This document shows positions 1 through 64,000 of a DNA stretch of 64,000 bases, in pieces (position 1 is the first letter of the stretch; each line of letters starts with the position of its first letter). The DNA comes from Agromyces mediolanus (lineage in GTDB: Bacteria; Actinomycetota; Actinomycetes; Actinomycetales; Microbacteriaceae): assembly GCF_023715325.1 (NCBI RefSeq), contig NZ_JAMBNX010000002.1, positions 1-64,000 of the forward strand, written 5' to 3'. The notes below the pieces were generated by a model. That model was not told where the DNA came from and did no database searches. It was given only the letters and a program-made list of their open reading frames with translations. The translations under genes and the position numbers were made by a program.

Positions 1-76
1 GAACCCGGAAGCTAAGACTGACAGCGCCGATGGTACTGCAGGGGGGACCCTGTGGGAGAGTAGGACACCGCCGGAC
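1..76 (+). rRNA. rrf: 5S ribosomal RNA, 3' part
   Basis: This is the 3' two thirds of a 5S rRNA gene; the 5' part lies before the window. The stretch GAACCCGGAAGCTAAG and the later GATGGTACTGC and GGGAGAGTAGGAC blocks are the conserved loop C, loop E and helix IV/V core of bacterial 5S rRNA. The exact 3' end near base 76 is estimated from the CCGCCGG closing strand of helix I. A strong hairpin follows at once, so this is probably the end of an rRNA operon. Confidence 0.93.
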
Positions 77-85
77 ACCCATTCA

Positions 86-120
86 CGAAAGGCCACCCCG
101 AACCCCGGGGTGGCCTTTCG
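86..120 (+). terminator. Terminator of the rRNA operon
   Basis: A 15-bp perfect stem (86-100 with 106-120) with a 5-nt loop sits just after the 5S rRNA. The right arm ends in CCTTTCG rather than a long T tract, as is usual in high-GC actinobacteria. The -10 element of the next gene starts 6 nt further on. Confidence 0.85.
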
Positions 121-137
121 GCATTTAAGCTGGCTGC

Positions 138-2054
138 ATGGCGAAGCGACTGCAGGGCGCCGTGAGCCCCTATCTCCGCGGTCATGCCGACAACCCGGTC
201 GACTGGTACCCGTGGGGGCCCGAGGCCTTCGCGGCGGCGCGGGAGCGCGACGTGCCGGTCATCGTCTCGATCGGCTACGCCACGTGTCATTGGTGCCACG
301 TGATGGCCAGGCAGAGCTTCTCCGATCCGGCGATCGCCGCGTTGATGAACCGCGACTTCGTCGCCATCAAGGTCGACCGCGAGGAGCATCCCGGCGTCGA
401 CGGGAGCTATCTCGCCGCGGCGTCCGCGTTCACGCGTGAACTCGGGTGGCCGCTGACGGTGTTCACGACGCCGGAAGGCCGGGCCTTCTACGCGGGAACC
501 TACTTTCCGCCGGAGGCGGTCGGCGCCACGCCGGCGTTCGGTGAGGTGCTCGCGGCGGTGGCCGAGGCGTGGCGCAGCCGTCGCGGCGAGCTCGTCGCGA
601 TGGGAGACGAGGTGGCCAGGGCGCTCCAGGCGGCGGCGTCCGCGACGACCTCCGGCGCGCTGCCCTCCGCGGCCGAGCTCGAGGCGGCGGCCCACTCGCT
701 CGAAGCCGAGGAGGATCGGGAGTACGGCGGCTTCGGGCCCGCGCCGAAGTTCCCGGTGCCGACGGTGCTCGGGTTCCTCGGCGAACTGCCCGGCGCACCG
801 CGCGCCCTCGCGGCCCGCACGCTGCAGCGGATGGCGGCTTCACCGCTGTTCGACCCGGTCGACGGCGGCTTCTTCCGCTACGCCACGCGGCGTGACTGGA
901 GCGAGCCGCACTACGAGCGGATGCTTCCGGACAACGCGCAACTGCTCGCTCTCGCGGTCGAGGCGAGCCGCTGGGACGGTGCGCTCGGCTGGGCGTCGCC
1001 GCTCGCGGTCGATCTCGCCCGGTTCCTCACGACGACGATGGCGCTGCCGGGCGGGGGCTTCGCGAGCGCGCAGGACTCCGAGAGCGTGCTCGACGGCCGC
1101 CGCGACGAGGGCGGCTACTACCGCCTCGACGCCGACGGCCGGGCGGGCGTCAGCCCGCCGGCGCTCGACGAGAAGCTGCTGAGCGGATGGAACGGCCTCG
1201 CGATCGGCGCACTGGCGGCGTTCGCCGACCGCGGCCTCGAGGAGTCGGCCGCCGCGGCGGCGCTCACGGCGGCGCGCGAGGCGGCGGCGGTCGTGATCGA
1301 TCGGCACCTGGTCGGCGGGGTGCTCCGGCGTGCCTCGCTCGACGGGGTGGGGTCGGCGGCGCCGGCGACGCTCGAGGACGTCGGGATGCTCGCGGGCGGG
1401 CTGCTCCGGCTCGCGCTCGCCTCGGGCGAGGTCGTCTGGGCGGTGCGGGCGCGTGAGCTCGTCGATCGGGCGCTCGCCGACGCTGAGGCGAGTGGCGAGG
1501 CGGGTCGAGGCATCCCCTTCTCCCCGCCGACGCAGGACGAGACCCTCGACGGCCTCGGACTCGTGCTGCCGGACGACCCGGCCGAGGGTGCGGCGCCCTC
1601 GGGACTCACGAGCTGCGCCGACGCGGCCCTGCTGCTCGCGCAGCTCGGCGCCGGCGAGCGGTACCGCGAGGCCGCTGAGCGCGCCATGGCCTCGGTCTCG
1701 GCGATCGCGACGGACCGTCCCATCGCCTTCGGTGCAGCGCTCGGGGTGATGGCGCGCCTGCGCGCACCGGAGGTGCAGCTCGTCGTGGTGGCGCCGGACG
1801 CACCGGGGCAGCCGGACCGCGGCGAGTCCGCGGCGCTCCTCGAGGAGGCGCGGCGACAGCGGGCGGCGGTCAGGGCGGTGGTGTCGCCCGCGCAGGCGGA
1901 GGAGTTCGCGGCGGCGGGGTTCGCGCTCTTCGCCGCCCGTGAGGCGCTCGCGGGGCGGGCGACGGCGTACCGGTGTGAGCGCTTCGTCTGCGCGCTGCCG
2001 GTGCACGACGCCGGCGCGCTGGCCGCCCTCGCGAGCCCTACGATTGAGGGATGA
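138..2054 (+). CDS. Thioredoxin-domain protein (DUF255 / YyaL type)
   Basis: 638-residue cytosolic protein of the DUF255 (thioredoxin-fold plus six-hairpin glycosidase-like) family, whose members have no settled biochemical role. The N-terminal domain (about 1-165) carries the diagnostic DNPVDWYPW segment at 18-26 and a C-H-W-C redox-like motif at C50-C53; the rest (about 200-600) resembles the alpha/alpha-barrel part of the family and contains FGPAPKFP. Length is normal. The start is supported by a -10-like TAAGCT at 126-131, 6 nt before the ATG, so the mRNA is probably leaderless. It overlaps the next gene by 4 nt. Confidence 0.9.
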
Positions 2055-2431
2055 ATCGCCAGTCGGCCGTGTGGGCCGCCGTCGCCGACACGCTGCTCGT
2101 CGCGCTCTTCGTCGTCATCGGGCGGCGCAGCCACGCCGAAGGACTGGACCTCGGCGGCCTCTGGCAGACGGCCTGGCCGTTCCTGGCGGCGCTCCTGATC
2201 GGCTGGCTCGTCAGCCTCGCCTGGCGCCGCCCGCTCGCCGTCTGGCCGAGCGGGGTCGTGATCTGGGCGATGACGCTCGTCGGCGGCATGCTCCTGCGCA
2301 CCGTGAGCGGGCAGGGCACGCAGCTCGCCTTCGTGCTCGTGGCCGCCGGCACGCTCGCGCTCTTCCTCCTCGGCTGGCGTGCGGCCGTCGCGCTCGTCGC
2401 CCGGTGGCGGTCGCCGCGGGCGGCCTCGTGA
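2051..2431 (+). CDS. DUF3054 membrane protein
   Basis: 126-residue integral membrane protein with four predicted hydrophobic helices (about 8-24, 36-56, 66-84, 90-116). The pattern [17 protein letters not shown] at the start and the WP.G...W segment at about 69-76 match the DUF3054 family found across actinobacteria and haloarchaea; function unknown. The ATG overlaps the preceding stop codon (ATGA), and a TACGAT at 2039-2044 lies exactly 6 nt upstream, so the gene may also have its own leaderless transcript. Confidence 0.85.
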
Positions 2432-2464
2432 CCGCCGGCCGAGCCGTCTGATGGCGCACGGTTC

Positions 2465-3121
2465 ATGAACCCCATCGAGTGGCTGTTCGACGCGCAGCTC
2501 GTCATCGGCGACCAGGTGATCCTCTGGCGCGAGATCGTCGGCAACCTGTTCGGTCTCGTGAGCGCCCTCGGCGGCATGCGGCGCAAGGTCTGGGCCTGGC
2601 CCGTCGGCATCATCGGCAACGCGCTGCTGTTCACCGTCTTCCTCGGTGCGGTGTTCCACACGCCGAACCCGGTCAACCTGCTCGGCCAGGCCGGTCGGCA
2701 GGTGATGTTCATCGCGGTGTCGATCTACGGCTGGGTGCGCTGGTCGCAGCATCGGAAGTCGGCGGTCGCCGCGGTGGAGCCGCGCTGGGCCGGCTGGCGC
2801 GTGCGCGTGCTCCTCGTCGTCGGGCTGCTCGGCGGCACTCTCGTGCTCACGCCGATCTTCCGGGCGCTGGGTTCTTTCGAGCCGGTGTGGGCGGACGCCT
2901 GGATCTTCGTCGGCTCGCTGCTCGCGACGTGGGGGATGGCCCGCGGCTGGACGGAGTTCTGGCTGATCTGGGTCGCGGTCGACGCCGTCGGGGTGCCGCT
3001 GCTCGTGAGCGCCGGCTACTACGCCTCGGCGCTGCTGTACCTGTTCTACGGCGCATTCACGATCGTCGGCTTCTTCACCTGGGCGGCCGTGCAGCGTCGC
3101 GCGAAGCTCGCCGCGGGCTGA
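2465..3121 (+). CDS. pnuC: Nicotinamide riboside/mononucleotide transporter PnuC
   Basis: 218-residue polytopic membrane protein of the PnuC family, which imports nicotinamide riboside by facilitated diffusion for NAD salvage. Family features seen are the W-rich N-terminal helices, the WAWPVGIIGN motif near residue 42, the YGWVRW segment after the third helix, and a C-terminal helix ending YYASALLYLFYG. Seven hydrophobic segments can be counted. It is 34 nt after the DUF3054 gene and probably co-transcribed. No NAD-gene neighbours or NiaR-like site were recognised. Confidence 0.88.
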   Translation: MNPIEWLFDAQLVIGDQVILWREIVGNLFGLVSALGGMRRKVWAWPVGIIGNALLFTVFLGAVFHTPNPVNLLGQAGRQVMFIAVSIYGWVRWSQHRKSAVAAVEPRWAGWRVRVLLVVGLLGGTLVLTPIFRALGSFEPVWADAWIFVGSLLATWGMARGWTEFWLIWVAVDAVGVPLLVSAGYYASALLYLFYGAFTIVGFFTWAAVQRRAKLAAG

Positions 3122-3137
3122 GTGCGCCGCGGAGGCG

Positions 3138-3470
3138 CTACCAGGCGCTCGGCACCCGGTCGAGCATCGACCACGCCGCCTGGCTCAGCTCGGGGTGCTC
3201 GAGCGCGATACCGCGGAGGAGCTCGTACTCGAAGCGCTCGACGTCGCCGGGGCGCGCGGTCGGGTGATAGGCACGGGCCCGCTGCACCGCCCATCCGCCG
3301 TCCTGCAGCCGGTCTTCGCGCAGCGTCGCCACCACCTGCTCGTCGACCGAGGGCAGCTCGGGCAGGAACACCCAGGGATCTTCGCCCAGCCGGCACCGCA
3401 GCTCGATGAGCGCGGCGAGCTCGTCGCGTGCGTCTTGCCGCAGGCGGTCGAGCGAGATCGGCTCGGTCAA
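3138..3470 (-). CDS. Conserved hypothetical protein, 110 aa
   Basis: Small acidic soluble protein I do not recognise. It is rich in Leu, Glu and Arg in its N-terminal half, has a central WVFLPELPSVDEQV segment and ends in SMLDRVPSAW. No signal peptide or membrane helix is visible. The start is taken as TTG at 3470 because GGAGGG lies just upstream; no ATG fits and codon usage drops off beyond this point. It is convergent with pnuC (16-nt gap) and divergent from the methyltransferase gene, across a repeat-filled spacer. Confidence 0.7.
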   Translation of the reverse strand: MTEPISLDRLRQDARDELAALIELRCRLGEDPWVFLPELPSVDEQVVATLREDRLQDGGWAVQRARAYHPTARPGDVERFEYELLRGIALEHPELSQAAWSMLDRVPSAW

Positions 3471-3486
3471 GACGACCCTCCCCTCA

Positions 3487-3568
3487 CAGTGTCGATGTCG
3501 GCCAGCAGTGTCGGCCAGCAGTCTCGGCCAGCAGTGTCGATGCCGGCCAGCAGGTCGATGTAAGCCAA
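3487..3568. repeat. Tandem repeat, 13/19-nt units
   Basis: About five imperfect copies built on TCGGCCAGCAG, alternating 13-nt and 19-nt spacing (the longer units contain an extra TCGATG). The array lies 16 nt upstream of the 110-aa gene, so it may sit in that gene's promoter or 5' leader. With the next repeat it fills most of the 305-nt gap between the divergent genes; nothing else coding was seen there. Confidence 0.85.
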
Positions 3569-3667
3569 GGGTACGCCGCCCGTGTGACGGCGCGGTTACA
3601 CGGCGACGCGCGAGGTGACGGGAAGATGTCGGCGGTGTGACGATCGCCGCCCGCGCGCCAGGCGTGG

Positions 3668-3731
3668 GTCGGCCAGGCCTGGATGCGGCCAGGCCTGGCA
3701 CGCGGCCGGGCCTGGATGCGGCCGGGCCTGC
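3668..3731. repeat. Tandem repeat, about 16-nt units
   Basis: Four imperfect copies of a unit with the core CGGCCAGGCCTGGATG or CGGCCGGGCCTGGATG. Each unit is itself partly palindromic (CCAGGCCTGG), so the array could form alternative hairpins in the 5' leader of the methyltransferase gene, whose start is 45 nt downstream. Confidence 0.85.
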
Positions 3732-3775
3732 TTGAATGGATCCCGCGCGCCGCGCGCAGGAGCAGGAGGCCCAGG

Positions 3776-5530
3776 ATGCCGGAAACGAACGAGCCCCAGC
3801 CGTCGACGCGCCTCGGCGGCGGTCGGGCCGCCGAGTTCGTCCGGCGGTTCGGTGCGGAGCTCGACGCCGACACCCGCGGGCTCGTGGCGGCGCTCCGCGC
3901 GGATCTCGATGCCGCCGAGTTCCGGGTGGCGCGGATCGAGGGGCTCTGGGAGCGCAGCGCCGTCGACGGTCGCACCCACCCCGGCCACGCCTTGCAGCGC
4001 GGCCACCGCACGCCGGCGCTGCTCGCACTCGACCACGTGCTGGCGGAGCTCGGCGCCCCGTCCGGCGGCGGCCCGTCCCGCGGCCCGACCGAGCCGCCGA
4101 ACCCCACGCGCGCCCTCGTCGCGCTCGTGCGGCTCTTCGTGCTCGGCGCACCGGTGGAGCCCGCGGCGCTCGAGCTCGCGCTGCCCACGCTCGGGCTCGA
4201 CGGCGCCCGGGCGCTCGGCCTGCTCGGCGATCCGTCGTCCGGGTCCGTGCGCGCGCTCGTCGACCTGCGGCCCTACAGCTTCGCGGACGCCGCGGGTGAC
4301 GGCGAGTGGTGGGTGGCCTCCGACCTCGGCGAGCTCGCCCTCGTCGGTGACGCCGGCACCGGGCCCGCGCTCGCCGAGGACCACGTGCTCGGCATCGGCG
4401 GGGCGACGACCACATTGAGCGGGCTGCTGCTCCAGCGCCCGGCGCGCACCGCACTCGACCTCGGCACGGGCAGCGGCGTCCAGGCCCTGCACGCGGCGCG
4501 CTTCAGCGCGCGGGTGGTGGCGACCGACGTCTCGGTGCGAGCCCTGGCGTTCGCGCGCTTCGCCGCCGAGCTGAACGGGGTGGCGGGCATCGAGTTCCGC
4601 CTCGGCAGCCTGTACGAGCCGGTCGCGGGGGAGCGCTTCGACCGGATCGTGTCGAATCCGCCGTTCGTCATCACCCCGCGCCGCCCCGAGGTGCCGAGCT
4701 ACGAGTACCGCGACGGCGGCCTCGTCGGCGACGCACTCGTCGAGGGCGTGATCCGCGGCGCGGCCGAGCACCTGGCGCCCGGCGGCGTCGCCCAGCTCCT
4801 CGCCAACTGGGAGTACCGGATCACCTCGGATCCCGAGGCGGGCGAGGGCATCGCCGACGGGCTCGAGCGCGTCGCCGCCTGGCTCGACGGCACCGGCCTC
4901 GAGTACTGGATCGTCGAACGCGAGCGGCAGGACCCGAGCGAGTACGCCGAGACCTGGATCCGCGACGGCGGCACCCGGCCGGGCACGGCGGAGTTCGAGC
5001 AGCTGCACGCGGCCTGGCTCGAGGACTTCGCCGAGCGCGGGGTCGAGTCGGTCGGCTTCGGATACGTGCTGCTGCGCCGCCCCGCCGGCGACGCAGCCCC
5101 CGGGCTCGCGCGCGCCGAGCGCCTGCACGGGCCCCTCGGTGCCGAGTCCGGCGGGCTCGGCGCACATCTCGAGCGCGCGCTCGCCGCGATGGACGTGCTC
5201 GCGCCGCTCGACGACGAGGCGCTGCGAGGCATCCGCCTGGAGGTCGCGCCCGACGTCACCGAAGAGCGCCACCACTGGCCGGGCGCCGAGCAGCCGACCG
5301 TCATCCTGCTGCGCCAGGGCGGCGGTTTCGGCCGCGTCGTCGACGCCGGCACCGCGCTCGCCGCGTTCGTCGGTGCCGCCGACGGCGAGCTGCCCGCGGG
5401 CGTCATGTCCGATGCGATCGCGCAGCTGCTCGACGCCGACGCCGCCGAGCTCTGGGCCGAGCTCGCGCCGACGCTCCGCGAGCTCGTCGCGGGCGGGCTG
5501 CTCCAGCCGGTCGGCCCTGCTCCCGCCTGA
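3776..5530 (+). CDS. Class I SAM-dependent methyltransferase (NPPF type)
   Basis: 584-residue protein with a central MTS-type methyltransferase domain (about 195-345). Motif I LDLGTGSGVQALHA lies near residue 227 and the catalytic SNPPFV motif near 294; NPPF/Y is used by enzymes that methylate amide or exocyclic nitrogens (HemK/PrmC, RsmC, RlmG), so an RNA or protein nitrogen is the likely target, though the substrate is unknown. The N-terminal 170 residues and the C-terminal 200 residues are extra domains typical of an actinobacterial subfamily. The ATG at 3776 is chosen for AGGAGG 7 nt upstream and because the sequence before it is repeat-derived. Confidence 0.85.
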   Translation: MPETNEPQPSTRLGGGRAAEFVRRFGAELDADTRGLVAALRADLDAAEFRVARIEGLWERSAVDGRTHPGHALQRGHRTPALLALDHVLAELGAPSGGGPSRGPTEPPNPTRALVALVRLFVLGAPVEPAALELALPTLGLDGARALGLLGDPSSGSVRALVDLRPYSFADAAGDGEWWVASDLGELALVGDAGTGPALAEDHVLGIGGATTTLSGLLLQRPARTALDLGTGSGVQALHAARFSARVVATDVSVRALAFARFAAELNGVAGIEFRLGSLYEPVAGERFDRIVSNPPFVITPRRPEVPSYEYRDGGLVGDALVEGVIRGAAEHLAPGGVAQLLANWEYRITSDPEAGEGIADGLERVAAWLDGTGLEYWIVERERQDPSEYAETWIRDGGTRPGTAEFEQLHAAWLEDFAERGVESVGFGYVLLRRPAGDAAPGLARAERLHGPLGAESGGLGAHLERALAAMDVLAPLDDEALRGIRLEVAPDVTEERHHWPGAEQPTVILLRQGGGFGRVVDAGTALAAFVGAADGELPAGVMSDAIAQLLDADAAELWAELAPTLRELVAGGLLQPVGPAPA

Positions 5531-5531
5531 T

Positions 5532-5611
5532 CCGGCACCCGAACGCCCCGGCACCCGACCGACCCGGCACCCGCCTGACCCGGCACCCGAACGGCCCGGC
5601 ACCCGAACGCC
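5532..5611. repeat. Five 16-nt tandem repeats after the stop codon
   Basis: Five head-to-tail 16-nt units with the core CCGGCACCCG start 1 nt after the methyltransferase stop (5528-5530). The third unit keeps the CCGCCTGA sequence of the gene end, giving a second TGA at 5576-5578, 48 nt downstream and in frame. This suggests that the array grew from the gene terminus. Confidence 0.9.
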
Positions 5612-5669
5612 CTCCGCCGCCATCCAGGCCTGCGGCGGTATCCTCGACCTCGCACACGAAAGCGAGCAC

Positions 5670-6596
5670 ATGCCCGAGAGCCCACTGTCCGCATCGCCGT
5701 ACGAGCTGCTCGGCGTCCCGGCCGATGCCGACGACGCCGCGCTGCGCGTCGCCTATCGTCGCGCCCTCCGGGAGGCGCATCCGGACACCGGCGGCGATGC
5801 CGCCCGCTTCCACGCCGTGCAGCTGGCCTGGACCCTCGTCGGCACCCCCGAGGCGCGGGCCCGCTTCGACCGGGGCGCCGGGACGACCGCGCCCTCGCGC
5901 GAGACCTGGGCGCCCGCCGCCCCGCGTCCGCGCCGCGACTCCCGCCCCCAGGCGCGCTCGCACGGGCATCCGGGCGGCTACGATCGCGAGCGCTATCTCG
6001 CGCTCATCCGGGAGTGGGTGGGCCGCGGCCAGGAGCTCGACGATCCCTACGACCCGGCGCTCGTGCGCGCCGCACCCCGCGACATCCGGCACGTGCTCGC
6101 CGACGCGCTCGCCGAGGAGGCGACCGCTCGATCGCTCGCGACCCTCGGCATCGCCTACACGGTCTGGCACGACGTCGCGACGGACGCCGCGGGGCCGGGG
6201 CTGCCGCCGAAGCTCGATCATCTCGTGCTCGGGCCGACCGGGCTCTTCGCCATCCAGTCGGAGGACTGGGGCGGCGAGGTGCGCTTCCGCCGCAACGAGC
6301 TCATCGGTGAGGGCCTCGACGGCGAACGGCCGTTCCGAGCGCTGGCGGCCCGCGCGAAGGCGGTCACCCGGCCGGCGAAGGTGAAGCCGACGGCGCTCGT
6401 CGTCGTCGTGCCCGACGAGCACGCCGCCGAGCCGCTCGAGCTCGGCGGCTCGATCCGCGGCGCCGCGACCGCGCTCGTGCGCCGGTCGCGCCTCGTGAGC
6501 GCGATCCGCGAAGGGATCCCCGGCTCGCCGAGCCTCGGCGGGACCGACGTGATGGAGGTCCGGTCGCGGCTGCAAGCGGTGATCCGCTTCGCGTAG
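5670..6596 (+). CDS. J-domain protein fused to a NERD-like domain
   Basis: 308-residue predicted cytosolic fusion. Residues 8-70 form a DnaJ J-domain with the HPD motif at 37-39, needed to stimulate an Hsp70 ATPase. After a Pro/Arg-rich linker (75-105), residues about 145-275 resemble a NERD (nuclease-related) domain: an AEEATARSLATLG helix, then DHLVLGPTGLFAI at 183-195. Canonical NERD domains continue with E/Q-x-K; here it is Q196-S197-E198, so the catalytic lysine is missing and nuclease activity is doubtful. The ATG at 5670 begins where J-domain homology begins; a possible -10 TATCCT is at 5638. No DnaK or GrpE gene is nearby. Confidence 0.8.
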   Translation: MPESPLSASPYELLGVPADADDAALRVAYRRALREAHPDTGGDAARFHAVQLAWTLVGTPEARARFDRGAGTTAPSRETWAPAAPRPRRDSRPQARSHGHPGGYDRERYLALIREWVGRGQELDDPYDPALVRAAPRDIRHVLADALAEEATARSLATLGIAYTVWHDVATDAAGPGLPPKLDHLVLGPTGLFAIQSEDWGGEVRFRRNELIGEGLDGERPFRALAARAKAVTRPAKVKPTALVVVVPDEHAAEPLELGGSIRGAATALVRRSRLVSAIREGIPGSPSLGGTDVMEVRSRLQAVIRFA

Positions 6597-6606
6597 GGTC
6601 GAAGGC

Positions 6607-7875
6607 ATGCCCGCGATCGATCCCACCGCCTACCTCGCCGACTTCGCCGCCTTCGTGCAGGCCTCGCCCTCCTCGTACCACGCGGCGGCCGAGGTGGCCC
6701 GGCGGCTCGAGGCGGCCGGCTTCGAGCGGCTCGAGGAGCACGACGCCTGGCCCTCCGGCCCCGGGCGGCGGGTCGTCGTCCGCGACGGCGCCGTCGTCGC
6801 CTGGGTCGAGCCGGACGGCGCCTCGCCGACCGCGCCGGTGCGCATCCTCGGGGCGCACACCGACTCGCCGTCGTTCAAGCTGAAGCCGAGCGCTTCGACG
6901 GCCGCCGCGGGCCTGCTCCAGGCCGGTGTCGAGATCTACGGCGGCCCGCTGCTGAACTCCTGGCTCGACCGGGAGCTCGAGCTCGCCGGCCGCCTCGTCA
7001 CCCGCGACGGGGTCGAGTACCTCGCGCGCACCGGGCCGATGCTGCGCATCCCGCAGCTCGCGATCCACCTCGACCGCGAGCAGAACAAGGCGCTCACCCT
7101 CGACAAGCAGCGGCACGTGCAGCCGGTGTGGGGCGCGGGCGAGGAGGGCGACGTGCTCGCCGAGCTCGCCGCCGACGCCGGGGTGGCCGCCGAAGACGTC
7201 GTCGGCTACGACGTGCTGCTGGCCGACACCGCCGCGCCGCAGCGCTTCGGTCGCGACGGCGTGTTCTTCGCCTCCGGCCGCATGGACAACCTGAGCTCGG
7301 TGTACGCGGGGCTCGTGGCCCTGCTCGCCGCGCCCGACGACGCCGAGCACCTCAGCGTGCTCGCCGCCTTCGATCACGAGGAGCTCGGCTCGGAGTCCCG
7401 CTCGGGCGCGGCCGGTCCGTTCCTCGAGGACGTGCTCGCGCGCATCGGCGACGGCCTCGCCGCCACCGCCGAGGACCGGCGCCGCGCGGCGGCCGCCTCC
7501 TGGCTGCTCTCCTCCGACGCCGGGCACGGCGTGCACCCCAACCACCCCGAGCGGCACGATCCGGTCAACCGGCCGGTGCTCGGCGGCGGCCCGCTGCTGA
7601 AGCTCAACGCGAACCAGCGCTACGCGAGCGACGCGGTCGGTTCCGCGATGTGGTTCGCCGCCTGCGAGCGCGCCGGAGTGGCGACTCAGCCCTTCGTCTC
7701 GAACAACACGGTGCCGTGTGGTTCCACGATCGGCCCGATCTCGGCGACGCGGCTCGGCATCCGCACCGTCGACGTCGGGGTGCCGCTGCTCTCGATGCAC
7801 TCCGCCCGCGAGCTCGCCCACGTCGACGACCTCGTCGCGCTCGGCGCGGCCGTCACCGCCTTCTTCGCCGGCTGA
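6607..7875 (+). CDS. apeB: M18 family aminopeptidase
   Basis: 422-residue cytosolic metallopeptidase of family M18, which removes N-terminal (often acidic) residues from peptides as a large tetrahedral oligomer. Zinc-ligand motifs are visible: GAHTDSPSFKLKP near 80, a SGRMDNLSS segment near 225 (bridging Asp), DHEELGSES near 257, and the late SMHSARELAHVDD near 400. Length is normal. TAGGGT at 6594-6599 is 7 nt before the ATG, predicting a leaderless transcript that starts as soon as the J-domain gene ends. Confidence 0.93.
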   Translation: MPAIDPTAYLADFAAFVQASPSSYHAAAEVARRLEAAGFERLEEHDAWPSGPGRRVVVRDGAVVAWVEPDGASPTAPVRILGAHTDSPSFKLKPSASTAAAGLLQAGVEIYGGPLLNSWLDRELELAGRLVTRDGVEYLARTGPMLRIPQLAIHLDREQNKALTLDKQRHVQPVWGAGEEGDVLAELAADAGVAAEDVVGYDVLLADTAAPQRFGRDGVFFASGRMDNLSSVYAGLVALLAAPDDAEHLSVLAAFDHEELGSESRSGAAGPFLEDVLARIGDGLAATAEDRRRAAAASWLLSSDAGHGVHPNHPERHDPVNRPVLGGGPLLKLNANQRYASDAVGSAMWFAACERAGVATQPFVSNNTVPCGSTIGPISATRLGIRTVDVGVPLLSMHSARELAHVDDLVALGAAVTAFFAG

Positions 7876-7984
7876 GCGTTCTCGCCGGCCGAGCCGGGGC
7901 GTCCCGGCGCATCTGGCGGGATTTCGCGGCACGTCGGCGGAATCTGACGGGGTCGCCGAGCTCGCATCCTGCGAGGCTCGAGGC

Positions 7985-8515
7985 ATGACCGATGCCGCCA
8001 CGAGCTCCGCCCTCACCGCCACGGGCCCCGCGCTCTTCGCGCACGTCGCCGAGCCGGGAGATGCCGCCCGGCACTTTGCCGCCCGGCTTGCCTTCGAGAC
8101 CGACGTCTCCGACGTGGCGGTCGCGCTCCGCGAGGAGCCCGACGGCTTCGTGCTCGTCGACACGCGGAGCGAGGCATCCTGGCGGCAGGGTCGGGTGCCG
8201 GGCGCCGTGCACCTGCCGACGCGGCGGATCGCCGCGGAAGCGGCGGAGCTCGTGCCCGCGGGCACGCCCGTGGTCGTCTACTGCTGGGGTCCCGGCTGCA
8301 ACGGCGCGCAGCGCGCCGCCCTCGAGTTCGCACGGCTCGGCCACCCGGTCAAGGAGATGATCGGCGGGTTCGAGTACTGGGTGCGCGAGGGCTTCTCATT
8401 CGAGACGGACGAGGGCCGCCGCGCGCGTGCGGCCGACCCGCTCACGAACGTCACCGTCGGGCGCGGACTCGACGGCGACCCGGCCACGCCGGGCGCGATC
8501 GCCTGCGCCTGCTGA
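7985..8515 (+). CDS. Rhodanese-like domain protein
   Basis: 176-residue single-domain rhodanese (sulfurtransferase fold, about 30-140). VLVDTRSEASWRQGRVPGAVHLP is the classic entry strand and CH2A region, and the active-site loop begins at C100 (CWGPGCN), with a second Cys at 105. The loop is not a standard thiosulfate sulfurtransferase loop, so the sulfur acceptor is unknown. The ATG at 7985 is the first after the preceding gene and begins good coding sequence. The 109-nt gap before it holds only a partial 17-nt duplication of the M18 gene end. Confidence 0.85.
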   Translation: MTDAATSSALTATGPALFAHVAEPGDAARHFAARLAFETDVSDVAVALREEPDGFVLVDTRSEASWRQGRVPGAVHLPTRRIAAEAAELVPAGTPVVVYCWGPGCNGAQRAALEFARLGHPVKEMIGGFEYWVREGFSFETDEGRRARAADPLTNVTVGRGLDGDPATPGAIACAC

Positions 8516-8523
8516 CGGCCCGA

Positions 8524-8566
8524 CGGGTGGGCGCCCCCGGCCGGGACACCGAGGGGCGTCCGCCCG
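8524..8566. terminator. Bidirectional terminator candidate
   Basis: Imperfect inverted repeat (8524-8537 with 8553-8566, about 12 of 14 bp paired) in the 63-nt gap between the convergent rhodanese and serine ammonia-lyase genes. It has no T tract. Confidence 0.55.
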
Positions 8567-8578
8567 ATCCCCGTGCGC

Positions 8579-9967
8579 TCAGCACTCGATGACGTTCACC
8601 GCGAGGCCGCCCTCGCTCGTCTCCTTGTACTTCGTCATCATGTCGAGGCCGGTCTGCCGCATCGTCTCGATGACGGTGTCGAGGGAGACGAGGTGCGTGC
8701 CGTCGCCGTGCAGCGCGAGCCGCGCCGCCGAGACGGCGGTCGAGGCGGCGATCGCGTTGCGCTCGATGCAGGGCACCTGTACGAGGCCGGCGACCGGGTC
8801 GCAGGTGAGGCCGAGGTGGTGCTCCATCGCGATCTCGGCGGCGTTCTCGATCTGCCGCGGCGTGCCGCCGAGCACGGCGCAGAGCGCCCCGGCGGCCATC
8901 GCGCACGCGGAGCCGACCTCGGCCTGACAGCCGCCCTCGGCGCCCGAGATCGACGCGTTCTTCTTCACGAGGCTCGCGATCGCCGAGGCGGTGAGCAGGA
9001 AGCGGCGGATGCCGGCTTGGTCGGCGCCGGGGACGAAGCGCAGGTAGTAGTGCCCGACGGCGGGCAGGATGCCGGCCGCGCCGTTCGTCGGCGCGGTCAC
9101 GACGCGCCCGCCCGAGGCGTTCTCCTCGTTCACGGCGAGGGCGAAGGCGTGCAGCCACTCCGTGGAGGTGTCGCGGTGCGCGGCGGCCTCGAGCTCTTCA
9201 CGGTCGTAGGCCTCGAGCTGACGGCGTACCTGCGAGGCGCGGCGCTTCACGCGGAGCCCGCCCGGCAGCTCGCCCTCGGTCGCGAGCCCGTGCGAGACGC
9301 ACTCGGCCATCGCCGCCCAGATGGCGTCGAGTCCCTCGTCGATGCCGGCCTCGCCGTGCACGGCGATCTCGTTGTGCCGGGCGACGTCGCAGAGCGAGAC
9401 GCCGTGCTCGTCGCAGAGTTCGAGCAGCTCGGCCGCGGTCGAGTAGGGGAGCGGATGCCGCAGCGCCTCGGCCTCGGTGGCGGGGTCGCCGTCGCGGCGG
9501 ATGAAGCCGCCGCCGACCGAGTAGTAGGTCTCCTCCGCGATCGGCAGGGCGCCGTCGGCGTCCCACGCCTGCAGGGTGAGGGCGTTCGGGTGCCCGGGCA
9601 GCCGGGTGCGGGGCTCGAGGGTGATGTCGCCCGGCCGCAGCCGGATCGGGTGACGGCCGTTCAGCCGGAGCTCCGAGCCCTCGGGGTCGAGTCGCTGCCA
9701 GGCGCCGCGCACCTCGTCGGGGTCGCAGTCGTGCGGGTGCAGGCCGGCGAGGCCGGCGACCACGGCGTCGGGCGTGCCATGGCCGAGGCCGGTGGCCCCG
9801 AGCGATCCGTAGAGGGAGCAGCTGACCCGGGCGACCCGTTCGGTGAGCCCGGCCTCGTCGAGGCGGTCGACGAACGCCGTCGCGGCCCGCATCGGCCCGA
9901 CGGTGTGGGAGCTCGAGGGCCCGATGCCGATCGAGAAGAGATCGAGGGCGGAGACGAACGCTGTCAC
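8579..9967 (-). CDS. sdaA: L-serine ammonia-lyase (serine dehydratase)
   Basis: 462-residue single-chain iron-sulfur enzyme converting L-serine to pyruvate and ammonia. The N-terminal beta domain starts with the hallmark [20 protein letters not shown]; the alpha domain carries cluster cysteines in [10 protein letters not shown] and [15 protein letters not shown] at 9967 is preferred over the adjacent GTG at 9970: TACCCT (9979-9974) lies exactly 6 nt before it, the leaderless spacing seen for many genes here, and no Shine-Dalgarno is present. It is transcribed away from the ABC exporter operon. Confidence 0.93.
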
Positions 9968-10119
9968 CACACCAGGGTACGCGCGTTCTCGCGCATCGAT
10001 GCCGCGAGAAATCGAAGAATCCTGCGTCGCGACGGCATCGCACGCCGCCGGCGCCGCACGACCGGCCCATGACAGCGCCGCGGCAGCGCCGTGCAAGCGG
10101 CCGGCGGGAGCCTTGGGAC

Positions 10120-11130
10120 ATGAACCTCACCGATTCCACCTGGGCGATCGAGGCCGACGGTCTCGTGAAGACCTTCGGCGCCAACCGCGCCGTCGACGGC
10201 GTCGACCTGCGCGTCGCGAGCGGCACGGTCTACGGCGTCCTCGGCCCGAACGGGGCGGGCAAGACCACCACCATCTCCATGCTCGCGACCCTCCTGCGCC
10301 CCGACGCCGGCACCGGGCGCATCTTCGGGCACGACGTCGTGAAGGAGCCGCAGATCGTGCGGCAGCTCATCGGCGTCACCGGCCAGTACGCCTCGGTCGA
10401 CGAGACCCTCTCGGCGACGGAGAACCTCGTGCTGTTCTCGCGGCTGCTCGGACTCGGCCGCGCCGAGGCCAAGCGGAAGGCGGCGGAGCTCCTCGAGGAG
10501 TTCGGCCTGACCGAGGCCGCGAAGCGGCCCCTGAAGCAGTTCTCGGGTGGCATGCGGCGTCGGCTCGACCTCGCCGCGAGCCTCATCGCGCAGCCGCCCC
10601 TCATCTTCCTCGACGAGCCGACCACCGGCCTCGACCCGCGCACCCGCGCGCAGATGTGGGACACCATCCGGCGTCTCGTGTCGAGCGGCTCGACCGTGCT
10701 GCTCACCACCCAGTACCTCGACGAGGCCGACCAGCTCGCCGACCGCATCGCGGTGATCGACCGTGGGCGGGTCGCCGCCGAGGGCACGGCCGACGAGCTG
10801 AAGGCCTCGGTCGGCTCCTCGAGCCTGCAACTGCGGCTCGCCGAGCCGCGCGACCTCGGCGACGCGCAGGCGGCCATCGAACGCGTGCTCGGCGTGCGGG
10901 CCACGACGAGCCCCGAGGCCGGCCGGCTCACGGCGCCCATGCAGGACGCCGACCGCGTCACGGAGCTGCTCGTCACGCTCCGGGAGGCCGGCATCCACCT
11001 CACGGAGCTCAGCGTGCAGAAGCCGACGCTCGACGAGGTCTTCCTCACCCTCACCGGCCACGGCGTCGAGACGGACGACTCCGTCGACGACGACTCGACC
11101 GAACCGCAGCTCGAAGGGAGCCGCGCATGA
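10120..11130 (+). CDS. DrrA-type ABC exporter ATP-binding protein
   Basis: 336-residue ATPase subunit of a drug/lipid-type ABC-2 exporter. Walker A GPNGAGKTTT (about 43-52), signature QFSGGMRRRLDLA, Walker B LIFLDEPTTGLD and the H-loop-like TTQYLDEADQLADRIAVID are all intact; the C-terminal about 90 residues are the regulatory extension seen in daunorubicin-resistance (DrrA) proteins. ATG at 10120 is chosen over an upstream ATG at 10069 because homology starts there and GGGA lies just before it. It overlaps the permease gene by 4 nt. Substrate unknown. Confidence 0.9.
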   Translation: MNLTDSTWAIEADGLVKTFGANRAVDGVDLRVASGTVYGVLGPNGAGKTTTISMLATLLRPDAGTGRIFGHDVVKEPQIVRQLIGVTGQYASVDETLSATENLVLFSRLLGLGRAEAKRKAAELLEEFGLTEAAKRPLKQFSGGMRRRLDLAASLIAQPPLIFLDEPTTGLDPRTRAQMWDTIRRLVSSGSTVLLTTQYLDEADQLADRIAVIDRGRVAAEGTADELKASVGSSSLQLRLAEPRDLGDAQAAIERVLGVRATTSPEAGRLTAPMQDADRVTELLVTLREAGIHLTELSVQKPTLDEVFLTLTGHGVETDDSVDDDSTEPQLEGSRA

Positions 11131-11942
11131 CCACCGCGACCATCGTCCCCGGCGCCGAGCGCGCCCTGAAGAACCACGTCAGCCTCGGTCAGACCGTGCG
11201 CAACTCGCTCAGCATGGCCTACCGCGGGCTGCTGAAGATCAAGCGCACGCCCGAGCAGCTCGTCGACGTGACGTTGCAGCCGATCCTGTTCACCCTGATG
11301 TTCACGTACATCTTCGGCGGGGCGATCGCGGGCGACGCGCTCAGCTACCTGCCGTTCTTCCTGCCCGGCATCCTCGTGCAGACCGTCATCACGACCTCGG
11401 TCGTCACGGGAGTGCAGCTCCGCGAGGACATGGACAAGGGCGTGTTCGACCGGTTCCGCTCGCTGCCGATCGCGCGGGTCGCCCCGCTCGCCGGCGCGCT
11501 GCTGGCCGACACGGTGCGCTACGGCATCGCGACGACGCTCACCTTCGTGACCGGCTACCTCATGGGCTTCCGCCCCGAGGCCGGGTTCGGCGGCGTCCTC
11601 GCGGCGAGCGTCGTCGTCATCGTGGCGGCGTGGGCGCTCAGCTGGATCTTCGCGTTCTTCGGCGTGATCGCCCGTTCGGCGGGTTCCGTGCAGGGCATCT
11701 CGTTCCTCGTGCTGTTCCCGCTGACGTTCCTGTCGAACGCGTACGTCCCGGCGGACACGATGCCCGACTGGCTGCAGTGGTTCGTCGGCATCAACCCCGT
11801 CTCGCACCTCGTGACCGCGGCCCGCGGCCTCACCATGGGCACCGACGTCACCGGCGACCTGCTCGCGACGCTGCTCGGTGCCGCGGTCGTGGTCGCGGTG
11901 TTCGCGCCGCTGACCGTGCGCGCGTACATGCGGAAGGCGTAG
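11127..11942 (+). CDS. DrrB/NodJ-type ABC-2 permease
   Basis: 271-residue membrane subunit of the exporter, with six predicted helices. Family marks are the amphipathic NTE-like segment before helix 1 (RTPEQLVDVTLQPILFTLMF), the FLPGILVQT stretch, and the late FLSNAYVPADTMPDWLQWF loop followed by NPVSHLVTAARGL. It is translationally coupled to the ATPase (ATGA). It converges with the large SARP regulator gene with a 9-nt gap. Whether that regulator controls the exporter is unknown. Confidence 0.9.
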   Translation: MTTATIVPGAERALKNHVSLGQTVRNSLSMAYRGLLKIKRTPEQLVDVTLQPILFTLMFTYIFGGAIAGDALSYLPFFLPGILVQTVITTSVVTGVQLREDMDKGVFDRFRSLPIARVAPLAGALLADTVRYGIATTLTFVTGYLMGFRPEAGFGGVLAASVVVIVAAWALSWIFAFFGVIARSAGSVQGISFLVLFPLTFLSNAYVPADTMPDWLQWFVGINPVSHLVTAARGLTMGTDVTGDLLATLLGAAVVVAVFAPLTVRAYMRKA

Positions 11943-11951
11943 CCGCCCCGC

Positions 11952-14900
11952 TCAGACCCCGGGGCCCGCGGACGGCAACGGTTGCGCGAGAAGCGCTCGC
12001 GCCCGTGCCATCCGGGCCTCGGGATCGAGTGCGGCCGCCGCGGATCGGGCGCGCTCGAGCGCAGCCCGGCCGACGAGGCCCTCGGCGTCACCGAGGTGCG
12101 TCGCGAGCCGGAGGCCGGGCAGGTCCTGCCTGGCCCGGAGCCGCTCGGCGAGGGCGAGGAGCTCGAGCCCGCGCTCGCGGAGGCCCGGCTGACGGATGGC
12201 CCACGCCGACCAGCCGAGGGCGGCGGTGCCGAGCACCGGCTTGTCGGTGAAGCTGCCCCAGGCGCGTTGCATCCCGAGCGTGCGGTAGCGGAGCCTCGCG
12301 GCCCAGAACGAGGCATCCGCGGCGTCGCGCCCGTCGTGGACGGCCGCCGAGATCAGATCGGCGAGCACCATGAGGTACCACGGCGAGGAGCGCTCGGCGA
12401 CGCGGAAGGACTCGGCCGCGGTGCGGGCGTGGTGCGCGGCATCCGTCATCCGCCCCTCGGCCCTGGCGAGCTCGGAGAGCCCGAGCTCGCCGACCGTCGC
12501 GAGCCCCAGTCCGTCGGCCGTCCGCCGCTCGCTCGACGCGAACTCCGCGATAAGCGGGCGGGCCTCGTCGAGGCGACCGGCCGAGAGGAGATTGCCCGCG
12601 CGCATCCACTCGAGCTGCACGAGCCCCGGCTCGGAATCGAGGAGGCGCAGCTCGGCCTCGGCGGCCCCGGCCCAGCGCAGGGCGTCCTCGGCCTGACCGG
12701 TCTGGCTGGCGAGCTGCGCGAGCATCATCGAGGACATCGACTCCGCCCAGATGTCGCCGACGCGGCGGGCGAGCCCGTGGGCGCGTCTGGCGTGCTCGGC
12801 GGCGGCTTCCGGGTCGCCCGCGTTCTCCTCGAACTGGGTGCGCAGCAGCGAGCCGACGAGGGCGGTCGCCCCGTCGTCGGACTCGCTCATGGCGACGAGC
12901 TGCTCGACCGCGCGCTCCAGGTCGGGGGCCTCGAGGAAGCCGGCGACACCGCGCAACCAGCGGGGGACGGGCCAGTCGTCGCGCGCGTGCGCCTTCAGCC
13001 GGGCGAGCGGGCGAGCGCCGGTGGAGGCGTCGTACGCCATCGCCGTGGATGCCGCGAAGACCGCCGTGAGCAGCGCAGGCACCGCGAGCTCCGGCCCGCG
13101 CGCGCCGTGCCGAGTGGCCGCGAGGGCCGCCTGGCCGAAGACCATGACCTCGGCGTGGGCGCTCCGCACGCTCCAGAAGTAGCCGAGGGCGGCGTACACC
13201 CTGAGCACCGTGGGCACGCGTTCCTCGGCGATGGCCCGGCGGAGCACCTCGACGAGGTTCTCCTCCTCGATCCGGAGGCGGCGGAGTGCCCGGAGCTGCG
13301 TCTCGCCGCCGCCGACGAAGGGCAGGTCCGAGACCTCCTCCGCCCAGCGCGCCATGGCGTCGCGCGCCTCCTCCGTCGCGCCGTCGCGTTCGAGGCGGAG
13401 CTGGCCGAACTCGCGCACCGTCTCGAGCATGCGGTACCGGGCGGTGCCGTCGTCGGTCTCGCGCACGGTGAGGAGCGACTGGGCGACGAGCCCGTCGAGC
13501 ACGCGGAGCGCGTCGGCGCCGAGCACGGCCTCCGCCGCATCGACCCCGAAGCCGTCGGCGAACCAGGAGAGCCGCGCGAGCCCGCGTCGCTCGTCACCGT
13601 CGAGCAGCGCCCAGCTCCAGTCGATGACCGCCTCCAGCGTGCGCTGACGCTCGGGCGCACTGCGGTCGCCGCTGGAGAGCAGCGCGAAGCGGTTGTCGAG
13701 GCGGGCCTCGATCTCGGCCACGGAGATCGAACGGACCCGAGCGGCGGCGAGCTCGATCGCGAGCGGCAGCCCGTCGAGCCGCTCGCACAGACGATCGACG
13801 ATCTCGTCCGGCAGCGCGGCGTCGGGGCGGACGGCGAGCGCACGATCCCGGAACAGGCGCCCGGCCGGGCCGATCTCAGCGCCCTCGCGGACCGCGAGCG
13901 GGGCGAGCGGCACGACGCGCTCGGCGCCGATCGCGAGCGGGCTGCGGCTCGTCGCGAGGATCGTCAGCCCGGGCAGCGCGCCGAGAAGCTCCGCCGCCCA
14001 CCGGGCCGCGCCGTCGATGATCTGCTCGCAGTTGTCGAGGACGAGCAGCGCCGGCGTCTCGCCGAGCCGCGCCTCGATGCGCTGACGGAGCTCCGGACGG
14101 CTCGCCGCGTCGGCCAGCCGCGCCGAGCGCGCCTCGCGCAGGCCCAGCGCCGAGCCGAGGGCGAGCTCGATGTCCGCGTCGTCGCGGACGCCCGCGAGCT
14201 CGACCACGACGACCGACGGCGCAGGGAACTCGGCCGCGACCGCCTGGGCGAGCCTGGTCTTGCCGAGCCCGCCCGCGCCGAGGACGGTCACGAGCCGGTG
14301 ATCGTGCAGGAGCCGGGCGACCTCGCGGACATCGTCGTCGCGGCCGAGCAGCGGGTTCGGGGCGGCGCGGAGGCCGAGGCGGACGCCGGCCGCGGGCGTG
14401 CGCGCGCTCGCCGCGGCCACGGTCGCCGCCGCTCCGATCGGGGGCGCCTCACGCAGGAGGCGCGCGTGCACGGCGACGAGCGCCGGCGACGGGTCGACGC
14501 CGAGCTCCTCGGCGAGCCGCCCGCGGAAGGCGGCGTACTCGGCCAACGCCTCCGCCCGGCGTCCGGCGGCGGCGAGCGCCTCCAGCCGGCCGGCGACGGC
14601 CGCCTCATCGAGCGGATGCCGCTGCGAGAGCGTCGCGTAGGCCTCGGCGGTCTCGTCGTGAGCGGTGCCGCCCGCGGCGAGGAGCTCGGCCCGGCGGCGC
14701 AGCAGGCGTTCCCGTGCCGTCGCGGCCCGTGCGGCGAGCGCGCCGGCGACGGGCGCCCCACCGAGGTCCTCTCCGGGTTCGCCGCGCCAGCGGGCGAGGG
14801 CGGCGTCGACGGTCTCGAGCCCGCCGCTGCCCGGCTCGGCGGCGTGCTCGGCGTCGAAGAGGTCGACGGCGTTCGGATCGAGCGCGAGGGCGTAGCCGCC

Positions 14901-15188
14901 GGGAGTGGAGCGGACGAGACCCGGGGCGAGCCGGCGGAGCCGGCTGACGAGCGTCTGCAGGGCGGCGCGCGGATGCTGCGGGGCGGCCTCACCCCAGAGC
15001 TCGTCGACGATCGTGTCGATGCCGACGGCGTCACCCGGACGTCGCGGGACCGCCACGAGGGCAGCGATGAGCGCCTTCGAGAGCGTGCCCGGCGGTTCGA
15101 CGAGGCATCCGCTCGCGTCCGCGACCGCCACCGGGCCGAGCACGCCGACTCGCGGCTCGCTTCCGTTCGCTCGCTCGGCGTTCAGCAC
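11952..15188 (-). CDS. Large AfsR/SARP-like transcriptional regulator
   Basis: 1078-residue regulator. An OmpR-like winged-helix domain (about 10-95, LGPVAVADASG start) is followed by a bacterial transcriptional activation domain (BTAD, about 100-245, ending AEELGVDPSPALVAVHARLL), an NB-ARC/STAND ATPase (about 280-560) with Walker A GAGGLGKTR and Walker B LLVLDNCEQ, and a long TPR-like helical C-terminus. STAND ATPases act as ligand-dependent switches, so this could sense an unknown signal and activate genes near direct-repeat operators. Start is GTG at 15188, 7 nt after TAGGCT (15201-15196). No antibiotic cluster is present; the only nearby candidate target is the DrrAB exporter. Confidence 0.88.
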   Translation of the reverse strand: MLNAERANGSEPRVGVLGPVAVADASGCLVEPPGTLSKALIAALVAVPRRPGDAVGIDTIVDELWGEAAPQHPRAALQTLVSRLRRLAPGLVRSTPGGYALALDPNAVDLFDAEHAAEPGSGGLETVDAALARWRGEPGEDLGGAPVAGALAARAATARERLLRRRAELLAAGGTAHDETAEAYATLSQRHPLDEAAVAGRLEALAAAGRRAEALAEYAAFRGRLAEELGVDPSPALVAVHARLLREAPPIGAAATVAAASARTPAAGVRLGLRAAPNPLLGRDDDVREVARLLHDHRLVTVLGAGGLGKTRLAQAVAAEFPAPSVVVVELAGVRDDADIELALGSALGLREARSARLADAASRPELRQRIEARLGETPALLVLDNCEQIIDGAARWAAELLGALPGLTILATSRSPLAIGAERVVPLAPLAVREGAEIGPAGRLFRDRALAVRPDAALPDEIVDRLCERLDGLPLAIELAAARVRSISVAEIEARLDNRFALLSSGDRSAPERQRTLEAVIDWSWALLDGDERRGLARLSWFADGFGVDAAEAVLGADALRVLDGLVAQSLLTVRETDDGTARYRMLETVREFGQLRLERDGATEEARDAMARWAEEVSDLPFVGGGETQLRALRRLRIEEENLVEVLRRAIAEERVPTVLRVYAALGYFWSVRSAHAEVMVFGQAALAATRHGARGPELAVPALLTAVFAASTAMAYDASTGARPLARLKAHARDDWPVPRWLRGVAGFLEAPDLERAVEQLVAMSESDDGATALVGSLLRTQFEENAGDPEAAAEHARRAHGLARRVGDIWAESMSSMMLAQLASQTGQAEDALRWAGAAEAELRLLDSEPGLVQLEWMRAGNLLSAGRLDEARPLIAEFASSERRTADGLGLATVGELGLSELARAEGRMTDAAHHARTAAESFRVAERSSPWYLMVLADLISAAVHDGRDAADASFWAARLRYRTLGMQRAWGSFTDKPVLGTAALGWSAWAIRQPGLRERGLELLALAERLRARQDLPGLRLATHLGDAEGLVGRAALERARSAAAALDPEARMARARALLAQPLPSAGPGV

Positions 15189-15214
15189 GCGGTCGAGCCT
15201 AGCGCCGCGCCCGT

Positions 15215-15321
15215 GGTTCCCCGAGCTCGTCGAGGGGTGGCTTGGTTCCCCGAGCTCGTCGAGGGGGCGCTTCGACGGGCTCAGCGAACCAGGGGGCGCT
15301 TCGACGGGCTCAGCGAACCAG
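15215..15321. repeat. Doubled inverted dispersed-type repeat
   Basis: Two direct copies of GGTTCCCCGAGCTCGTCGAG (15215 and 15244) are followed by two copies of CTTCGACGGGCTCAGCGAAC (from 15270 and 15299). The second motif is an imperfect reverse complement of the first, so the block can fold into nested hairpins. Similar TTCGAC-x-GGCTCAGCGAAC elements are, as I recall, scattered through many actinobacterial genomes. It fills the gap between the CoA-binding gene end and the SARP promoter. Confidence 0.85.
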
Positions 15322-15323
15322 TC

Positions 15324-15947
15324 TCAGCGCGCCGTCTTGCGCGCGCTGATCTGCCCGGTGTCGAAGCCGAGCAGGTGCAGTCCGCCGTGGAACCGGGCGT
15401 GCTCGACCTTGATGCAGCGGTCCATGACGACGGTCAGGCCCTGCTCCTCGCCGGAGTAGGCGGCCTCTTCGTTCCAGATGCCGAGCTGCACCCAGATCGT
15501 CTTCGCGCCGACGGCGAGCACCTCCTCGATCACCTGCGGGATGTCGCTGCCGCGGCGGAACGCGACGACCACGTCGGGCACCTCGGGCAGGGCGGCGAGG
15601 CTCGGGTAGGCCGGTTCACCGAGGATCTCGGTCTCGTTCGGGTTCACGAAGTACAGCCGGTAGTCGCTCGACTGCTGCAGGTAGGTGCCGACGAAGTAGC
15701 TCGAGCGCTGCGGCTTCGGCGAGGCGCCGACGATCGCGACGGACTTCGCCGCGTTCAGGATGCGCAGGCGGGCCTTCGCGTCGGGACCGGTCCAGGTGCG
15801 CTGCGAGCGCAGCAGCTTCGCGAGGGGCGAGTCGGCGGGCAGCTCGCAGCTCAAGCCGTTCACGAGCCGCACGGTCTCGAGCGCTTCGGTCTCGAGCGCT
15901 TCGGTCTCGAGCTCGTCGGCGGCGGGCGCCGTCGTCGTGTCGGTCAT
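15324..15947 (-). CDS. CoA-binding (YccU-type) domain protein
   Basis: 207-residue soluble protein with a Rossmann-like CoA-binding domain (about 65-195): VAIVGASPKPQRSSYFVGTYL, then YFVNPNETEILGEPAYPSLAALP and the late VQLGIWNEEA and VVMDRCIKVEH motifs. Homologues have no firm function; some act in acyl-CoA or persulfide chemistry. The N-terminus carries an in-frame 15-nt duplication (LETEA repeated, residues about 10-24). The ATG at 15947 follows AGGAGG and overlaps the metY stop codon by 4 nt, implying coupled expression with sulfhydrylation. Confidence 0.85.
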   Translation of the reverse strand: MTDTTTAPAADELETEALETEALETVRLVNGLSCELPADSPLAKLLRSQRTWTGPDAKARLRILNAAKSVAIVGASPKPQRSSYFVGTYLQQSSDYRLYFVNPNETEILGEPAYPSLAALPEVPDVVVAFRRGSDIPQVIEEVLAVGAKTIWVQLGIWNEEAAYSGEEQGLTVVMDRCIKVEHARFHGGLHLLGFDTGQISARKTAR

Positions 15948-17239
15948 CGGGTGCCTCCTGTCGCGGCCGCGAGCGCCTGGTCGAGATCGTAGATGAGGTC
16001 GTCGACATCCTCGATGCCCACGGAGAGGCGGACGATGCCGGGCGCGACGCCCGCGTCGAGCAGCTGCTGCTCGGTGAGCTGCGCGTGCGTCGTCGAGGCC
16101 GGGTGGATGATGAGCGTCTTCGCGTCGCCGATGTTCGCGAGGTGGCTCGCGAGGTCCACCGACTCGATGAGCTGCTGGCCGACCTGCCGACCGCCCTTCA
16201 CCTCGAAGCTGAACACGGAGCCGGGGCCGAGCGGGAGGTACTTCTTCGCGCGCTCGTGGTGCGGGTGGTCCTCGAGGCCGGCCCAGAAGACGCGCTCGAT
16301 GCGCGGGTCCTCGGCGAGCCACTGCGCGATGGTGCGTGCGTTGTCGACGTGCGCCTGGATCCGGTACGGCAGCGTCTCGACGCCCTGGGCGAGGAGGAAC
16401 GCCGAATGCGGGGCGAGCGACGGGCCGATGTCGCGAAGCTGTTCGGCGCGGAGCCGGGTGAGGAAGGCGTACTCGCCGAAATTGCCGCTCCACTCGAGGC
16501 CGCCGTAGCTCGGCACCGGCTGACCGAACAACGGGAACTTCTCGGAGTGCCAGTCGAACCGCCCGGACTCGACGACGACGCCGCCGAGGGTGGTGCCGTG
16601 CCCGCCGAGGAACTTCGTCGCCGAGTGCGTCACGATGTCGGCGCCCCACTCGATGGGGCGGTTGAGGTACGGCGTCGCGATCGTCGAGTCGACGATGAGC
16701 GGGATGCCGTGGGCGTGCGCGACGTCGGCGAGGGCCTCGAGGTCGGCGATCTCGCCCGAGGGGTTCGCGATGGTCTCGACGAAGATCGCCTTGGTGGAGT
16801 CGCGGATCTCCGCGGCGTAGGCCTCGGCATCCGGGCTCGCGACGAACGTCGTCTCGACGCCGAAGCGGCGGAGGGTGACATCGAGCTGGGTGATGGAGCC
16901 GCCGTAGAGGTTCGCGGAGGCGACGAGGTGGTCACCGGCACCGACGAGGCTCGCGAAGGTGATGTACTGCGCGCTCAGGCCGCTCGCGGTGGCCACCGCG
17001 CCGAGGCCGCCCTCGAGGCTCGCCACCCGCTCCTCGAAGCTCGCCACGGTCGGGTTCCCGAGGCGCGAGTAGATGTTGCCGTACTTCTGCAGGGCGAAGC
17101 GGGCGGCGGCGTCGGCCGTGTCGTCGAAGACGAAGGCGCTGGTCTGATAAATCGGCAGGGCCCGCGAGCCCGTCACCTGGTCGGGGATGTTGCCCGCGTG
17201 GATGGCGCGGGTCTTGAAGCCGTATTCGCGGTCTGCCAT
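15944..17239 (-). CDS. metY: O-acetylhomoserine/O-acetylserine sulfhydrylase
   Basis: 431-residue PLP enzyme of the Cys/Met metabolism family that forms homocysteine from O-acetylhomoserine and sulfide. Seen: FKTRAIHAG start, YSRLGNPTVASFEERVASLEGG, the VDSTIATPYLNRPIEWGADI cofactor region and the Schiff-base lysine in SATKFLGGHGT. Length is right for MetY rather than MetB/MetC (about 380-400). TAGCGT (17251-17246) lies 6 nt before the ATG, predicting a leaderless mRNA. It heads a two-gene operon with the CoA-binding protein. Confidence 0.92.
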   Translation of the reverse strand: MADREYGFKTRAIHAGNIPDQVTGSRALPIYQTSAFVFDDTADAAARFALQKYGNIYSRLGNPTVASFEERVASLEGGLGAVATASGLSAQYITFASLVGAGDHLVASANLYGGSITQLDVTLRRFGVETTFVASPDAEAYAAEIRDSTKAIFVETIANPSGEIADLEALADVAHAHGIPLIVDSTIATPYLNRPIEWGADIVTHSATKFLGGHGTTLGGVVVESGRFDWHSEKFPLFGQPVPSYGGLEWSGNFGEYAFLTRLRAEQLRDIGPSLAPHSAFLLAQGVETLPYRIQAHVDNARTIAQWLAEDPRIERVFWAGLEDHPHHERAKKYLPLGPGSVFSFEVKGGRQVGQQLIESVDLASHLANIGDAKTLIIHPASTTHAQLTEQQLLDAGVAPGIVRLSVGIEDVDDLIYDLDQALAAATGGTR

Positions 17240-17343
17240 GCCGCAACGCTAGCCGGGGCGTCCGCGCGGCCCGAGCGCCGTCGTAACGCGGGGCAATGCG
17301 CGCCGGTCGTCCGTGCGCGCCGCACGGCGGCTACGCTGGCGCG

Positions 17344-17640
17344 ATGATCCTCGAGCACGCGATCCTGCCCGTCGTCCCCGGTCGAGAGGCGGAGTTCGAG
17401 TCGGCCTTCCTCGAGGCGAAGGGGATCATCCGGGCGATGCCCGGCTTCGTCGAGCTCGAGCTGTCGCGCTCGATCGAGACGCCGAACGAGTACCTGCTGC
17501 TCGTGCGCTGGGAGTCGGTCGAGGCGCACGACCCCGGATTCCGCGGATCGGCGCAGTACGGCCGGTGGCGGGAGCTCCTGCACGGCTTCTACGAGCCGTT
17601 CCCCGTCGTCGAGCACTTCGCCCGGGTGGCACTGGCGTAG
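17344..17640 (+). CDS. Antibiotic biosynthesis monooxygenase (ABM) family protein
   Basis: 98-residue single ABM-fold (dimeric alpha/beta barrel) protein: MILEHAILPVVPGREAEFESAF, PGFVELELSRSIETPNEYLLLVRWESVEAH and a C-terminal FYEPFPVVEHF strand. Members act on quinones, heme or aromatic compounds, but such small stand-alone proteins usually have no known substrate. TACGCT (17332-17337) stands 6 nt before the ATG, so the transcript is probably leaderless. It is divergent from metY, with a 104-nt gap containing both promoters. Confidence 0.85.
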   Translation: MILEHAILPVVPGREAEFESAFLEAKGIIRAMPGFVELELSRSIETPNEYLLLVRWESVEAHDPGFRGSAQYGRWRELLHGFYEPFPVVEHFARVALA

Positions 17641-17661
17641 CGCGCGACGGCAGCGCACGCC

Positions 17662-17708
17662 GCGTTGCGCCATCTCTGGTCGGCGTCGGCGTTGCGCCAC
17701 CTCTGGTC
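17662..17708. repeat. 27-nt direct duplication
   Basis: Two copies, 27 nt apart, of GCGTTGCGCC(A/C)(T/C)CTCTGGTC (17662 and 17689); a shortened third echo (GCGTTGCAC) follows at 17722. It occupies the first part of the 235-nt gap between the ABM gene and the guanidinium exporter. Confidence 0.8.
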
Positions 17709-17753
17709 AGCGGTGCGATCAGCGTTGCACAGGCCGTGATCAGCGTGGATTGC

Positions 17754-17759
17754 TACGCT
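17754..17759 (+). promoter_or_regulatory. Probable -10 element of the guanidine-riboswitch transcript
   Basis: TACGCT fits the TANNNT pattern used by neighbouring genes and would start transcription near 17766, about 23 nt before the riboswitch aptamer. No -35 element at good spacing was found. Confidence 0.45.
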
Positions 17760-17788
17760 GAAGTCCGGGTCGCCCACTCCGGCGGCCA

Positions 17789-17829
17789 CCGGACGAGGGC
17801 ACCCAGTACCCGGACACGACGACTGGCGC
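17789..17829 (+). promoter_or_regulatory. Guanidine-III riboswitch aptamer
   Basis: A 41-nt segment matches the guanidine-III (ykkC-III) class at its conserved blocks: CCGGACGAGG at 17789-17798, GTACCCGG near 17806-17813, then ACACGACGA and a closing GGCGC, with overall length and block spacing equal to the remembered Thermobifida aptamer. This class folds as an H-type pseudoknot that binds guanidinium. It lies 46 nt upstream of the start codon of a Gdx/SugE guanidinium exporter, the canonical regulated gene. A Shine-Dalgarno (AGGAG, near 17862) follows, so control may be at translation initiation. Confidence 0.9.
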
Positions 17830-17875
17830 ACGGCATCCGTACGATCGATGCCGAACGAGTCAGGAGTGAACAGTC

Positions 17876-18205
17876 ATGGCGTGGGTCATCCTCATCGCAT
17901 CCGGTGTCCTCGAGGCCGTCTGGGCGACGGCGCTCGGCAAGTCCGAGGGCTTCACGAAGCTCTGGCCCTCGGTCATCTTCTTCGGCGCGCTCGCGCTGTC
18001 GATGGGCGGGCTCGCCTGGGCCATGCGCGACATCTCCACGGGCACGGCGTATGCCGTGTGGGTGGGCATCGGCGCGGCGCTCACCGTCGTCTGGGCGATG
18101 ATCACGGGCGACACCGAGGTGTCGTGGATCAAGATCGCGCTGCTCGTCGGCCTCGTCGGCTGCGTCGTGGGGCTGAAGTTCGTCGACGGCGGCTCGGGCC
18201 ACTAG
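17876..18205 (+). CDS. gdx: Guanidinium exporter (SMR family, Gdx/SugE)
   Basis: 109-residue small multidrug resistance-type transporter with four helices. The central glutamate E13 in ASGVLEAVWA, the WAMRDISTGTAYAVWVGIGAA stretch and the GCVVGLKFV helix resemble SugE/Gdx rather than EmrE. Gdx proteins export guanidinium in exchange for two protons as dual-topology dimers. The guanidine-III aptamer upstream supports this assignment independently. ATG at 17876 follows AGGAG at good spacing. No guanidine carboxylase genes are nearby. Confidence 0.92.
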   Translation: MAWVILIASGVLEAVWATALGKSEGFTKLWPSVIFFGALALSMGGLAWAMRDISTGTAYAVWVGIGAALTVVWAMITGDTEVSWIKIALLVGLVGCVVGLKFVDGGSGH

Positions 18206-18227
18206 CCGGCACGGCTCGCCGGCGGCC

Positions 18228-18251
18228 GGTCACCCGGTCGGTCACCCGGCC
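18228..18251. repeat. 12-nt tandem duplication spanning a stop codon
   Basis: Two copies of GGTCACCCGG(T/C)C. The right copy contains the stop codon (18242-18244) of the minus-strand membrane-protein gene, and the left copy places a second TGA in frame 12 nt downstream. Confidence 0.85.
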
Positions 18252-18664
18252 GGCCGCCAGGCGAGCGCCTGCCAGACGAGCACGCCGTTGACGGCGAAGC
18301 TCACGACGAGGAGCACGTTGTCGTAGAGGCCCGGGTAGGGCATCCCGACGAGATTGAAGACGACGAGCGCCGCCGAGACGACGATCGTGATCCAGCGCAG
18401 CGGTTCGGCCGGGGTGAGGAGCGACACGAGGATCATCGCGATCGGCACGAGCATGATGAGCGCGGCCGTGAGCCACATACCGCTCGTGGCCACCGTGCCG
18501 TCGATGCGGCCCGGCGTGGCGTCGCCCGAGAAGAGGCGCAGCACGTCGCCGAGCAGGTAGATCAGCATGAGCGACACCCAGGCGCCCGCGAGCACGATGC
18601 GCACGGGGTCCATGCCGGCGGTGCCGGCCGCGGTGCCGACGGCCTGGGCCGTCTCGGCGGTCAC
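18242..18664 (-). CDS. DUF6326-like four-helix membrane protein
   Basis: 140-residue membrane protein: a short N-terminal tail, then hydrophobic segments at about 25-43, 58-82, 88-106 and 112-132. AWVSLMLIYLLGDVLRLFSG and MLVPIAMILVSLLTPAEPLRW recall DUF6326 proteins (function unknown). GTG at 18664 overlaps the stop of the upstream oxidoreductase gene (GTGA), so the two form a translationally coupled operon, presumably under the same TetR operator. Confidence 0.75.
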   Translation of the reverse strand: MTAETAQAVGTAAGTAGMDPVRIVLAGAWVSLMLIYLLGDVLRLFSGDATPGRIDGTVATSGMWLTAALIMLVPIAMILVSLLTPAEPLRWITIVVSAALVVFNLVGMPYPGLYDNVLLVVSFAVNGVLVWQALAWRPAG

Positions 18665-19704
18665 GACGGCCTCCGCTCGGGCGCCTGCCGCGCGGACCGC
18701 CGACGCGTGCTCGCCGGGTGCGGATGCACCACGAGGTTCCCGACCTTGCGCCCGCTGTCGACGAGCGCGTAGGCCTCCGCGATGCGGTCGAGCGGCAGCG
18801 CGGGTTCGTGCACGACCCGGAGCCGCCCCGCTGCGACGAGCTCGAGCAGCGCGACGAAGCTCTCCGCCCGCTCGGGGGCGGGACCCGTCTTCACCGGGCC
18901 GCGGGCGGTGAGCGTCTCGCCGAGGCTCGCGACGACGAGGAGCAGCCGGCCGTTCTCGGCGAGCAGGGGCCGGCCCGTGGCCGGGGAGAGCGCGCCGACC
19001 GTGTCGAGCACGAGGTCGAAGCGCTCCTCGAGCGCCTCGGGTGGCGTCGCCCGGTAGTCGACGACGCGGTCGGCGCCGAGCTCGGTCGCGAGCGCGGCGT
19101 TGCGGCCGCTCGTGACCGCCGTGACGTGGGCGCCGAAGTGTTTCGCGAGCTGCACCGCGTTCGTGCCCACCGCGCCGGAGGCGCCGACCACGAGCACGCG
19201 GTGGCCCGCACGGATGCCGCCCTTGTCGGTCAGGTAGTGCAGCGCGGTGCTGCCGCCGAAGAGCACGCCCGCGGCATCCTCGAACGAGACCTCCGCGGGG
19301 ATCCGCGCGAGCTTGCCGCGCGCGATGGCGACGAGTTCGGCGTGCGCGCCCATCGCGACCCCGGTCATGCCGCAGACCCGGTCGCCGACCGCGAGTCGGG
19401 CCGCGGGGGTGCCGGCGAGCCGTGCGGCGGCGCGTCCGCGCGGTTCGGGCCCCACCGCGACCACGACGCCGGACACCACGTTGCCGAGCACCGGGCGCCG
19501 GGGCCCCCGGAACCCGAAGGCGAGCCGCGCGACCGGCCCGAAGCCCTCGGGAAAGCGCCCGGCGCGGATGCGGGCGTCGCCCGAGTTCACCGTGCTGGCC
19601 TCGACGCGCACCAGCAGCTGCCCGGGACCGGGCACCGGGTCGGGGCGTTCGACGAGCCGCGCCACCTCGGGCGGGCCGTACCGTTCGACGACGATTGCGC
19701 GCAT
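18661..19704 (-). CDS. Zinc-independent MDR-family oxidoreductase
   Basis: 347-residue NAD(P)H-dependent medium-chain reductase of the quinone reductase/NAD(P)-dependent alcohol dehydrogenase type. It has the MRAIVVERYGPPEVARL start, VEASTVNSGDARIRAG, a nucleotide-binding VLVVGASGAVGTNAVQLAKHFGAHVTAV segment near 165, and GRLRVVHEPALPLDRIAEAYALVDSGRKVGNLVV at the end. No cluster of zinc-ligand cysteines is present. GGGAG precedes the ATG. It is divergent from the TetR gene across two identical-type operators, so it is probably induced by an electrophilic or quinone-like ligand of that repressor. Confidence 0.85.
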   Translation of the reverse strand: MRAIVVERYGPPEVARLVERPDPVPGPGQLLVRVEASTVNSGDARIRAGRFPEGFGPVARLAFGFRGPRRPVLGNVVSGVVVAVGPEPRGRAAARLAGTPAARLAVGDRVCGMTGVAMGAHAELVAIARGKLARIPAEVSFEDAAGVLFGGSTALHYLTDKGGIRAGHRVLVVGASGAVGTNAVQLAKHFGAHVTAVTSGRNAALATELGADRVVDYRATPPEALEERFDLVLDTVGALSPATGRPLLAENGRLLLVVASLGETLTARGPVKTGPAPERAESFVALLELVAAGRLRVVHEPALPLDRIAEAYALVDSGRKVGNLVVHPHPASTRRRSARQAPERRPS

Positions 19705-19712
19705 GCTGCTCC

Positions 19713-19761
19713 CTTACGCCTGTAAGTCTGTTGGCGCCTACGGTAGCCTTACACTCGTAAG
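19713..19761. promoter_or_regulatory. Two TetR-type operators in the divergent promoter
   Basis: CTTAC-N4-GTAAG occurs twice: 19713-19726 and 19748-19761, 35 bp apart. Both arms are perfect in both copies. The right copy overlaps a TAGCCT -10-like element (19744-19749) of the tetR promoter; a TACCGT reading left (19745-19740) would serve the oxidoreductase gene, and the left operator would then lie in its 5' leader. This fits autorepression plus repression of the divergent operon. Confidence 0.85.
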
Positions 19762-19844
19762 GACGCAAGTGCCGAGTTGCGATCGACCCCCGGCGGGGAT
19801 CCGATCCGGATCGGGCGGCGCACGCGGACGAGTCGGGAGGGCGA

Positions 19845-20603
19845 GTGGCCGAAGCAGCAGGGGGCCGCGGGGCGAGCCGGGCGAGCGGCGCGGGCCGGGC
19901 GAGCGGCGCGAGCCGGGCGAGCCGGAGGTCGAACGCGGCATCGACTCGTGCACGCGCACCGCTCACCCGCGAACGGATCGTCGCCGCCGCGATGACGGTC
20001 GCCGACGAGGGCGGCCTCTCGGCGGTCAGCATGCGCACCGTCGCGCGCGAGCTCGGGGTCGAGGCCATGTCGCTCTACCACCACGTCGACGGCAAGGACG
20101 CCATGCTCGACGCGATCGCCGAGGAGATCTTCTCGAGGTTCCCGCTCGCGGAGCTCGGCGCGCCGTGGCGGCAGGCGCTCACCGAGCGTGCGCAGGGGGC
20201 GCGGACCGTGCTCGCGGCGCATCCCTGGGCGCTCGTGCTGCTCGAGTCCCGGGTGAACCCCGGGCCGACCGTGCTCCGTCAGCACGACCGGGTGCTCGGC
20301 GTGCTGCGCACCAACGGCTTCGACGTGCCGCTCGCCGGTCACGCCTTCTCGGCCGTCGATGCCTATGTGTACGGCTTCGTGCTGTCCGAGTCCAATCTGC
20401 CGTTCACGCCCGAGGCGGGAGCGGAGGAGTTCGCGGCCGGACTGGCGCTGCCCGCCTACGAGTACCCCTACCTCACCGAGTTCATGGCCGTGATGCTGGC
20501 GGGACACGATTACGACTACGGCGACGAGTTCGACTTCGGGCTGGAACTCGTGCTCGACCAGCTCGAGACGCGCCTCGCCGAGCTGCAGCACGGTGCGGGA
20601 TAG
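19845..20603 (+). CDS. TetR family repressor
   Basis: 252-residue regulator. The first ~40 residues are an Ala/Ser/Gly/Arg-rich low-complexity tail (GRAS-like repeats made from GGGCGAGCCG units). The HTH follows (about 45-95: LTRERIVAAAMTVADEGGLSAVSMRTVARELGVEAMSLYHHVDGKDAML), and residues 115-225 match the TetR_C_1 (class A/TetR-like) ligand domain. The GTG at 19845 is preceded by GGGAGGG; the HTH-proximal region offers no better start except a GTG inside the tail. It likely binds the two operators upstream. Confidence 0.88.
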   Translation: MAEAAGGRGASRASGAGRASGASRASRRSNAASTRARAPLTRERIVAAAMTVADEGGLSAVSMRTVARELGVEAMSLYHHVDGKDAMLDAIAEEIFSRFPLAELGAPWRQALTERAQGARTVLAAHPWALVLLESRVNPGPTVLRQHDRVLGVLRTNGFDVPLAGHAFSAVDAYVYGFVLSESNLPFTPEAGAEEFAAGLALPAYEYPYLTEFMAVMLAGHDYDYGDEFDFGLELVLDQLETRLAELQHGAG

Positions 20604-20610
20604 CGCCGGA

Positions 20611-22365
20611 TCAGCCCCAGCTCGGCAGCCAGAAGTGCAGCTGCCGGAGCAGCGGCGGGATCGGCTGCGCCGTCCAGATCGGCAGGAAGAAGGCCGACAC
20701 GAGTACCACCGCGATGAGGAAGACGGCGACGGTGAGGATGCCGCGCTCGCGCCGCCAGCTGGGATCGCCGCGGTGGCCGAGGATCAGGCCGATGACGAAG
20801 GTCAGCCCGAGCAGCAGGAACGGCTCGAACGCGATCGAGTAGAACTGGAACACCGTGCGGTCGAGGTAGGCCAGCCAGGGCAGATAGCCCGCGGCGAGGC
20901 CGACGAGGATGGCGCCGACCGCCCACTCCCGGCGCCGGATGAGCCGGTAGACGAGGTAGCCCGCGGAGATCGCGGCGGCCCACCAGATGAGCGGGTTGCC
21001 GAGTCCGATGATGGATTCGGTGCAGCCCCCGTCGCCGCAACCCGCCGAATCGGCGTAGTACATGTTGGTCGGCCGGATCATGAACAGCCAGGTCAGCGGG
21101 TTCGCCTGCCACGGATGCGGCGTGTGCACGCCGACGTGGTAGGTGTAGGCGCTCTGGTGGAAGTGCCAGAGGCTCTGCAGGGGGAGCGGGACCCAGGAGA
21201 GCCATCCCGTCGCCGCGTTGCCGGCGGTCTCGGCCCAGTGCCGGTCGTAACCGCCTGACGTGACGAACCAGCCGGTCCAGCTCGCCAGGTAGACGCCGAC
21301 CGCGATGGGGACGAGCAGGAGGAACGTCGCCGGCGCCTGCTTGAGCACCGCGCCGCTCGCCCAGAGCGGCAGGCCGGCGCGGCGGCGGGCGACGGCATCG
21401 ACGATGACGAGGTAGATGCCGAAGGCGGCGACGAACCACGCACCGGACCACTTCACGGCGGCGGCGGCACCGAACGCCGCGCCGGCGGCGATCACCCAGG
21501 GGCGGGCCCAGACGACCGGCCCGTAGTGCGGGTCGCGTCCGGCGGCGCGAGCGGCGCCGACCCGCTGTTCGAGTCGGCGCGCCGTCCAATCGCGGTCGAG
21601 GAGCACGAACCAGAACCCGAGCAGCGCGAAGAGCATGAGCCAGTTGTCGAGGAGCGCGACCCGGGACATCACGATCGCGTTGCCGTCGACGGCGAAGAGC
21701 AGCCCCGCGATCACGGCGAGCATCGTCGAGCCGAAGAGCCGGCGCCCGGCCAAGGTCAGCAGGAAGACGGCGACAGTGCCGGCCAGGGCGGTCGACGCGC
21801 GCCACCAGAAGGCCGAGTCGGCGCCGAATGCAGCCATGCCGAGCGCGATCATCCACTTCCCGAGCGGCGGATGGACGACGTACGAGGCGGCATCGCCGTA
21901 GACGTCGGTGTCACCGGCGGCGAAGTCGGCGTCGGCGCCGTCGGGCCAGGTGGACTCGTAGCCGTGCTGGAGGAGCGTCCACGCGTCCTTCACGTAGTAG
22001 GTCTCGTCGAAGACGAGCGCCTGCGGGTGGCCGAGGTTCCAGAACCGCAGCACCGCCGCCAGCAGGGTGACGAGGAGCGGGCCGCCCCAATACCAGAGAG
22101 CATGCCGCCGCGGGGTCGCGAGAAGTCGGGCCCACCACTCGTCGTGTCGGGAGCCGGTGGGCTCTGGGGTGGAAGTGGGCTCTGGGTCGGAAGTGGGCTC
22201 TGGGGTGGAAGTGGGCTCTGGGGCGGAAAAGGGCTCTGGGGTCGGGTCGTGCGGGCGCTCGGGCGGAAACGGGTCGGCCGTGAAGAGGTCGGAGCCCGGG
22301 AACGGCGGCGTACTCCGGCCGTCGTCGCCGCGCGCGGGCGGCTCCGGCGGCTCGGCGACACTCAT
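20611..22365 (-). CDS. pmt: Dolichyl-phosphate-mannose-protein mannosyltransferase
   Basis: 584-residue GT39 membrane glycosyltransferase that moves mannose from polyprenyl-phosphate-mannose to secreted proteins in actinobacteria. After a 75-residue Pro-rich cytosolic tail come about ten helices; the catalytic first loop has the FDETYYVKDAWTLLQHGYE signature (about 119-137) and VHPPLGKW near 162. The tail contains an in-frame hexapeptide repeat (PEPTST/PEPTSD, residues 43-70). TAGGGT-like signal 22378-22373 lies 7 nt before the ATG. It converges with tetR (7-nt gap). In related genomes pmt is normally beside rsmI; here an HNH gene intervenes. Confidence 0.92.
   Translation of the reverse strand: MSVAEPPEPPARGDDGRSTPPFPGSDLFTADPFPPERPHDPTPEPFSAPEPTSTPEPTSDPEPTSTPEPTGSRHDEWWARLLATPRRHALWYWGGPLLVTLLAAVLRFWNLGHPQALVFDETYYVKDAWTLLQHGYESTWPDGADADFAAGDTDVYGDAASYVVHPPLGKWMIALGMAAFGADSAFWWRASTALAGTVAVFLLTLAGRRLFGSTMLAVIAGLLFAVDGNAIVMSRVALLDNWLMLFALLGFWFVLLDRDWTARRLEQRVGAARAAGRDPHYGPVVWARPWVIAAGAAFGAAAAVKWSGAWFVAAFGIYLVIVDAVARRRAGLPLWASGAVLKQAPATFLLLVPIAVGVYLASWTGWFVTSGGYDRHWAETAGNAATGWLSWVPLPLQSLWHFHQSAYTYHVGVHTPHPWQANPLTWLFMIRPTNMYYADSAGCGDGGCTESIIGLGNPLIWWAAAISAGYLVYRLIRRREWAVGAILVGLAAGYLPWLAYLDRTVFQFYSIAFEPFLLLGLTFVIGLILGHRGDPSWRRERGILTVAVFLIAVVLVSAFFLPIWTAQPIPPLLRQLHFWLPSWG
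22156..22239. repeat. 18-nt in-frame repeat in pmt
   Basis: Four to five copies of GTGGGCTCTGGGGTGGAA (plus-strand reading), encoding PEPTS(T/D) hexapeptides in the disordered N-terminal tail of Pmt. Copies are nearly identical at the DNA level, which suggests recent expansion. Confidence 0.9.
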
Positions 22366-22383
22366 GCGCCCAACCCTAAGACA

Positions 22384-24045
22384 TCAGAACGGCGCATGAT
22401 CGGGGTAGCTCCGAGCGGGGATCGGCTCGGTACGCGCGAGGTGCCCGGTCGGGCTGCGCCAGGTGATCGTGCCGTCGGCGGAGCGGGTCACGCTGAATCG
22501 GGCTCGATGTTTCAGGGTGTGGTCGGCGCGGCATGCGGGGGCGAGATTGTCGACATCGGTCGTGCCTCCGTGCGCCCAGGCGGTGAGATGGTCGAGATCG
22601 GTCGTCGTGGCCGGACTCGTGCAGCCCGGTCGCGTGCAGCCCTCGTACTGGTGCGCGAGCCACCGGCGTTGAGCGGCGGTGACCCGGTAGCGCGTGCGAT
22701 CGAGTGCGAGTGGCGCAGCCGTGAACGGATCGGTGGCTAGTCGAAGGAACGTCGGCGCCTCGGCGAACAGTCGACGCGCGGTGTCGTCGTCGATCGGGCC
22801 GTGCCCCTCGAGCTCGGCGGGCAGATACGGCGGGTCGGGGTGCGTGCCCGCCGCACCGGCACCGGCCGGGTGGTCGAATCCCGTTCCGGCTGTGGTCCGT
22901 GCCCCGCTGCCCGAGCGGCCGACGAGGGTCAGCGCGGGGATCGTGACGAGAATCTCGGTGCGTACCGCGCTCGGCGTGCCGGCGCCCGTGAGGTGCGCCG
23001 TCGCGACATCGGCTCGGAGCTGATCGAGGGTGCGCGTCTCGCCGGGCTGCCCCGAGCACTCGACGGCCGTCGCGCCGATGCGAGCGCGGATGCGGGCGGC
23101 ATCGATCGCCGAGACGTACAGCGTGACCCAGGCCATGCCATCATCGGCCGACTCGACCGTGAGCCGGCGTTGCGCGTGCGCTCGCGCATGACGCGCCGCC
23201 GTCTCGTCGGGCCGGTCGAGTCTCGCCCGGAGCAGACGTGTTCGGCGGCGGAAGCGCGCGAGCGGCACCGTGCCGGCGAGCTCGGTCAGTTCGTCGTCGA
23301 ACGTCGCGAGCTGCTCGGCGGCGGCTCGCGCGGCCGCCCGCTGCTCGGCCGAGGCTCCGCGGAAGTCCGCTGGGAGGGGTAAGCCCGAGATCGCGTCGAG
23401 CGCGATGCGCAGCTCGGCGTAGGAGGCGAGGCCGTCTCGGAACCGGCCCCACAGCCGGGGGAGGAGGTCGTGGCAGCGCGCCGCCTCGAAGCCACGACTG
23501 CGGATCGTCGCGGCGGGCAGCAGCAGCCGCATCGACAGCTCGGCGGCCACCGAGCGGGCGGCGAGCTCCGCCACGTCGAGCCGGGGCCCGTGCGCCGGAG
23601 GCTGGCCGCTCCCGGCGCCGGCCGCCAGCGTCTCGGCCGTCAGGTACAGCTCGGGGTGCGCGTCGGCGAGGGCGAACGCGCGACGGAACGCATCGAGCTG
23701 CGCGGCGAACTGGCGGTTGCTCTGAAGCTGCGCACCCTCGGCGGCGTCGAGGTTGGCCTGCAGCTCGGCGAACGCCGCGCGAGAGCCGCCGGCCGCCGAG
23801 GCCGCACGCCAGGCATCCAGCGACTCCCAGTCTGGCGAGGCCCAGTCTGGCGAAGCCCAGTCTGGCGAGACCGAGTCTGGCGAGGCCCAGTCTGGCGAGA
23901 CCGAGTCTGGCGAGGCCCAGTCTGGCGAGGCCGAGTCGGGCGAGGCCGAGTCGGGCGACTCCCAGTCTGGCGTCGCCCCGTCGGGCGAAGCCCAGTCGTG
24001 TGGCTCCGCCCCGGGCGGCACCGCCCGCTCATCGATTCGCAACAT
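22384..24045 (-). CDS. DUF222 / HNH endonuclease (13E12-type) protein
   Basis: 553-residue member of the DUF222-HNH family that is multicopy in many actinobacteria and is suspected to be mobile. DUF222 covers about 85-400; the HNH nuclease is near the C-terminus (CTRPGCTSPATTTDLDHLTAWAHGG, then NLAPACRADHTLKH), with two CxxC-like pairs for a structural zinc and the catalytic D-H. Residues 17-77 are twelve pentapeptides of the xxSPD type. The ATG at 24045 is 6 nt after TAGTCT (24057-24052), predicting a leaderless mRNA; the GAGG just upstream is too close to act as an RBS. It sits between pmt and rsmI. Confidence 0.88.
   Translation of the reverse strand: MLRIDERAVPPGAEPHDWASPDGATPDWESPDSASPDSASPDWASPDSVSPDWASPDSVSPDWASPDWASPDWESLDAWRAASAAGGSRAAFAELQANLDAAEGAQLQSNRQFAAQLDAFRRAFALADAHPELYLTAETLAAGAGSGQPPAHGPRLDVAELAARSVAAELSMRLLLPAATIRSRGFEAARCHDLLPRLWGRFRDGLASYAELRIALDAISGLPLPADFRGASAEQRAAARAAAEQLATFDDELTELAGTVPLARFRRRTRLLRARLDRPDETAARHARAHAQRRLTVESADDGMAWVTLYVSAIDAARIRARIGATAVECSGQPGETRTLDQLRADVATAHLTGAGTPSAVRTEILVTIPALTLVGRSGSGARTTAGTGFDHPAGAGAAGTHPDPPYLPAELEGHGPIDDDTARRLFAEAPTFLRLATDPFTAAPLALDRTRYRVTAAQRRWLAHQYEGCTRPGCTSPATTTDLDHLTAWAHGGTTDVDNLAPACRADHTLKHRARFSVTRSADGTITWRSPTGHLARTEPIPARSYPDHAPF
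23815..23997. repeat. 15-nt in-frame repeat array in the HNH gene
   Basis: Twelve 15-nt units (consensus GAGGCCCAGTCTGGC, plus-strand reading) encode W/S-A/E/V-S-P-D pentapeptides near the N-terminus of the DUF222-HNH protein. Several neighbouring units are identical, so copy number may vary between strains. Confidence 0.95.
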
Positions 24046-24075
24046 GCCTCAAGACTATCGAACACACCTTCGAAA

Positions 24076-24113
24076 CTGGAGGTCGGATCCTGATCTGTGG
24101 AGAACTCCTCCAG
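24076..24113. other. Inverted repeat and near-DnaA-box between HNH gene and rsmI
   Basis: CTGGAGG (24076-24082) and CCTCCAG (24107-24113) form 7-bp arms around TGTGGAGAA (24096-24104), which differs by one base from the reverse complement of a DnaA box. It lies in the 93-nt divergent spacer and could be an end feature of the HNH element or part of the rsmI promoter. Confidence 0.4.
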
Positions 24114-24138
24114 CCGCGGATGCGGGAGACTTGGGCTC

Positions 24139-24981
24139 ATGATCATCCTCGCCGCCACGCCCATCGGCAATCTCGGCGACGCCTCCCCCCGCCTGCGCAC
24201 CGCGCTCGCCGAGGCGCGCGTCGTGGCGAGCGAGGACACCCGCGTCACCCAGCGACTGCTCGCCGCGCTCGGCATCGACAACCGCCCGCGGCTCATCGCC
24301 CTGCACGAGCACAACGAGCGGCAGAAGGCCGTCGAGCTCGTCGAGCTCGCGCGCGACGCGGACCTCCTGGTGCTGAGCGACGCCGGAATGCCGACGGTGT
24401 CCGATCCCGGCTTCCCGCTGGTCGCCGCCGCGGCCGCCGCGGGCGTGCTCGTCACCGTCATCCCCGGACCGAGCGCCGTGGTGACCGCGCTCGCGCTCTC
24501 CGGCCTGCCGACCGACCGCTTCGCGTTCGAGGGCTTCCTGCCGCGCAAGGCCGGAGAACGGGCGCGCCGGCTCGGCGAGCTCGCCGCCGACCGCCGAACG
24601 CTCGTGTTCTTCGAGGGGCCGAGCCGGCTCGCCGCAAGCCTCGCCGCGCTCGCCGAGGCGTTCGGACCGGATCGTCCCGCCGCGGTCTGCCGCGAGCTCA
24701 CGAAGCTCCACGAGGAGGTGCGGCGAGGTCCCCTCTCCGAGCTCGCCGACTGGGCCGCCGAGGGCGTGCGCGGTGAGATCTGCATCGTCGTCGGCGGTGC
24801 GCCCGAGCCGGGACCGGCGGACGCCGCCGACGCGGTCGCACGCGTGCTGCGGCGCACCGCCGAGGGCATCCGCCTGAAGGATGCCGCGGCGGAGGTCGCC
24901 GCGGCGAGCGGGCTCGGCAAGCGGGAACTGTACGAGGCGGCACTCCGCGAGCGCGCCGGCGGGGCATCGAAGCATCCCTGA
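24139..24981 (+). CDS. rsmI: 16S rRNA C1402 2'-O-methyltransferase
   Basis: 280-residue tetrapyrrole-methylase-fold enzyme that methylates the ribose of C1402 in the ribosomal P site. Seen: ILAATPIGNLGDASPR start, EDTRVTQRLLAALGI, LHEHNE, VLSDAGMPTVSDPGF, the VIPGPSAVVTALALSGLPTDRFAFEGFLPRK core and the later FFEGPSRL and CRELTKLHEEVRRG. ATG at 24139 is where homology begins. It is divergent from the HNH gene and upstream of a quinone-reductase-like gene. Confidence 0.95.
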   Translation: MIILAATPIGNLGDASPRLRTALAEARVVASEDTRVTQRLLAALGIDNRPRLIALHEHNERQKAVELVELARDADLLVLSDAGMPTVSDPGFPLVAAAAAAGVLVTVIPGPSAVVTALALSGLPTDRFAFEGFLPRKAGERARRLGELAADRRTLVFFEGPSRLAASLAALAEAFGPDRPAAVCRELTKLHEEVRRGPLSELADWAAEGVRGEICIVVGGAPEPGPADAADAVARVLRRTAEGIRLKDAAAEVAAASGLGKRELYEAALRERAGGASKHP

Positions 24982-25087
24982 CCGATTCCTGCAAGGCCCA
25001 CCCGAATCGACCGGAACGCGGGACAATTGAGGTGAGCCCGGCCGCGCCGAGGCAGCGGTCCCGACGCGCCGGGGGTGGAGGTGCGAC

Positions 25088-26221
25088 ATGTCGAACGCAG
25101 TGCGATTCACCGCCTACGGCGGACCCGAGGTGCTCGAGGTCGTGGAGGTCGAGGCGCCCCTTCCTCGCCCCGCCGAGGTGCTCGTCGAGGTCTACGCGAC
25201 CGGGCTGAACCCCGCCGAGAGCGCGCTGCGGCGCGGCGAGGCGAGGGCCGGCCGTACGGTCGAGCTGCCCGCGCGACAGGGGCGCGACCTCGCCGGCGTG
25301 GTCATCGCGACCGGCCCGGGCGTCGAGCGTTTCTCCCGCGGCGACGAGGTCATGGGCTGGGGCGAGGGCACCCAGGCGAGTCACGTCGTCGTTCCCGAGA
25401 CCCAGCTCATGCTGAAGCCGGCGGGGATCCCGTGGGAGGTGGCGGGGTCGCTCGCCACGGCCGGCACGATGGCCTGGAACGCCGTCGAAGGGCTCGCCCT
25501 CGGTCCGAACGACACCGTCGTCATCACCGCCGCGGCCGGCGGCGTCGGCTGCCTCGCGGCGCAGTTCGCACGCCGGCACGGCGCCGCCGTCATCGGCACG
25601 AGCGCGGAGGCGCGCTTCGATTTCCTGCGCCAGTTCGGCATCCAGCCGCTCGGCTACGGACCGGGCCTCGCCGGGCGCGTCAGAGTGACGACCTCCGCGC
25701 CGGTCACCGCGTTCCTCGATTTCCTCGGCGGCGAGTCGGCCGAGGCGGTCGCGCTCGGCGTGCCCGCCGGGCGCGTGCTCACCGTGCTCGACGAGGAGGC
25801 CATCGACGAGCACGGCGTGGCCAGGGTCGAGGCGGGCGATCTCGTCGCGCTCGGCCGGGTGTCCGCCGCGATCGCCGCAAAGCAGGTGCGCCTGCCGATC
25901 GCCGACGTGTTCCCGATGGCCGATGTCGCGGCCGCCTACCGGGCGCTCGACCGACGGGATGCCGCGGGCAAGATCGTGCTCGGCCTGCGCACCGTCGACT
26001 ACCCGGGGCAGCGGGTGAAGGAGCCGGCGATCAAGGAGCAGGACGTCACCCTCGGCGTGCCGACCCCGCACGAGCGGCTCGAGGCCGTCGAGGCGGTGCC
26101 CGCCGCGATCGGCGACGGCAGCGTGCGGCGCAGGCACCGAGCGGCGCGCGAACAGGCGGATGCCGCGGCGAATCCGGTCGGCGGCGAGACGACTCCGGCG
26201 GAGGAGCGGCCGCAGCCGTAA
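25088..26221 (+). CDS. Quinone-oxidoreductase-like MDR dehydrogenase
   Basis: 377-residue zinc-free medium-chain dehydrogenase/reductase: AVRFTAYGGPEVLEVVEVEAPLPRPAEVLVEVYATGLNPAE, LPARQGRDLAGVVIATG, nucleotide fold VVITAAAGGVGCLAAQFARRHGAAVIG near 140. It has an unusual C-terminal extension of about 65 residues beyond the family core, rich in charged residues and Ala, without recognised domain. GGGGGTGGAGG precedes the ATG. It lies between rsmI and metG on the same strand; role unknown, paralogous in fold to the 18.6-kb enzyme. Confidence 0.85.
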   Translation: MSNAVRFTAYGGPEVLEVVEVEAPLPRPAEVLVEVYATGLNPAESALRRGEARAGRTVELPARQGRDLAGVVIATGPGVERFSRGDEVMGWGEGTQASHVVVPETQLMLKPAGIPWEVAGSLATAGTMAWNAVEGLALGPNDTVVITAAAGGVGCLAAQFARRHGAAVIGTSAEARFDFLRQFGIQPLGYGPGLAGRVRVTTSAPVTAFLDFLGGESAEAVALGVPAGRVLTVLDEEAIDEHGVARVEAGDLVALGRVSAAIAAKQVRLPIADVFPMADVAAAYRALDRRDAAGKIVLGLRTVDYPGQRVKEPAIKEQDVTLGVPTPHERLEAVEAVPAAIGDGSVRRRHRAAREQADAAANPVGGETTPAEERPQP

Positions 26222-26262
26222 CCGGCGCTCGGGGCATCCGCCGCGCCCGTAGGATTGAGCGC

Positions 26263-27822
26263 ATGGCCGACGGCTCCTCGTTCTACATCACCACGCCCAT
26301 CTTCTACGTCAACGACGTGCCCCACATCGGGCACGCCTACACGGAGGTGGCGGCGGACGTGGCCGCCCGCTGGCACCGCCAGGCGGGCGAGGACACCTGG
26401 TCGCTCACGGGCACCGACGAGCACGGCCAGAAGATCCTGCGCACGGCGACCGCGAACGGCGTTACGCCGCAGCAGTGGGCCGACAAGCTCGTCGCCGAGG
26501 CGTGGAAGCCGCTGCTCGAGACGATCGACATCGCGAACGACGACTTCATCCGCACGACCGACGAGCGGCACGAGCGCAACGTGCAGCGGTTCCTGCAGAA
26601 GCTCTACGACGAGGGCCACATCTACACCGGCGAGTACGAGGGCTACTACTGCGTCGGCTGCGAGGAGTACAAGCAGCAGTCCGAGCTCGTCGACGGCACC
26701 GGCGAGTACGCGGGCCAGCCCGTGTGCGCCATCCACTCCAAGCCGGTCGAGCTGCTGCACGAGAAGAACTACTTCTTCCGCATGTCGGCCTTCGCCGAGC
26801 GGCTGCTCGCGCTCTACGAGGAGCGCCCCGACTTCGTGCAGCCCGAGTCGGCCCGCAACGAGGTCGTGAGCTTCGTACGCCAGGGCCTCGCCGACCTCTC
26901 CATCTCGCGCTCGACGTTCGACTGGGGCGTGAAGGTCCCGTGGGACGAGACGCACGTCGTCTACGTGTGGTTCGACGCCCTGCTGAACTACATCACCGCC
27001 GTCGGCTACGGCGACGACGAGGCCGAGTTCGCCCGCCGGTGGCCCGCCCAGCACATCGTCGGCAAGGACATCCTGCGCTTCCACGCCGTCATCTGGCCGG
27101 CGATGCTGATGGCCGCGGGCCTCGACGTGCCCCGCGGGGTCTTCGGGCACGGCTGGCTGCTCGTCGGCGGCGAGAAGATGTCCAAGTCGAAGCTCACCGG
27201 CATCGCCCCCGAGCAGATCACCGACGTGTTCGGCTCCGACGCGTTCCGCTTCTACTTCATGTCCGCGATCTCCTTCGGCCAGGACGGCTCGTTCTCCTGG
27301 GAGGACCTGGCCGCCAGGTACCAGGCGGAGCTCGCGAACGGCTTCGGCAACCTCGCCTCGCGCGTGGTCGCGATGATCACCCGCTACTGCGACGGCGTCG
27401 TGCCGACCGCCGGCGTGCTGAGCCCCGCCGACGCCGAGATCGGCACGATCGCCCGCCGCGCCACCGAGCGCTCGTGGGACGCCATCGGCCGCCTCGCGAT
27501 CCACGAGGCGATCGCCGAGGTCTGGCAGCTCGTCGACGCCCTGAACGGCTACCTCACGAACGAGGAGCCGTGGGCGCTCGCGAAGGACCCGGAGCAGCGC
27601 GACCGGCTCGAGGCCGTGCTCGCGACCGCCTACCGAGGGCTCGGCACGCTCGCCGTGCTGCTCTCGCCGGTGGTGCCGAAGGCGAGCGCCAAGCTCTGGA
27701 CGGCGCTCGGCGCCCCCGGCGAGGTCACGGCGCAGCGCATCGACCGTGCCGACGACGCCGAGCTCGGCGAGCGCGTGCAGCCGCTCGAAGCGCTGTTCCC
27801 GCGCGTCGAGGTCGCGGAGTAG
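26263..27822 (+). CDS. metG: Methionyl-tRNA synthetase
   Basis: 519-residue class I synthetase charging tRNA-Met and initiator tRNA. HIGH motif is PHIGHAY near 23-29, the zinc-knuckle insert has CVGC and CAIHSK (one CxxC plus CxxH set), and KMSKS is [11 protein letters not shown] near 306. The protein stops after the anticodon-binding helical domain and lacks the C-terminal EMAP/dimerisation domain, as is usual in actinobacteria. TAGGAT (26250-26255) is 7 nt before the ATG, predicting a leaderless transcript; metG heads the metG-tatD-rsmA-ispE run. Confidence 0.96.
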
Positions 27823-27830
27823 GCGCGGAC

Positions 27831-28712
27831 GTGAGCGAGCACCTGCGGCGGAGGTCGGACGGCGGCCGCGCGGCCGAGTACCCGCCGGCGCCCGAGCCGC
27901 TGCCGGTGCCGGTCTACGACAACCACACCCACCTCGAGATCGCCGACGGCGCGCTGCCGCTGTCGCCGGCCGAGCACCTCGAGCGGGCCGCCGCGGTCGG
28001 CATCGCGGGCGCGGTGCAGGTCGGCACGGATGTCGCGACGAGCCGCTGGTCGGCCGAGATCGCCGCGCGCGAGCCGCGCCTCGTCGCCGCCGTCGCGCTG
28101 CACCCCAACGAGGCGCCCGAGCTCGAGGCCAGGGGCGAGCTCGACGCCGCCCTCGCCGTCATCGACGAGCTCGCCGCGCAGCCGAGGGTCCGAGCGATCG
28201 GCGAGACCGGGCTCGACTACTTCCGCACCGGCGAGGAGGGCCGCGACGCCCAGCACCGTGCCTTCGAGGCGCACCTCGACCTCGCCAAGCGGCACGGCAT
28301 CGCGCTGCAGATCCACGATCGCGACGCGCACGACGACGTGGTCGAGACGCTGCGCCGGGTCGGCGCGCCGGAGCGCACCGTGTTCCACTGCTTCTCGGGC
28401 GGCGAGGAGCTCGCCCGCACCGCGGCCGACGCCGGCTGGTACTGCTCCTTCGCCGGCAACGTCACGTTCAAGAACGCCGAGAACCTGCGCGAGGCGCTGC
28501 GGGTGCTGCCGCGGGAGCTCGTCCTCGTCGAGACGGATGCCCCGTACCTGACGCCGGCGCCGCTCCGCGGCCGACCGAACGCGCCGTACCTCGTGCCGCT
28601 CACGGTTCGGTTCATGGCGGAGCTGCTCGAGGTGCCGCTCGACGAGCTCTGCGCACAGCTCGCCGAGAACACCGAGCGTGTCTACGGCTCCTGGCAGGAG
28701 GGGCTCGCATGA
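27831..28712 (+). CDS. tatD: TatD family metal-dependent hydrolase
   Basis: 293-residue TIM-barrel hydrolase of the TatD DNase family (probable 3'-5' exonuclease or nucleic-acid quality control). Metal ligands seen: [11 protein letters not shown] near 25-35 (HxH), GETGLDYFR (Glu), LQIHDRDAH (His), VFHCFSGG (His) and [11 protein letters not shown] (Asp). GTG at 27831 lies 8 nt after metG; the extra N-terminal ~20 residues are charged. It overlaps rsmA by 4 nt, the usual tatD-rsmA coupling. Confidence 0.92.
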
Positions 28713-29593
28713 CCGCACCGCGCCAGGGGCTGCTCGGTCCCGCCGAGATCCGCGACCTCGCCGAACTCCTCGGCGTGACCCCCACGAAGAAGCTCGGCCA
28801 GAACTTCGTGCACGACGCCAACACGGTGCGCCGCATCGTGCAGCTCGCGGGCGTCCAGGCCGGTGAGACCGTGCTCGAGATCGGTCCGGGCCTCGGCTCG
28901 CTCACCCTCGGCCTCACCGAGGCGGGCGCCGACGTCGTCGCCGTCGAGATCGACGGCCGGCTCGCCGAGCAGCTCCCGAAGACCGCCGAGCTGCTGCAGC
29001 CGGGCGCCTCGCTCCGGGTCGTGCACCAGGACGCGCTGCGGGTCACCGAGCTGCCGGGCGACCCGGTGCGGCTCGTCGCGAACCTGCCGTACAACGTCTC
29101 GGTGCCGGTGCTGCTGCACCTGCTCGAGCATTTCCCCTCGCTCCGCGCCGGCATCGTCATGGTGCAGGCCGAGGTGGGCCACCGGCTCGCCGCGGGACCC
29201 GGTTCGAAGGTCTACGGGGCGCCGAGCGTCAAGGCCGCCTGGTACGGCGACTGGCGCATCGCCGGGCAGGTCTCGCGGCAGGTGTTCTGGCCGGTGCCGA
29301 ACGTCGACTCCGTGCTCGTCGGCTTCGAGCGCGACACGGAGCCGGGCACCGAGGCCGAACGCCGGGCGACGTTCGCGCTCGTCGACGCCGCCTTCCAGCA
29401 GCGCCGCAAGATGCTGCGGCAGGCGCTCTCCGGCGTGCTCGGCGGCAGTGCCGCCTCCGCATCCGCCGTGCTCGAGCAGGCCGGGGTCGACCCGCAGGCC
29501 CGCGGTGAGCAGCTCGGCATGCCGGAATTCCTCGCGATCGCCCGGGCGCACGCCGCGGCGGGTGCGGCCACGGGCGGGGCAGAGCTCGACTAG
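28709..29593 (+). CDS. rsmA: 16S rRNA A1518/A1519 dimethyltransferase
   Basis: 294-residue KsgA/RsmA enzyme that dimethylates two adjacent adenines in helix 45 late in 30S assembly. [19 protein letters not shown] motif [16 protein letters not shown] near 52, and the catalytic [14 protein letters not shown] near 115 are intact, followed by VWPVPNVDS-like [14 protein letters not shown]. The ATG overlaps tatD (ATGA) after GGAGG, so translation is coupled. Confidence 0.96.
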
Positions 29594-29602
29594 CGTGGGG
29601 GC

Positions 29603-30541
29603 ATGACGATCGCCGCAGCCCAGCCGTCGGTGCATGTGCGGGCGCCCGGCAAGATCAACCTCTTCATGCGCGTCGCCGAACCGGGCGACGACGGCTACCA
29701 TGACGTCGCCACGGCGTATCAGGCCGTCTCGCTCTACGAGGATGTCGTCGCGACGCCCGCGGCGGGCATCGAAGTCTCGTTCTCGGGCAGCGTCGACGTG
29801 TCGGGGCTGCCTGTCGACGACTCGAACCTCGCAGTCCGCGCCGCGCGCCTGCTCGCCGAGGCGACGGGGGTCACCGAGGGTGTGCACCTCGCGATCGACA
29901 AGCACGTTCCGATCGCCGGCGGCATGGGTGGGGGATCGGCGGATGCCGCGGCCGCCCTCGTCGCCTGCGACGCCCTCTGGGGCACCGGGCTCACGAAAGA
30001 CGAGCTCCACGGCCTCGCCGCGCAGCTCGGCGCGGACGTCCCCTTCGCGCTCGCCGGCGGCACCGCCATCGGCACCGGGCGAGGCGACCGGCTGAGCCCC
30101 GTGCTCGCGACCGGCTCCTTCCACTGGGTGCTCGTCTTCGCCGAGTTCGGCCTCTCGACCCCCGCGGTGTACGGCGAGCTCGACCGGCTGCGGCACGAGG
30201 GCCGGGTGCCGCCGGAGTCCGTCGCGCCCGCGGGCGTGCCGGCCGTCGACCCTGCGGTGCTGCAGGCGCTCCGGGCCGGCGACCCGGCGCTCCTCGCCGA
30301 CGCCCTGCACAACGATCTCGCTGTCGCGGCGGTCGGTTCGGCTCCCGAACTCGACGACGTCCTCCGGCTCGGTGCCTCGGCCGGTGCGCTCGCCGGGCTC
30401 GTCTCGGGCTCCGGTCCGACGCTGGCCTTCCTCGCCGACGGGGCCGACGACGCGATCTCGCTCGCCGTCACGCTCTCCTCGGCCGGGCACCTGGCGACGC
30501 ACGTGCACGGCCCCGTGCACGGCGCCCGCGTCGTGCGCTGA
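29603..30541 (+). CDS. ispE: 4-diphosphocytidyl-2-C-methyl-D-erythritol kinase
   Basis: 312-residue GHMP kinase of the MEP isoprenoid pathway, phosphorylating CDP-methylerythritol. N-terminal [12 protein letters not shown], the ATP-binding [20 protein letters not shown] near 105 and the C-terminal [12 protein letters not shown] are all present. TAGCGT (29591-29596) stands 6 nt before the ATG, so ispE has a probable internal leaderless promoter despite following rsmA by only 9 nt. Confidence 0.95.
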
Positions 30542-30568
30542 GCCTCGGCACGAGCGGGCCGGGGCTTG

Positions 30569-30660
30569 CGGGGATCGCCGGGCTGCCGGGATTGTCGGGC
30601 TGCCGGGATCGCCGGATCGCCGGATCGCCGGATCGCCGGGGCTGCCGGGGCTGCCGGGCT
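30569..30660. repeat. GC-rich tandem repeat after ispE
   Basis: Run of 8-11 nt units alternating GCCGGATC (four perfect copies around 30610-30640) and GGGGCTGCC. It fills most of the 166-nt gap between ispE and the ABC-F gene; no hairpin terminator is otherwise evident. Confidence 0.8.
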
Positions 30661-30707
30661 CGCGCTCGCGGCTCGCGCCCGGGAACAGCAACTAGGCTCG
30701 ACGGGAC

Positions 30708-32555
30708 ATGGCACACCTCCTCGGCGCCGAGCGCCTGCATCTCGAGTTCCCGACGCGCACGGTCTTCGACGAGGTCACCCTCGGCCTCGACGAGGGCGAC
30801 CGGATCGGCATCGTCGGCCGCAACGGCGACGGCAAGTCGACCCTGCTGAAGCTTCTCGCCGGCCGCCTCGAACCGGATGCCGGGCGGGTCACGGTGCGCC
30901 GGGGCATCCGCATCGGCATGCTCGACCAGACCGACACCCTCGCCCCGGAGACGACGGTCGCCGAGGCCGTCGTCGGCGGCATCGACGAGCATGTCTGGGC
31001 GGGCGACCCGAAGGTGCGCGACGTCATCGCCGGGCTCCTCGGTGACGTCCCCTGGGACGGCCGGGCCGGCGACCTCTCGGGCGGCCAACGACGCAGGGTC
31101 GGCCTCGCAGCCCTGCTCGTCGGCGACTGGGACGTGCTCTTCCTCGACGAGCCGACGAACCACCTCGACGTCGAGGGCATCGCCTGGCTCGCCCGGCACC
31201 TGCGGGAGCGCTGGAGCCGCACCGAGGGCGCGCTCGTCGTCGTCACGCACGACCGCTGGTTCCTCGACGAGGTCTGCACCGGCACCTGGGAGGTGCACGA
31301 CGGCATCGTCGAGCCCTTCGAGGGCGGCTACGCGGCCTACGTGCTGCAGCGGGTCGAGCGCGACCGGATGGCCGCCGCGAGCGAGGCGAAGCGGCAGAAC
31401 CTGATGCGCAAGGAACTCGCCTGGCTGCGCCGGGGGGCGCCTGCGCGCACCTCGAAGCCGAAGTTCCGCATCGACGCCGCGAACCAGCTCATCGAGGACG
31501 TGCCGCCCGTGCGCGACCGGGTCGAGCTCAGCCGGCTCGCCGTCGCCCGGCTCGGCAAGGACGTCGTCGACCTGCTCGACGCGGGCGTCGACTACCCGGC
31601 GCCGGGCGGCGGCATCCGCACCGTGCTCCGCGACGTCGAGTGGCGCATCGCGCCTGGGGAGCGCACCGGCATCCTGGGCGTGAACGGCGCCGGCAAGTCG
31701 ACCCTGCTCGGCCTCGTCACCGGAGCGGTCAGCCCCACCCACGGCCGGGTGAAGCGCGGCACGACCGTGCGCATCGCGACCCTCAGCCAGGAGCTCGCCG
31801 AACTCGCCGAGTGGGCCGACGAGCGCGTCAGCGCGGTGGTCGCCGCGCAGCGCACGAGCTACACGATCGGCAACGGCTCGAAGGCCGTGGAGCTCACGCC
31901 GGGCCAGCTGCTCGAGCGACTCGGCTTCACGAACCAGCAGCTCGCGACGCCCGTGCGCGATCTCTCCGGCGGCCAGAAGCGGCGGCTGCAGCTGCTGCTC
32001 ATCCTCCTGACCGAGCCGAACGTGCTGATCCTCGACGAGCCGACGAACGATCTCGACACCGACATGCTCGCCGCGATCGAGGACCTGCTCGACTCCTGGC
32101 CGGGCACCCTCCTCGTCGTCAGCCACGACCGGTACCTGCTCGAGCGGGTCACCGACCAGCAGTTCGCCATCGTCGACGCGAAGCTGCGGCACCTGCCGGG
32201 CGGGGTCGACCAGTACCTGGAGCTCCGCGCGCAGCAGCAGCGCGGGGCGAGCACGGGCGCGGCGAACGGGGCGGCCCGGGTCGCCTCGAGCGGGGCGGAT
32301 GCCTCGGCCGCCGCCGCGTCGGCGACGGCGCTGTCCGGGGCCGAGCGGCGCACCGCCGAGAAGGAGCTCTCCGCCGTCGAGCGGCGGATCGAGAAGCTGC
32401 AGCAGCAGATCGCCGCCGCGCGCGACGGCTTCGCCGAGCTCGACCAGAGCGACTACGAGCGGCTGAACGCCGAGATGGCGAAGGTCACGGCCGCCGAGCA
32501 GGAGGTCGCCGAGCTCGAGGAGCGCTGGTTCGCGCTCACCGAACAGCTGGGCTGA
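30708..32555 (+). CDS. ABC-F family ATPase (Uup-like)
   Basis: 615-residue soluble protein with two ABC domains and no membrane part. Domain 1 has Walker A GRNGDGKST, signature LSGGQRRRVGL and LFLDEPTNHLD; domain 2 has GVNGAGKST, LSGGQKRRLQL and LILDEPTNDLD. A C-terminal Ala/Glu-rich coiled coil (about 535-612, with ERRIEKLQQQIAAARDG) resembles Uup. ABC-F proteins act on the ribosome, as translation factors or, for some, antibiotic protection; Uup-like members are housekeeping. TAGGCT at 30693 lies 9 nt before the ATG. Confidence 0.9.
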   Translation: MAHLLGAERLHLEFPTRTVFDEVTLGLDEGDRIGIVGRNGDGKSTLLKLLAGRLEPDAGRVTVRRGIRIGMLDQTDTLAPETTVAEAVVGGIDEHVWAGDPKVRDVIAGLLGDVPWDGRAGDLSGGQRRRVGLAALLVGDWDVLFLDEPTNHLDVEGIAWLARHLRERWSRTEGALVVVTHDRWFLDEVCTGTWEVHDGIVEPFEGGYAAYVLQRVERDRMAAASEAKRQNLMRKELAWLRRGAPARTSKPKFRIDAANQLIEDVPPVRDRVELSRLAVARLGKDVVDLLDAGVDYPAPGGGIRTVLRDVEWRIAPGERTGILGVNGAGKSTLLGLVTGAVSPTHGRVKRGTTVRIATLSQELAELAEWADERVSAVVAAQRTSYTIGNGSKAVELTPGQLLERLGFTNQQLATPVRDLSGGQKRRLQLLLILLTEPNVLILDEPTNDLDTDMLAAIEDLLDSWPGTLLVVSHDRYLLERVTDQQFAIVDAKLRHLPGGVDQYLELRAQQQRGASTGAANGAARVASSGADASAAAASATALSGAERRTAEKELSAVERRIEKLQQQIAAARDGFAELDQSDYERLNAEMAKVTAAEQEVAELEERWFALTEQLG

Positions 32556-32597
32556 GCGCGCCGCGCCGCTCGGCGGCGTGGTGCTCGGTCTCCCGGT

Positions 32598-33131
32598 TCA
32601 GGCGGATGCCTCGCGCGCGGCGCGCTCGGTGAACCAATCGAGCGCGTGCCGGCCGGAGGAGAGTCCGTAGTCGAGCGTGGCCCGCTGGTAGGCGAGCACC
32701 TCGCGGAACTCCTCTGGCACCTCGAGCGTCGCGAGCTGACGTTCGACCGCCTCGAGCTCGGCGACGTTGGCCGCGGCCCGTTCGCGGATGCGCCCGAGCA
32801 CCGTCGCCCGCTCGGCGGGGTCGAGGAGGCCGAGGAAGAACAGCCGGGAGAGCGCCGCGGTCTCGAGGTCGGGCCCCTCGATCGGGCCGTCGATCCAGTG
32901 CCGGAACTCTGCGCGGCCGGCCTCCGTCGTGCGGTAGACCTTGCGGCCCCGGCCGCCGGGCTGCACGCTCTCGACCTCGATCAGCCCGCTCGCGAGCAGG
33001 CCGTCGAGCGCCCGCTTGATGCTGCCCGAGCTGGCGCTGTAGACGAGCCCGACGCCCGCCTCGAAGCTCTTCACGAGGTCGTAGAGGCTCTGCGGGGCGA
33101 GCATGAGCAGCCCCAGGATCACGTGTGCCAC
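32598..33131 (-). CDS. PadR family transcriptional regulator
   Basis: 177-residue PadR-s2-like regulator: winged helix at about 1-80 (VILGLLMLAPQSLYDLVKSFEAGV, SASSGSIKRALDGLLASGLIEVE, GRGRKVYRTTEAGRAEFRHWI) and an alpha-helical dimerisation domain to the end. GTG at 33131 is 6 nt after TAGGCT (33143-33138), predicting a leaderless mRNA. It is divergent from the serine hydrolase gene, with an AT-rich palindromic repeat between them that is probably its operator. PadR regulators usually repress a neighbouring gene and respond to small molecules. Confidence 0.9.
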   Translation of the reverse strand: MAHVILGLLMLAPQSLYDLVKSFEAGVGLVYSASSGSIKRALDGLLASGLIEVESVQPGGRGRKVYRTTEAGRAEFRHWIDGPIEGPDLETAALSRLFFLGLLDPAERATVLGRIRERAAANVAELEAVERQLATLEVPEEFREVLAYQRATLDYGLSSGRHALDWFTERAAREASA

Positions 33132-33163
33132 GTGCCGAGCCTAGCCGGTTGACGCCGCAGGAC

Positions 33164-33196
33164 ATATCTACTAGATATATCTACTAGACATATCTA
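33164..33196. promoter_or_regulatory. PadR operator candidate: AT-rich 13-bp repeats
   Basis: ATATCTACTAGATAT (33164-33178) is a perfect 15-bp palindrome. It is followed at 13-bp spacing by a second, one-mismatch copy (33177-33191) and a third half site (33190-33196). The tract is strikingly AT-rich against a >70% GC background and lies just upstream of the serine hydrolase start (33218). It fits cooperative binding of two PadR dimers. Confidence 0.85.
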
Positions 33197-33217
33197 CGAG
33201 AGAGATTGAGGATTGTC

Positions 33218-34330
33218 ATGAGCCACGCCACTGCCGCGCCCGCGGCATCCGTCCCGGAGGAGCTCGACCTCGGGCTCACCGCCCTCGTCGACCGCCTCGC
33301 CGCCCGTCGCCGCCTGCACCACGTGAGCCTCGCCCTCGCCGACGACCGCGGGCGGAGCTGGTCGGGCGCCGCCGGGCCCGGCGCGAGCCCCGACGCCCCG
33401 TTCTTCATCGCCTCCATCACGAAGCGCTTCATTGTGGCCCTGGTGCTGCAGGCCCACGAGCGCGGCGAGCTCGACCTCGACACCGCGATCCCGGCGTACC
33501 TCCCCGCCGAGGTCACGACGCGGCTGCACGTCTGGAAGGGCGTCGACCGCACGCCGGAGATCACGGTGCGCCACCTCGCGAGCCACACCTCGGGACTGCC
33601 CGACTTCTACGAGCGGCGGAGCGGCGGGCCGAGCCTCTACCGGCAGCTTCGCGCCGGGCACGACCTCGACTGGGGCTTCGAGGACGCCATCGCGATCGCG
33701 CGCGACGAGCAGCGCCCGCACTTCCCGCCGCAGGACCTGTCCGCCCCGAGGCAGCGGGCCTCCTACTCCGATACGGGCTTCCTCCTGCTCATCCGCATCC
33801 TCGAGCTCGTCACCGGGCGGAGCTTCGCGCAGCTCGTCGCCGATCGCATCGCCGCGCCGCTCGGGCTGGGCCGCACCTGGCACCCCGGCGGCGCCCCCGC
33901 CGATCCGGCGACGCCGGCGCCCCTCCCGCTGCACGTGCGGCGGCGGCCGGTGCAGCTCGACGGCGTGTACGCGGCGAGCCACGACCTGTTCAGCACGACG
34001 GCTGACCTCATCGCGTTCGAGCGAGCGCTCGTCCGGGGCGAGCTGTTCGAGGACCCCGCGACGAGCGCGCTGCTGACCGAGCGGCGCAACCGGCTGCGCA
34101 ACGCCCCGAGCCTGCACTACGGCCTCGGCACGATGATCTTCGGCGTCAGCCGACTGAATCTGCCCCGCAGCGGCCCTGCGACGCTCGTCGGCCACTCCGG
34201 CTCGACCGGCACCTGGCTGTTCAGCTGCCCGAAGCTCGGCGTGATGCTCGCCGGCACCGTGGACCAGACGCAGGCGCGGGTGCTGCCGTTCCAGATCATG
34301 GTGCGCTGCCTGCAGCGCTGGACGCGCTGA
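33218..34330 (+). CDS. Serine hydrolase, class C beta-lactamase family
   Basis: 370-residue serine beta-lactamase/DD-peptidase-fold hydrolase. Active-site motifs: SITK (nucleophile Ser and Lys, FFIASITKRF near 66-75), YSD in ASYSDTGFLL near 187, and HSG in VGHSGSTGTWL near 327. The YSD in place of YxN and HSG in place of KTG match esterase-like family members rather than true beta-lactamases. No signal peptide is visible, so it is probably cytosolic. ATG at 33218 is preferred to an in-frame TTG at 33206 because GAGG lies 6 nt before it. Expression is probably controlled by the divergent PadR. Confidence 0.85.
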   Translation: MSHATAAPAASVPEELDLGLTALVDRLAARRRLHHVSLALADDRGRSWSGAAGPGASPDAPFFIASITKRFIVALVLQAHERGELDLDTAIPAYLPAEVTTRLHVWKGVDRTPEITVRHLASHTSGLPDFYERRSGGPSLYRQLRAGHDLDWGFEDAIAIARDEQRPHFPPQDLSAPRQRASYSDTGFLLLIRILELVTGRSFAQLVADRIAAPLGLGRTWHPGGAPADPATPAPLPLHVRRRPVQLDGVYAASHDLFSTTADLIAFERALVRGELFEDPATSALLTERRNRLRNAPSLHYGLGTMIFGVSRLNLPRSGPATLVGHSGSTGTWLFSCPKLGVMLAGTVDQTQARVLPFQIMVRCLQRWTR

Positions 34331-34343
34331 ATGATTGAATTAC

Positions 34344-34362
34344 TGGATGCTCGAAGCATCCA
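34344..34362. terminator. Hairpin after the serine hydrolase gene
   Basis: Perfect 8-bp stem (TGGATGCT / AGCATCCA) with a 3-nt CGA loop, 13 nt after the stop codon. There is no T tract; terminator or protein-binding site are both possible. Confidence 0.5.
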
Positions 34363-34403
34363 TCGTCATATGTGACGACGCTCGCAGGAGCTGTGACACT
34401 GTG

Positions 34404-34417
34404 TGACCACGTGGTCA
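34404..34417. promoter_or_regulatory. Palindromic operator candidate upstream of metQNI
   Basis: TGACCACGTGGTCA is a perfect 14-bp palindrome about 20 nt before a possible -10 (TACCGT, 34439-34444), so it would cover the -35 region of the methionine importer operon. A methionine repressor of the McbR/TetR type is a reasonable guess, but the site is not a known consensus match. The remaining ~120 nt leader to metQ showed no SAM riboswitch I could recognise. Confidence 0.6.
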
Positions 34418-34562
34418 ACACGGCGAAGAACCTTCGCCTACCGTAAGAGGGCACCCGCGTTCGCGGCATCGAAGCCCCCACCGACATCCTCCGTGGCGGA
34501 GCCATGCCGGCCCACAGCCCAACGGCCTCAGAACGCGTGCGCCCACCAAGAGAGGACCCACC

Positions 34563-35474
34563 ATGTCACGACGTTCCCGCATCACCTCCGTCATCGCCGC
34601 GCTCGCCGCGGTGCCCCTCGTCGCCTCGCTCGCGGCGTGCGCCTCGACCGGCTCGGACGCCTCGGGCGACGCCGCCGGCGGCGAGACCGTGAAGATCGGC
34701 GTCGTCGGCAAGTCCGACCCGCAGTGGGCGCCGTTCGTCGAGGCGGCCGCCGAGGAGGGCATCACGGTCGAGCTCGTCGACTTCGGCGACTACAACCAGC
34801 CGAACCCGGCCCTCACCGAGGGCGAGCTGGACCTCAACCAGTTCCAGCACATCGTCTACCTCGCGGACTACAACGTGAACGCCGACGCCGACCTCACCCC
34901 GATCGGCTCGACGCAGATCTACCCGCTCGGCCTCTACTCCACGAAGTACGACGACGTGAAGTCGATCCCGGCCGGCGAGACCGTCGCCGTGCCCGACGAC
35001 CCCTCGAACCTCGCCCGCGCGCTGCTCGTGCTGCAGTCGTCGGGCCTCATCGAGCTGAAGGACGGCGGTTCGATCTTCTCGACCATCGCCGACATCGACG
35101 AGGCGAAGTCGAAGGTCAAGGTCACCCCGCTCGAGGCCGCCATCACCGCGACCTCACTGCCCGACGTCGCCGCCGCGATCATCAACAACGACTTCGTCGA
35201 GGACGCCGGCCTCACGTTCGCCGACGCCATCGCGCAGGACGACCCGGCCGACCCGAACGCGCTGCCGTACGTGAACATCTTCGCCGCGCGCGCCGAGGAC
35301 AAGGACAACGCCACCTACGCGAAGCTCGTCGAGATCTTCCAGACGAACGCGAAGGTCCAGGCCGGCCTCGACGAGGCATCCGGCGGCACCGGAGTCTCCC
35401 TGCAGGTCCCGGTCGCCGACCTCGAGAAGTCCCTCGCCGACGTCGAGGCCGACACGGCCGCCCAGCAGGGCTGA
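34563..35474 (+). CDS. metQ: Methionine-binding lipoprotein MetQ
   Basis: 303-residue substrate-binding lipoprotein of the methionine ABC importer (NlpA family). Signal peptide with lipobox LAAC, Cys at 26. The mature part shows VKIGVVGKSDPQWAPFVEAAAEEGITVELVDFGDYNQPNPALTEGELDLNQFQH, typical of MetQ, and VAVPDDPSNLARALLVLQ. AGAGAGGA precedes the ATG. First gene of metQ-metN-metI. Confidence 0.93.
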   Translation: MSRRSRITSVIAALAAVPLVASLAACASTGSDASGDAAGGETVKIGVVGKSDPQWAPFVEAAAEEGITVELVDFGDYNQPNPALTEGELDLNQFQHIVYLADYNVNADADLTPIGSTQIYPLGLYSTKYDDVKSIPAGETVAVPDDPSNLARALLVLQSSGLIELKDGGSIFSTIADIDEAKSKVKVTPLEAAITATSLPDVAAAIINNDFVEDAGLTFADAIAQDDPADPNALPYVNIFAARAEDKDNATYAKLVEIFQTNAKVQAGLDEASGGTGVSLQVPVADLEKSLADVEADTAAQQG

Positions 35475-35569
35475 TCGACGTCCCACCATCCGGCTCCCGG
35501 GCGGCGCGCACCCCGCGTCGCCCGGGAGCCGTCGGCGCGTTCCGCGCCGCACCCGAGGAGGAATCCCGC

Positions 35570-36655
35570 ATGGCCATCGTGAGCCTCGCGAACGTCAGCA
35601 AGTCGTACCCGTCGCCCGAGCGGGGCGCGCCCCGCATCGTCGCCGTCGACGACGTCAGTCTCGAGATCGAGGCCGGTGAGGTCACCGGCATCATCGGCTA
35701 CTCGGGCGCGGGCAAGTCCACGCTCGTGCGCCTGATCAACGCGCTCGAACCCGCCACCGCGGGCACCGTCACGATCGACGGGCGGGCGATCACCGGGCTG
35801 CCGGAGCGGGAGCTGCGGGCCGTGCGGCTCGGCATCGGCATGATCTTCCAGCAGTTCAACCTGTTCGAGGCGAAGACCGTGGCGCAGAACGTCGCGTATC
35901 CGCTCAAGGTCGCCGGCTGGGGCAAAACGGAGATCACGGCGCGCGTCGCCGAACTGCTCGACTTCGTCGGGCTCGCCGACAAGGCCCGGGCCTACCCCGA
36001 CCAGCTCTCCGGCGGGCAGAAGCAGCGCGTCGGCATCGCCCGGGCGCTCGCCACCCGCCCGCGGATCCTGCTCGCCGACGAGGCGACGAGCGCGCTCGAC
36101 CCCGAGACGACGCAGGAGGTGCTCGCGCTCCTGAAGCGCGTGAACGAGGAGTACGGCGTCACGATGGTCGTGATCACCCACGAGATGGACGTCATCCAGT
36201 CGATCGCGACCAAGGTCGCCGTGATGGACGGCGGCCGCGTCATCGAGCAGGGCGACGTCTTCGACGTCTTCTCCGACCCGCAGCACGCCTCCTCCCGCAA
36301 GTTCGTCTCGACCGTCGTGCAGGGCGTGCCGTCACCGGCGGAGCTCGCGGTGCTGCGCGAGCGGCACCCGGGGCGGATCGCGACCCTCTCGTTCCGCGAC
36401 GGGGATGCCTCGCAAGCCCGCGTCTTCGTGGAGCTCGCGCAGGCCGGGCTCGAGTTCGAGCTCGTGTACGGCGGCATCAACGACATCCGGGGCCGCGCCT
36501 TCGGGCATCTCACGCTCGCGATCCGCGGCGAGCAGGCCGCGGTCGACGGGGCGCTCGCCCGGATCGGCGAGCTCGTCCAGGTGACCGAGCCGCCCGCGGA
36601 TCCGCCTGCCGGGCCGTCCGCCGGGGACGGCGCCGAGACGGGGGAGACCCGCTGA
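35570..36655 (+). CDS. metN: Methionine import ATP-binding protein MetN
   Basis: 361-residue ATPase. Walker A GYSGAGKST (about 42-50), signature LSGGQKQRVGIARAL, Walker B ILLADEATSALD; a C-terminal NIL domain (about 265-345) matches the methionine-sensing, transport-inhibiting domain of MetN. ATG at 35570 follows GAGGAGG. The 95-nt metQ-metN spacer is compatible with one operon; metN overlaps metI by 1 nt. Confidence 0.94.
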   Translation: MAIVSLANVSKSYPSPERGAPRIVAVDDVSLEIEAGEVTGIIGYSGAGKSTLVRLINALEPATAGTVTIDGRAITGLPERELRAVRLGIGMIFQQFNLFEAKTVAQNVAYPLKVAGWGKTEITARVAELLDFVGLADKARAYPDQLSGGQKQRVGIARALATRPRILLADEATSALDPETTQEVLALLKRVNEEYGVTMVVITHEMDVIQSIATKVAVMDGGRVIEQGDVFDVFSDPQHASSRKFVSTVVQGVPSPAELAVLRERHPGRIATLSFRDGDASQARVFVELAQAGLEFELVYGGINDIRGRAFGHLTLAIRGEQAAVDGALARIGELVQVTEPPADPPAGPSAGDGAETGETR

Positions 36656-37314
36656 TGGACAAGCTCATCGATCTCGGACCCGAGTTCTGGACGGCCGCCG
36701 GCGAGACGCTCTACATGGTGTTCTTCACCATGCTGTTCGGCGGACTCGCCGGCCTCGTGCTCGGCGTCGGACTCTACGTCACCCGGGCCGGCGGCCTGCT
36801 GCCGAACGTCGTCGTGAACAACGTGCTGAACGTGCTGATCAACTTCTTCCGGCCGATCCCGTTCATCATCTTCATCGCCGCGGTGCAGCCGCTCACCCGC
36901 GCCGTCATCGGCATCGGCATCGGCACGAACGCCGCCGTCTTCGCGCTGTCGCTCGCGGCGTCCTTCGCGATCGGGCGCATCGTCGAGCAGAACCTGCTCA
37001 CCGTGAAGCCGGGCGTCATCGAGGCGGCGCGCTCCATGGGCGCCGGGCCCTGGCGCATCCTGACCACGGTCGTGATCGGCGAGGCGCTCGGGCCGCTCAT
37101 CCTCGGCTACACCTTCATCATCGTCGCCGTCATCGACATGTCGGCGATGGCCGGCTTCCTCGGTGGCGGCGGCCTCGGCTACTTCGCGCAGCTCTACGGC
37201 TACCGCCAGTTCGAGCCGATCGTGACCTGGGCCGCAGTGCTGCTCATCATCGTGTTCGTGCAGATCGTGCAGTACCTCGGCAACTGGCTGGCCCGGAAGG
37301 TGCTGCGCCGGTAG
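36655..37314 (+). CDS. metI: Methionine ABC transporter permease MetI
   Basis: 219-residue permease with five helices and the EAA loop IEAARSMGAGPWRILTTVVIGEALGP near 122-147, typical of MetI. The TGATG junction with metN implies coupled translation. The last 15 nt, including the TAG stop, are duplicated exactly downstream (37300-37329). Confidence 0.93.
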   Translation: MDKLIDLGPEFWTAAGETLYMVFFTMLFGGLAGLVLGVGLYVTRAGGLLPNVVVNNVLNVLINFFRPIPFIIFIAAVQPLTRAVIGIGIGTNAAVFALSLAASFAIGRIVEQNLLTVKPGVIEAARSMGAGPWRILTTVVIGEALGPLILGYTFIIVAVIDMSAMAGFLGGGGLGYFAQLYGYRQFEPIVTWAAVLLIIVFVQIVQYLGNWLARKVLRR

Positions 37315-37329
37315 GTGCTGCGCCGGTAG
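37300..37329. repeat. Perfect 15-nt duplication of the metI 3' end
   Basis: GTGCTGCGCCGGTAG occurs twice head to tail: the last five codons of metI including the stop (37312-37314), then an identical copy whose TAG (37327-37329) is in frame. The perfect identity suggests a recent event. Confidence 0.97.
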
Positions 37330-37384
37330 GTGTACTCGATCAGCTGGCCGCACACAGCGCCGCCCGCGCCGGGGCGGGGCGGGC

Positions 37385-37425
37385 GGTCGGGTCCGGTCGG
37401 GTCGGGTCGGGTCCGGTCGGGTCGG
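37385..37425. repeat. GGTCGGGTCC short tandem repeat
   Basis: About eight 5-nt units (GGTCG with GTCCG variants), arranged as two copies of a 20-nt block. It lies between metI and the aztD-flanking palindrome, in the convergent gap 37315-37494. Confidence 0.85.
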
Positions 37426-37434
37426 CACTCACCC

Positions 37435-37468
37435 GAGTTGCCCGACTTCCATGAAAGTCGGGCAACTC
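37435..37468. repeat. 34-nt palindromic repeat, copy 1
   Basis: Arms GAGTTGCCCGACTT and AAGTCGGGCAACTC pair perfectly around a 6-nt centre. Outer flanks (GCACTCACCC / GGGTGAGTGC) extend the stem with a 2-nt bulge. It lies 26 nt past the aztD stop, in the convergent region with metI, so it may also terminate both transcripts. Two further copies lie on the other side of aztD. Confidence 0.93.
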
Positions 37469-37494
37469 GTGGGTGAGTGCCCGGGGCGTCGCGG

Positions 37495-38778
37495 TCAGTG
37501 CGCGGCGGCGACCGTCGAGAGCTCGATCGGCGCGGCTGGCAGCTGCACGCTCTCGACGAGCTCACCGGCGTCGAGGTCCACGAGGTGGATGGTCGAGGCG
37601 GCCGGATCGGTCACGTACACGCGATGCCCGTCGACCCGGAGCGCGGGGCGGGCCTGCTGCCACTCGACGGGCTCCGTCCACGCCTCGATCACCGGGATCG
37701 TCGCGGTGACCGTGCCGGCGGCCGGGTCGATCACGTGGATGGCGCCGTCGGTGCCGAGCATGAGCGCCTCGCCGTGCGGCCCGCGGGCGAGCGAACGGAA
37801 GGTGTAGCTCGTGCCGAGCTCCACGAGCCGCATCGTGCCCGCCTCGGCGTCGACGAGGCTCACGCGGGTGGGGCGCTCGAGCTCCGCCGCGGCATCCGTT
37901 TGGTAGTCGCCGAGCGCGACCGGCGACGCCGGCGAGCCGGCCAGGGTGCCGATGCGTCCGGAGGCGTCGGGGGAGGCGACCTTCGTGAAGGCGCCGTCGC
38001 GGTACACGAGGGCGCCGTCCTGGCAGCCGACCACGATGGTGCCGCCGGCGGCGACGGTCTCGCCGTGCACCCCGGGGCAGCGCTCGTCGCGCACGAGCTC
38101 GGCGCCCGCGGCGTCGAAGACCGCGACGCCCGTGCGCGCCTCCTCGGTGCCGAGGGTCGAGAGCAGCTCGCCGCCGGGCAGCGCGACGGCGACGCCGTGG
38201 TGCGCCGCCGCGCTCGCGTGCCGGCGGACCTCGAGCGCGTCGAGCGCGCCTGCGGGGACCGCGTCGGCGAGAGCGGATGCCTCGAAGCGCTGCACCTCGC
38301 CGGTGCCGTCGGCGAAGAGGGCCGTGACGCCCGCGTTCGTGGTGACGTGGCCCGGGTGGTCGGCCGCGAAGACGAGCTCCGTGAGTCGCGGGGTCTCGCC
38401 GGAGTAGTGCGCGTGGTCGCCGTGCTGCTCGGCCTCGAGGCCGGTGTCGAGCACGCGGAAGCCGACGTCCGTCGAGACCAGCACGTGCCGGCCGTCGCCG
38501 GCGGGGTTCACCCGGAGGAATCCGGGCAGCTCGAGCTCGGCGGCGACCTCGAGCGTGTCGCCCTCGAGCACGAGCAGACCGCCGTCGTAGCTCGCGACGA
38601 GGCGCGGGGCGGCGAGCTCGCGCGCGGCCGGTGCGGGCTCGGCGTCGGGTCGCTCGGCGGGCGCCTGGCCGCCCGGGGAAGCGCAGGCGGCGAGGGCGAG
38701 GAGGAGGGCGGGGGCTGCGGCGGCGCCGGCCAGGCGGATGCCTCGGCGGCGAGGCGGGGGACTGCTGCGTGTGATCAT
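37495..38778 (-). CDS. aztD: AztD-like zinc-chaperone lipoprotein
   Basis: 427-residue predicted lipoprotein: Arg-rich N-tail, hydrophobic segment and lipobox ALAAC with Cys32. The mature part has the repeated strand pattern of a beta-propeller and a His-rich loop HGDHAHYSGETPRLTE, as in AztD, which delivers zinc to the AztC binding protein of the AztABC importer. No aztABC genes are in the window. ATG at 38778 is preferred to upstream starts: TAGCGT (38791-38786) lies 7 nt before it and a Zur/Fur-type box (38800-38812) would otherwise fall inside the coding region. Expression is probably induced by zinc shortage. Confidence 0.8.
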   Translation of the reverse strand: MITRSSPPPRRRGIRLAGAAAAPALLLALAACASPGGQAPAERPDAEPAPAARELAAPRLVASYDGGLLVLEGDTLEVAAELELPGFLRVNPAGDGRHVLVSTDVGFRVLDTGLEAEQHGDHAHYSGETPRLTELVFAADHPGHVTTNAGVTALFADGTGEVQRFEASALADAVPAGALDALEVRRHASAAAHHGVAVALPGGELLSTLGTEEARTGVAVFDAAGAELVRDERCPGVHGETVAAGGTIVVGCQDGALVYRDGAFTKVASPDASGRIGTLAGSPASPVALGDYQTDAAAELERPTRVSLVDAEAGTMRLVELGTSYTFRSLARGPHGEALMLGTDGAIHVIDPAAGTVTATIPVIEAWTEPVEWQQARPALRVDGHRVYVTDPAASTIHLVDLDAGELVESVQLPAAPIELSTVAAAH

Positions 38779-38795
38779 GGCCGCCACGCTATCGT

Positions 38796-38816
38796 TAACG
38801 ATAATCATTCTCAAAA
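38796..38816 (-). promoter_or_regulatory. Zur-type operator of aztD
   Basis: On the minus strand GAGAATGATTATC (38812-38800) is a 6-1-6 Fur-family box with one mismatch between arms, embedded in an AT-rich TTTTGAG...GTTA context. It lies just upstream of the aztD -10 element, so a zinc-loaded repressor would block transcription. Confidence 0.82.
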
Positions 38817-38833
38817 CGCCGCAGTAACCCACC

Positions 38834-38912
38834 GAGTTGCCCGACTTTCATGAAAGTCGGGCAAGTCAGAAACCACCCGAGTTGCCCGACTTTCATGAAA
38901 GTCGGGCAAGTC
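38834..38912. repeat. 34-nt palindromic repeat, copies 2 and 3
   Basis: Two identical 34-nt copies (38834-38867 and 38879-38912), 45 nt apart, with the core GACTTTCATGAAAGTC and arms GAGTTGCCC / GGGCAAGTC. They match copy 1 on the far side of aztD except for one central base and one arm base. They fill the gap between the aztD promoter and the marR stop codon. Confidence 0.95.
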
Positions 38913-38929
38913 GGTGGGGTGGTCGGAGG

Positions 38930-39430
38930 CTAGGCGGGGTCCTCGAAGCTCACGATCAGCTTGCGCAGCAGCCCGGCGAGGCGCTTCTGCTCGGCCGGCG
39001 GCAGGCTGCCGAGGAGCTCCGCCTCGGCGTCGACGAGTCGGGTGATCGCGGCATCCACCCGGGTGAGACCCGCCGGGCTCATCTCGACGAGGATGCCTCG
39101 ACCGTCGTGCGGATCGGTCTGCCGGCTCACGAGGCCGCGGGCGACGAGCCGGTCGATGCGGTTCGTCATCGCGCCACTCGAGACGAGCGTCTGCTGCAGC
39201 AGCGCCTTGGGCGAGAGCCGATACGGCGCGCCCGCGCGGCGGAGCGCGGAGAGCACGTCGAACTCCCACGACTCGAGCTCCGAGCGGGCGAAGGCCTGCT
39301 TGCGCTCCCGGTCGAGGTGCTTCGACAGCCGGGCCACCCGGGAGAGCACCTGCAGCGGCGAGAAGTCGAGATCCGGGCGCTCCCGCTCCCAGTCGGCGAC
39401 GATCCGATCCACCTCGTCCGCGTGCGTCAT
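38930..39430 (-). CDS. MarR family transcriptional regulator
   Basis: 166-residue winged-helix regulator: LEVLSRVARLSKHLDRER-like N-terminal helices, DNA-binding LSPKALLQQTLVSSGAMTNRIDRLVARGLVSR (about 85-116) and wing DPHDGRGILVEMSPAG. ATG at 39430 is 6 nt after GATAAT (39442-39437), predicting a leaderless mRNA. It reads away from the tRNA-Gln/glmU unit; its targets are not evident. Confidence 0.9.
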   Translation of the reverse strand: MTHADEVDRIVADWERERPDLDFSPLQVLSRVARLSKHLDRERKQAFARSELESWEFDVLSALRRAGAPYRLSPKALLQQTLVSSGAMTNRIDRLVARGLVSRQTDPHDGRGILVEMSPAGLTRVDAAITRLVDAEAELLGSLPPAEQKRLAGLLRKLIVSFEDPA

Positions 39431-39543
39431 CCGGCCATTATCGCCCGAGGCGCGGGCGCGCTCATGCCGCAGCGCCACTGGCCGTCATGCGGCGGCGCGC
39501 GCCGTGGCAGACTTGATGGCGCGCACGGCACGCCGCGGCGCGG

Positions 39544-39615
39544 TCCGCCATGGTGTAACGGCAGCACGACAGCCTTTGGAGCTGTGAGGCCCAGGTTCGA
39601 ATCCTGGTGGCGGAG
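39544..39615 (+). tRNA. glnX: tRNA-Gln (anticodon TTG)
   Basis: 72-nt tRNA without encoded CCA. Acceptor TCCGCCA pairs with TGGCGGA plus discriminator G; D arm TGGTGTAACGGCA; anticodon stem ACAGC/GCTGT with loop CTTTGGA giving TTG; T arm CCAGGTTCGAATCCTGG. Only one base separates its 3' end from the glmU start codon. Confidence 0.96.
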
Positions 39616-39616
39616 C

Positions 39617-41062
39617 ATGAGCGATCAGAACCTCGCGATCATCGTCCTCGCGGCAGGACAGGGCACCCGCATGAAGTCGGCGACCCCGAAGCTGCTGCAC
39701 CCGCTCGCGGGCTCGCCGGTCGTCGGGCACGTGCTGAACACCGCGCGGGCGCTCGACGCCGCGCACGTGCTCGCCGTCGTGCGGCACGAGCGCGACCGCG
39801 TCGCCGAGACCATCGAGGCCGAGCTGCCGGGCACCACGATCGTCGACCAGGACGAGATCCCCGGCACCGGTCGCGCGGTCGAGCAGGCCGTCGCCGCACT
39901 GCCCGCCGACTTCGCCGGCGAGGTGCTCGTGCTGAACGGCGACGTGCCGCTGCTCGACGCCGACACGCTCGCCGCGTTCCTCGCGCAGCACCGCGACACC
40001 GGCTCGGCCGCCTCGGTGCTCTCCGCGATCTCCGACGACCCGTACGGCTACGGCCGGATCGTCCGCAGCGAGGCCGGCGCCTTCGACCGCATCGTCGAGC
40101 AGAAGGACGCGAGCGAGGCCGAACGGGCCATCCCCGAGATCAACGCCGGCATCTACGCCTTCGGCGCCGCCGCGCTCCGCGACCAGCTCGCGAACCTCAC
40201 GACCGAGAACGCGCAGGGCGAGAAGTACCTCACCGACGTGATCGAGCTGCTCCGGGAGGCCGGCAGCGAGGTCGAGGCCGTGCCCGTCGCCGAGCCGTGG
40301 CTCGTCGCCGGCATCAACGACCGCGCGCAGCTCTCCGAGACGGCGGCCCGGCTGAACGCGCTCATCGTGCGCGGCTGGCAGCTGAACGGCGTCACGATCG
40401 AGGACCCGGCGACGACCTGGATCGACCTCGCGGTCACGATCGAGCCCGACACGACCATCCGCCCCGGCACCCAGCTGAAGGGGGCGACGACGATCGCCAC
40501 GGGCGCCGTCGTCGGCCCCGACACCACCCTCGTCGACTGCGAGATCGGCGCCGGCGCGCACGTGAAGCGCACCGACGGCACCCTCGCCGTCATCGGCGCG
40601 GGCGCCGAGGTCGGGCCGTTCGCCTACCTCCGCCCCGGCACGGTCCTCGGCGACGACGGCAAGATCGGCACCTTCGTCGAGACGAAGAACGCCGAGATCG
40701 GCCGCGGCAGCAAGGTGCCGCACCTGAGCTACATCGGCGACACCCGGGTCGGCGAGCAGTCGAACGTGGGCGCCGGCTCGATCACCGCGAACTACGACGG
40801 GGTGAACAAGCACCGCACTGAGATCGGCTCGCACGTGCGCACCGGGTCGCACGGGGTGTTCGTCGCGCCCGTTACGATTGGAGACGGCGTCTACACGGGC
40901 GCCGGAACGGTCGTCCGTAAAGACGTCCCGGCCGGAGCGCTCGCCGTGAACGTCGCACCGCAACGCAATATCGAGGGGTGGGTCACCACGCATCGTGCCG
41001 GGACCTCGGCCGCCCAGGCGGCCGAGGCCGCGAGCACGGCCGCCGCGACCGACGCCGACTGA
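39617..41062 (+). CDS. glmU: Bifunctional GlcNAc-1-P uridyltransferase / GlcN-1-P acetyltransferase
   Basis: 481-residue enzyme making UDP-GlcNAc for peptidoglycan. The N-terminal pyrophosphorylase has LAAGQGTRMKS (about 12-22) and GTGRAVEQA; the C-terminal left-handed beta-helix acetyltransferase has TFVETKNAEIG, SYIGDTRVGEQSNVGAGSITANYDG and a long C-terminal Ala-rich tail. The ATG lies 1 nt after tRNA-Gln, so the only Shine-Dalgarno-like sequence (GGCGGAG) is the tRNA acceptor strand itself. It is followed by prs (32 nt). Confidence 0.95.
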   Translation: MSDQNLAIIVLAAGQGTRMKSATPKLLHPLAGSPVVGHVLNTARALDAAHVLAVVRHERDRVAETIEAELPGTTIVDQDEIPGTGRAVEQAVAALPADFAGEVLVLNGDVPLLDADTLAAFLAQHRDTGSAASVLSAISDDPYGYGRIVRSEAGAFDRIVEQKDASEAERAIPEINAGIYAFGAAALRDQLANLTTENAQGEKYLTDVIELLREAGSEVEAVPVAEPWLVAGINDRAQLSETAARLNALIVRGWQLNGVTIEDPATTWIDLAVTIEPDTTIRPGTQLKGATTIATGAVVGPDTTLVDCEIGAGAHVKRTDGTLAVIGAGAEVGPFAYLRPGTVLGDDGKIGTFVETKNAEIGRGSKVPHLSYIGDTRVGEQSNVGAGSITANYDGVNKHRTEIGSHVRTGSHGVFVAPVTIGDGVYTGAGTVVRKDVPAGALAVNVAPQRNIEGWVTTHRAGTSAAQAAEAASTAAATDAD

Positions 41063-41094
41063 CACGAGGCCGGACCGGCTGAGAGGACCAACAC

Positions 41095-42072
41095 ATGTCG
41101 GGTATCGAGACCACTGGATCCAAGCGCCTCGTGCTGGTGTCGGGGCGCGCGCATCCGGAGCTCGCCGAGCAGATCGCCCGCGAGCTCGGCGCCGACCTGG
41201 TGCCGACCGATGCCCGCACCTTCGCGAACGGCGAGATCTACGCCCGCTATGACGAGAGCGTGCGCGGCTCCGACGCCTTCGTGATCCAGTCGCACACCTC
41301 CCCGATCAACGAGTGGCTCATGGAGCAGCTCATCATGGTCGACGCGCTGAAGCGCGCCTCGGCCAAGCGCATCACGGTGGTCGCCCCGTTCTACCCCTAC
41401 GCCCGCCAGGACAAGAAGGGCCGCGGCCGCGAGCCGATCTCCGCCCGTCTCGTGGCCGACCTGTTCAAGACCGCCGGCGCCGACCGCATCATGTCGATCG
41501 ACCTGCACGCCGCGCAGATCCAGGGCTTCTTCGACGGCCCCGTCGACCACCTCTTCGCGATGCCGGTGCTGCTCGAGGAGTTCAAGAACTCGCTCGACCC
41601 CGCCACCCTCACCGTCGTCTCGCCCGACATGGGCCGCGTGCGCGTCGCCGACATCTGGAGCGACAAGCTCGGCGCCCCGCTCGCCATCATCCACAAGCGA
41701 CGCGACCCGCTCGTGCCGAACCAGGTCTCCGTGCACGAGATCGTGGGCGATGTGAAGGGCCGCGTCTGCCTCCTGGTCGACGACCTCATCGACACCGGCC
41801 GCACGATCGTGAAGGCCGCCGAAGCGCTCAAGGCCAACGGTGCGATCGGCGTCGTCGTCGCGGCGACGCACGCCGTGTTCTCGAACCCGGCGGTCGAGAT
41901 CCTGCAGTCCGACTTCATCGACCGCGTCGTCGTCACCGACACGCTGCCGGTGCCGGCCGAGAAGCACTGGGACCGGCTCACGATCCTGCCGATCGCGCCG
42001 CTCCTGGCGCGGGCGATCCACGAGGTCTTCGAGGACGGCTCGGTCACAAGCATGTTCGACGGCGCGGCCTGA
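41095..42072 (+). CDS. prs: Ribose-phosphate pyrophosphokinase
   Basis: 325-residue PRPP synthase (class I). ATP-binding YPYARQDKKGRGREPISARLVADLF, MSIDLHAAQIQGFF, and the PRPP-binding loop VCLLVDDLIDTGRTI are intact. GAGAGGACC precedes the ATG. glmU-prs is a conserved actinobacterial pair; its stop overlaps the acyl-CoA ligase start (TGATG). Confidence 0.96.
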   Translation: MSGIETTGSKRLVLVSGRAHPELAEQIARELGADLVPTDARTFANGEIYARYDESVRGSDAFVIQSHTSPINEWLMEQLIMVDALKRASAKRITVVAPFYPYARQDKKGRGREPISARLVADLFKTAGADRIMSIDLHAAQIQGFFDGPVDHLFAMPVLLEEFKNSLDPATLTVVSPDMGRVRVADIWSDKLGAPLAIIHKRRDPLVPNQVSVHEIVGDVKGRVCLLVDDLIDTGRTIVKAAEALKANGAIGVVVAATHAVFSNPAVEILQSDFIDRVVVTDTLPVPAEKHWDRLTILPIAPLLARAIHEVFEDGSVTSMFDGAA

Positions 42073-43820
42073 TGACCGGGCCCGGCGCGCAGGCCCCGTC
42101 CGGCCGGCCCGCACTGCCCGGCCGCCCGTGGGTCGCGAGCTACGCGGAGGGCGTCCCCGACGACCTGCCGGCCGCCGAGGGCTCGCTCTACGACCTCATC
42201 CGACACTCCGTCGAGACCTACCCGGAGCATGTCGCCCTCGAGTTCTTCGGTCGGGAGACGACGTACGCGGAGCTCGGCGCGGAGATCGAGCGGGCGGCCG
42301 AGGGGCTGCGCCTGCTCGGCGTGCAGAAGGGCGACCCCGTCGCGATCGTGCTGCCGAACTGCCCGCAGCACATCGTCGCGTTCTACGCCGTGCTCCGGCT
42401 CGGTGGCATCGTGGTCGAGCACAATCCGCTGTACACGCCGCGGGAGCTCCGCCACCAGTTCGAGGACCACGGCGCGCGCGTCGTCATCGCCTGGAACAAG
42501 GTCGTCGACACCCTGCAGGCGTTCCCCGCCGACCTGAAGCTCGCGCACGTCGTCTCGGTCGACCCGACCCGGGCGATGCCGTTCGGCACCCGCCTCGCGC
42601 TCCGGCTCCCGGTCGCGAAGGCGCGCGAGTCCCGGGCCGCACTGACGACGAAGGTGCGCGGCACCGTGCCGTGGCCCGAGCTCGTCTCCGCCGAGCCGAT
42701 CGACCCGCACATCATCGCCCCCGGCGTCGACGACGTCGCGCTCATCCAGTACACGAGCGGCACCACCGGCAGCCCGAAGGGGGCGACGCTCAGCCACGCC
42801 AACCTCATCTCGAACGCCGCCCAATCGCGCAGCTGGGTGCCGGAGATCCCACGCGGCAGCGCCGTCGTCTACGCCGTGCTGCCCATGTTCCACGCCTACG
42901 GGCTGACCCTCTGCCTCACCTTCGCGATGAGCATGGGCGCCCGCCTCGTGCTCTTCCCGAAGTTCGACCCGGACCTCGTGCTGAAGGTCGTGAAGCGCCG
43001 GCCGCCGACGTTCCTGCCGGCCGTGCCGCCGATCTACGAGCGGCTCACGGCCGCTGCGGCGGCCGAGGGCGTGCCGCTCGCCGGCATCCGCATCGCCATC
43101 TCCGGCGCGATGCCGCTCTCCCCGGCCGTCGTCGAACCGTGGGAGGCCGCCACCGGCGGCTACCTGGTCGAGGGCTACGGGCTCTCGGAGTGCTCGCCGG
43201 TGCTCATGGCGAACCCGGTCGCCCCGAACCGCAAGGCCGGCACCGTCGGGCTGCCGTTGCCGGGCACCGAGTGCCGCGTCGTCGACCCGGAGGAGCCGAC
43301 GCGCGACGTCGAGGCCGGCGCCGAGGGCGAGCTCGTCGTGCGCGGCCCGCAGGTCTTCTCCGGCTACTGGAAGAAGCCCGACGAGACCGCCGCGGTCTTC
43401 GCCGACGACCCGGAGGGCGGCGCGCCGTGGTTCCGCACGGGCGACATCGTCTCGATCGACGACGAGGGCTTCGTGCGGATCGTCGACCGCATCAAGGAGC
43501 TCATCATCACGGGCGGCTTCAACGTGGCCCCGAGCGAGGTGGAGGAGGCGGTGCGCGCGCACCCCTCGGTCGTCGACGTCGCGGTCGTCGGGATGCCGGA
43601 CGCCCACTCGGGCGAGCAGGTCGTCGCCGTCGTCGTGCTGAAGCCGGGTCAGCAGCTCGACGAGGCCGGCATCCGCCAGGCAGCTCGCGACCAGCTGACC
43701 CCGTACAAGGTGCCCAAGCGCGTCGTCGCCGTCGACGAGCTGCCGCGCTCCCTCATCGGCAAGGTGGTCCGGCGCGAGGTGCGCACCCGCCTCATCAACG
43801 CCGAGGCCGGCCAGGGCTGA
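42072..43820 (+). CDS. Long-chain acyl-CoA synthetase (AMP-forming)
   Basis: 582-residue ANL-superfamily adenylating enzyme, FadD type. AMP-binding P-loop YTSGTTGSPKGATLSH near 227-242, GYGLSECSPV, the YWKKPDETAAVF and WFRTGDIVSIDDEGFVRIVDRIKELIITGGFNVAPSEVE hinge region, and the C-terminal catalytic Lys in RSLIGKVVRRE. It probably activates fatty acids as CoA thioesters for degradation or lipid remodelling. Translationally coupled to prs. Confidence 0.9.
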   Translation: MTGPGAQAPSGRPALPGRPWVASYAEGVPDDLPAAEGSLYDLIRHSVETYPEHVALEFFGRETTYAELGAEIERAAEGLRLLGVQKGDPVAIVLPNCPQHIVAFYAVLRLGGIVVEHNPLYTPRELRHQFEDHGARVVIAWNKVVDTLQAFPADLKLAHVVSVDPTRAMPFGTRLALRLPVAKARESRAALTTKVRGTVPWPELVSAEPIDPHIIAPGVDDVALIQYTSGTTGSPKGATLSHANLISNAAQSRSWVPEIPRGSAVVYAVLPMFHAYGLTLCLTFAMSMGARLVLFPKFDPDLVLKVVKRRPPTFLPAVPPIYERLTAAAAAEGVPLAGIRIAISGAMPLSPAVVEPWEAATGGYLVEGYGLSECSPVLMANPVAPNRKAGTVGLPLPGTECRVVDPEEPTRDVEAGAEGELVVRGPQVFSGYWKKPDETAAVFADDPEGGAPWFRTGDIVSIDDEGFVRIVDRIKELIITGGFNVAPSEVEEAVRAHPSVVDVAVVGMPDAHSGEQVVAVVVLKPGQQLDEAGIRQAARDQLTPYKVPKRVVAVDELPRSLIGKVVRREVRTRLINAEAGQG

Positions 43821-43848
43821 CGCGGGCGAGCGCGCCGGGGGTGAGCTG

Positions 43849-44352
43849 ATGGGGTTCCTGAACGGGGAGACCAGGGCGGCCCTCGACGCGCTCGCCGCGC
43901 TCGACGGTGGGACCGCGCAGAGCGGACGAACGGATGCCTCGCCGCCCCTCGAACGGGTGCGCGCCGTTCGGCGGGCGCTCCGTGCGCTCGAGGCCGAGCC
44001 GGCCCTGCTGGCGGCAGTGCGGGAGGCCCGCGACGACGGCGTCGACTGGTCGCAGCTCGCCGAGGCCGCCGGGCTCAGCGAGGGAGCGGCGAAGCAGCGC
44101 TGGGCGGGCGACGACGCCGAGATCGCCGATCGACGCGAGGCGAGCCGCAGACGCAAGCGCGCCCGGCCGTCGAGCCGGCCGACCGAACTGCCGGGACTCT
44201 CCGTGGCCGAGGCGGCGGCGAAGCTCGGCGTGACGCCGCAGGCGATCTACCTCCGCGTCAGCCGCGGGCAGCTCGAGGCGCGGACGGTGGAGCTGCCGGA
44301 CGGGCGGAAGTACAAACGCGTGTTCCCCGACGGCGACGCGCCGGAGGTCTGA
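43849..44352 (+). CDS. Putative DNA-binding protein with two HTH segments
   Basis: 167-residue protein not assigned to a named family. A first helix-turn-helix-like segment (about 62-85: DGVDWSQLAEAAGLSEGAAKQRWAG) resembles sigma-region-4/GcrA-type motifs; a basic linker RREASRRRKRARPSSR follows; a second, MerR/excisionase-like HTH is at about 120-148 (LSVAEAAAKLGVTPQAIYLRVSRGQLEA). Two DNA-reading modules joined by a basic hinge suggest a nucleoid-associated or regulatory role. It follows the acyl-CoA ligase by 28 nt with GGTGAG as RBS. Confidence 0.75.
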   Translation: MGFLNGETRAALDALAALDGGTAQSGRTDASPPLERVRAVRRALRALEAEPALLAAVREARDDGVDWSQLAEAAGLSEGAAKQRWAGDDAEIADRREASRRRKRARPSSRPTELPGLSVAEAAAKLGVTPQAIYLRVSRGQLEARTVELPDGRKYKRVFPDGDAPEV

Positions 44353-44370
44353 GGGCACCGGCGCCCTCGC

Positions 44371-44814
44371 TCAGGCGGGCACCTCGTCCGGGCCGAGCAC
44401 GCGGGGCGGCGCGCCCGGCAGGAGACCGAGGTTCGCGACCGCGCGCGGTTCGCCCGAGGCATCCGCGTAGCAGATCCAGCCCGGCCCACCCGGGCCGAAG
44501 AGCTCGAGCGCGACGTGCGATCCGACGGCATCCCGATCGAAGCCCGAGACGATGACCGCGCAGCTGCGCGCCGCGCTGGACTGCGCCACGGAGACGGTCG
44601 ACAGCACCACGGGGGCGAGCATCGCGACGAGCGCGACGATGACGGTGACGCGGATGACCCGGCGGCGGCGATCCCAGCGGGTGGGGCCCTCGGGCGGGGG
44701 ACCGTCGTCGGCGAAGGCGAGTTCGGCCGGCACCTCGTCCCAATCGCGCGGGCCGCGGGGACCGGGCTCGCCCGGCTCGGCCGGGTGGCGTGGTTCGAGG
44801 TCGCGCGGTGCCAT
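44371..44814 (-). CDS. Single-pass membrane protein of unknown function
   Basis: 147-residue protein: a Pro/Glu/Arg-rich cytosolic N-terminus (about 1-50), one membrane helix (about 53-75, VIRVTVIVALVAMLAPVVLSTVSVA), and an extracytoplasmic domain with two cysteines (SCAVIVSGFDRDAVGSHVALELFG and GWICYADASG), which may form a disulfide. ATG at 44814 is 7 nt after GAGACT. No family recognised. Convergent with the HTH gene, 18-nt gap. Confidence 0.7.
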   Translation of the reverse strand: MAPRDLEPRHPAEPGEPGPRGPRDWDEVPAELAFADDGPPPEGPTRWDRRRRVIRVTVIVALVAMLAPVVLSTVSVAQSSAARSCAVIVSGFDRDAVGSHVALELFGPGGPGWICYADASGEPRAVANLGLLPGAPPRVLGPDEVPA

Positions 44815-44873
44815 GGGGTCCAGTCTCGCATCCGCGGCTGGGAGCCGGGCCCGGCGGAGCAAAGCCGGACGCG

Positions 44874-45015
44874 GCGGCCGGTGGTTCGGCGGCCGGTGGT
44901 TCAGTGTCGGTGGCTCAGCGGCCGGTGGTTCGGCGGCTGGTGGCTCGGCGGCTGGTGGTTCGTCGGCCGGTGGCTCGGCGGCCGGTGGCTCAGCGGCCGG
45001 TGGCTCAGCGGCCGG
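44874..45015. repeat. 15-nt tandem array growing from a gene end
   Basis: About 9.5 units of GCGGCCGGTGG(C/T)TC(A/G), one of them 14 nt long. The rightmost unit is the last codons and stop (45005-45007) of the DUF202 gene; identical-phase copies of the stop recur at 44990-44992 and 44915-44917, both in frame. Divergence increases away from the gene. It fills most of the 190-nt gap to the membrane-protein start. Confidence 0.95.
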
Positions 45016-45319
45016 CGAACACCGAGGCGATGCCCACCCCCGCCGCGGCGAGCGTCGCCGCCGAGACCGCGAGCATGAGCCACGGAGCCGGCGCGTAGCG
45101 GCCCGTGCTGAGCTCCCGACGGCGGATGCCGCCGACCGCGCCGACCGCGCCCGCGACGAAGAACAGCACCGCGCCGGTCACGACGAGCCACGGCTCGCCC
45201 TCGACGAGTCCGGTGCGGAGCGCGAGGAGTGCGTTCACCGCCACCACGAGCGCGGTCCGCGTCCACGACAGCGCGGTGCGCTCCGGCTGCAGCCCGGGGT
45301 CGCGGATGACGGTGCTCAC
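45005..45319 (-). CDS. DUF202 membrane protein (second of pair)
   Basis: 104-residue three-helix membrane protein. The DUF202 signature is DPGLQPERTALSWTRTALVV at the start, followed by helices at about 20-38, 44-64 and 78-99. Its function is unknown. GTG/ATG region: ATG at 45317 lies within the overlap with the upstream DUF202 gene (4 nt), so the two proteins are coupled and may form a heteromer. Its stop codon is inside the 15-nt array. Confidence 0.88.
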   Translation of the reverse strand: MSTVIRDPGLQPERTALSWTRTALVVAVNALLALRTGLVEGEPWLVVTGAVLFFVAGAVGAVGGIRRRELSTGRYAPAPWLMLAVSAATLAAAGVGIASVFAGR

Positions 45320-45669
45320 GGCAGGATCAGGAACACCGTGAGCACGACGGAGGTGACCAGGCAGACCCCCGCGAGCACCGGCAGCGACCAGCTGAACCGC
45401 AGCGGGCGATCGTGTCGCATCGCGATCTCGTTGCTGCGCCAGCGGACGTAGGAGAGCAGGCCGAGCCCGGCCGCGGCGACGCCGAGGCCGACCGAGAGCA
45501 CCGTGACGACGGCCCGCGGCCCGATGCCCGCGGCGAACTCGTGCAGCAGCACGCCGCCGGCGATGAGGGCGAGCGCGGTGCGGATCCAGGCGAGGAAGGT
45601 GCGCTCGTTCGCGAGGGAGAAGCGGTAGTCGGGGTCCTGCCCCTCCTGCTTCCAGCGGGGTTCCGGCAT
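45316..45669 (-). CDS. yidH: YidH-type DUF202 membrane protein
   Basis: 117-residue three-helix protein: PDYRFSLANERTFLAWIRTALALIAGGVLLHEF is the YidH version of DUF202, with the conserved NERTFLAWIRT motif at about 21-31. Helices at about 30-46, 54-72 and 92-113. GGAGG precedes the ATG at 45669. First gene of the DUF202 pair; function unknown. Confidence 0.88.
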   Translation of the reverse strand: MPEPRWKQEGQDPDYRFSLANERTFLAWIRTALALIAGGVLLHEFAAGIGPRAVVTVLSVGLGVAAAGLGLLSYVRWRSNEIAMRHDRPLRFSWSLPVLAGVCLVTSVVLTVFLILP

Positions 45670-45769
45670 GGCGGCCTCCTCGGCGGTGTCTGCGGTGTGC
45701 GTCGCGGGTCGTCGCGAGCCTAACGGCCGCGAGCCCGGCCCGCGTGCAGCGGGGCCGGGCTCGGCGGGT

Positions 45770-45869
45770 GAGCGGCCGATCGGGCGAGCGGCGCTCGGGT
45801 GATCAGTGCTCGGGCGAGCGGCGCTCGGGCGAGCAGTGCTCGGGCGATCGGCGCTCGTACGATCAGTGG
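45770..45869. repeat. 15-nt tandem array at the gnd 3' end
   Basis: About 6.5 units alternating CGAGCGGCGCTCGGG and CGATCAGTGCTCGGG types. The rightmost unit contains the gnd stop (45863-45865), and a second TGA is restored in frame at 45803-45805, 60 nt downstream. The GCGCTC/GAGCGG units are self-complementary, so the transcript could fold into hairpins that also serve as terminator. Confidence 0.93.
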
Positions 45870-47320
45870 GACGAGGGGGTCGTCTCGATCTCGCTGCGGT
45901 CGCCCGACCAGAGGGTGTGGAAGACGCCCGGCTTGTCGACGCGCTGGTAGGTGTGCGCGCCGAAGAAGTCGCGCTGGCCCTGCACGAGGGCGGCCGGGAG
46001 GCGCTCGGCCCGGAGTCCGTCGTAGTACGCGAGCGAGGAGGAGAACGCCGGAGCCGGGATGCCCGCCTCGGCCGCCGCGACGACGACGCGTCGCCACGCC
46101 TGCTGGGCGCCCGCGACCGCGTCGCGGAAGTAGGGGGCGACGACGAGGGCGAGCAGTTCGGGATCCTCGGCGTAGGCGTCGGCGATGCGGTTCAGGAAGC
46201 GGGCGCGGATGATGCAGCCGGCGCGCCAGATGCGGGCGATGTCGCCCTTCTTCACGTCCCAGCCGAACTGGGCGGCGCCCGCGATGATCTCGTCGAAGCC
46301 CTGCGAGTAGGCGATGATCTTCGACGCGTAGAGGGCCTGCCGCACGTCCTCGATGAAGGCGTCGGCGTCGGCGACGGCCCAGTCGCCGTCGGGGCCGGCC
46401 AGGGTCGCGGCCGCTTCGCGCTGCGCGCGCTGGGAGGAGAGGCTGCGGGCGAAGACGGCCTCGGCGATGCCGGAGACGGGGACGCCGAGGTCGAGCGCGT
46501 TCTGCACCGTCCAGGCGCCGGTGCCCTTCGCCCCCGCCGAGTCGAGGATGACGTCGACGAGCGGCGCGCCGGTGTCGGCGTCGACCTGGCGCAGCACCTC
46601 GGCGGTGATCTCGATGAGGTAGCTCTCGAGCTCGCCCGTGTTCCACTCGGCGAAGATGTCGGCGATCTCCGCCGGCGACTTGCCGGTGCCCTGACGGATG
46701 AGGTCGTACGCCTCGGCGATGAGCTGCATGTCGGCGTACTCGATGCCGTTGTGCACCATCTTCACGAAGTGGCCCGCGCCGTCGGTGCCGACGTGGGTGA
46801 CGCAGGGGGCGCCGTCCTCCGGGGCGCGGGCGGCGATCGTCTCGAGGATCGGGCCGAGCGTCTCGTACGACTCGGCGGTGCCGCCGGGCATGATCGAGGG
46901 GCCGTTCAGCGCGCCCTCCTCGCCGCCGGAGATGCCGGTGCCGACGAAGTGGATGCCGCTCGGGCTGATCTCGGCCTCACGGCGGATGGTGTCGTGGAAG
47001 TTGGCGTTGCCGCCGTCGACGATGATGTCGCCCGGCTCGAAGCGGCTCACGAGCTCGGAGATGACGGCGTCGGTGCCGCGGCCGGCCTGCACCATGATGA
47101 TCGCGGTGCGCGGCGTCGCGAGCGAGGCGACGAATTCGTCGTAGCTCTCGGCGGCGACGAACCCCGCCTCCGGGTGCTCGGTCACGAGGGTGCGCGTGCG
47201 CTCGGGGGAGCGGTTGAACACCGCGACGGTGTTGCCCTCCCTGCTGGCCAGGTTGCGAGCCAGGTTCGAACCCATGACGGCGAGTCCGACGACTCCGATG
47301 TTCGCGACGGCTTCAGGCAA
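45863..47320 (-). CDS. gnd: 6-phosphogluconate dehydrogenase, decarboxylating
   Basis: 485-residue NADP-dependent enzyme converting 6-phosphogluconate to ribulose 5-phosphate. NADP fold IGVVGLAVMGSNLARNLA with FNRSPERT, the active-site GTGISGGEEGALNGPSIMPGG and FVKMVHNGIEYADMQLIAEAYDL, and the C-terminal YHTLWSGDRSEI-like FHTLWSGDRSEIETT are present. TTG at 47320 is taken as start because GAGGAG lies 6 nt before it. It is divergent from gntK across a shared regulatory region, so gluconate catabolism and the oxidative pentose phosphate step are likely co-controlled. Confidence 0.95.
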   Translation of the reverse strand: MPEAVANIGVVGLAVMGSNLARNLASREGNTVAVFNRSPERTRTLVTEHPEAGFVAAESYDEFVASLATPRTAIIMVQAGRGTDAVISELVSRFEPGDIIVDGGNANFHDTIRREAEISPSGIHFVGTGISGGEEGALNGPSIMPGGTAESYETLGPILETIAARAPEDGAPCVTHVGTDGAGHFVKMVHNGIEYADMQLIAEAYDLIRQGTGKSPAEIADIFAEWNTGELESYLIEITAEVLRQVDADTGAPLVDVILDSAGAKGTGAWTVQNALDLGVPVSGIAEAVFARSLSSQRAQREAAATLAGPDGDWAVADADAFIEDVRQALYASKIIAYSQGFDEIIAGAAQFGWDVKKGDIARIWRAGCIIRARFLNRIADAYAEDPELLALVVAPYFRDAVAGAQQAWRRVVVAAAEAGIPAPAFSSSLAYYDGLRAERLPAALVQGQRDFFGAHTYQRVDKPGVFHTLWSGDRSEIETTPSSH

Positions 47321-47426
47321 GGCATTCTCCTCGGAACGGGAACGTGGGGTCTTCTCAGCGTAGTGCGCGGCGGAGCGCGGGTGCGCGCGCGGTCTCCCGC
47401 CGCCGCTGTGGTACCGTATCGGAAAT

Positions 47427-47471
47427 AAATCTGATTTGTTGCGCTTACACGCGTGTTGAATCAGATGTAAT
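47427..47471. promoter_or_regulatory. Operator/promoter region of the gnd-gntK divergon
   Basis: ATCTGATT (47429-47436) and AATCAGAT (47459-47466) form 8-bp inverted arms 22 bp apart; between them is the palindrome ACACGCGTGT (47447-47456). AAATC-T-GATTT at 47427-47437 is a separate 11-bp palindrome. TGTAAT at 47466-47471 is a good -10 for gntK, with TTACAC 15 nt before it. The AT-rich block stands out from its surroundings. The FadR-type regulator encoded at 49.6-50.3 kb is the natural candidate to bind here. Confidence 0.75.
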
Positions 47472-47491
47472 GGGGCGTCTGAGGAGTGCGC

Positions 47492-48016
47492 ATGACCGCG
47501 AAGCTGCGAACCCCGCTCATCGTGATGGGCGTGTCCGGGTCGGGTAAGTCGACCATCGGCGAGGCGCTCTCCCGCGCCTTCGGCGTCCCGTTCGTCGACG
47601 GCGACGACCTGCACCCGAGCGCCAACAAGCGCAAGATGGCGGCGGGTCAGCCGCTCGACGACGAAGACCGTGCGCCCTGGCTCGAGATCATCGCCTTCCG
47701 CATCGGTGCAGAACTGGCCGGGGGGACGCCGATCGTCGTCGCCTGCTCCGCCCTGCGCCGCCGCTACCGCGACCAGCTCGTCGCCCACGCACCCGAGACG
47801 GTCTTCGTGCACCTCGTCGGCGGCGCCGAGCTCATCACCGAACGTCAGCACGGCCGCGTGCACGAGTACATGCCGGTGAGCCTGCTCGCCTCGCAGTTCG
47901 AGGCGCTCGAACCCCTCGGCGACGGTGAGCGCGGCATCGAGATCGACGTGCGGCGCTCCCCGGCGCAGATCGTCGACGACGTCCGCGCCGCGCTCGACGC
48001 GCTCCCGCAGGCCTGA
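47492..48016 (+). CDS. gntK: Gluconokinase
   Basis: 174-residue P-loop kinase phosphorylating gluconate to 6-phosphogluconate. Walker A GVSGSGKST at 13-21, then FVDGDDLHPSANKRKMAAGQPLDDEDRAPWL, CSALRRRYRDQL and HVHL-like VFVHLVGG, all typical of GntK. ATG at 47492 is preferred over GTG at 47486, since GAGGAG lies 5 nt before the ATG. Next to gntP (133-nt gap filled by repeats). Confidence 0.94.
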   Translation: MTAKLRTPLIVMGVSGSGKSTIGEALSRAFGVPFVDGDDLHPSANKRKMAAGQPLDDEDRAPWLEIIAFRIGAELAGGTPIVVACSALRRRYRDQLVAHAPETVFVHLVGGAELITERQHGRVHEYMPVSLLASQFEALEPLGDGERGIEIDVRRSPAQIVDDVRAALDALPQA

Positions 48017-48092
48017 CGCCCCGCAGGCCCGACGCCCCGCAGGCCCGACGCCCCGCAGGCCCGACGCCCCGCAGACCCGACGCCCCGCAGCC
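48007..48092. repeat. 16-nt tandem array at the gntK 3' end
   Basis: Five 16-nt units GCAGGCCCGACGCCCC plus a partial. The first unit contains the gntK stop (TGA 48014-48016); later units read CGA at that place, so the stop is not preserved. A short CCCA-rich run (48108-48127) follows before gntP. Confidence 0.95.
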
Positions 48093-48149
48093 GACCGCCC
48101 GATCCCCGCACCCACCCACCCACCCACCGATCCGAATCGAAGGACGACG

Positions 48150-49553
48150 ATGACCGATCTCGAACTCAACTGGACGCTCGGCACCCCCGGGCTCCTCGGC
48201 ATCGCGGTCGCGGCGATCGCGGTGCTGCTCCTCCTGATCATGAAGTTCCGCATCCACGCGTTCATCGCGCTCGTGCTCGTGAGCGTGCTGACCGCGATCG
48301 CGACGGGCGTGCCCGCCGGGCAGCTCGTGCCGACGCTGCTGTCGGGCTTCGGCGGCACGCTCGCGAGCGTCGCCCTGCTCGTCGGCCTCGGCGCCATGCT
48401 CGGCCGCATGCTGGAGGTCTCCGGCGGCGCCGACGTGCTCACGAACGCGCTCATCCGGCGCTTCGGCGAGAAGCGCGCGCCGCTCGCGCTCTCGGTGGCG
48501 TCGCTCATGTTCGGCTTCCCGATCTTCTTCGACGCGGGACTCGTCGTGATGCTGCCGATCATCTTCACGGTGGCCCGGCGCCTCGGTGGGTCGCTCCTCT
48601 TCTACGCCTTCCCCGCCGCGATCGCGTTCTCGGTCATGCACATCTTCGTGCCGCCGCACCCCGGGCCGGTCGCGGCGACGGGACTCCTCGGCGCCGACGT
48701 GGGCTTGGTGCTCGTGCTGGGCCTCGTGATCGCGATCCCCACCTGGTACGTCGTCGGCGCCCTCTTCGGCCGCGTGCTCGGGCGCCGCTTCGATCTGCCC
48801 GTGCCCGAGCTCCTCGACGCCGTGCAGGGGTCCAGCGAGACCGAGTTCCGTTCGGCGCCGAAGCTGCGCACCATCGTCTTCCTGCTGCTCCTGCCGCTCG
48901 TACTCATCTTCCTGAACACGGGCCTCAACATGGCGGCCACCGCCGGGCTCGTCTCCCTCGAGGACGGCTGGGTGCAGGCGCTCCGCCTCCTCGGCGAGAC
49001 GCCCATCGCGCTGCTCATCACCGTGTTCTTCGCGATGTGGCTGCTCGGGTGGCGCCAGCGCAAGCCCGCGAGCCTCGTCGAGACCGTCGTCGACTCGGCG
49101 CTCGGCCCGGTGTGCTCGATCATCCTCATCACCGGCGCCGGCGGGATGTTCGGCGGCGTGCTCCGGGCGAGCGGCATCGGCGACGCCATCGCCGACTCGC
49201 TCGACGCCATCGGCCTGCCGGTCATCGTCGCCGGCTTCGTGATCGCCGCCGTGGTGCGCCTCGCCCAGGGCTCGGCGACCGTGGCGCTCACGACCGCGGC
49301 GGCCCTCGTGCAGCCGGTCGTGCTCGGCAATCCCGACTTCAACCCGGTCGAGCTCGCCGCGATCGTGCTGAGCCTCGCCGCGGGCTCGGTGTTCGCGGGC
49401 CACGTGAACGACTCCGGCTTCTGGCTCGTGAGCCGGTTCTTCGGCATGGACACGAAGACGACGCTGAAGACCTGGACGGTCGGCCAGGCGCTCGTGGGCA
49501 CCATGGGCTTCGTGCTGGCCCTCGGCATCTTCCTCCTCGCCGGGGCGTTCTGA
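48150..49553 (+). CDS. gntP: Gluconate:H+ symporter
   Basis: 467-residue GntP-family permease with 12-14 hydrophobic segments. Hallmarks: FGGTLASVALLVGLGAMLGRMLEVSGGADVL, GFPIFFDAGLVVMLPI near 130, HIFVPPHPGPVAATGLLGADVG, and late VRLAQGSATVALTTAAALVQP and AGSVFAGHVNDSGFWLVSRFFGM. GAAGGACGACG precedes the ATG. It imports gluconate for GntK; Gnd then completes entry into the pentose phosphate pathway. Confidence 0.94.
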   Translation: MTDLELNWTLGTPGLLGIAVAAIAVLLLLIMKFRIHAFIALVLVSVLTAIATGVPAGQLVPTLLSGFGGTLASVALLVGLGAMLGRMLEVSGGADVLTNALIRRFGEKRAPLALSVASLMFGFPIFFDAGLVVMLPIIFTVARRLGGSLLFYAFPAAIAFSVMHIFVPPHPGPVAATGLLGADVGLVLVLGLVIAIPTWYVVGALFGRVLGRRFDLPVPELLDAVQGSSETEFRSAPKLRTIVFLLLLPLVLIFLNTGLNMAATAGLVSLEDGWVQALRLLGETPIALLITVFFAMWLLGWRQRKPASLVETVVDSALGPVCSIILITGAGGMFGGVLRASGIGDAIADSLDAIGLPVIVAGFVIAAVVRLAQGSATVALTTAAALVQPVVLGNPDFNPVELAAIVLSLAAGSVFAGHVNDSGFWLVSRFFGMDTKTTLKTWTVGQALVGTMGFVLALGIFLLAGAF

Positions 49554-49585
49554 CGCCCGCGGCCGGCGGGCAGGCGAGGGGCCGC

Positions 49586-50302
49586 TCAGCCGGGGAAGGC
49601 GCGCGGCTCGTCGCGCCAGACCGGCTCGACCTCGGCGACGGTGCGACGCATGATGCGGTCCATCGCGTCTCTGGCCGCCTCGGGGCGGCGGCCGAGCACG
49701 GCGTCGGCCACGTCGAGGTGGAGCTGCAGGGCCTCCTCGTGCGGCTGCGCCGGCATGAGTCCGTAGTGGGTGCGCCCGCGCAGCACCTCGGCGATGACGC
49801 CCTGGAGACGGGCGAACATCTCGTTGCCCGAGGCGGCGAGCACCAGGGCGTGGAAGCGGATGTCGAGCTCGAGGAACTCCTCGAGGCGCCCCGCCCGGCC
49901 GACCGCCCGCATCCGGCCGGCGATCGCGATCAGTTCGGCGGCGGCGTCGTCGCTGCCGTGCACCGCGGCGAGCTCGGCGGCCGCCGGCTCGACCGCCGAG
50001 CGCAGCTCGGTGAGCGAGCGCAGCTGGGCGCCCTTCCCGGACGACGCGAGGCGCCAGCGGATGACCGAGGCGTCGAACACGTTCCAGGAGGAGGCGGGAA
50101 GCACCCGGATGCCGAGCCGCTTCACGCTCTCGACGAGCCCGAGCGAGGCCAGCACGCGCACCGCCTCCCGCACGACGGAGCGCGAGACGCCGAGCTCGGT
50201 CTCGAGCGAGGCGGCGAGCAGCGTGGCGCCGGCCGGCAGCTTGCCGTCGACGATCCGCCGGCCGAGCGTGTCGACGGCGAGGTCGTGCAGGCGGGAGCTC
50301 AT
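49586..50302 (-). CDS. FadR-subfamily GntR regulator (FCD domain)
   Basis: 238-residue regulator: winged helix at about 5-72 (LAVDTLGRRIVDGKLPAGATL, ETELGVSRSVVREAVRVLASLGLVES) and an FCD ligand domain at about 95-220 with the metal-binding D/H residues in FLELDIRFHALVLAASGN and LHLDVADAVL. FCD members often bind sugar acids; here the ligand is probably gluconate or 6-phosphogluconate. TATCCT (50314-50309) is 6 nt before the ATG, so the mRNA is probably leaderless. Convergent with gntP (32-nt gap). Confidence 0.9.
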   Translation of the reverse strand: MSSRLHDLAVDTLGRRIVDGKLPAGATLLAASLETELGVSRSVVREAVRVLASLGLVESVKRLGIRVLPASSWNVFDASVIRWRLASSGKGAQLRSLTELRSAVEPAAAELAAVHGSDDAAAELIAIAGRMRAVGRAGRLEEFLELDIRFHALVLAASGNEMFARLQGVIAEVLRGRTHYGLMPAQPHEEALQLHLDVADAVLGRRPEAARDAMDRIMRRTVAEVEPVWRDEPRAFPG

Positions 50303-50388
50303 GGGTCGAGGATAGCGAGCCGCCGCCCGGGGATGGCGCCCCGATCACGCCGGAATTCCGCCCGGTCGGCGGCGGCCGCGCGATCGGG

Positions 50389-50607
50389 TAGACTGGGCCA
50401 CTGAACTTCGGCGAGGGAGGCCGCGGGCGGGCGCGAGTCGGCTCGAGGCATCCGTGATCGACGCGGTCGAATGCGACTCACGGCGATTCCTCACGCGCAC
50501 CCCTCCGGTGCCGCGCGTTCGAGTTGAAGAGAACAGACACCAGATCTGGGCCGGCAGAGTGCACCACCCCGGAGCGCAGCAGCGTGGGCCCCGCAAGGAG
50601 AACCATC
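50389..50607 (+). promoter_or_regulatory. rplY promoter and long leader
   Basis: TAGACT at 50389-50394 is a convincing -10; transcription would start near 50401 and give a ~205-nt leader before rplY, much longer than at neighbouring genes. The leader contains a GCACC-CCTCC-GGTGC hairpin (50497-50511) and several other GC-rich complementary stretches, but no long ORF with normal codon use. A structured autoregulatory leader bound by L25 is possible; nothing known was recognised. This is most of the 305-nt gap 50303-50607. Confidence 0.5.
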
Positions 50608-51222
50608 ATGGACGAAGACAACAAGGTCGAAGCCCTCGAGCGCGACTCGTTCGGCAAGGGTGCGGCGCGCAAGCTCCGCGCCACCGGCCGCATCCCCGCC
50701 GTCGTGTACGGTCACGGCACCGAGCCGGTGCACGTGAGCCTGCCGGCCCACCAGATCGGCCTCATCGTGCGCAAGGCGAACGCCGTGCTCGACCTGCAGA
50801 TCTCGGGCAAGAGCCAGCTCACCCTGGTCAAGGACGTGCAGAAGGACCCGGTGCGCCAGATCATCGAGCACCTCGACCTCATCGTCGTGAAGAAGGGCGA
50901 GAAGGTCCAGGTCGAGGTGCCGGTGCACCTCGAGGGCGAGTCGGCCGCGGGCACCGTCGCCGACCTCGACTCGCACACCCTGACCCTCGAGGTCGAGGCC
51001 ACCCACATCCCCGAGAACGTCGTCGTGTCGGTCGAGGGCCTCGAGGAGGGCACCCAGCTCCACGCGAAGGACGTCACCCTGCCGAAGGGCGCTGCACTCA
51101 TCAGCGACGCCGACGCGCTCGTCGTGAACGTGCACGTGCCGCAGAAGGCGGCCGACGTCGACGAGACCGCCGAGGGCGAGGAGGCCGCCGAGGCCCCCGC
51201 CGAGGAGGCGGCCGCGGAGTAA
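50608..51222 (+). CDS. rplY: 50S ribosomal protein L25 (CTC form)
   Basis: 204-residue long-form L25/Ctc, which binds 5S rRNA loop E. The N-terminal L25 domain (about 1-95) has GKGAARKLRATGRIPAVVYGHG; the C-terminal TL5 domain runs to about 185, and the tail is Glu/Ala-rich. ATG at 50608 follows AAGGAGAA. It is followed by a strong terminator; rplY-pth is a conserved actinobacterial order. Confidence 0.95.
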   Translation: MDEDNKVEALERDSFGKGAARKLRATGRIPAVVYGHGTEPVHVSLPAHQIGLIVRKANAVLDLQISGKSQLTLVKDVQKDPVRQIIEHLDLIVVKKGEKVQVEVPVHLEGESAAGTVADLDSHTLTLEVEATHIPENVVVSVEGLEEGTQLHAKDVTLPKGAALISDADALVVNVHVPQKAADVDETAEGEEAAEAPAEEAAAE

Positions 51223-51240
51223 GCTCCGCGCCTCCGCGCA

Positions 51241-51280
51241 CGAGGGCCCGCCCCGATCCCCGGATCGAGGCGGGCCCTCG
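51241..51280 (+). terminator. rplY terminator
   Basis: Stem CGAGGGCCCGCC paired with GGCGGGCCCTCG, extended by CGAT/ATCG around a 4-5 nt loop, 18 nt after the rplY stop. No T tract. Confidence 0.8.
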
Positions 51281-51394
51281 TCGTCGGGCCGCGTCGACCC
51301 GCCTCGACCCGCCTCGCGTCGCGGGCGGGCGGCCCGCCGTCCGGTACGCTCGGACCTCGGGCCGATCGGCCCGAAGGACTGATCGGAGCCCGGC

Positions 51395-52015
51395 ATGGCA
51401 TGGTTCCGGCGGCGCGGACGAGAGGATCCCGAGGTGGCGCAGAACACCTGGCTGGTGGTCGGCCTCGGCAACCCCGGCGCGCAGTACGCGGGCAACCGGC
51501 ACAACGTCGGCCAGATGGTGCTCGACGAGCTGGCCGCCCGGCTCGGCGCGGCCTTCAAGAGCCACAAGACCCCGTCCCGCGTGGCCGAGGGGTTCCTCCG
51601 CCCCGGCGGGCCGAAGCTCGTGCTCGCGAAGCCGAACAGCTACATGAACACCTCGGGCGGCCCGGTCTCGGCGCTCGCGAAGTTCTACGACGTCCCCGTC
51701 GAGCGGCTCGTCGTCGTGCACGACGAGCTCGACCTGCCGTTCGACACGGTTCGGCTGAAGCAGGGCGGCGGACACGGCGGCCACAACGGGCTGCGCGACA
51801 TCTCGAAGGCGCTCGGCGCCGACTACCTGCGGGTCCGGGTCGGCGTCGGCCGGCCGCCGGGGCGCCAGGACCCCGCCGACTTCGTGCTCAAGGACTTCTC
51901 CGGCACCGAACGGGCATCGCTGCCGAACCTGCTCGCCGACGCCGCCGACGCAGTCGAGGCCATCGCCGACGACGGGCTGCTCGCCGCCCAGCAGCGCTTC
52001 CACTCGCCCAGCTGA
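51395..52015 (+). CDS. pth: Peptidyl-tRNA hydrolase
   Basis: 206-residue Pth that recycles peptidyl-tRNA dropped by ribosomes. [28 protein letters not shown] (catalytic His in NRHNVG), [43 protein letters not shown] are intact. A 15-residue basic/acidic N-terminal extension precedes the domain. TACGCT (51345-51350) is a probable -10, giving a ~38-nt leader. The stop codon is the first of two in-frame TGAs created by GCTGA repeats. Confidence 0.95.
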
Positions 52016-52049
52016 ACTGGGCTGAGCTGAGCTGGCTGGGCTGGGCTGG
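52011..52049. repeat. 5-nt repeats beginning at the pth stop
   Basis: GCTGA/GCTGG pentamers in tandem. The first unit contains the pth stop (52013-52015) and another TGA recurs in frame at 52028-52030. Confidence 0.85.
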
Positions 52050-52075
52050 CGCGGCGCGGTGCGGCGCGCCTCGGA

Positions 52076-52813
52076 CTAGATCAGCCCGCGCAGGAACTCC
52101 TCCGGGCTGGTGCCCGCGGCACGCGCGCGCTCGACGAGCCGTGCGTGCTCGTCGCTCGTGAGCTCGAGCGACATCGACCGCCAGTCGGCCGCCGGGTCGT
52201 CGAAGTCGAAGAGGGTGGCGTCGGCGGGGGAGCGGTCGTCGTGCAGCACGGGCTCGAACGGCGCCGGCTCGAACGGCGCGGGCTCGAACGGCGCGGATGC
52301 CCCGGCCGGGGCCGGTGCCGGTGCCGGGACCGCTGCGGCATCCGCCTCGCACGTGCCCGACCAGCCCGGGCCGGTGGGGATCGCCGAGCCGCGCCGGTAG
52401 GCCTCCGCCACCGCGCGGGCCCGCTCGTCGGCGGCCTCGTTCATCGGGTGCCCGACGTGCCCCTTCACCCACTCGAAGCGGTAGCGCCGCCCGGCGATGG
52501 CCTCGTCGAGCTGCTTCAGGAGCTCGACGTTCAGCACGGGCTTGCCGTCGGACTTGCGCCAGCCCTTGCGCTTCCAGTTCGGCATCCACTTCGTCACCGA
52601 GTTGATCACGTACTGGCTGTCGCACTGCACGAGCAGCTCCTCGTCGAGGTGCGCCGTCGCGCGGAACAGCTCGAGGACCGCGGTGAGCTCGCCCTGGTTG
52701 TTGGTGGCGTGCTTCCAGCCGCCCGCCGCCCAGCAATCGTCGGCGACGTACCAGGCCCAGCCTGCCGGGCCGGGGTTGCCGAGGGCCGATCCGTCTGCGG
52801 CGGCGATGATCAT
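52076..52813 (-). CDS. rnhA: Ribonuclease HI with C-terminal extension
   Basis: 245-residue protein. Residues 1-150 are RNase HI with the catalytic set D7 (AAADGSALGNPG), E42 (NNQGELTAVLEL), D65 (VQCDSQYVI) and D129 (MNEAADERA), which cuts RNA in RNA-DNA hybrids. Residues 160-205 are a Pro/Ala/Glu linker with an in-frame 15-nt repeat (EPAPF, three copies). The last ~38 residues (SMSLELTSDEHARLVERARAAGTSPEEFLRGLI) look like a ribbon-helix-helix-type helical module. ATG at 52813 starts the RNase H fold. Its single -10 candidate is TACGAT near 52850. Confidence 0.88.
   Translation of the reverse strand: MIIAAADGSALGNPGPAGWAWYVADDCWAAGGWKHATNNQGELTAVLELFRATAHLDEELLVQCDSQYVINSVTKWMPNWKRKGWRKSDGKPVLNVELLKQLDEAIAGRRYRFEWVKGHVGHPMNEAADERARAVAEAYRRGSAIPTGPGWSGTCEADAAAVPAPAPAPAGASAPFEPAPFEPAPFEPVLHDDRSPADATLFDFDDPAADWRSMSLELTSDEHARLVERARAAGTSPEEFLRGLI
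52251..52295. repeat. 15-nt in-frame repeat in rnhA linker
   Basis: Three near-identical GGCTCGAACGGCGC(C/G) units encode PFEPA pentapeptides between the RNase H domain and the C-terminal module. Confidence 0.93.
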
Positions 52814-52930
52814 GCGTGGTCCTTCCGTTCGGCCGTCGGGCCGCGCCAATCGTATCCGGCACCACCGCGGGGCGCCGCGGGGGACGCCTCGACCGGGAGC
52901 CGTGTCGGTGGGGAGACGTAGACTTCTCCG

Positions 52931-55900
52931 GTGAGTCTGCAGGGTCTGAACACGGCGCTCTCGCGCGCCTCCACGATCGAACGCGCCCTTGGCGAAGCGC
53001 TGCGCAGCGCGGACTTCTCGGCTCCGGCCGGGCTCGACGCCCCGCTGCTCGCCGGCCTGCTGGAGCGGCGCCGTGCCGCCGGGCTCGCCCCGGTGCTGCT
53101 CGTGGTGACCGCCACGAGCCGTGAGGGCGAGGCACTGCGCGCCTCCCTCGCGCCCTACCTGCCGGCCGACGCCGAGCTGCTCGAGTTCCCGGCGTGGGAG
53201 ACCCTGCCGCACGAGCGGCTCTCGCCGAGCGCCGAGACGGTCGGCCGGCGCCTGCACGCCATCCGGCGCCTGCACGAGTGGGGCGCCGGGGAGCGGCATC
53301 CGCTCGTCGTCGTCGCCTCCGTGCGGGCCGCCCTCCAGCCGATCGCCGACAACCTCGCCGACCTCGCGCCGATCGAGCTCGTCGCCGGCGCGCGCGGCCA
53401 CGACCTCTCCGAGCTCGCGCTGCGGCTCGTCGATCTCGCCTACGCCCGCGTCGACATGGTGTCCCGACGCGGCGAGTTCGCCGTGCGCGGCGGCATCCTC
53501 GACGTCTTCCCGCCGACGGCCGACCACCCGGTGCGCGTCGAGTTCTTCGGCGACGAGGTCGAAGAGCTGCGCGCCTTCTCGGTCGCCGACCAGCGCTCGC
53601 TGCCCGAGCCCGTCGAGCGCGTGCACCTCGCCCCGAGCCGCGAGCTGCTGCTCACGCCGACGGTGCGCCAGCGGGCCCGTGAGATGGTGCACGAGTTCCC
53701 GAGCCTCTCGCAGATGCTCGAGAAGATCGCCGAGGGCATCCCGGTCGAGGGCATGGAGTCGCTCGCTCCCGCCCTCACCGAGCGGCTCGTGCCGCTCAGC
53801 CACTATCTGCCCGACCAGGCCGCGATCGCCGTCGTCGCGCCCGAGCGGGTGGCCGGCCGCGCCGCGAGCCTCGCCGAGACGAACCGGGAGTTCCTGGCCG
53901 CCGCCTGGAGCGCCGCCACCGTCGGCGCCGGCGCGCCCATCGACCTCGATGCGGGCGACTTCCTGAGCCTGCGCGAACTGCGGGATGCCGCGATGTTGAG
54001 CGCGCCCGGCGAGCCGGATCCGAAGCGGGCGTGGTGGACGCTGTCGCACTTCGACGCCGGCGAGGCCGCCGAAGACCTCGAGCTCGACACGAGCTACGTC
54101 CGGATCGCGGCGAACGCGGTGCCGAGCTTCCAGGGCAACGTCTCGGGGGCGGTCGAGCACGTCGCCGAGCGGATGCGCGAGGGCTGGGCGCTCGTCGTCG
54201 CCGCCGCCGGGCAGGGCCTCGTGGAGCGCGCGCGCGACGTGCTCGCCGAAGCCGGCCTCGCCGCCCGCCTCGTCGAGGAAGTGCCCGCCGATCCGGAGCC
54301 GGGCGTCGTGTTCCTCGTGCAGGCCGAGGCGGCGCGCGGTTTCGAGGTGCCGGAGGCGAAGCTCGGCCTGCTCGCCGAGGCCGAGTTCTACGGACGCTCC
54401 GCCGCCTACGACCCGCGCGCCGGCAAGAAGCTCGCCACGCGCCGGCGCAACGTCGTCGACCCGATCCAGCTGAAGCCGGGCGACCACGTCGTGCACGCCA
54501 CCCACGGCATCGGCCGCTTCGTCGAGCTCGTCCAGCGCGAGGTGGCGACCGGCACCCGGCCGAAGGGCCCGAGCCGCACCGCCGGCATCGCCCAGCAGCC
54601 GACGACGGTGCGCGAGTACCTCGTGCTGGAGTACGCGCCGTCCAAGCGCGGCCAGGCCGGCGACCGGCTGTTCGTGCCGATGGACCAGCTCGATCTCCTG
54701 AGCCGCTACGTGGGCGGCGAGGCGCCTTCGCTCTCCAAGATGGGCGGCAGCGACTGGGCGCAGGCGAAGGGCCGCGCCCGCAGGGCGGTGCGCGACATCG
54801 CGGTCGAGCTCGTGAAGCTCTACTCGGCGCGGATGGCGGCCAAGGGGCACGCCTTCGGCCCCGACACGCCCTGGCAGCACGAGCTCGAAGAGGCGTTCCC
54901 CTTCACCGAGACGAACGATCAGCTCCAGACCATCGACGAGGTGAAGGCCGACATGGAGCGGCCCATCCCGATGGACCGGCTGCTCGCGGGTGACGTCGGC
55001 TTCGGCAAGACCGAGGTCGCGGTACGCGCCGCCTTCAAGGCGATCCAGGACGGCAAGCAGGCCGCCATGCTGGTGCCGACGACGCTCCTCGTGAAGCAGC
55101 ACTTCGAGACCTTCACCGAGCGCTTCGCGGGCTTCCCCGTGCACGTGCGGGCGCTCAGCCGCTTCCAGACCGACAAGGAGGCGCGCGAGACGATCGCCGG
55201 TCTCGCCGACGGCACCGTCGACCTCGTGATCGGCACCCACCGCATCCTCACCGAGAAGGTGCGGTTCAAAGACCTCGGGCTGATGATCATCGACGAGGAG
55301 CAGCGCTTCGGCGTCGAGCACAAGGACGCGCTGAAGAAGCTCAAGACGAACGTCGACATCCTCGCGATGAGCGCCACGCCGATCCCGCGTTCCCTCGAGA
55401 TGGCCGTCACCGGCATCCGCGAGATGTCGACGCTCGTGACCCCGCCGGAGGACCGGCATCCGATCCTCACCTTCGTCGGACCGTACTCCGAGCAGCAGGT
55501 GGGCGCCGCCATCCGTCGCGAGATGCTCCGCGAGGGCCAGGTGTTCTTCGTGCACAACCGGGTGTCCTCGATCAACCGCGTCGCGGCGCAGCTCGCCGAG
55601 CTCGTACCCGAAGCGCGCATCGCGGTCGCGCACGGCCAGCTCCCCGAGCATGCGCTCGACCAGATCGTGAGCGATTTCTGGGAGCGCAAGTTCGACGTGC
55701 TCGTCTCGACGACCATCATCGAGACCGGCCTCGACATCTCGAACGCGAACACGATCATCATCGACCGCGCCGACAAGTACGGGCTCTCGCAGCTGCACCA
55801 GCTGCGCGGGCGGGTCGGCCGCGGGCGCGAGCGCGCCTACGCCTACTTCCTCTACGACCCGGCGAAGCCGCTCAGCGAGACCGCGCACGACCGGCTCTCG

Positions 55901-56572
55901 ACGATCGCGGCGAACAACGAGCTCGGCGGCGGCATGCAGATCGCGCTGAAAGACCTCGAGATCCGCGGGGCCGGCAACCTGCTCGGGGCCGAGCAGGCCG
56001 GCCACATCGCGGGCGTCGGCTTCGATCTCTATCTGCGGATGATCGGCGAGGCGGTCTCGGCGTTCCGCGGCGAGGTCGCCGAGGGGCAGACGGAGCTGCG
56101 GCTCGAGCTCCCCGTCGACGCGCACATCCCCGAGGACTACGTCGACAGCGAGCGGCTGCGGCTCGAGGCCTACCAGAAGCTCTCCGCGGCGAGCGGGCCG
56201 GCATCGAAGGACGGGCAGATCGACCAAGTGCTCGAGGAGCTCGTCGACCGGTACGGTGCCCCGCCGGAGTCGGTCGAGCACCTCGTCGCGGTCTCGAGGC
56301 TCCGCCGTCAGGCGCAGCTCGCCGGGCTCGCCGAGGTCATCGCGACCGGGTCGAAGCTCCGCATCGCCCCGGCGAAGATCCCCGATTCCAGGCGGGTTCG
56401 GCTCGAGCGGCTGTACCCCGGCGCGAAGCACTTCGCCCAGAACGACGTGATCCTCGTGCCGTTCCCGACCCCGGGCGGCGAGGCGCCGGGCGACGGCGAC
56501 CTCATCGAGTGGGTGTCCAGGCTCGTGGCGAACATCTTCGAGCCGAGCCCGGCCCCGGCCGAGCAGGGCTGA
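52931..56572 (+). CDS. mfd: Transcription-repair coupling factor
   Basis: 1213-residue Mfd, which removes RNA polymerase stalled at DNA lesions and recruits UvrA. The UvrB-like N-terminus (about 1-390, LLEFPAWETLPHERLSPSAETVGRRL), the CarD-like RNAP-interacting domain (about 512-600, KPGDHVVHATHGIGRFVELV), the translocase with LLAGDVGFGKTEVAVRAAF and the DEEQ box IIDEEQRFGVEHKDALK, and the TRCF C-terminus are complete. GTG at 52931 lies 6 nt after TAGACT (52919-52924), predicting a leaderless mRNA. Divergent from rnhA. Confidence 0.96.
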   Translation: MSLQGLNTALSRASTIERALGEALRSADFSAPAGLDAPLLAGLLERRRAAGLAPVLLVVTATSREGEALRASLAPYLPADAELLEFPAWETLPHERLSPSAETVGRRLHAIRRLHEWGAGERHPLVVVASVRAALQPIADNLADLAPIELVAGARGHDLSELALRLVDLAYARVDMVSRRGEFAVRGGILDVFPPTADHPVRVEFFGDEVEELRAFSVADQRSLPEPVERVHLAPSRELLLTPTVRQRAREMVHEFPSLSQMLEKIAEGIPVEGMESLAPALTERLVPLSHYLPDQAAIAVVAPERVAGRAASLAETNREFLAAAWSAATVGAGAPIDLDAGDFLSLRELRDAAMLSAPGEPDPKRAWWTLSHFDAGEAAEDLELDTSYVRIAANAVPSFQGNVSGAVEHVAERMREGWALVVAAAGQGLVERARDVLAEAGLAARLVEEVPADPEPGVVFLVQAEAARGFEVPEAKLGLLAEAEFYGRSAAYDPRAGKKLATRRRNVVDPIQLKPGDHVVHATHGIGRFVELVQREVATGTRPKGPSRTAGIAQQPTTVREYLVLEYAPSKRGQAGDRLFVPMDQLDLLSRYVGGEAPSLSKMGGSDWAQAKGRARRAVRDIAVELVKLYSARMAAKGHAFGPDTPWQHELEEAFPFTETNDQLQTIDEVKADMERPIPMDRLLAGDVGFGKTEVAVRAAFKAIQDGKQAAMLVPTTLLVKQHFETFTERFAGFPVHVRALSRFQTDKEARETIAGLADGTVDLVIGTHRILTEKVRFKDLGLMIIDEEQRFGVEHKDALKKLKTNVDILAMSATPIPRSLEMAVTGIREMSTLVTPPEDRHPILTFVGPYSEQQVGAAIRREMLREGQVFFVHNRVSSINRVAAQLAELVPEARIAVAHGQLPEHALDQIVSDFWERKFDVLVSTTIIETGLDISNANTIIIDRADKYGLSQLHQLRGRVGRGRERAYAYFLYDPAKPLSETAHDRLSTIAANNELGGGMQIALKDLEIRGAGNLLGAEQAGHIAGVGFDLYLRMIGEAVSAFRGEVAEGQTELRLELPVDAHIPEDYVDSERLRLEAYQKLSAASGPASKDGQIDQVLEELVDRYGAPPESVEHLVAVSRLRRQAQLAGLAEVIATGSKLRIAPAKIPDSRRVRLERLYPGAKHFAQNDVILVPFPTPGGEAPGDGDLIEWVSRLVANIFEPSPAPAEQG

Positions 56573-56609
56573 GCAGCAGAGCCGGGGCCCGTGGGGCTGC
56601 GGCTGCACG

Positions 56610-56690
56610 CGCGCCGGGAGGAGATCGTCGCCGAGGGAGGATGCCTCGGGGGATCCGGTCCTCCCGAGGGGCGATTCTCCTCGCGCGGCA
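56610..56690. terminator. Long imperfect inverted repeat between mfd and the next gene
   Basis: Arms of about 31 nt (56610-56641 and 56659-56690; GGGAGGAGATCGTCGCCGAGG against its near-complement) with an 17-nt centre. It lies in the convergent gap and probably terminates both transcripts, ending 4 nt from the opposing stop codon. Confidence 0.65.
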
Positions 56691-56693
56691 GGC

Positions 56694-57055
56694 CTAGGGC
56701 TTGAGGTGGCCCCACTCGGCGAGGAACTCGGCGACCGTCATGGTCTCGAGGTCGAGCCGGATCTGCTGCAGCAGCATGTCGGCGTCGACGAGCGAACCCG
56801 CCTTCGTGCGGATGACGGGCGCCGCCGAGTCGGTGCGCACCACCACGAGCTCCGCGACCGAGGGGCCGCCGAGGCTCGTCGCCTCGCCCGCGACGAGCAG
56901 CACGGTGTGCACGAGCTTGCCGAGGCCGCGGAGCCGCCGGGGGCGGAGCTCCGCGCGCAGGTGCGCGCTCGCCGGCTCGGCGCCGTCGGGCAGGCCTGGG
57001 TCATCGGGCAGGCCTGGGTCATCGGGCAGGCCGTCGTCGGGCAGCTCCGCCGCGC

Positions 57056-57059
<4 letters not shown>
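56694..57059 (-). CDS. Hypothetical protein coupled to nhaA
   Basis: 121-residue soluble protein, unrecognised. The N-terminus is a Pro/Asp tail with an in-frame 18-nt repeat (LPDDPG, about residues 5-26). A conserved-looking body follows, with LGKLVHTVLLVAGEATSLGGPSVAELVVVRTDSAAPVIRTKAGSL and a helical end FLAEWGHLKP. ATG at 57059 overlaps the nhaA stop by 4 nt, so it is co-translated with the antiporter and could modulate it, but nothing in the sequence shows this. Confidence 0.7.
56986..57043. repeat. 18-nt in-frame repeat
   Basis: Two exact copies and a shortened third of TCGGGCAGGCCTGGGTCA in the N-terminal tail of the nhaA-coupled hypothetical protein. Confidence 0.93.
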
Positions 57060-58255
<1,196 letters not shown>

Positions 58256-58367
58256 GCGAGCCTTTCGTACGGTCTTCGATCACGTTCGCCGACCAGACTT
58301 CCCGGCACTCCGCGAACGATCCTACCGCGCAGGTGCCGGGCGGCCCGTGCCGCCGTACGCTGGGGCG

Positions 58368-59051
58368 GTGACCCTCTCCCTCTGGGCGACGCTCCTCGCC
58401 GCCTGCTTCGTGATCAGCTTCACGCCGGGGGCCGGGGCGATCAACACGATGGGCAACTCGCTCACGGTCGGCTTCCTCCGCTCGATCTGGGGAATCCTCG
58501 GCCAGCAGGCGGCGCTCGTCGTGCACATCGTGATCGTCGCGGCGGGCGTCGGCGTGCTCGTCACGGGGTCGCCCGTGGTCTTCGAGATCATCCGGTACGC
58601 GGGGGCCGCCTACCTCGTGTACCTCGGCATCCGCCAGATCCTGGCCAAGCCGAGCGCCGAGGCGGTGGCGGTCGATGCGGCGCGGGCGGATGGCACGGAG
58701 CCGGCCGAGCCCGAAGCGGAGGCGGCGCCACCCGCGGCGCCGAGCGGCGAGTCGCGCTGGTCGATGTTCCGGCGCGGGCTCTGGGTGAACCTCCTGAACC
58801 CGAAGGCGATCGTGTTCTTCCTCGCCTTCCTGCCGCAGTTCATCCGGCCGGGGCTGCCGCTGCTGCCGCAGTACCTCGTGGTCGGGGCGACGGTGGTGCT
58901 CGTCGACGTCATCGTGATGTGGGGCTTCTTCGCGGTCGCCGCGCAGGGACTGCGCCGGCTCACCGCCTCCGCGCGGGGGCAGCGCATCGTGAACCGCCTG
59001 TTCGGCAGCCTGTTCATCGGCGTCGGGGTGCTGCTCGCGGTCGTGCACTAG
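58368..59051 (+). CDS. LysE/RhtB family exporter
   Basis: 227-residue amino-acid exporter-type membrane protein: LLAACFVISFTPGAGAINTMGNSLTVGFLRS near 8-38 (the conserved PGP-like position is PGAG), six hydrophobic helices, and NLLNPKAIVFFLAFLPQFI near 148-166. The loop between helices 3 and 4 (about 100-130) has an Ala/Glu/Pro-rich insertion. GTG at 58368 is 6 nt after TACGCT (58356-58361), predicting a leaderless mRNA. Divergent from nhaA; substrate unknown. Confidence 0.9.
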   Translation: MTLSLWATLLAACFVISFTPGAGAINTMGNSLTVGFLRSIWGILGQQAALVVHIVIVAAGVGVLVTGSPVVFEIIRYAGAAYLVYLGIRQILAKPSAEAVAVDAARADGTEPAEPEAEAAPPAAPSGESRWSMFRRGLWVNLLNPKAIVFFLAFLPQFIRPGLPLLPQYLVVGATVVLVDVIVMWGFFAVAAQGLRRLTASARGQRIVNRLFGSLFIGVGVLLAVVH

Positions 59052-59085
59052 CCCCGCCCGAGACGGGCCAGCCTAGGCTGGGCGC

Positions 59086-59784
59086 ATGACCGCCGCCGCC
59101 CATCCCGCCCTCGACGAGCTCATCGCCACGGTCGCGCTGCTGCGCGCCCCGGGCGGCTGCCCCTGGGATGCCGAGCAGACCCACGAGTCGCTCGTGCAGT
59201 ACCTCGTCGAGGAGTGCTGGGAGCTCATCGACGCGATCGAGTCGGGCGACCGCGCCGAGATGATCGAGGAGCTCGGCGATGTGCTCTACCAGGTGCTCTT
59301 CCACGCCGATCTCGCCGCGCACACCCCGGGCGAGGACTTCGACCTCGAGGACGTCGCCCGGCACATGACCGCGAAGATGGTGGCGCGGCATCCGCATGTC
59401 TTCGGCGACCGTGAGGCGGAGACCGCCGAGGACGTCGTCGGCTTCTGGGACGAGCTGAAGGCCGACGAGAAGCCGCACCGCACGAGCGTGCTCGACGGCG
59501 TGCCGATGGGTATGCCCGCGCTCGCGCTCGCCGCGAAGGTGCTGACCAAGGCCGAGAAGGCGGGCGTCGCGCCGAGCGCGAGCCCGCACGCCCCGGCCGA
59601 TCCGCTCCTCGGCGAGCCGTTCCCTGCCGACGAGGCCGAGCTCGGCGAGGCGCTGCTCCGACTCGTCGCCGAGGCCCGCGGCCGCGGCCTGGACGCGGAG
59701 CGGGCGCTGCGCGGGGCGATCAGAGGCTTCACCGCCGAGGTGCGCGCCGCCGAGGCGTCCACGCCGCCCGGGCCGCGCGAATAA
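59086..59784 (+). CDS. mazG: Nucleoside triphosphate pyrophosphohydrolase MazG
   Basis: 232-residue all-alpha NTP-PPase that hydrolyses (d)NTPs, including damaged ones. LRAPGGCPWDAEQTHESLVQYLVEECWELIDAIESGD contains the ExxE metal set, completed by MIEELGDVLYQVLFHADLA and HPHVFGD. Only the first MazG domain is full; the second is reduced, as in other actinobacteria. TAGGCT (59074-59079) is exactly 6 nt before the ATG. Confidence 0.94.
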   Translation: MTAAAHPALDELIATVALLRAPGGCPWDAEQTHESLVQYLVEECWELIDAIESGDRAEMIEELGDVLYQVLFHADLAAHTPGEDFDLEDVARHMTAKMVARHPHVFGDREAETAEDVVGFWDELKADEKPHRTSVLDGVPMGMPALALAAKVLTKAEKAGVAPSASPHAPADPLLGEPFPADEAELGEALLRLVAEARGRGLDAERALRGAIRGFTAEVRAAEASTPPGPRE

Positions 59785-59820
59785 CCCCGGCACGTCGGGC
59801 AGCCCCGGCACGTCGGGCAG
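59785..59820. repeat. 18-nt duplication directly after the mazG stop
   Basis: Two exact 18-nt copies of CCCCGGCACGTCGGGCAG start at the base after TAA, followed by a decayed third copy to about 59838. The stop itself is not copied. Confidence 0.93.
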
Positions 59821-59863
59821 CCCGGCGACGCGGGCACCGGCCGGCGCCTGGAAGAATGGGCGC

Positions 59864-62528
<2,665 letters not shown>

Positions 62529-62553
62529 GACGATCGCGGCGCGAGAGCGCAGC

Positions 62554-62596
62554 GGAACGCAGGGGGCGGCCAGGCGGCCGCCCCCTGCGGCGTTCC
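62554..62596 (+). terminator. eno terminator
   Basis: Strong hairpin: GCAGGGGGCGGCC pairs with GGCCGCCCCCTGC around AGGC, with an outer GGAACG/CGTTCC stem. It ends 28 nt before the ftsB-like start, where GGAAGGAGG provides an RBS. Confidence 0.82.
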
Positions 62597-62624
62597 CCGG
62601 GCGATCGGCCGGGAAGGAGGCGTC

Positions 62625-63284
62625 ATGAGCGGACCGAAGCGTCCCGAGCGCCCCGGACGGCCGAGGCCCCCGCGGCCCGCGACTCCCGCATCGCCGCCCG
62701 AGACCACCCGGCCCGCACCGGCCGGCCCGACGGCCCCGCGCAGCGCGCGGCGACGCGCCGCCTCGGCGGCCGCCGCGGCCCCCGAGGCCGGCGCCGTGCG
62801 GCAGGGCTGGCTCGGCGGCATCCGCTTCTCGGGCTTCTCGCTCATCATGATGGGCCTGCTCGTGCTCGCCGTCGTCGTGCTCGCGCCCACGATCTCCGCC
62901 TTCGCCTCGCAGCGCCAGCAGATCGCCGAGCTGCGCGCCGAGGTGTCGCAGCAGGAGGCCGAGCTCACGAAGCTGCGCACCGAGCGCGAGCGCTGGAGCG
63001 ACGAGACGTTCATCGTCACCCAGGCGCGCGAACGGCTCTACTACGTGCTGCCCGGCGAGGTCAGCTACCTCGTCATCGACGACCGCAGCGACGCCGACAA
63101 GGCCGAGGCCGAGCAGGCGGTCTCCGCCGAGGTGACCGAGGCCCGGCGCGACTGGCTGACGAGCCTCCTCGACTCGGTGATGACCGCGGGCCTGGCACCG
63201 GCGCCCGCCGACCCGACCGCGCCGCCCGCCGACCCTGCAGCGACCACGCCGCCCGCCGCGGCCCCATCCGGAGGTACCCGATGA
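62625..63284 (+). CDS. Septum formation initiator (FtsB/DivIC) family protein
   Basis: 219-residue bitopic membrane protein. A Pro/Arg/Ala-rich cytosolic N-terminus (about 1-68) precedes one helix (about 72-92, FSLIMMGLLVLAVVVLAPTIS), a coiled coil (about 95-130, RQQIAELRAEVSQQEAELTKLRTERERW) and the DivIC-type QARERLYYVLPGEVSYLVI; the C-terminal tail is Pro/Ala-rich. It should join FtsL and FtsQ in the divisome. eno-ftsB-DUF501 order is conserved in actinobacteria. Overlaps DUF501 by 4 nt. Confidence 0.92.
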   Translation: MSGPKRPERPGRPRPPRPATPASPPETTRPAPAGPTAPRSARRRAASAAAAAPEAGAVRQGWLGGIRFSGFSLIMMGLLVLAVVVLAPTISAFASQRQQIAELRAEVSQQEAELTKLRTERERWSDETFIVTQARERLYYVLPGEVSYLVIDDRSDADKAEAEQAVSAEVTEARRDWLTSLLDSVMTAGLAPAPADPTAPPADPAATTPPAAAPSGGTR

Positions 63285-63847
63285 CCCGCCCGCCGTTCGA
63301 GCCCGTCGCCGAGCGCGACCTCCGCATCGTCTCGGCCCAGCTCGGCCGCGAGGCGCGCAACGTCGTCGGCATCGCGGCTCGCTGCGTCTGCGGGGCCCCG
63401 ACCGTCGTCGCCACCGCCCCGCGGCTGGCCGACGGCACGCCGTTCCCGACCTTCTACTACCTGAGCCACCCCGCCGCCACCGCGGCGATGAGCTTCCTCG
63501 AGGCCGCCCAGCTCATGGTCGAGTGCAATGAGCTGCTGCACGCCGACGCCGAGCTCGCCGCGGGCTACGCCCGGGCCCACGAGGAGTACCTGGCCGACCG
63601 CGCCCAGTTCGGCGAGGTGCCGGAGATCGCCGGCGTCTCGGCCGGCGGCATGCCGAATCGCGTCAAGTGCCTGCACGCGGTCGCCGCGCACGCGCTCGCC
63701 GCCGGCCCCGGCGCGAACCCCGTCGGCGACCTCGCGCTCGCCCGCTCGAGCTGGTCGCCGGAGGTCTGCCAGTGCGCCGACTACGGCATCGACCGACTGC
63801 CGGGTGCCGCCGACGACGCGCCGCCGACCGCGGAGCCGGGCCGATGA
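63281..63847 (+). CDS. DUF501 protein
   Basis: 188-residue cytosolic protein with the DUF501 body (about 10-170): REARNVVGIAARCVCGAPTVVATAPRL, PTFYYLSHPAATAAMSFLEAA and the end GGMPNRVKCLHAVAAHALAAGPGANPVGD. Conserved Cys and His residues (CVCG, KCLH, CQCADYG) hint at metal binding, but the function is unknown. ATGA overlap with both neighbours indicates tight operon coupling. Confidence 0.92.
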   Translation: MTRPPFEPVAERDLRIVSAQLGREARNVVGIAARCVCGAPTVVATAPRLADGTPFPTFYYLSHPAATAAMSFLEAAQLMVECNELLHADAELAAGYARAHEEYLADRAQFGEVPEIAGVSAGGMPNRVKCLHAVAAHALAAGPGANPVGDLALARSSWSPEVCQCADYGIDRLPGAADDAPPTAEPGR

Positions 63848-64000
63848 CCTCGCGCCGGCGCGGCGGCCGGGTGTCGCGGCTCGTGCGCGGGCTCGCGCTC
63901 GTCGCCGCGACCGCGGGCCTCGTCGGCGTCGGTGCGGCCCCCGCGCACGCGGACACCGTCCGCGACCTCGAGTACTGGCTCAGCGAGTACGGCTTCTCCA
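63844..64000 (+). CDS. Secreted S8-type serine protease, 5' part
   Basis: Only 52 codons are inside the window. A twin-Arg/Arg-rich start (MTSRRRGGRVSRLVRG) is followed by a hydrophobic core and an APAHADT cleavage site, a clear Sec-type signal peptide; the mature start TVRDLEYWLSEYGF resembles the subtilisin-like S8 proteases that follow DUF501 in Microbacteriaceae. The catalytic domain lies beyond the window, so the assignment rests on the signal peptide, first residues and gene order. Confidence 0.65.
   Translation, partial: MTSRRRGGRVSRLVRGLALVAATAGLVGVGAAPAHADTVRDLEYWLSEYGFS

Follow-up and report, generated by a model that had tools for sequence, protein, structure and literature searches.

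We identified a family of about 100 palindromes in Agromyces, each of which combines a 28-nt constant core with locus-specific complementary arms and lies about 20 nt behind stop codons. The three palindromes near aztD in the window (the whole 64,000-nt stretch of DNA that was analysed) are ordinary members of this roughly 100-copy, lineage-specific, REP-like family. The family probably serves as U-less bidirectional 3'-end hairpins, acting as terminators or transcript boundaries. A palindrome transcribed from either side would form a strong RNA hairpin, the hairpin would end or bound the transcript without a U-tract, and a single element could serve both genes of a convergent pair. The copy number, the restriction to three related Agromyces among the genomes searched, the placement and the maintained pairing are observed; both this termination role and the copying mechanism considered below are inferred.

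The first-pass annotation described three near-identical palindromes, one past the end of aztD and two on its promoter side, and the core matches and gene calls bear out both parts of this description. The 16-mer core matches the window at 37444-37459 with one mismatch and at 38843-38858 and 38888-38903 exactly; shuffled sequence gave 0.01 matches on average, and three were not reached in any of 100 shuffles. The 28-nt constant core, TTGCCCGACTTTCATGAAAGTCGGGCAA, is shared by all three copies apart from a single change in copy 1 (Table 1). By the calls of the simple codon-based caller used throughout, copy 1 occupies the gap in which metI (+) and aztD (-) converge; copies 2 and 3 follow the end of marR (-) and precede the start of aztD (-). 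The best NCBIfam model for the metI-like gene is MetI (148.7 bits, under the cut-off of 212). As RNA, copy 1 folds at -39.1 kcal/mol (z -9.8). Copies 2 and 3 have imperfectly matched outer arms (GAG/GTC), but the region 38825-38918 that includes both folds as one long hairpin at -76.4 kcal/mol (z -14.4) on the minus strand and -76.2 kcal/mol (z -16.4) on the plus strand. If the termination role holds, metI and aztD would share copy 1 at this locus, and the pair at 38837 and 38882 would serve marR, keeping the marR transcript out of aztD. A standard terminator scan gave one weak site within the copy 2/3 pair (shuffles, mean 0.4). An Rfam search of 36000-40500 returned one tRNA above the gathering score, together with sub-threshold microRNA and mascRNA matches, of which the microRNA matches fall on the hairpins.

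Table 1 Positions of the palindromes, their joint hairpin and the neighbouring genes in the window.
Feature	Position	Strand	Description
Palindrome copy 1	37427..37478	.	core 37438-37465, T-to-C change; arms GAG/CTC plus locus-specific pairing
Palindrome copy 2	38834..38867	.	core 38837-38864; first of a pair spaced 45 nt
Palindrome copy 3	38879..38912	.	core 38882-38909; core end 20 nt from the marR stop codon
Joint hairpin of copies 2 and 3	38828..38918	.	left arm of copy 2 can pair with right arm of copy 3
metI-like ABC permease gene	36655..37314	+	PF00528; convergent to aztD
aztD, zinc metallochaperone gene	37495..38808	-	NCBIfam NF038015 AztD, 421 bits (cut-off 400)
MarR-family regulator gene	38930..39430	-	PF12802 and PF01047; adjoins aztD upstream, same strand

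Two further elements were seen at this locus. An inverted-repeat box, TATCGTTAACGATAATCATTCTCA, is present at 38790-38813 upstream of aztD and also precedes aztD in another Agromyces genome (G025); we take it to resemble a putative Zur/Fur-type site. Given this box, the start of aztD is suggested to be at 38778 rather than 38808. A short GGTCGGGTC-type repeat occupies 37385-37426, between metI and copy 1, and among the three carriers of the palindrome family it is present at that junction only in the window genome.

A genome-wide count of the motif, which had been proposed as a check, showed that it is a repeat family and not a local feature. The 16-mer core occurs in 109 places of the window genome (G000; 4.04 Mb, 89 contigs) with at most two mismatches and in 94 with at most one. 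Copies with exact TTGCCCGAC and GTCGGGCAA ends number 74 in the window genome, 81 in A. soli (G030) and 38 in the A. mediolanus comparison genome (G003), and none was present in the other 57 of the 60 Agromyces searched. Outside the genus, none of 23 genomes of the order matched the core at one mismatch. A scan of a contig collection with the exact 28-mer retrieved 63 stretches, all from A. soli and A. mediolanus records, the window genome possibly being outside the scan. Among the genomes searched, the family is restricted to these three closely related soil Agromyces.

Clusters contain 55 of the 153 copies examined; in REPINs or BIMEs, paired units alternate in orientation, whereas a perfect palindrome reads alike in both directions. 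Exact copies are clustered regionally on the A. soli chromosome (NZ_CP094533.1), with 36 of 45 sites at 0.19-1.63 Mb and two beyond 2.6 Mb. The largest gap among these 45 sites, 780 kb, was reached in 0.2% of 5000 uniform simulations; inexact copies fill some of the gaps, among them the largest, which has a match near 3.11 Mb. The loci picked by the exact 28-mer (L051-L113) are biased to unmutated copies. Twenty further stretches, deliberately sited in gaps between known copies and hence no random sample, held no copies, though they include 29 convergent gaps of at least 25 nt. Both the regional clustering and these empty stretches count against our preferred explanation. Local copying was not supported significantly by arm types, which were the same in 12 of 25 neighbouring copies (expected fraction 0.39, p 0.16).

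The position of the copies relative to genes is the first line of evidence for a 3'-end role. Among 552 intergenic gaps of 25-500 nt in the three species, 58 of 135 convergent gaps have a copy, as do 33 of 254 tandem and 8 of 163 divergent ones (convergent versus divergent, Fisher p = 9e-16), gaps below 25 nt, above 500 nt or with N being excluded; the loci were mostly fetched for holding copies and orthologous gaps were counted per species, which inflates the rates but leaves the difference between the types of gap intact. In an earlier tally of 107 copies, 49 were in convergent, 46 in tandem and 5 in divergent positions, 4 at edges and 3 inside called genes, the last three being A. mediolanus copies that adjoin N. 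The core in convergent gaps is located at a median of 22 nt and 23.5 nt from the two stops; in tandem gaps, it is 21 nt past the upstream stop and 80 nt ahead of the next start.

This placement bears on two earlier suggestions. That the palindromes single out aztD is not supported: copies on both sides were found for only 4 of the 91 genes having at least one copy, aztD being one of the four, and the bracketing looks like coincidence. The first-pass annotation had reserved that verdict for the case of hundreds of random genomic copies; the rarity of bracketing agrees with the verdict, and the genome itself holds about 100 copies, non-randomly placed. The proposal that the palindromes are regulator sites fits poorly because few divergent gaps hold a copy. 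In its more specific form, a binding site for a regulator or nucleoid protein recognising GACTTTCATGAAAGTC, it would explain why 28 nt of palindromic core are constant, beyond the requirement of a hairpin. We consider it improbable, as only 8/163 divergent gaps are occupied, placement tracks stop codons and not starts, and pairing extends outward with locus-specific letters.

A hairpin at the 3' end looks usual at the convergent gaps of the carriers, because copy-free convergent gaps of the same species also have strong ones (median -35.7 kcal/mol, 71 gaps). A quarter of the carriers' copy-free divergent gaps reach -31.4 kcal/mol. When the palindromes were masked, 0.25 of 57 convergent gaps reached -25 kcal/mol, compared with 0.65 of 71 copy-free ones; the leftovers are short, and this comparison is not relied on.

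The second line of evidence is covariation. Arm types in 69 A. soli copies are GAG/CTC (25), GAC/GTC (23), GGG/CCC (7) and mixed (14). Beyond the core, arm pairing is 0.915 at nt 1-4 (0.723 in partner-swapped controls; 0 of 2000 swaps as high), 0.551 at nt 5-8 (0.392; 0 of 2000) and 0.460 at nt 9-12 (0.407; 10 of 2000), and the 88 singletons show no excess over swapped controls beyond nt 12. These statistics cover 88 of 98 singletons, excluding copies next to N and including orthologues from the three species. The excess is also present in 46 separate sites of A. soli alone, not in every column; G-C forms the first arm pair at 28 of these sites and C-G at 15. The longest unbroken pairing outside the core is 21 bp. 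Within the core, the 153 copies show 11 paired double changes, 39 single changes and no unpaired double change. At one site, both A. soli and A. mediolanus have a GTTCATGAAC version where the window-genome copy has TTTCATGAAA, and at another, A. mediolanus shows the same double change (GTTCATGAAC versus TTTCATGAAA) relative to A. soli. Since the arms remain complementary while differing between loci, and pairing is kept by each of the 11 double changes in the core, the self-complementarity of the hairpin itself is maintained. The arm pairing could stem from palindrome-repairing mutation and not from selection.

The core is also constant in sequence. Between the window genome and A. soli, 12 of 504 sites differ in the orthologous cores of 18 single copies, compared with 126 of 565 in the next 16 nt on each side. 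Between A. soli and A. mediolanus, 11 of 336 sites differ in 12 copies, little less than in the flanks (95.2% identity). A constant core of 28 nt exceeds the need of a hairpin alone; this counts against our preferred explanation, as does the small contrast between core and flanks in A. soli and A. mediolanus. The constancy suggests either sequence-specific recognition or gene conversion among copies.

The palindromes are not classical intrinsic terminators, because the GC-rich hairpin is present and the U-tract is missing: only 3 of 176 stem ends have at least five T in the next 8 nt. They resemble the U-less (I-shaped) or bidirectional terminators of GC-rich bacteria in having a strong GC hairpin behind the stops that is common to convergent genes and lacks a U-tract. 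In Streptomyces clavuligerus, U-less structured and bidirectional 3' ends have been reported, for which the authors leave open I-shaped termination or Rho (PMC8269248). In the available part of that report, such terminators are not described as one repeated sequence, and a terminator activity of the Agromyces family would be the corresponding prediction. The transcription insulator proposed in the first-pass annotation comes close to this putative terminator or 3'-boundary role.

The same features also accommodate a different function, namely that the palindromes are 3'-end stabilisers or processing stops that shield mRNA from exonucleases, with termination occurring elsewhere, for example by Rho. 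We regard this reading, which overlaps the boundary half of our explanation, as possible, if doubtful. The site just behind the stops, the very stable hairpin and the missing U-tract are consistent with it, as is the Term-seq grouping of U-less structured 3' ends in S. clavuligerus as possibly I-shaped or Rho-terminated (PMC8269248). On the other hand, a core about 22 nt from both stops in convergent gaps leaves little room for a separate downstream terminator. Sequence does not tell stabilisation and termination apart.

The family can be compared with known repeated palindromes. The REPs of the GTAG and CGTC super-families, as characterized in the available text of PMC3733652, are likewise short palindromes of about 100 copies that are found between convergent or same-direction genes near stop codons, as singletons and close pairs, with some families in few species. 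In two species diagrammed there, REPs between convergent genes are mostly less than 20 bp from both 3' ends. The Agromyces elements, 20-40 bp extragenic palindromes of high copy number at the 3' ends of convergent and same-direction genes, correspond to this broad description. Unlike GTAG REPs, they lack an unpaired GTAG tag at one end (within 14 nt of the core, it was seen at 0 of 176 ends), and unlike CGTC REPs, they show no enrichment of CGTC (5 of 176 near the core versus 16 of 176 further out). They further differ from REPs in being almost perfect palindromes with locus-variable arms that stay complementary, and no Y1_Tnp/RAYT was found.

This last point was another proposed check. The RAYT-type transposase domain (Pfam Y1_Tnp, PF01797) was found in 0 of 12 Agromyces genomes, all three carriers included, and in 5 of 14 control genomes; two of the carrier assemblies are in 89 and about 10 contigs, so that a gene may have been missed in them, and that of A. 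soli is a single contig. A Pfam scan of 82 of the 88 listed A. soli genes flanking copies (complete, at most 1500 nt) contained no transposase among the 25 families listed of 108. Of the four options in the first-pass annotation, the REP-like one holds in the broad sense of about 100 extragenic palindromes at 3' ends; the RAYT transposase asked about was not found, and the family is REP-like without being a member of the RAYT-REP family. A single IS110-type transposase match was noted in the window genome (G000:C11:286160-286615), not found in the other seven of eight Agromyces searched.

Repeated sequences that make gene-end hairpins are also known from Haemophilus influenzae, where terminators arise from inverted DNA uptake sequences (PMC5217627, PMC2267715). 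That precedent is what speaks for an uptake-type sequence forming terminators when inverted in Agromyces. We consider such an origin next to inconceivable: no half-arm was seen singly, all 243 of 243 exact half-arms lying inside palindromes in 1.5 Mb of carrier loci, many of them chosen for copies. In the accessible parts of the open-licence literature, we found no description of such a palindrome family in Agromyces or Actinobacteria; the sole palindrome mention in the available text of an Agromyces genome paper is the CRISPR abbreviation (PMC5217419). The present family is a clean case of an actinobacterial REP-like family for which neither a RAYT nor a tag was detected; covariation shows that its hairpin is kept, and in relatives, other hairpins occupy some of the same junctions. 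The question of whether REP-like palindromes are selfish, terminators or both is thereby directly testable in the carriers and copy-free relatives.

The history of individual sites was followed by synteny. Of the window-genome sites found in synteny-chosen A. soli stretches, 13 of 15 are occupied, as are 9 of 12 in A. mediolanus, and A. soli sites are occupied in A. mediolanus in 13 of 16 cases (reverse, 5 of 5), where the sites scored as empty include an A. mediolanus case with 117 N, one with an extra gene pair between and an A. soli case at a stretch edge. Occupancy into the copy-enriched window-genome loci is 23 of 23 and 11 of 11. As sites are mostly occupied across carriers, most of the examined copies probably predate the split of the three species. 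In our preferred scheme, the family probably spread before this split and was then mostly kept.

The aztD locus itself is less conserved. Copy 1 is found in the window genome only among the three carriers. The metI/aztD junction of A. soli and A. mediolanus has a GC-rich hairpin and no palindrome copy; the window genome retains a similar GC-rich hairpin there, with the palindrome added after it. Before aztD, A. soli has one palindrome and A. mediolanus none, and both species have two extra genes between marR and aztD, encoding an alpha/beta hydrolase and a WYL-domain regulator (L114:4898-6426, L115:4739-6262), a pair absent from this locus in the window genome and the outgroup loci examined. 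In four copy-free Agromyces (L116, L117, L119, L120), aztD is also located between metI and marR, separated from metI in one of them (L120) by about 1.9 kb without a called gene; in L118, metI adjoins marR and aztD is missing. Thus, aztD is not universal at the metI-marR place, and its presence is independent of the palindromes.

These comparisons speak against another earlier idea, that the palindromes mark the boundaries of an inserted aztD cassette. The copies do flank one gene on both sides, and the absence of aztD in L118 would agree with an insertion. Because aztD sits between metI and marR in copy-free species too, however, the palindromes do not mark a cassette; moreover, neither A. 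soli nor A. mediolanus has copy 1 next to aztD, and just 4/91 copy-bearing genes are bracketed. We give this idea hardly any credence.

Outgroup junctions were available for 10 distinct copy sites, where window and A. soli rows on the same outgroup junction were counted once and two rows with a called gene between the flanks were excluded. At six sites, at least one outgroup has another hairpin of -30 kcal/mol or lower. This replacement is suggestive only, because about a quarter of copy-free divergent gaps reach the -30 mark. The other four sites have no strong hairpin in outgroup junctions, where gaps shrink to as little as 4 nt or the ends overlap; this counts against our preferred explanation. 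Three of the 10 sites have an outgroup gap of 4 or 9 nt or overlapping gene ends, which means either a gain of sequence in the clade or a loss in the outgroup.

A gain in the clade at these three sites would also be expected of a selfish REP-like element that brings no benefit, is copied by an unknown enzyme or template switching, and survives behind genes where it is harmless. REPs have been described with the same placement (in the part of PMC3733652 available), 55/153 copies are in clusters, and exact copies are clustered regionally with none in the 20 gap-sited stretches. Complementary locus-specific arms with paired double changes argue against this view, as does the occupancy of 13/15 window-genome sites in A. 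soli, although quasi-palindrome repair and recent common descent could account for both. We judge a purely selfish element to be unlikely and favour hairpins with a 3'-end role.

Tentatively, the 3' ends of Agromyces genes might be slots that are refilled by successive lineages with different palindromic repeat families: the A. soli group family, an 83-nt GCAGAACTCAGGATGC unit in G028 and a GTCTCGAGACG repeat in G025. Such mobile palindromes may repeatedly replace each other as working U-less bidirectional terminators, their copying perhaps due to an enzyme other than a RAYT or to template switching on a local scale. We hold this broader scheme to be more doubtful than sound, the more so since copy-free gaps commonly reach the -30 mark applied to the outgroup hairpins and since the window genome still has a GC-rich hairpin beside copy 1.

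Some of the outgroup hairpins are repeats in their own right. In G028, an 83-nt unit with inverted GCAGAACTCAGGATGC arms lies at gene ends; seven units are complete, and the arms have 16 matches at no more than one mismatch. One unit is at the metI/aztD junction (L041), and related arms are at another junction (L184). In the 200 kb of G025 that were sampled, the GTCTCGAGACG repeat was present in 4 gaps. Hairpins and intergenic gaps of other Agromyces repeatedly contain GGATGCC/GGCATCC motifs (L190-L199 in G025, L170-L179 in G071). Ten A. mediolanus copies reach N within 10 nt of the core (L054, L071, L077, L093, L098, L101, L102, L109 and L111); the N possibly reflect assembly gaps caused by the hairpins, though some N may be masking. 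In the window genome, a second repeated 12-mer, CTCAGCGAACCA, occurs in 6 of 168 intergenic gaps, three tandem and three convergent (L121-L133 and the window).
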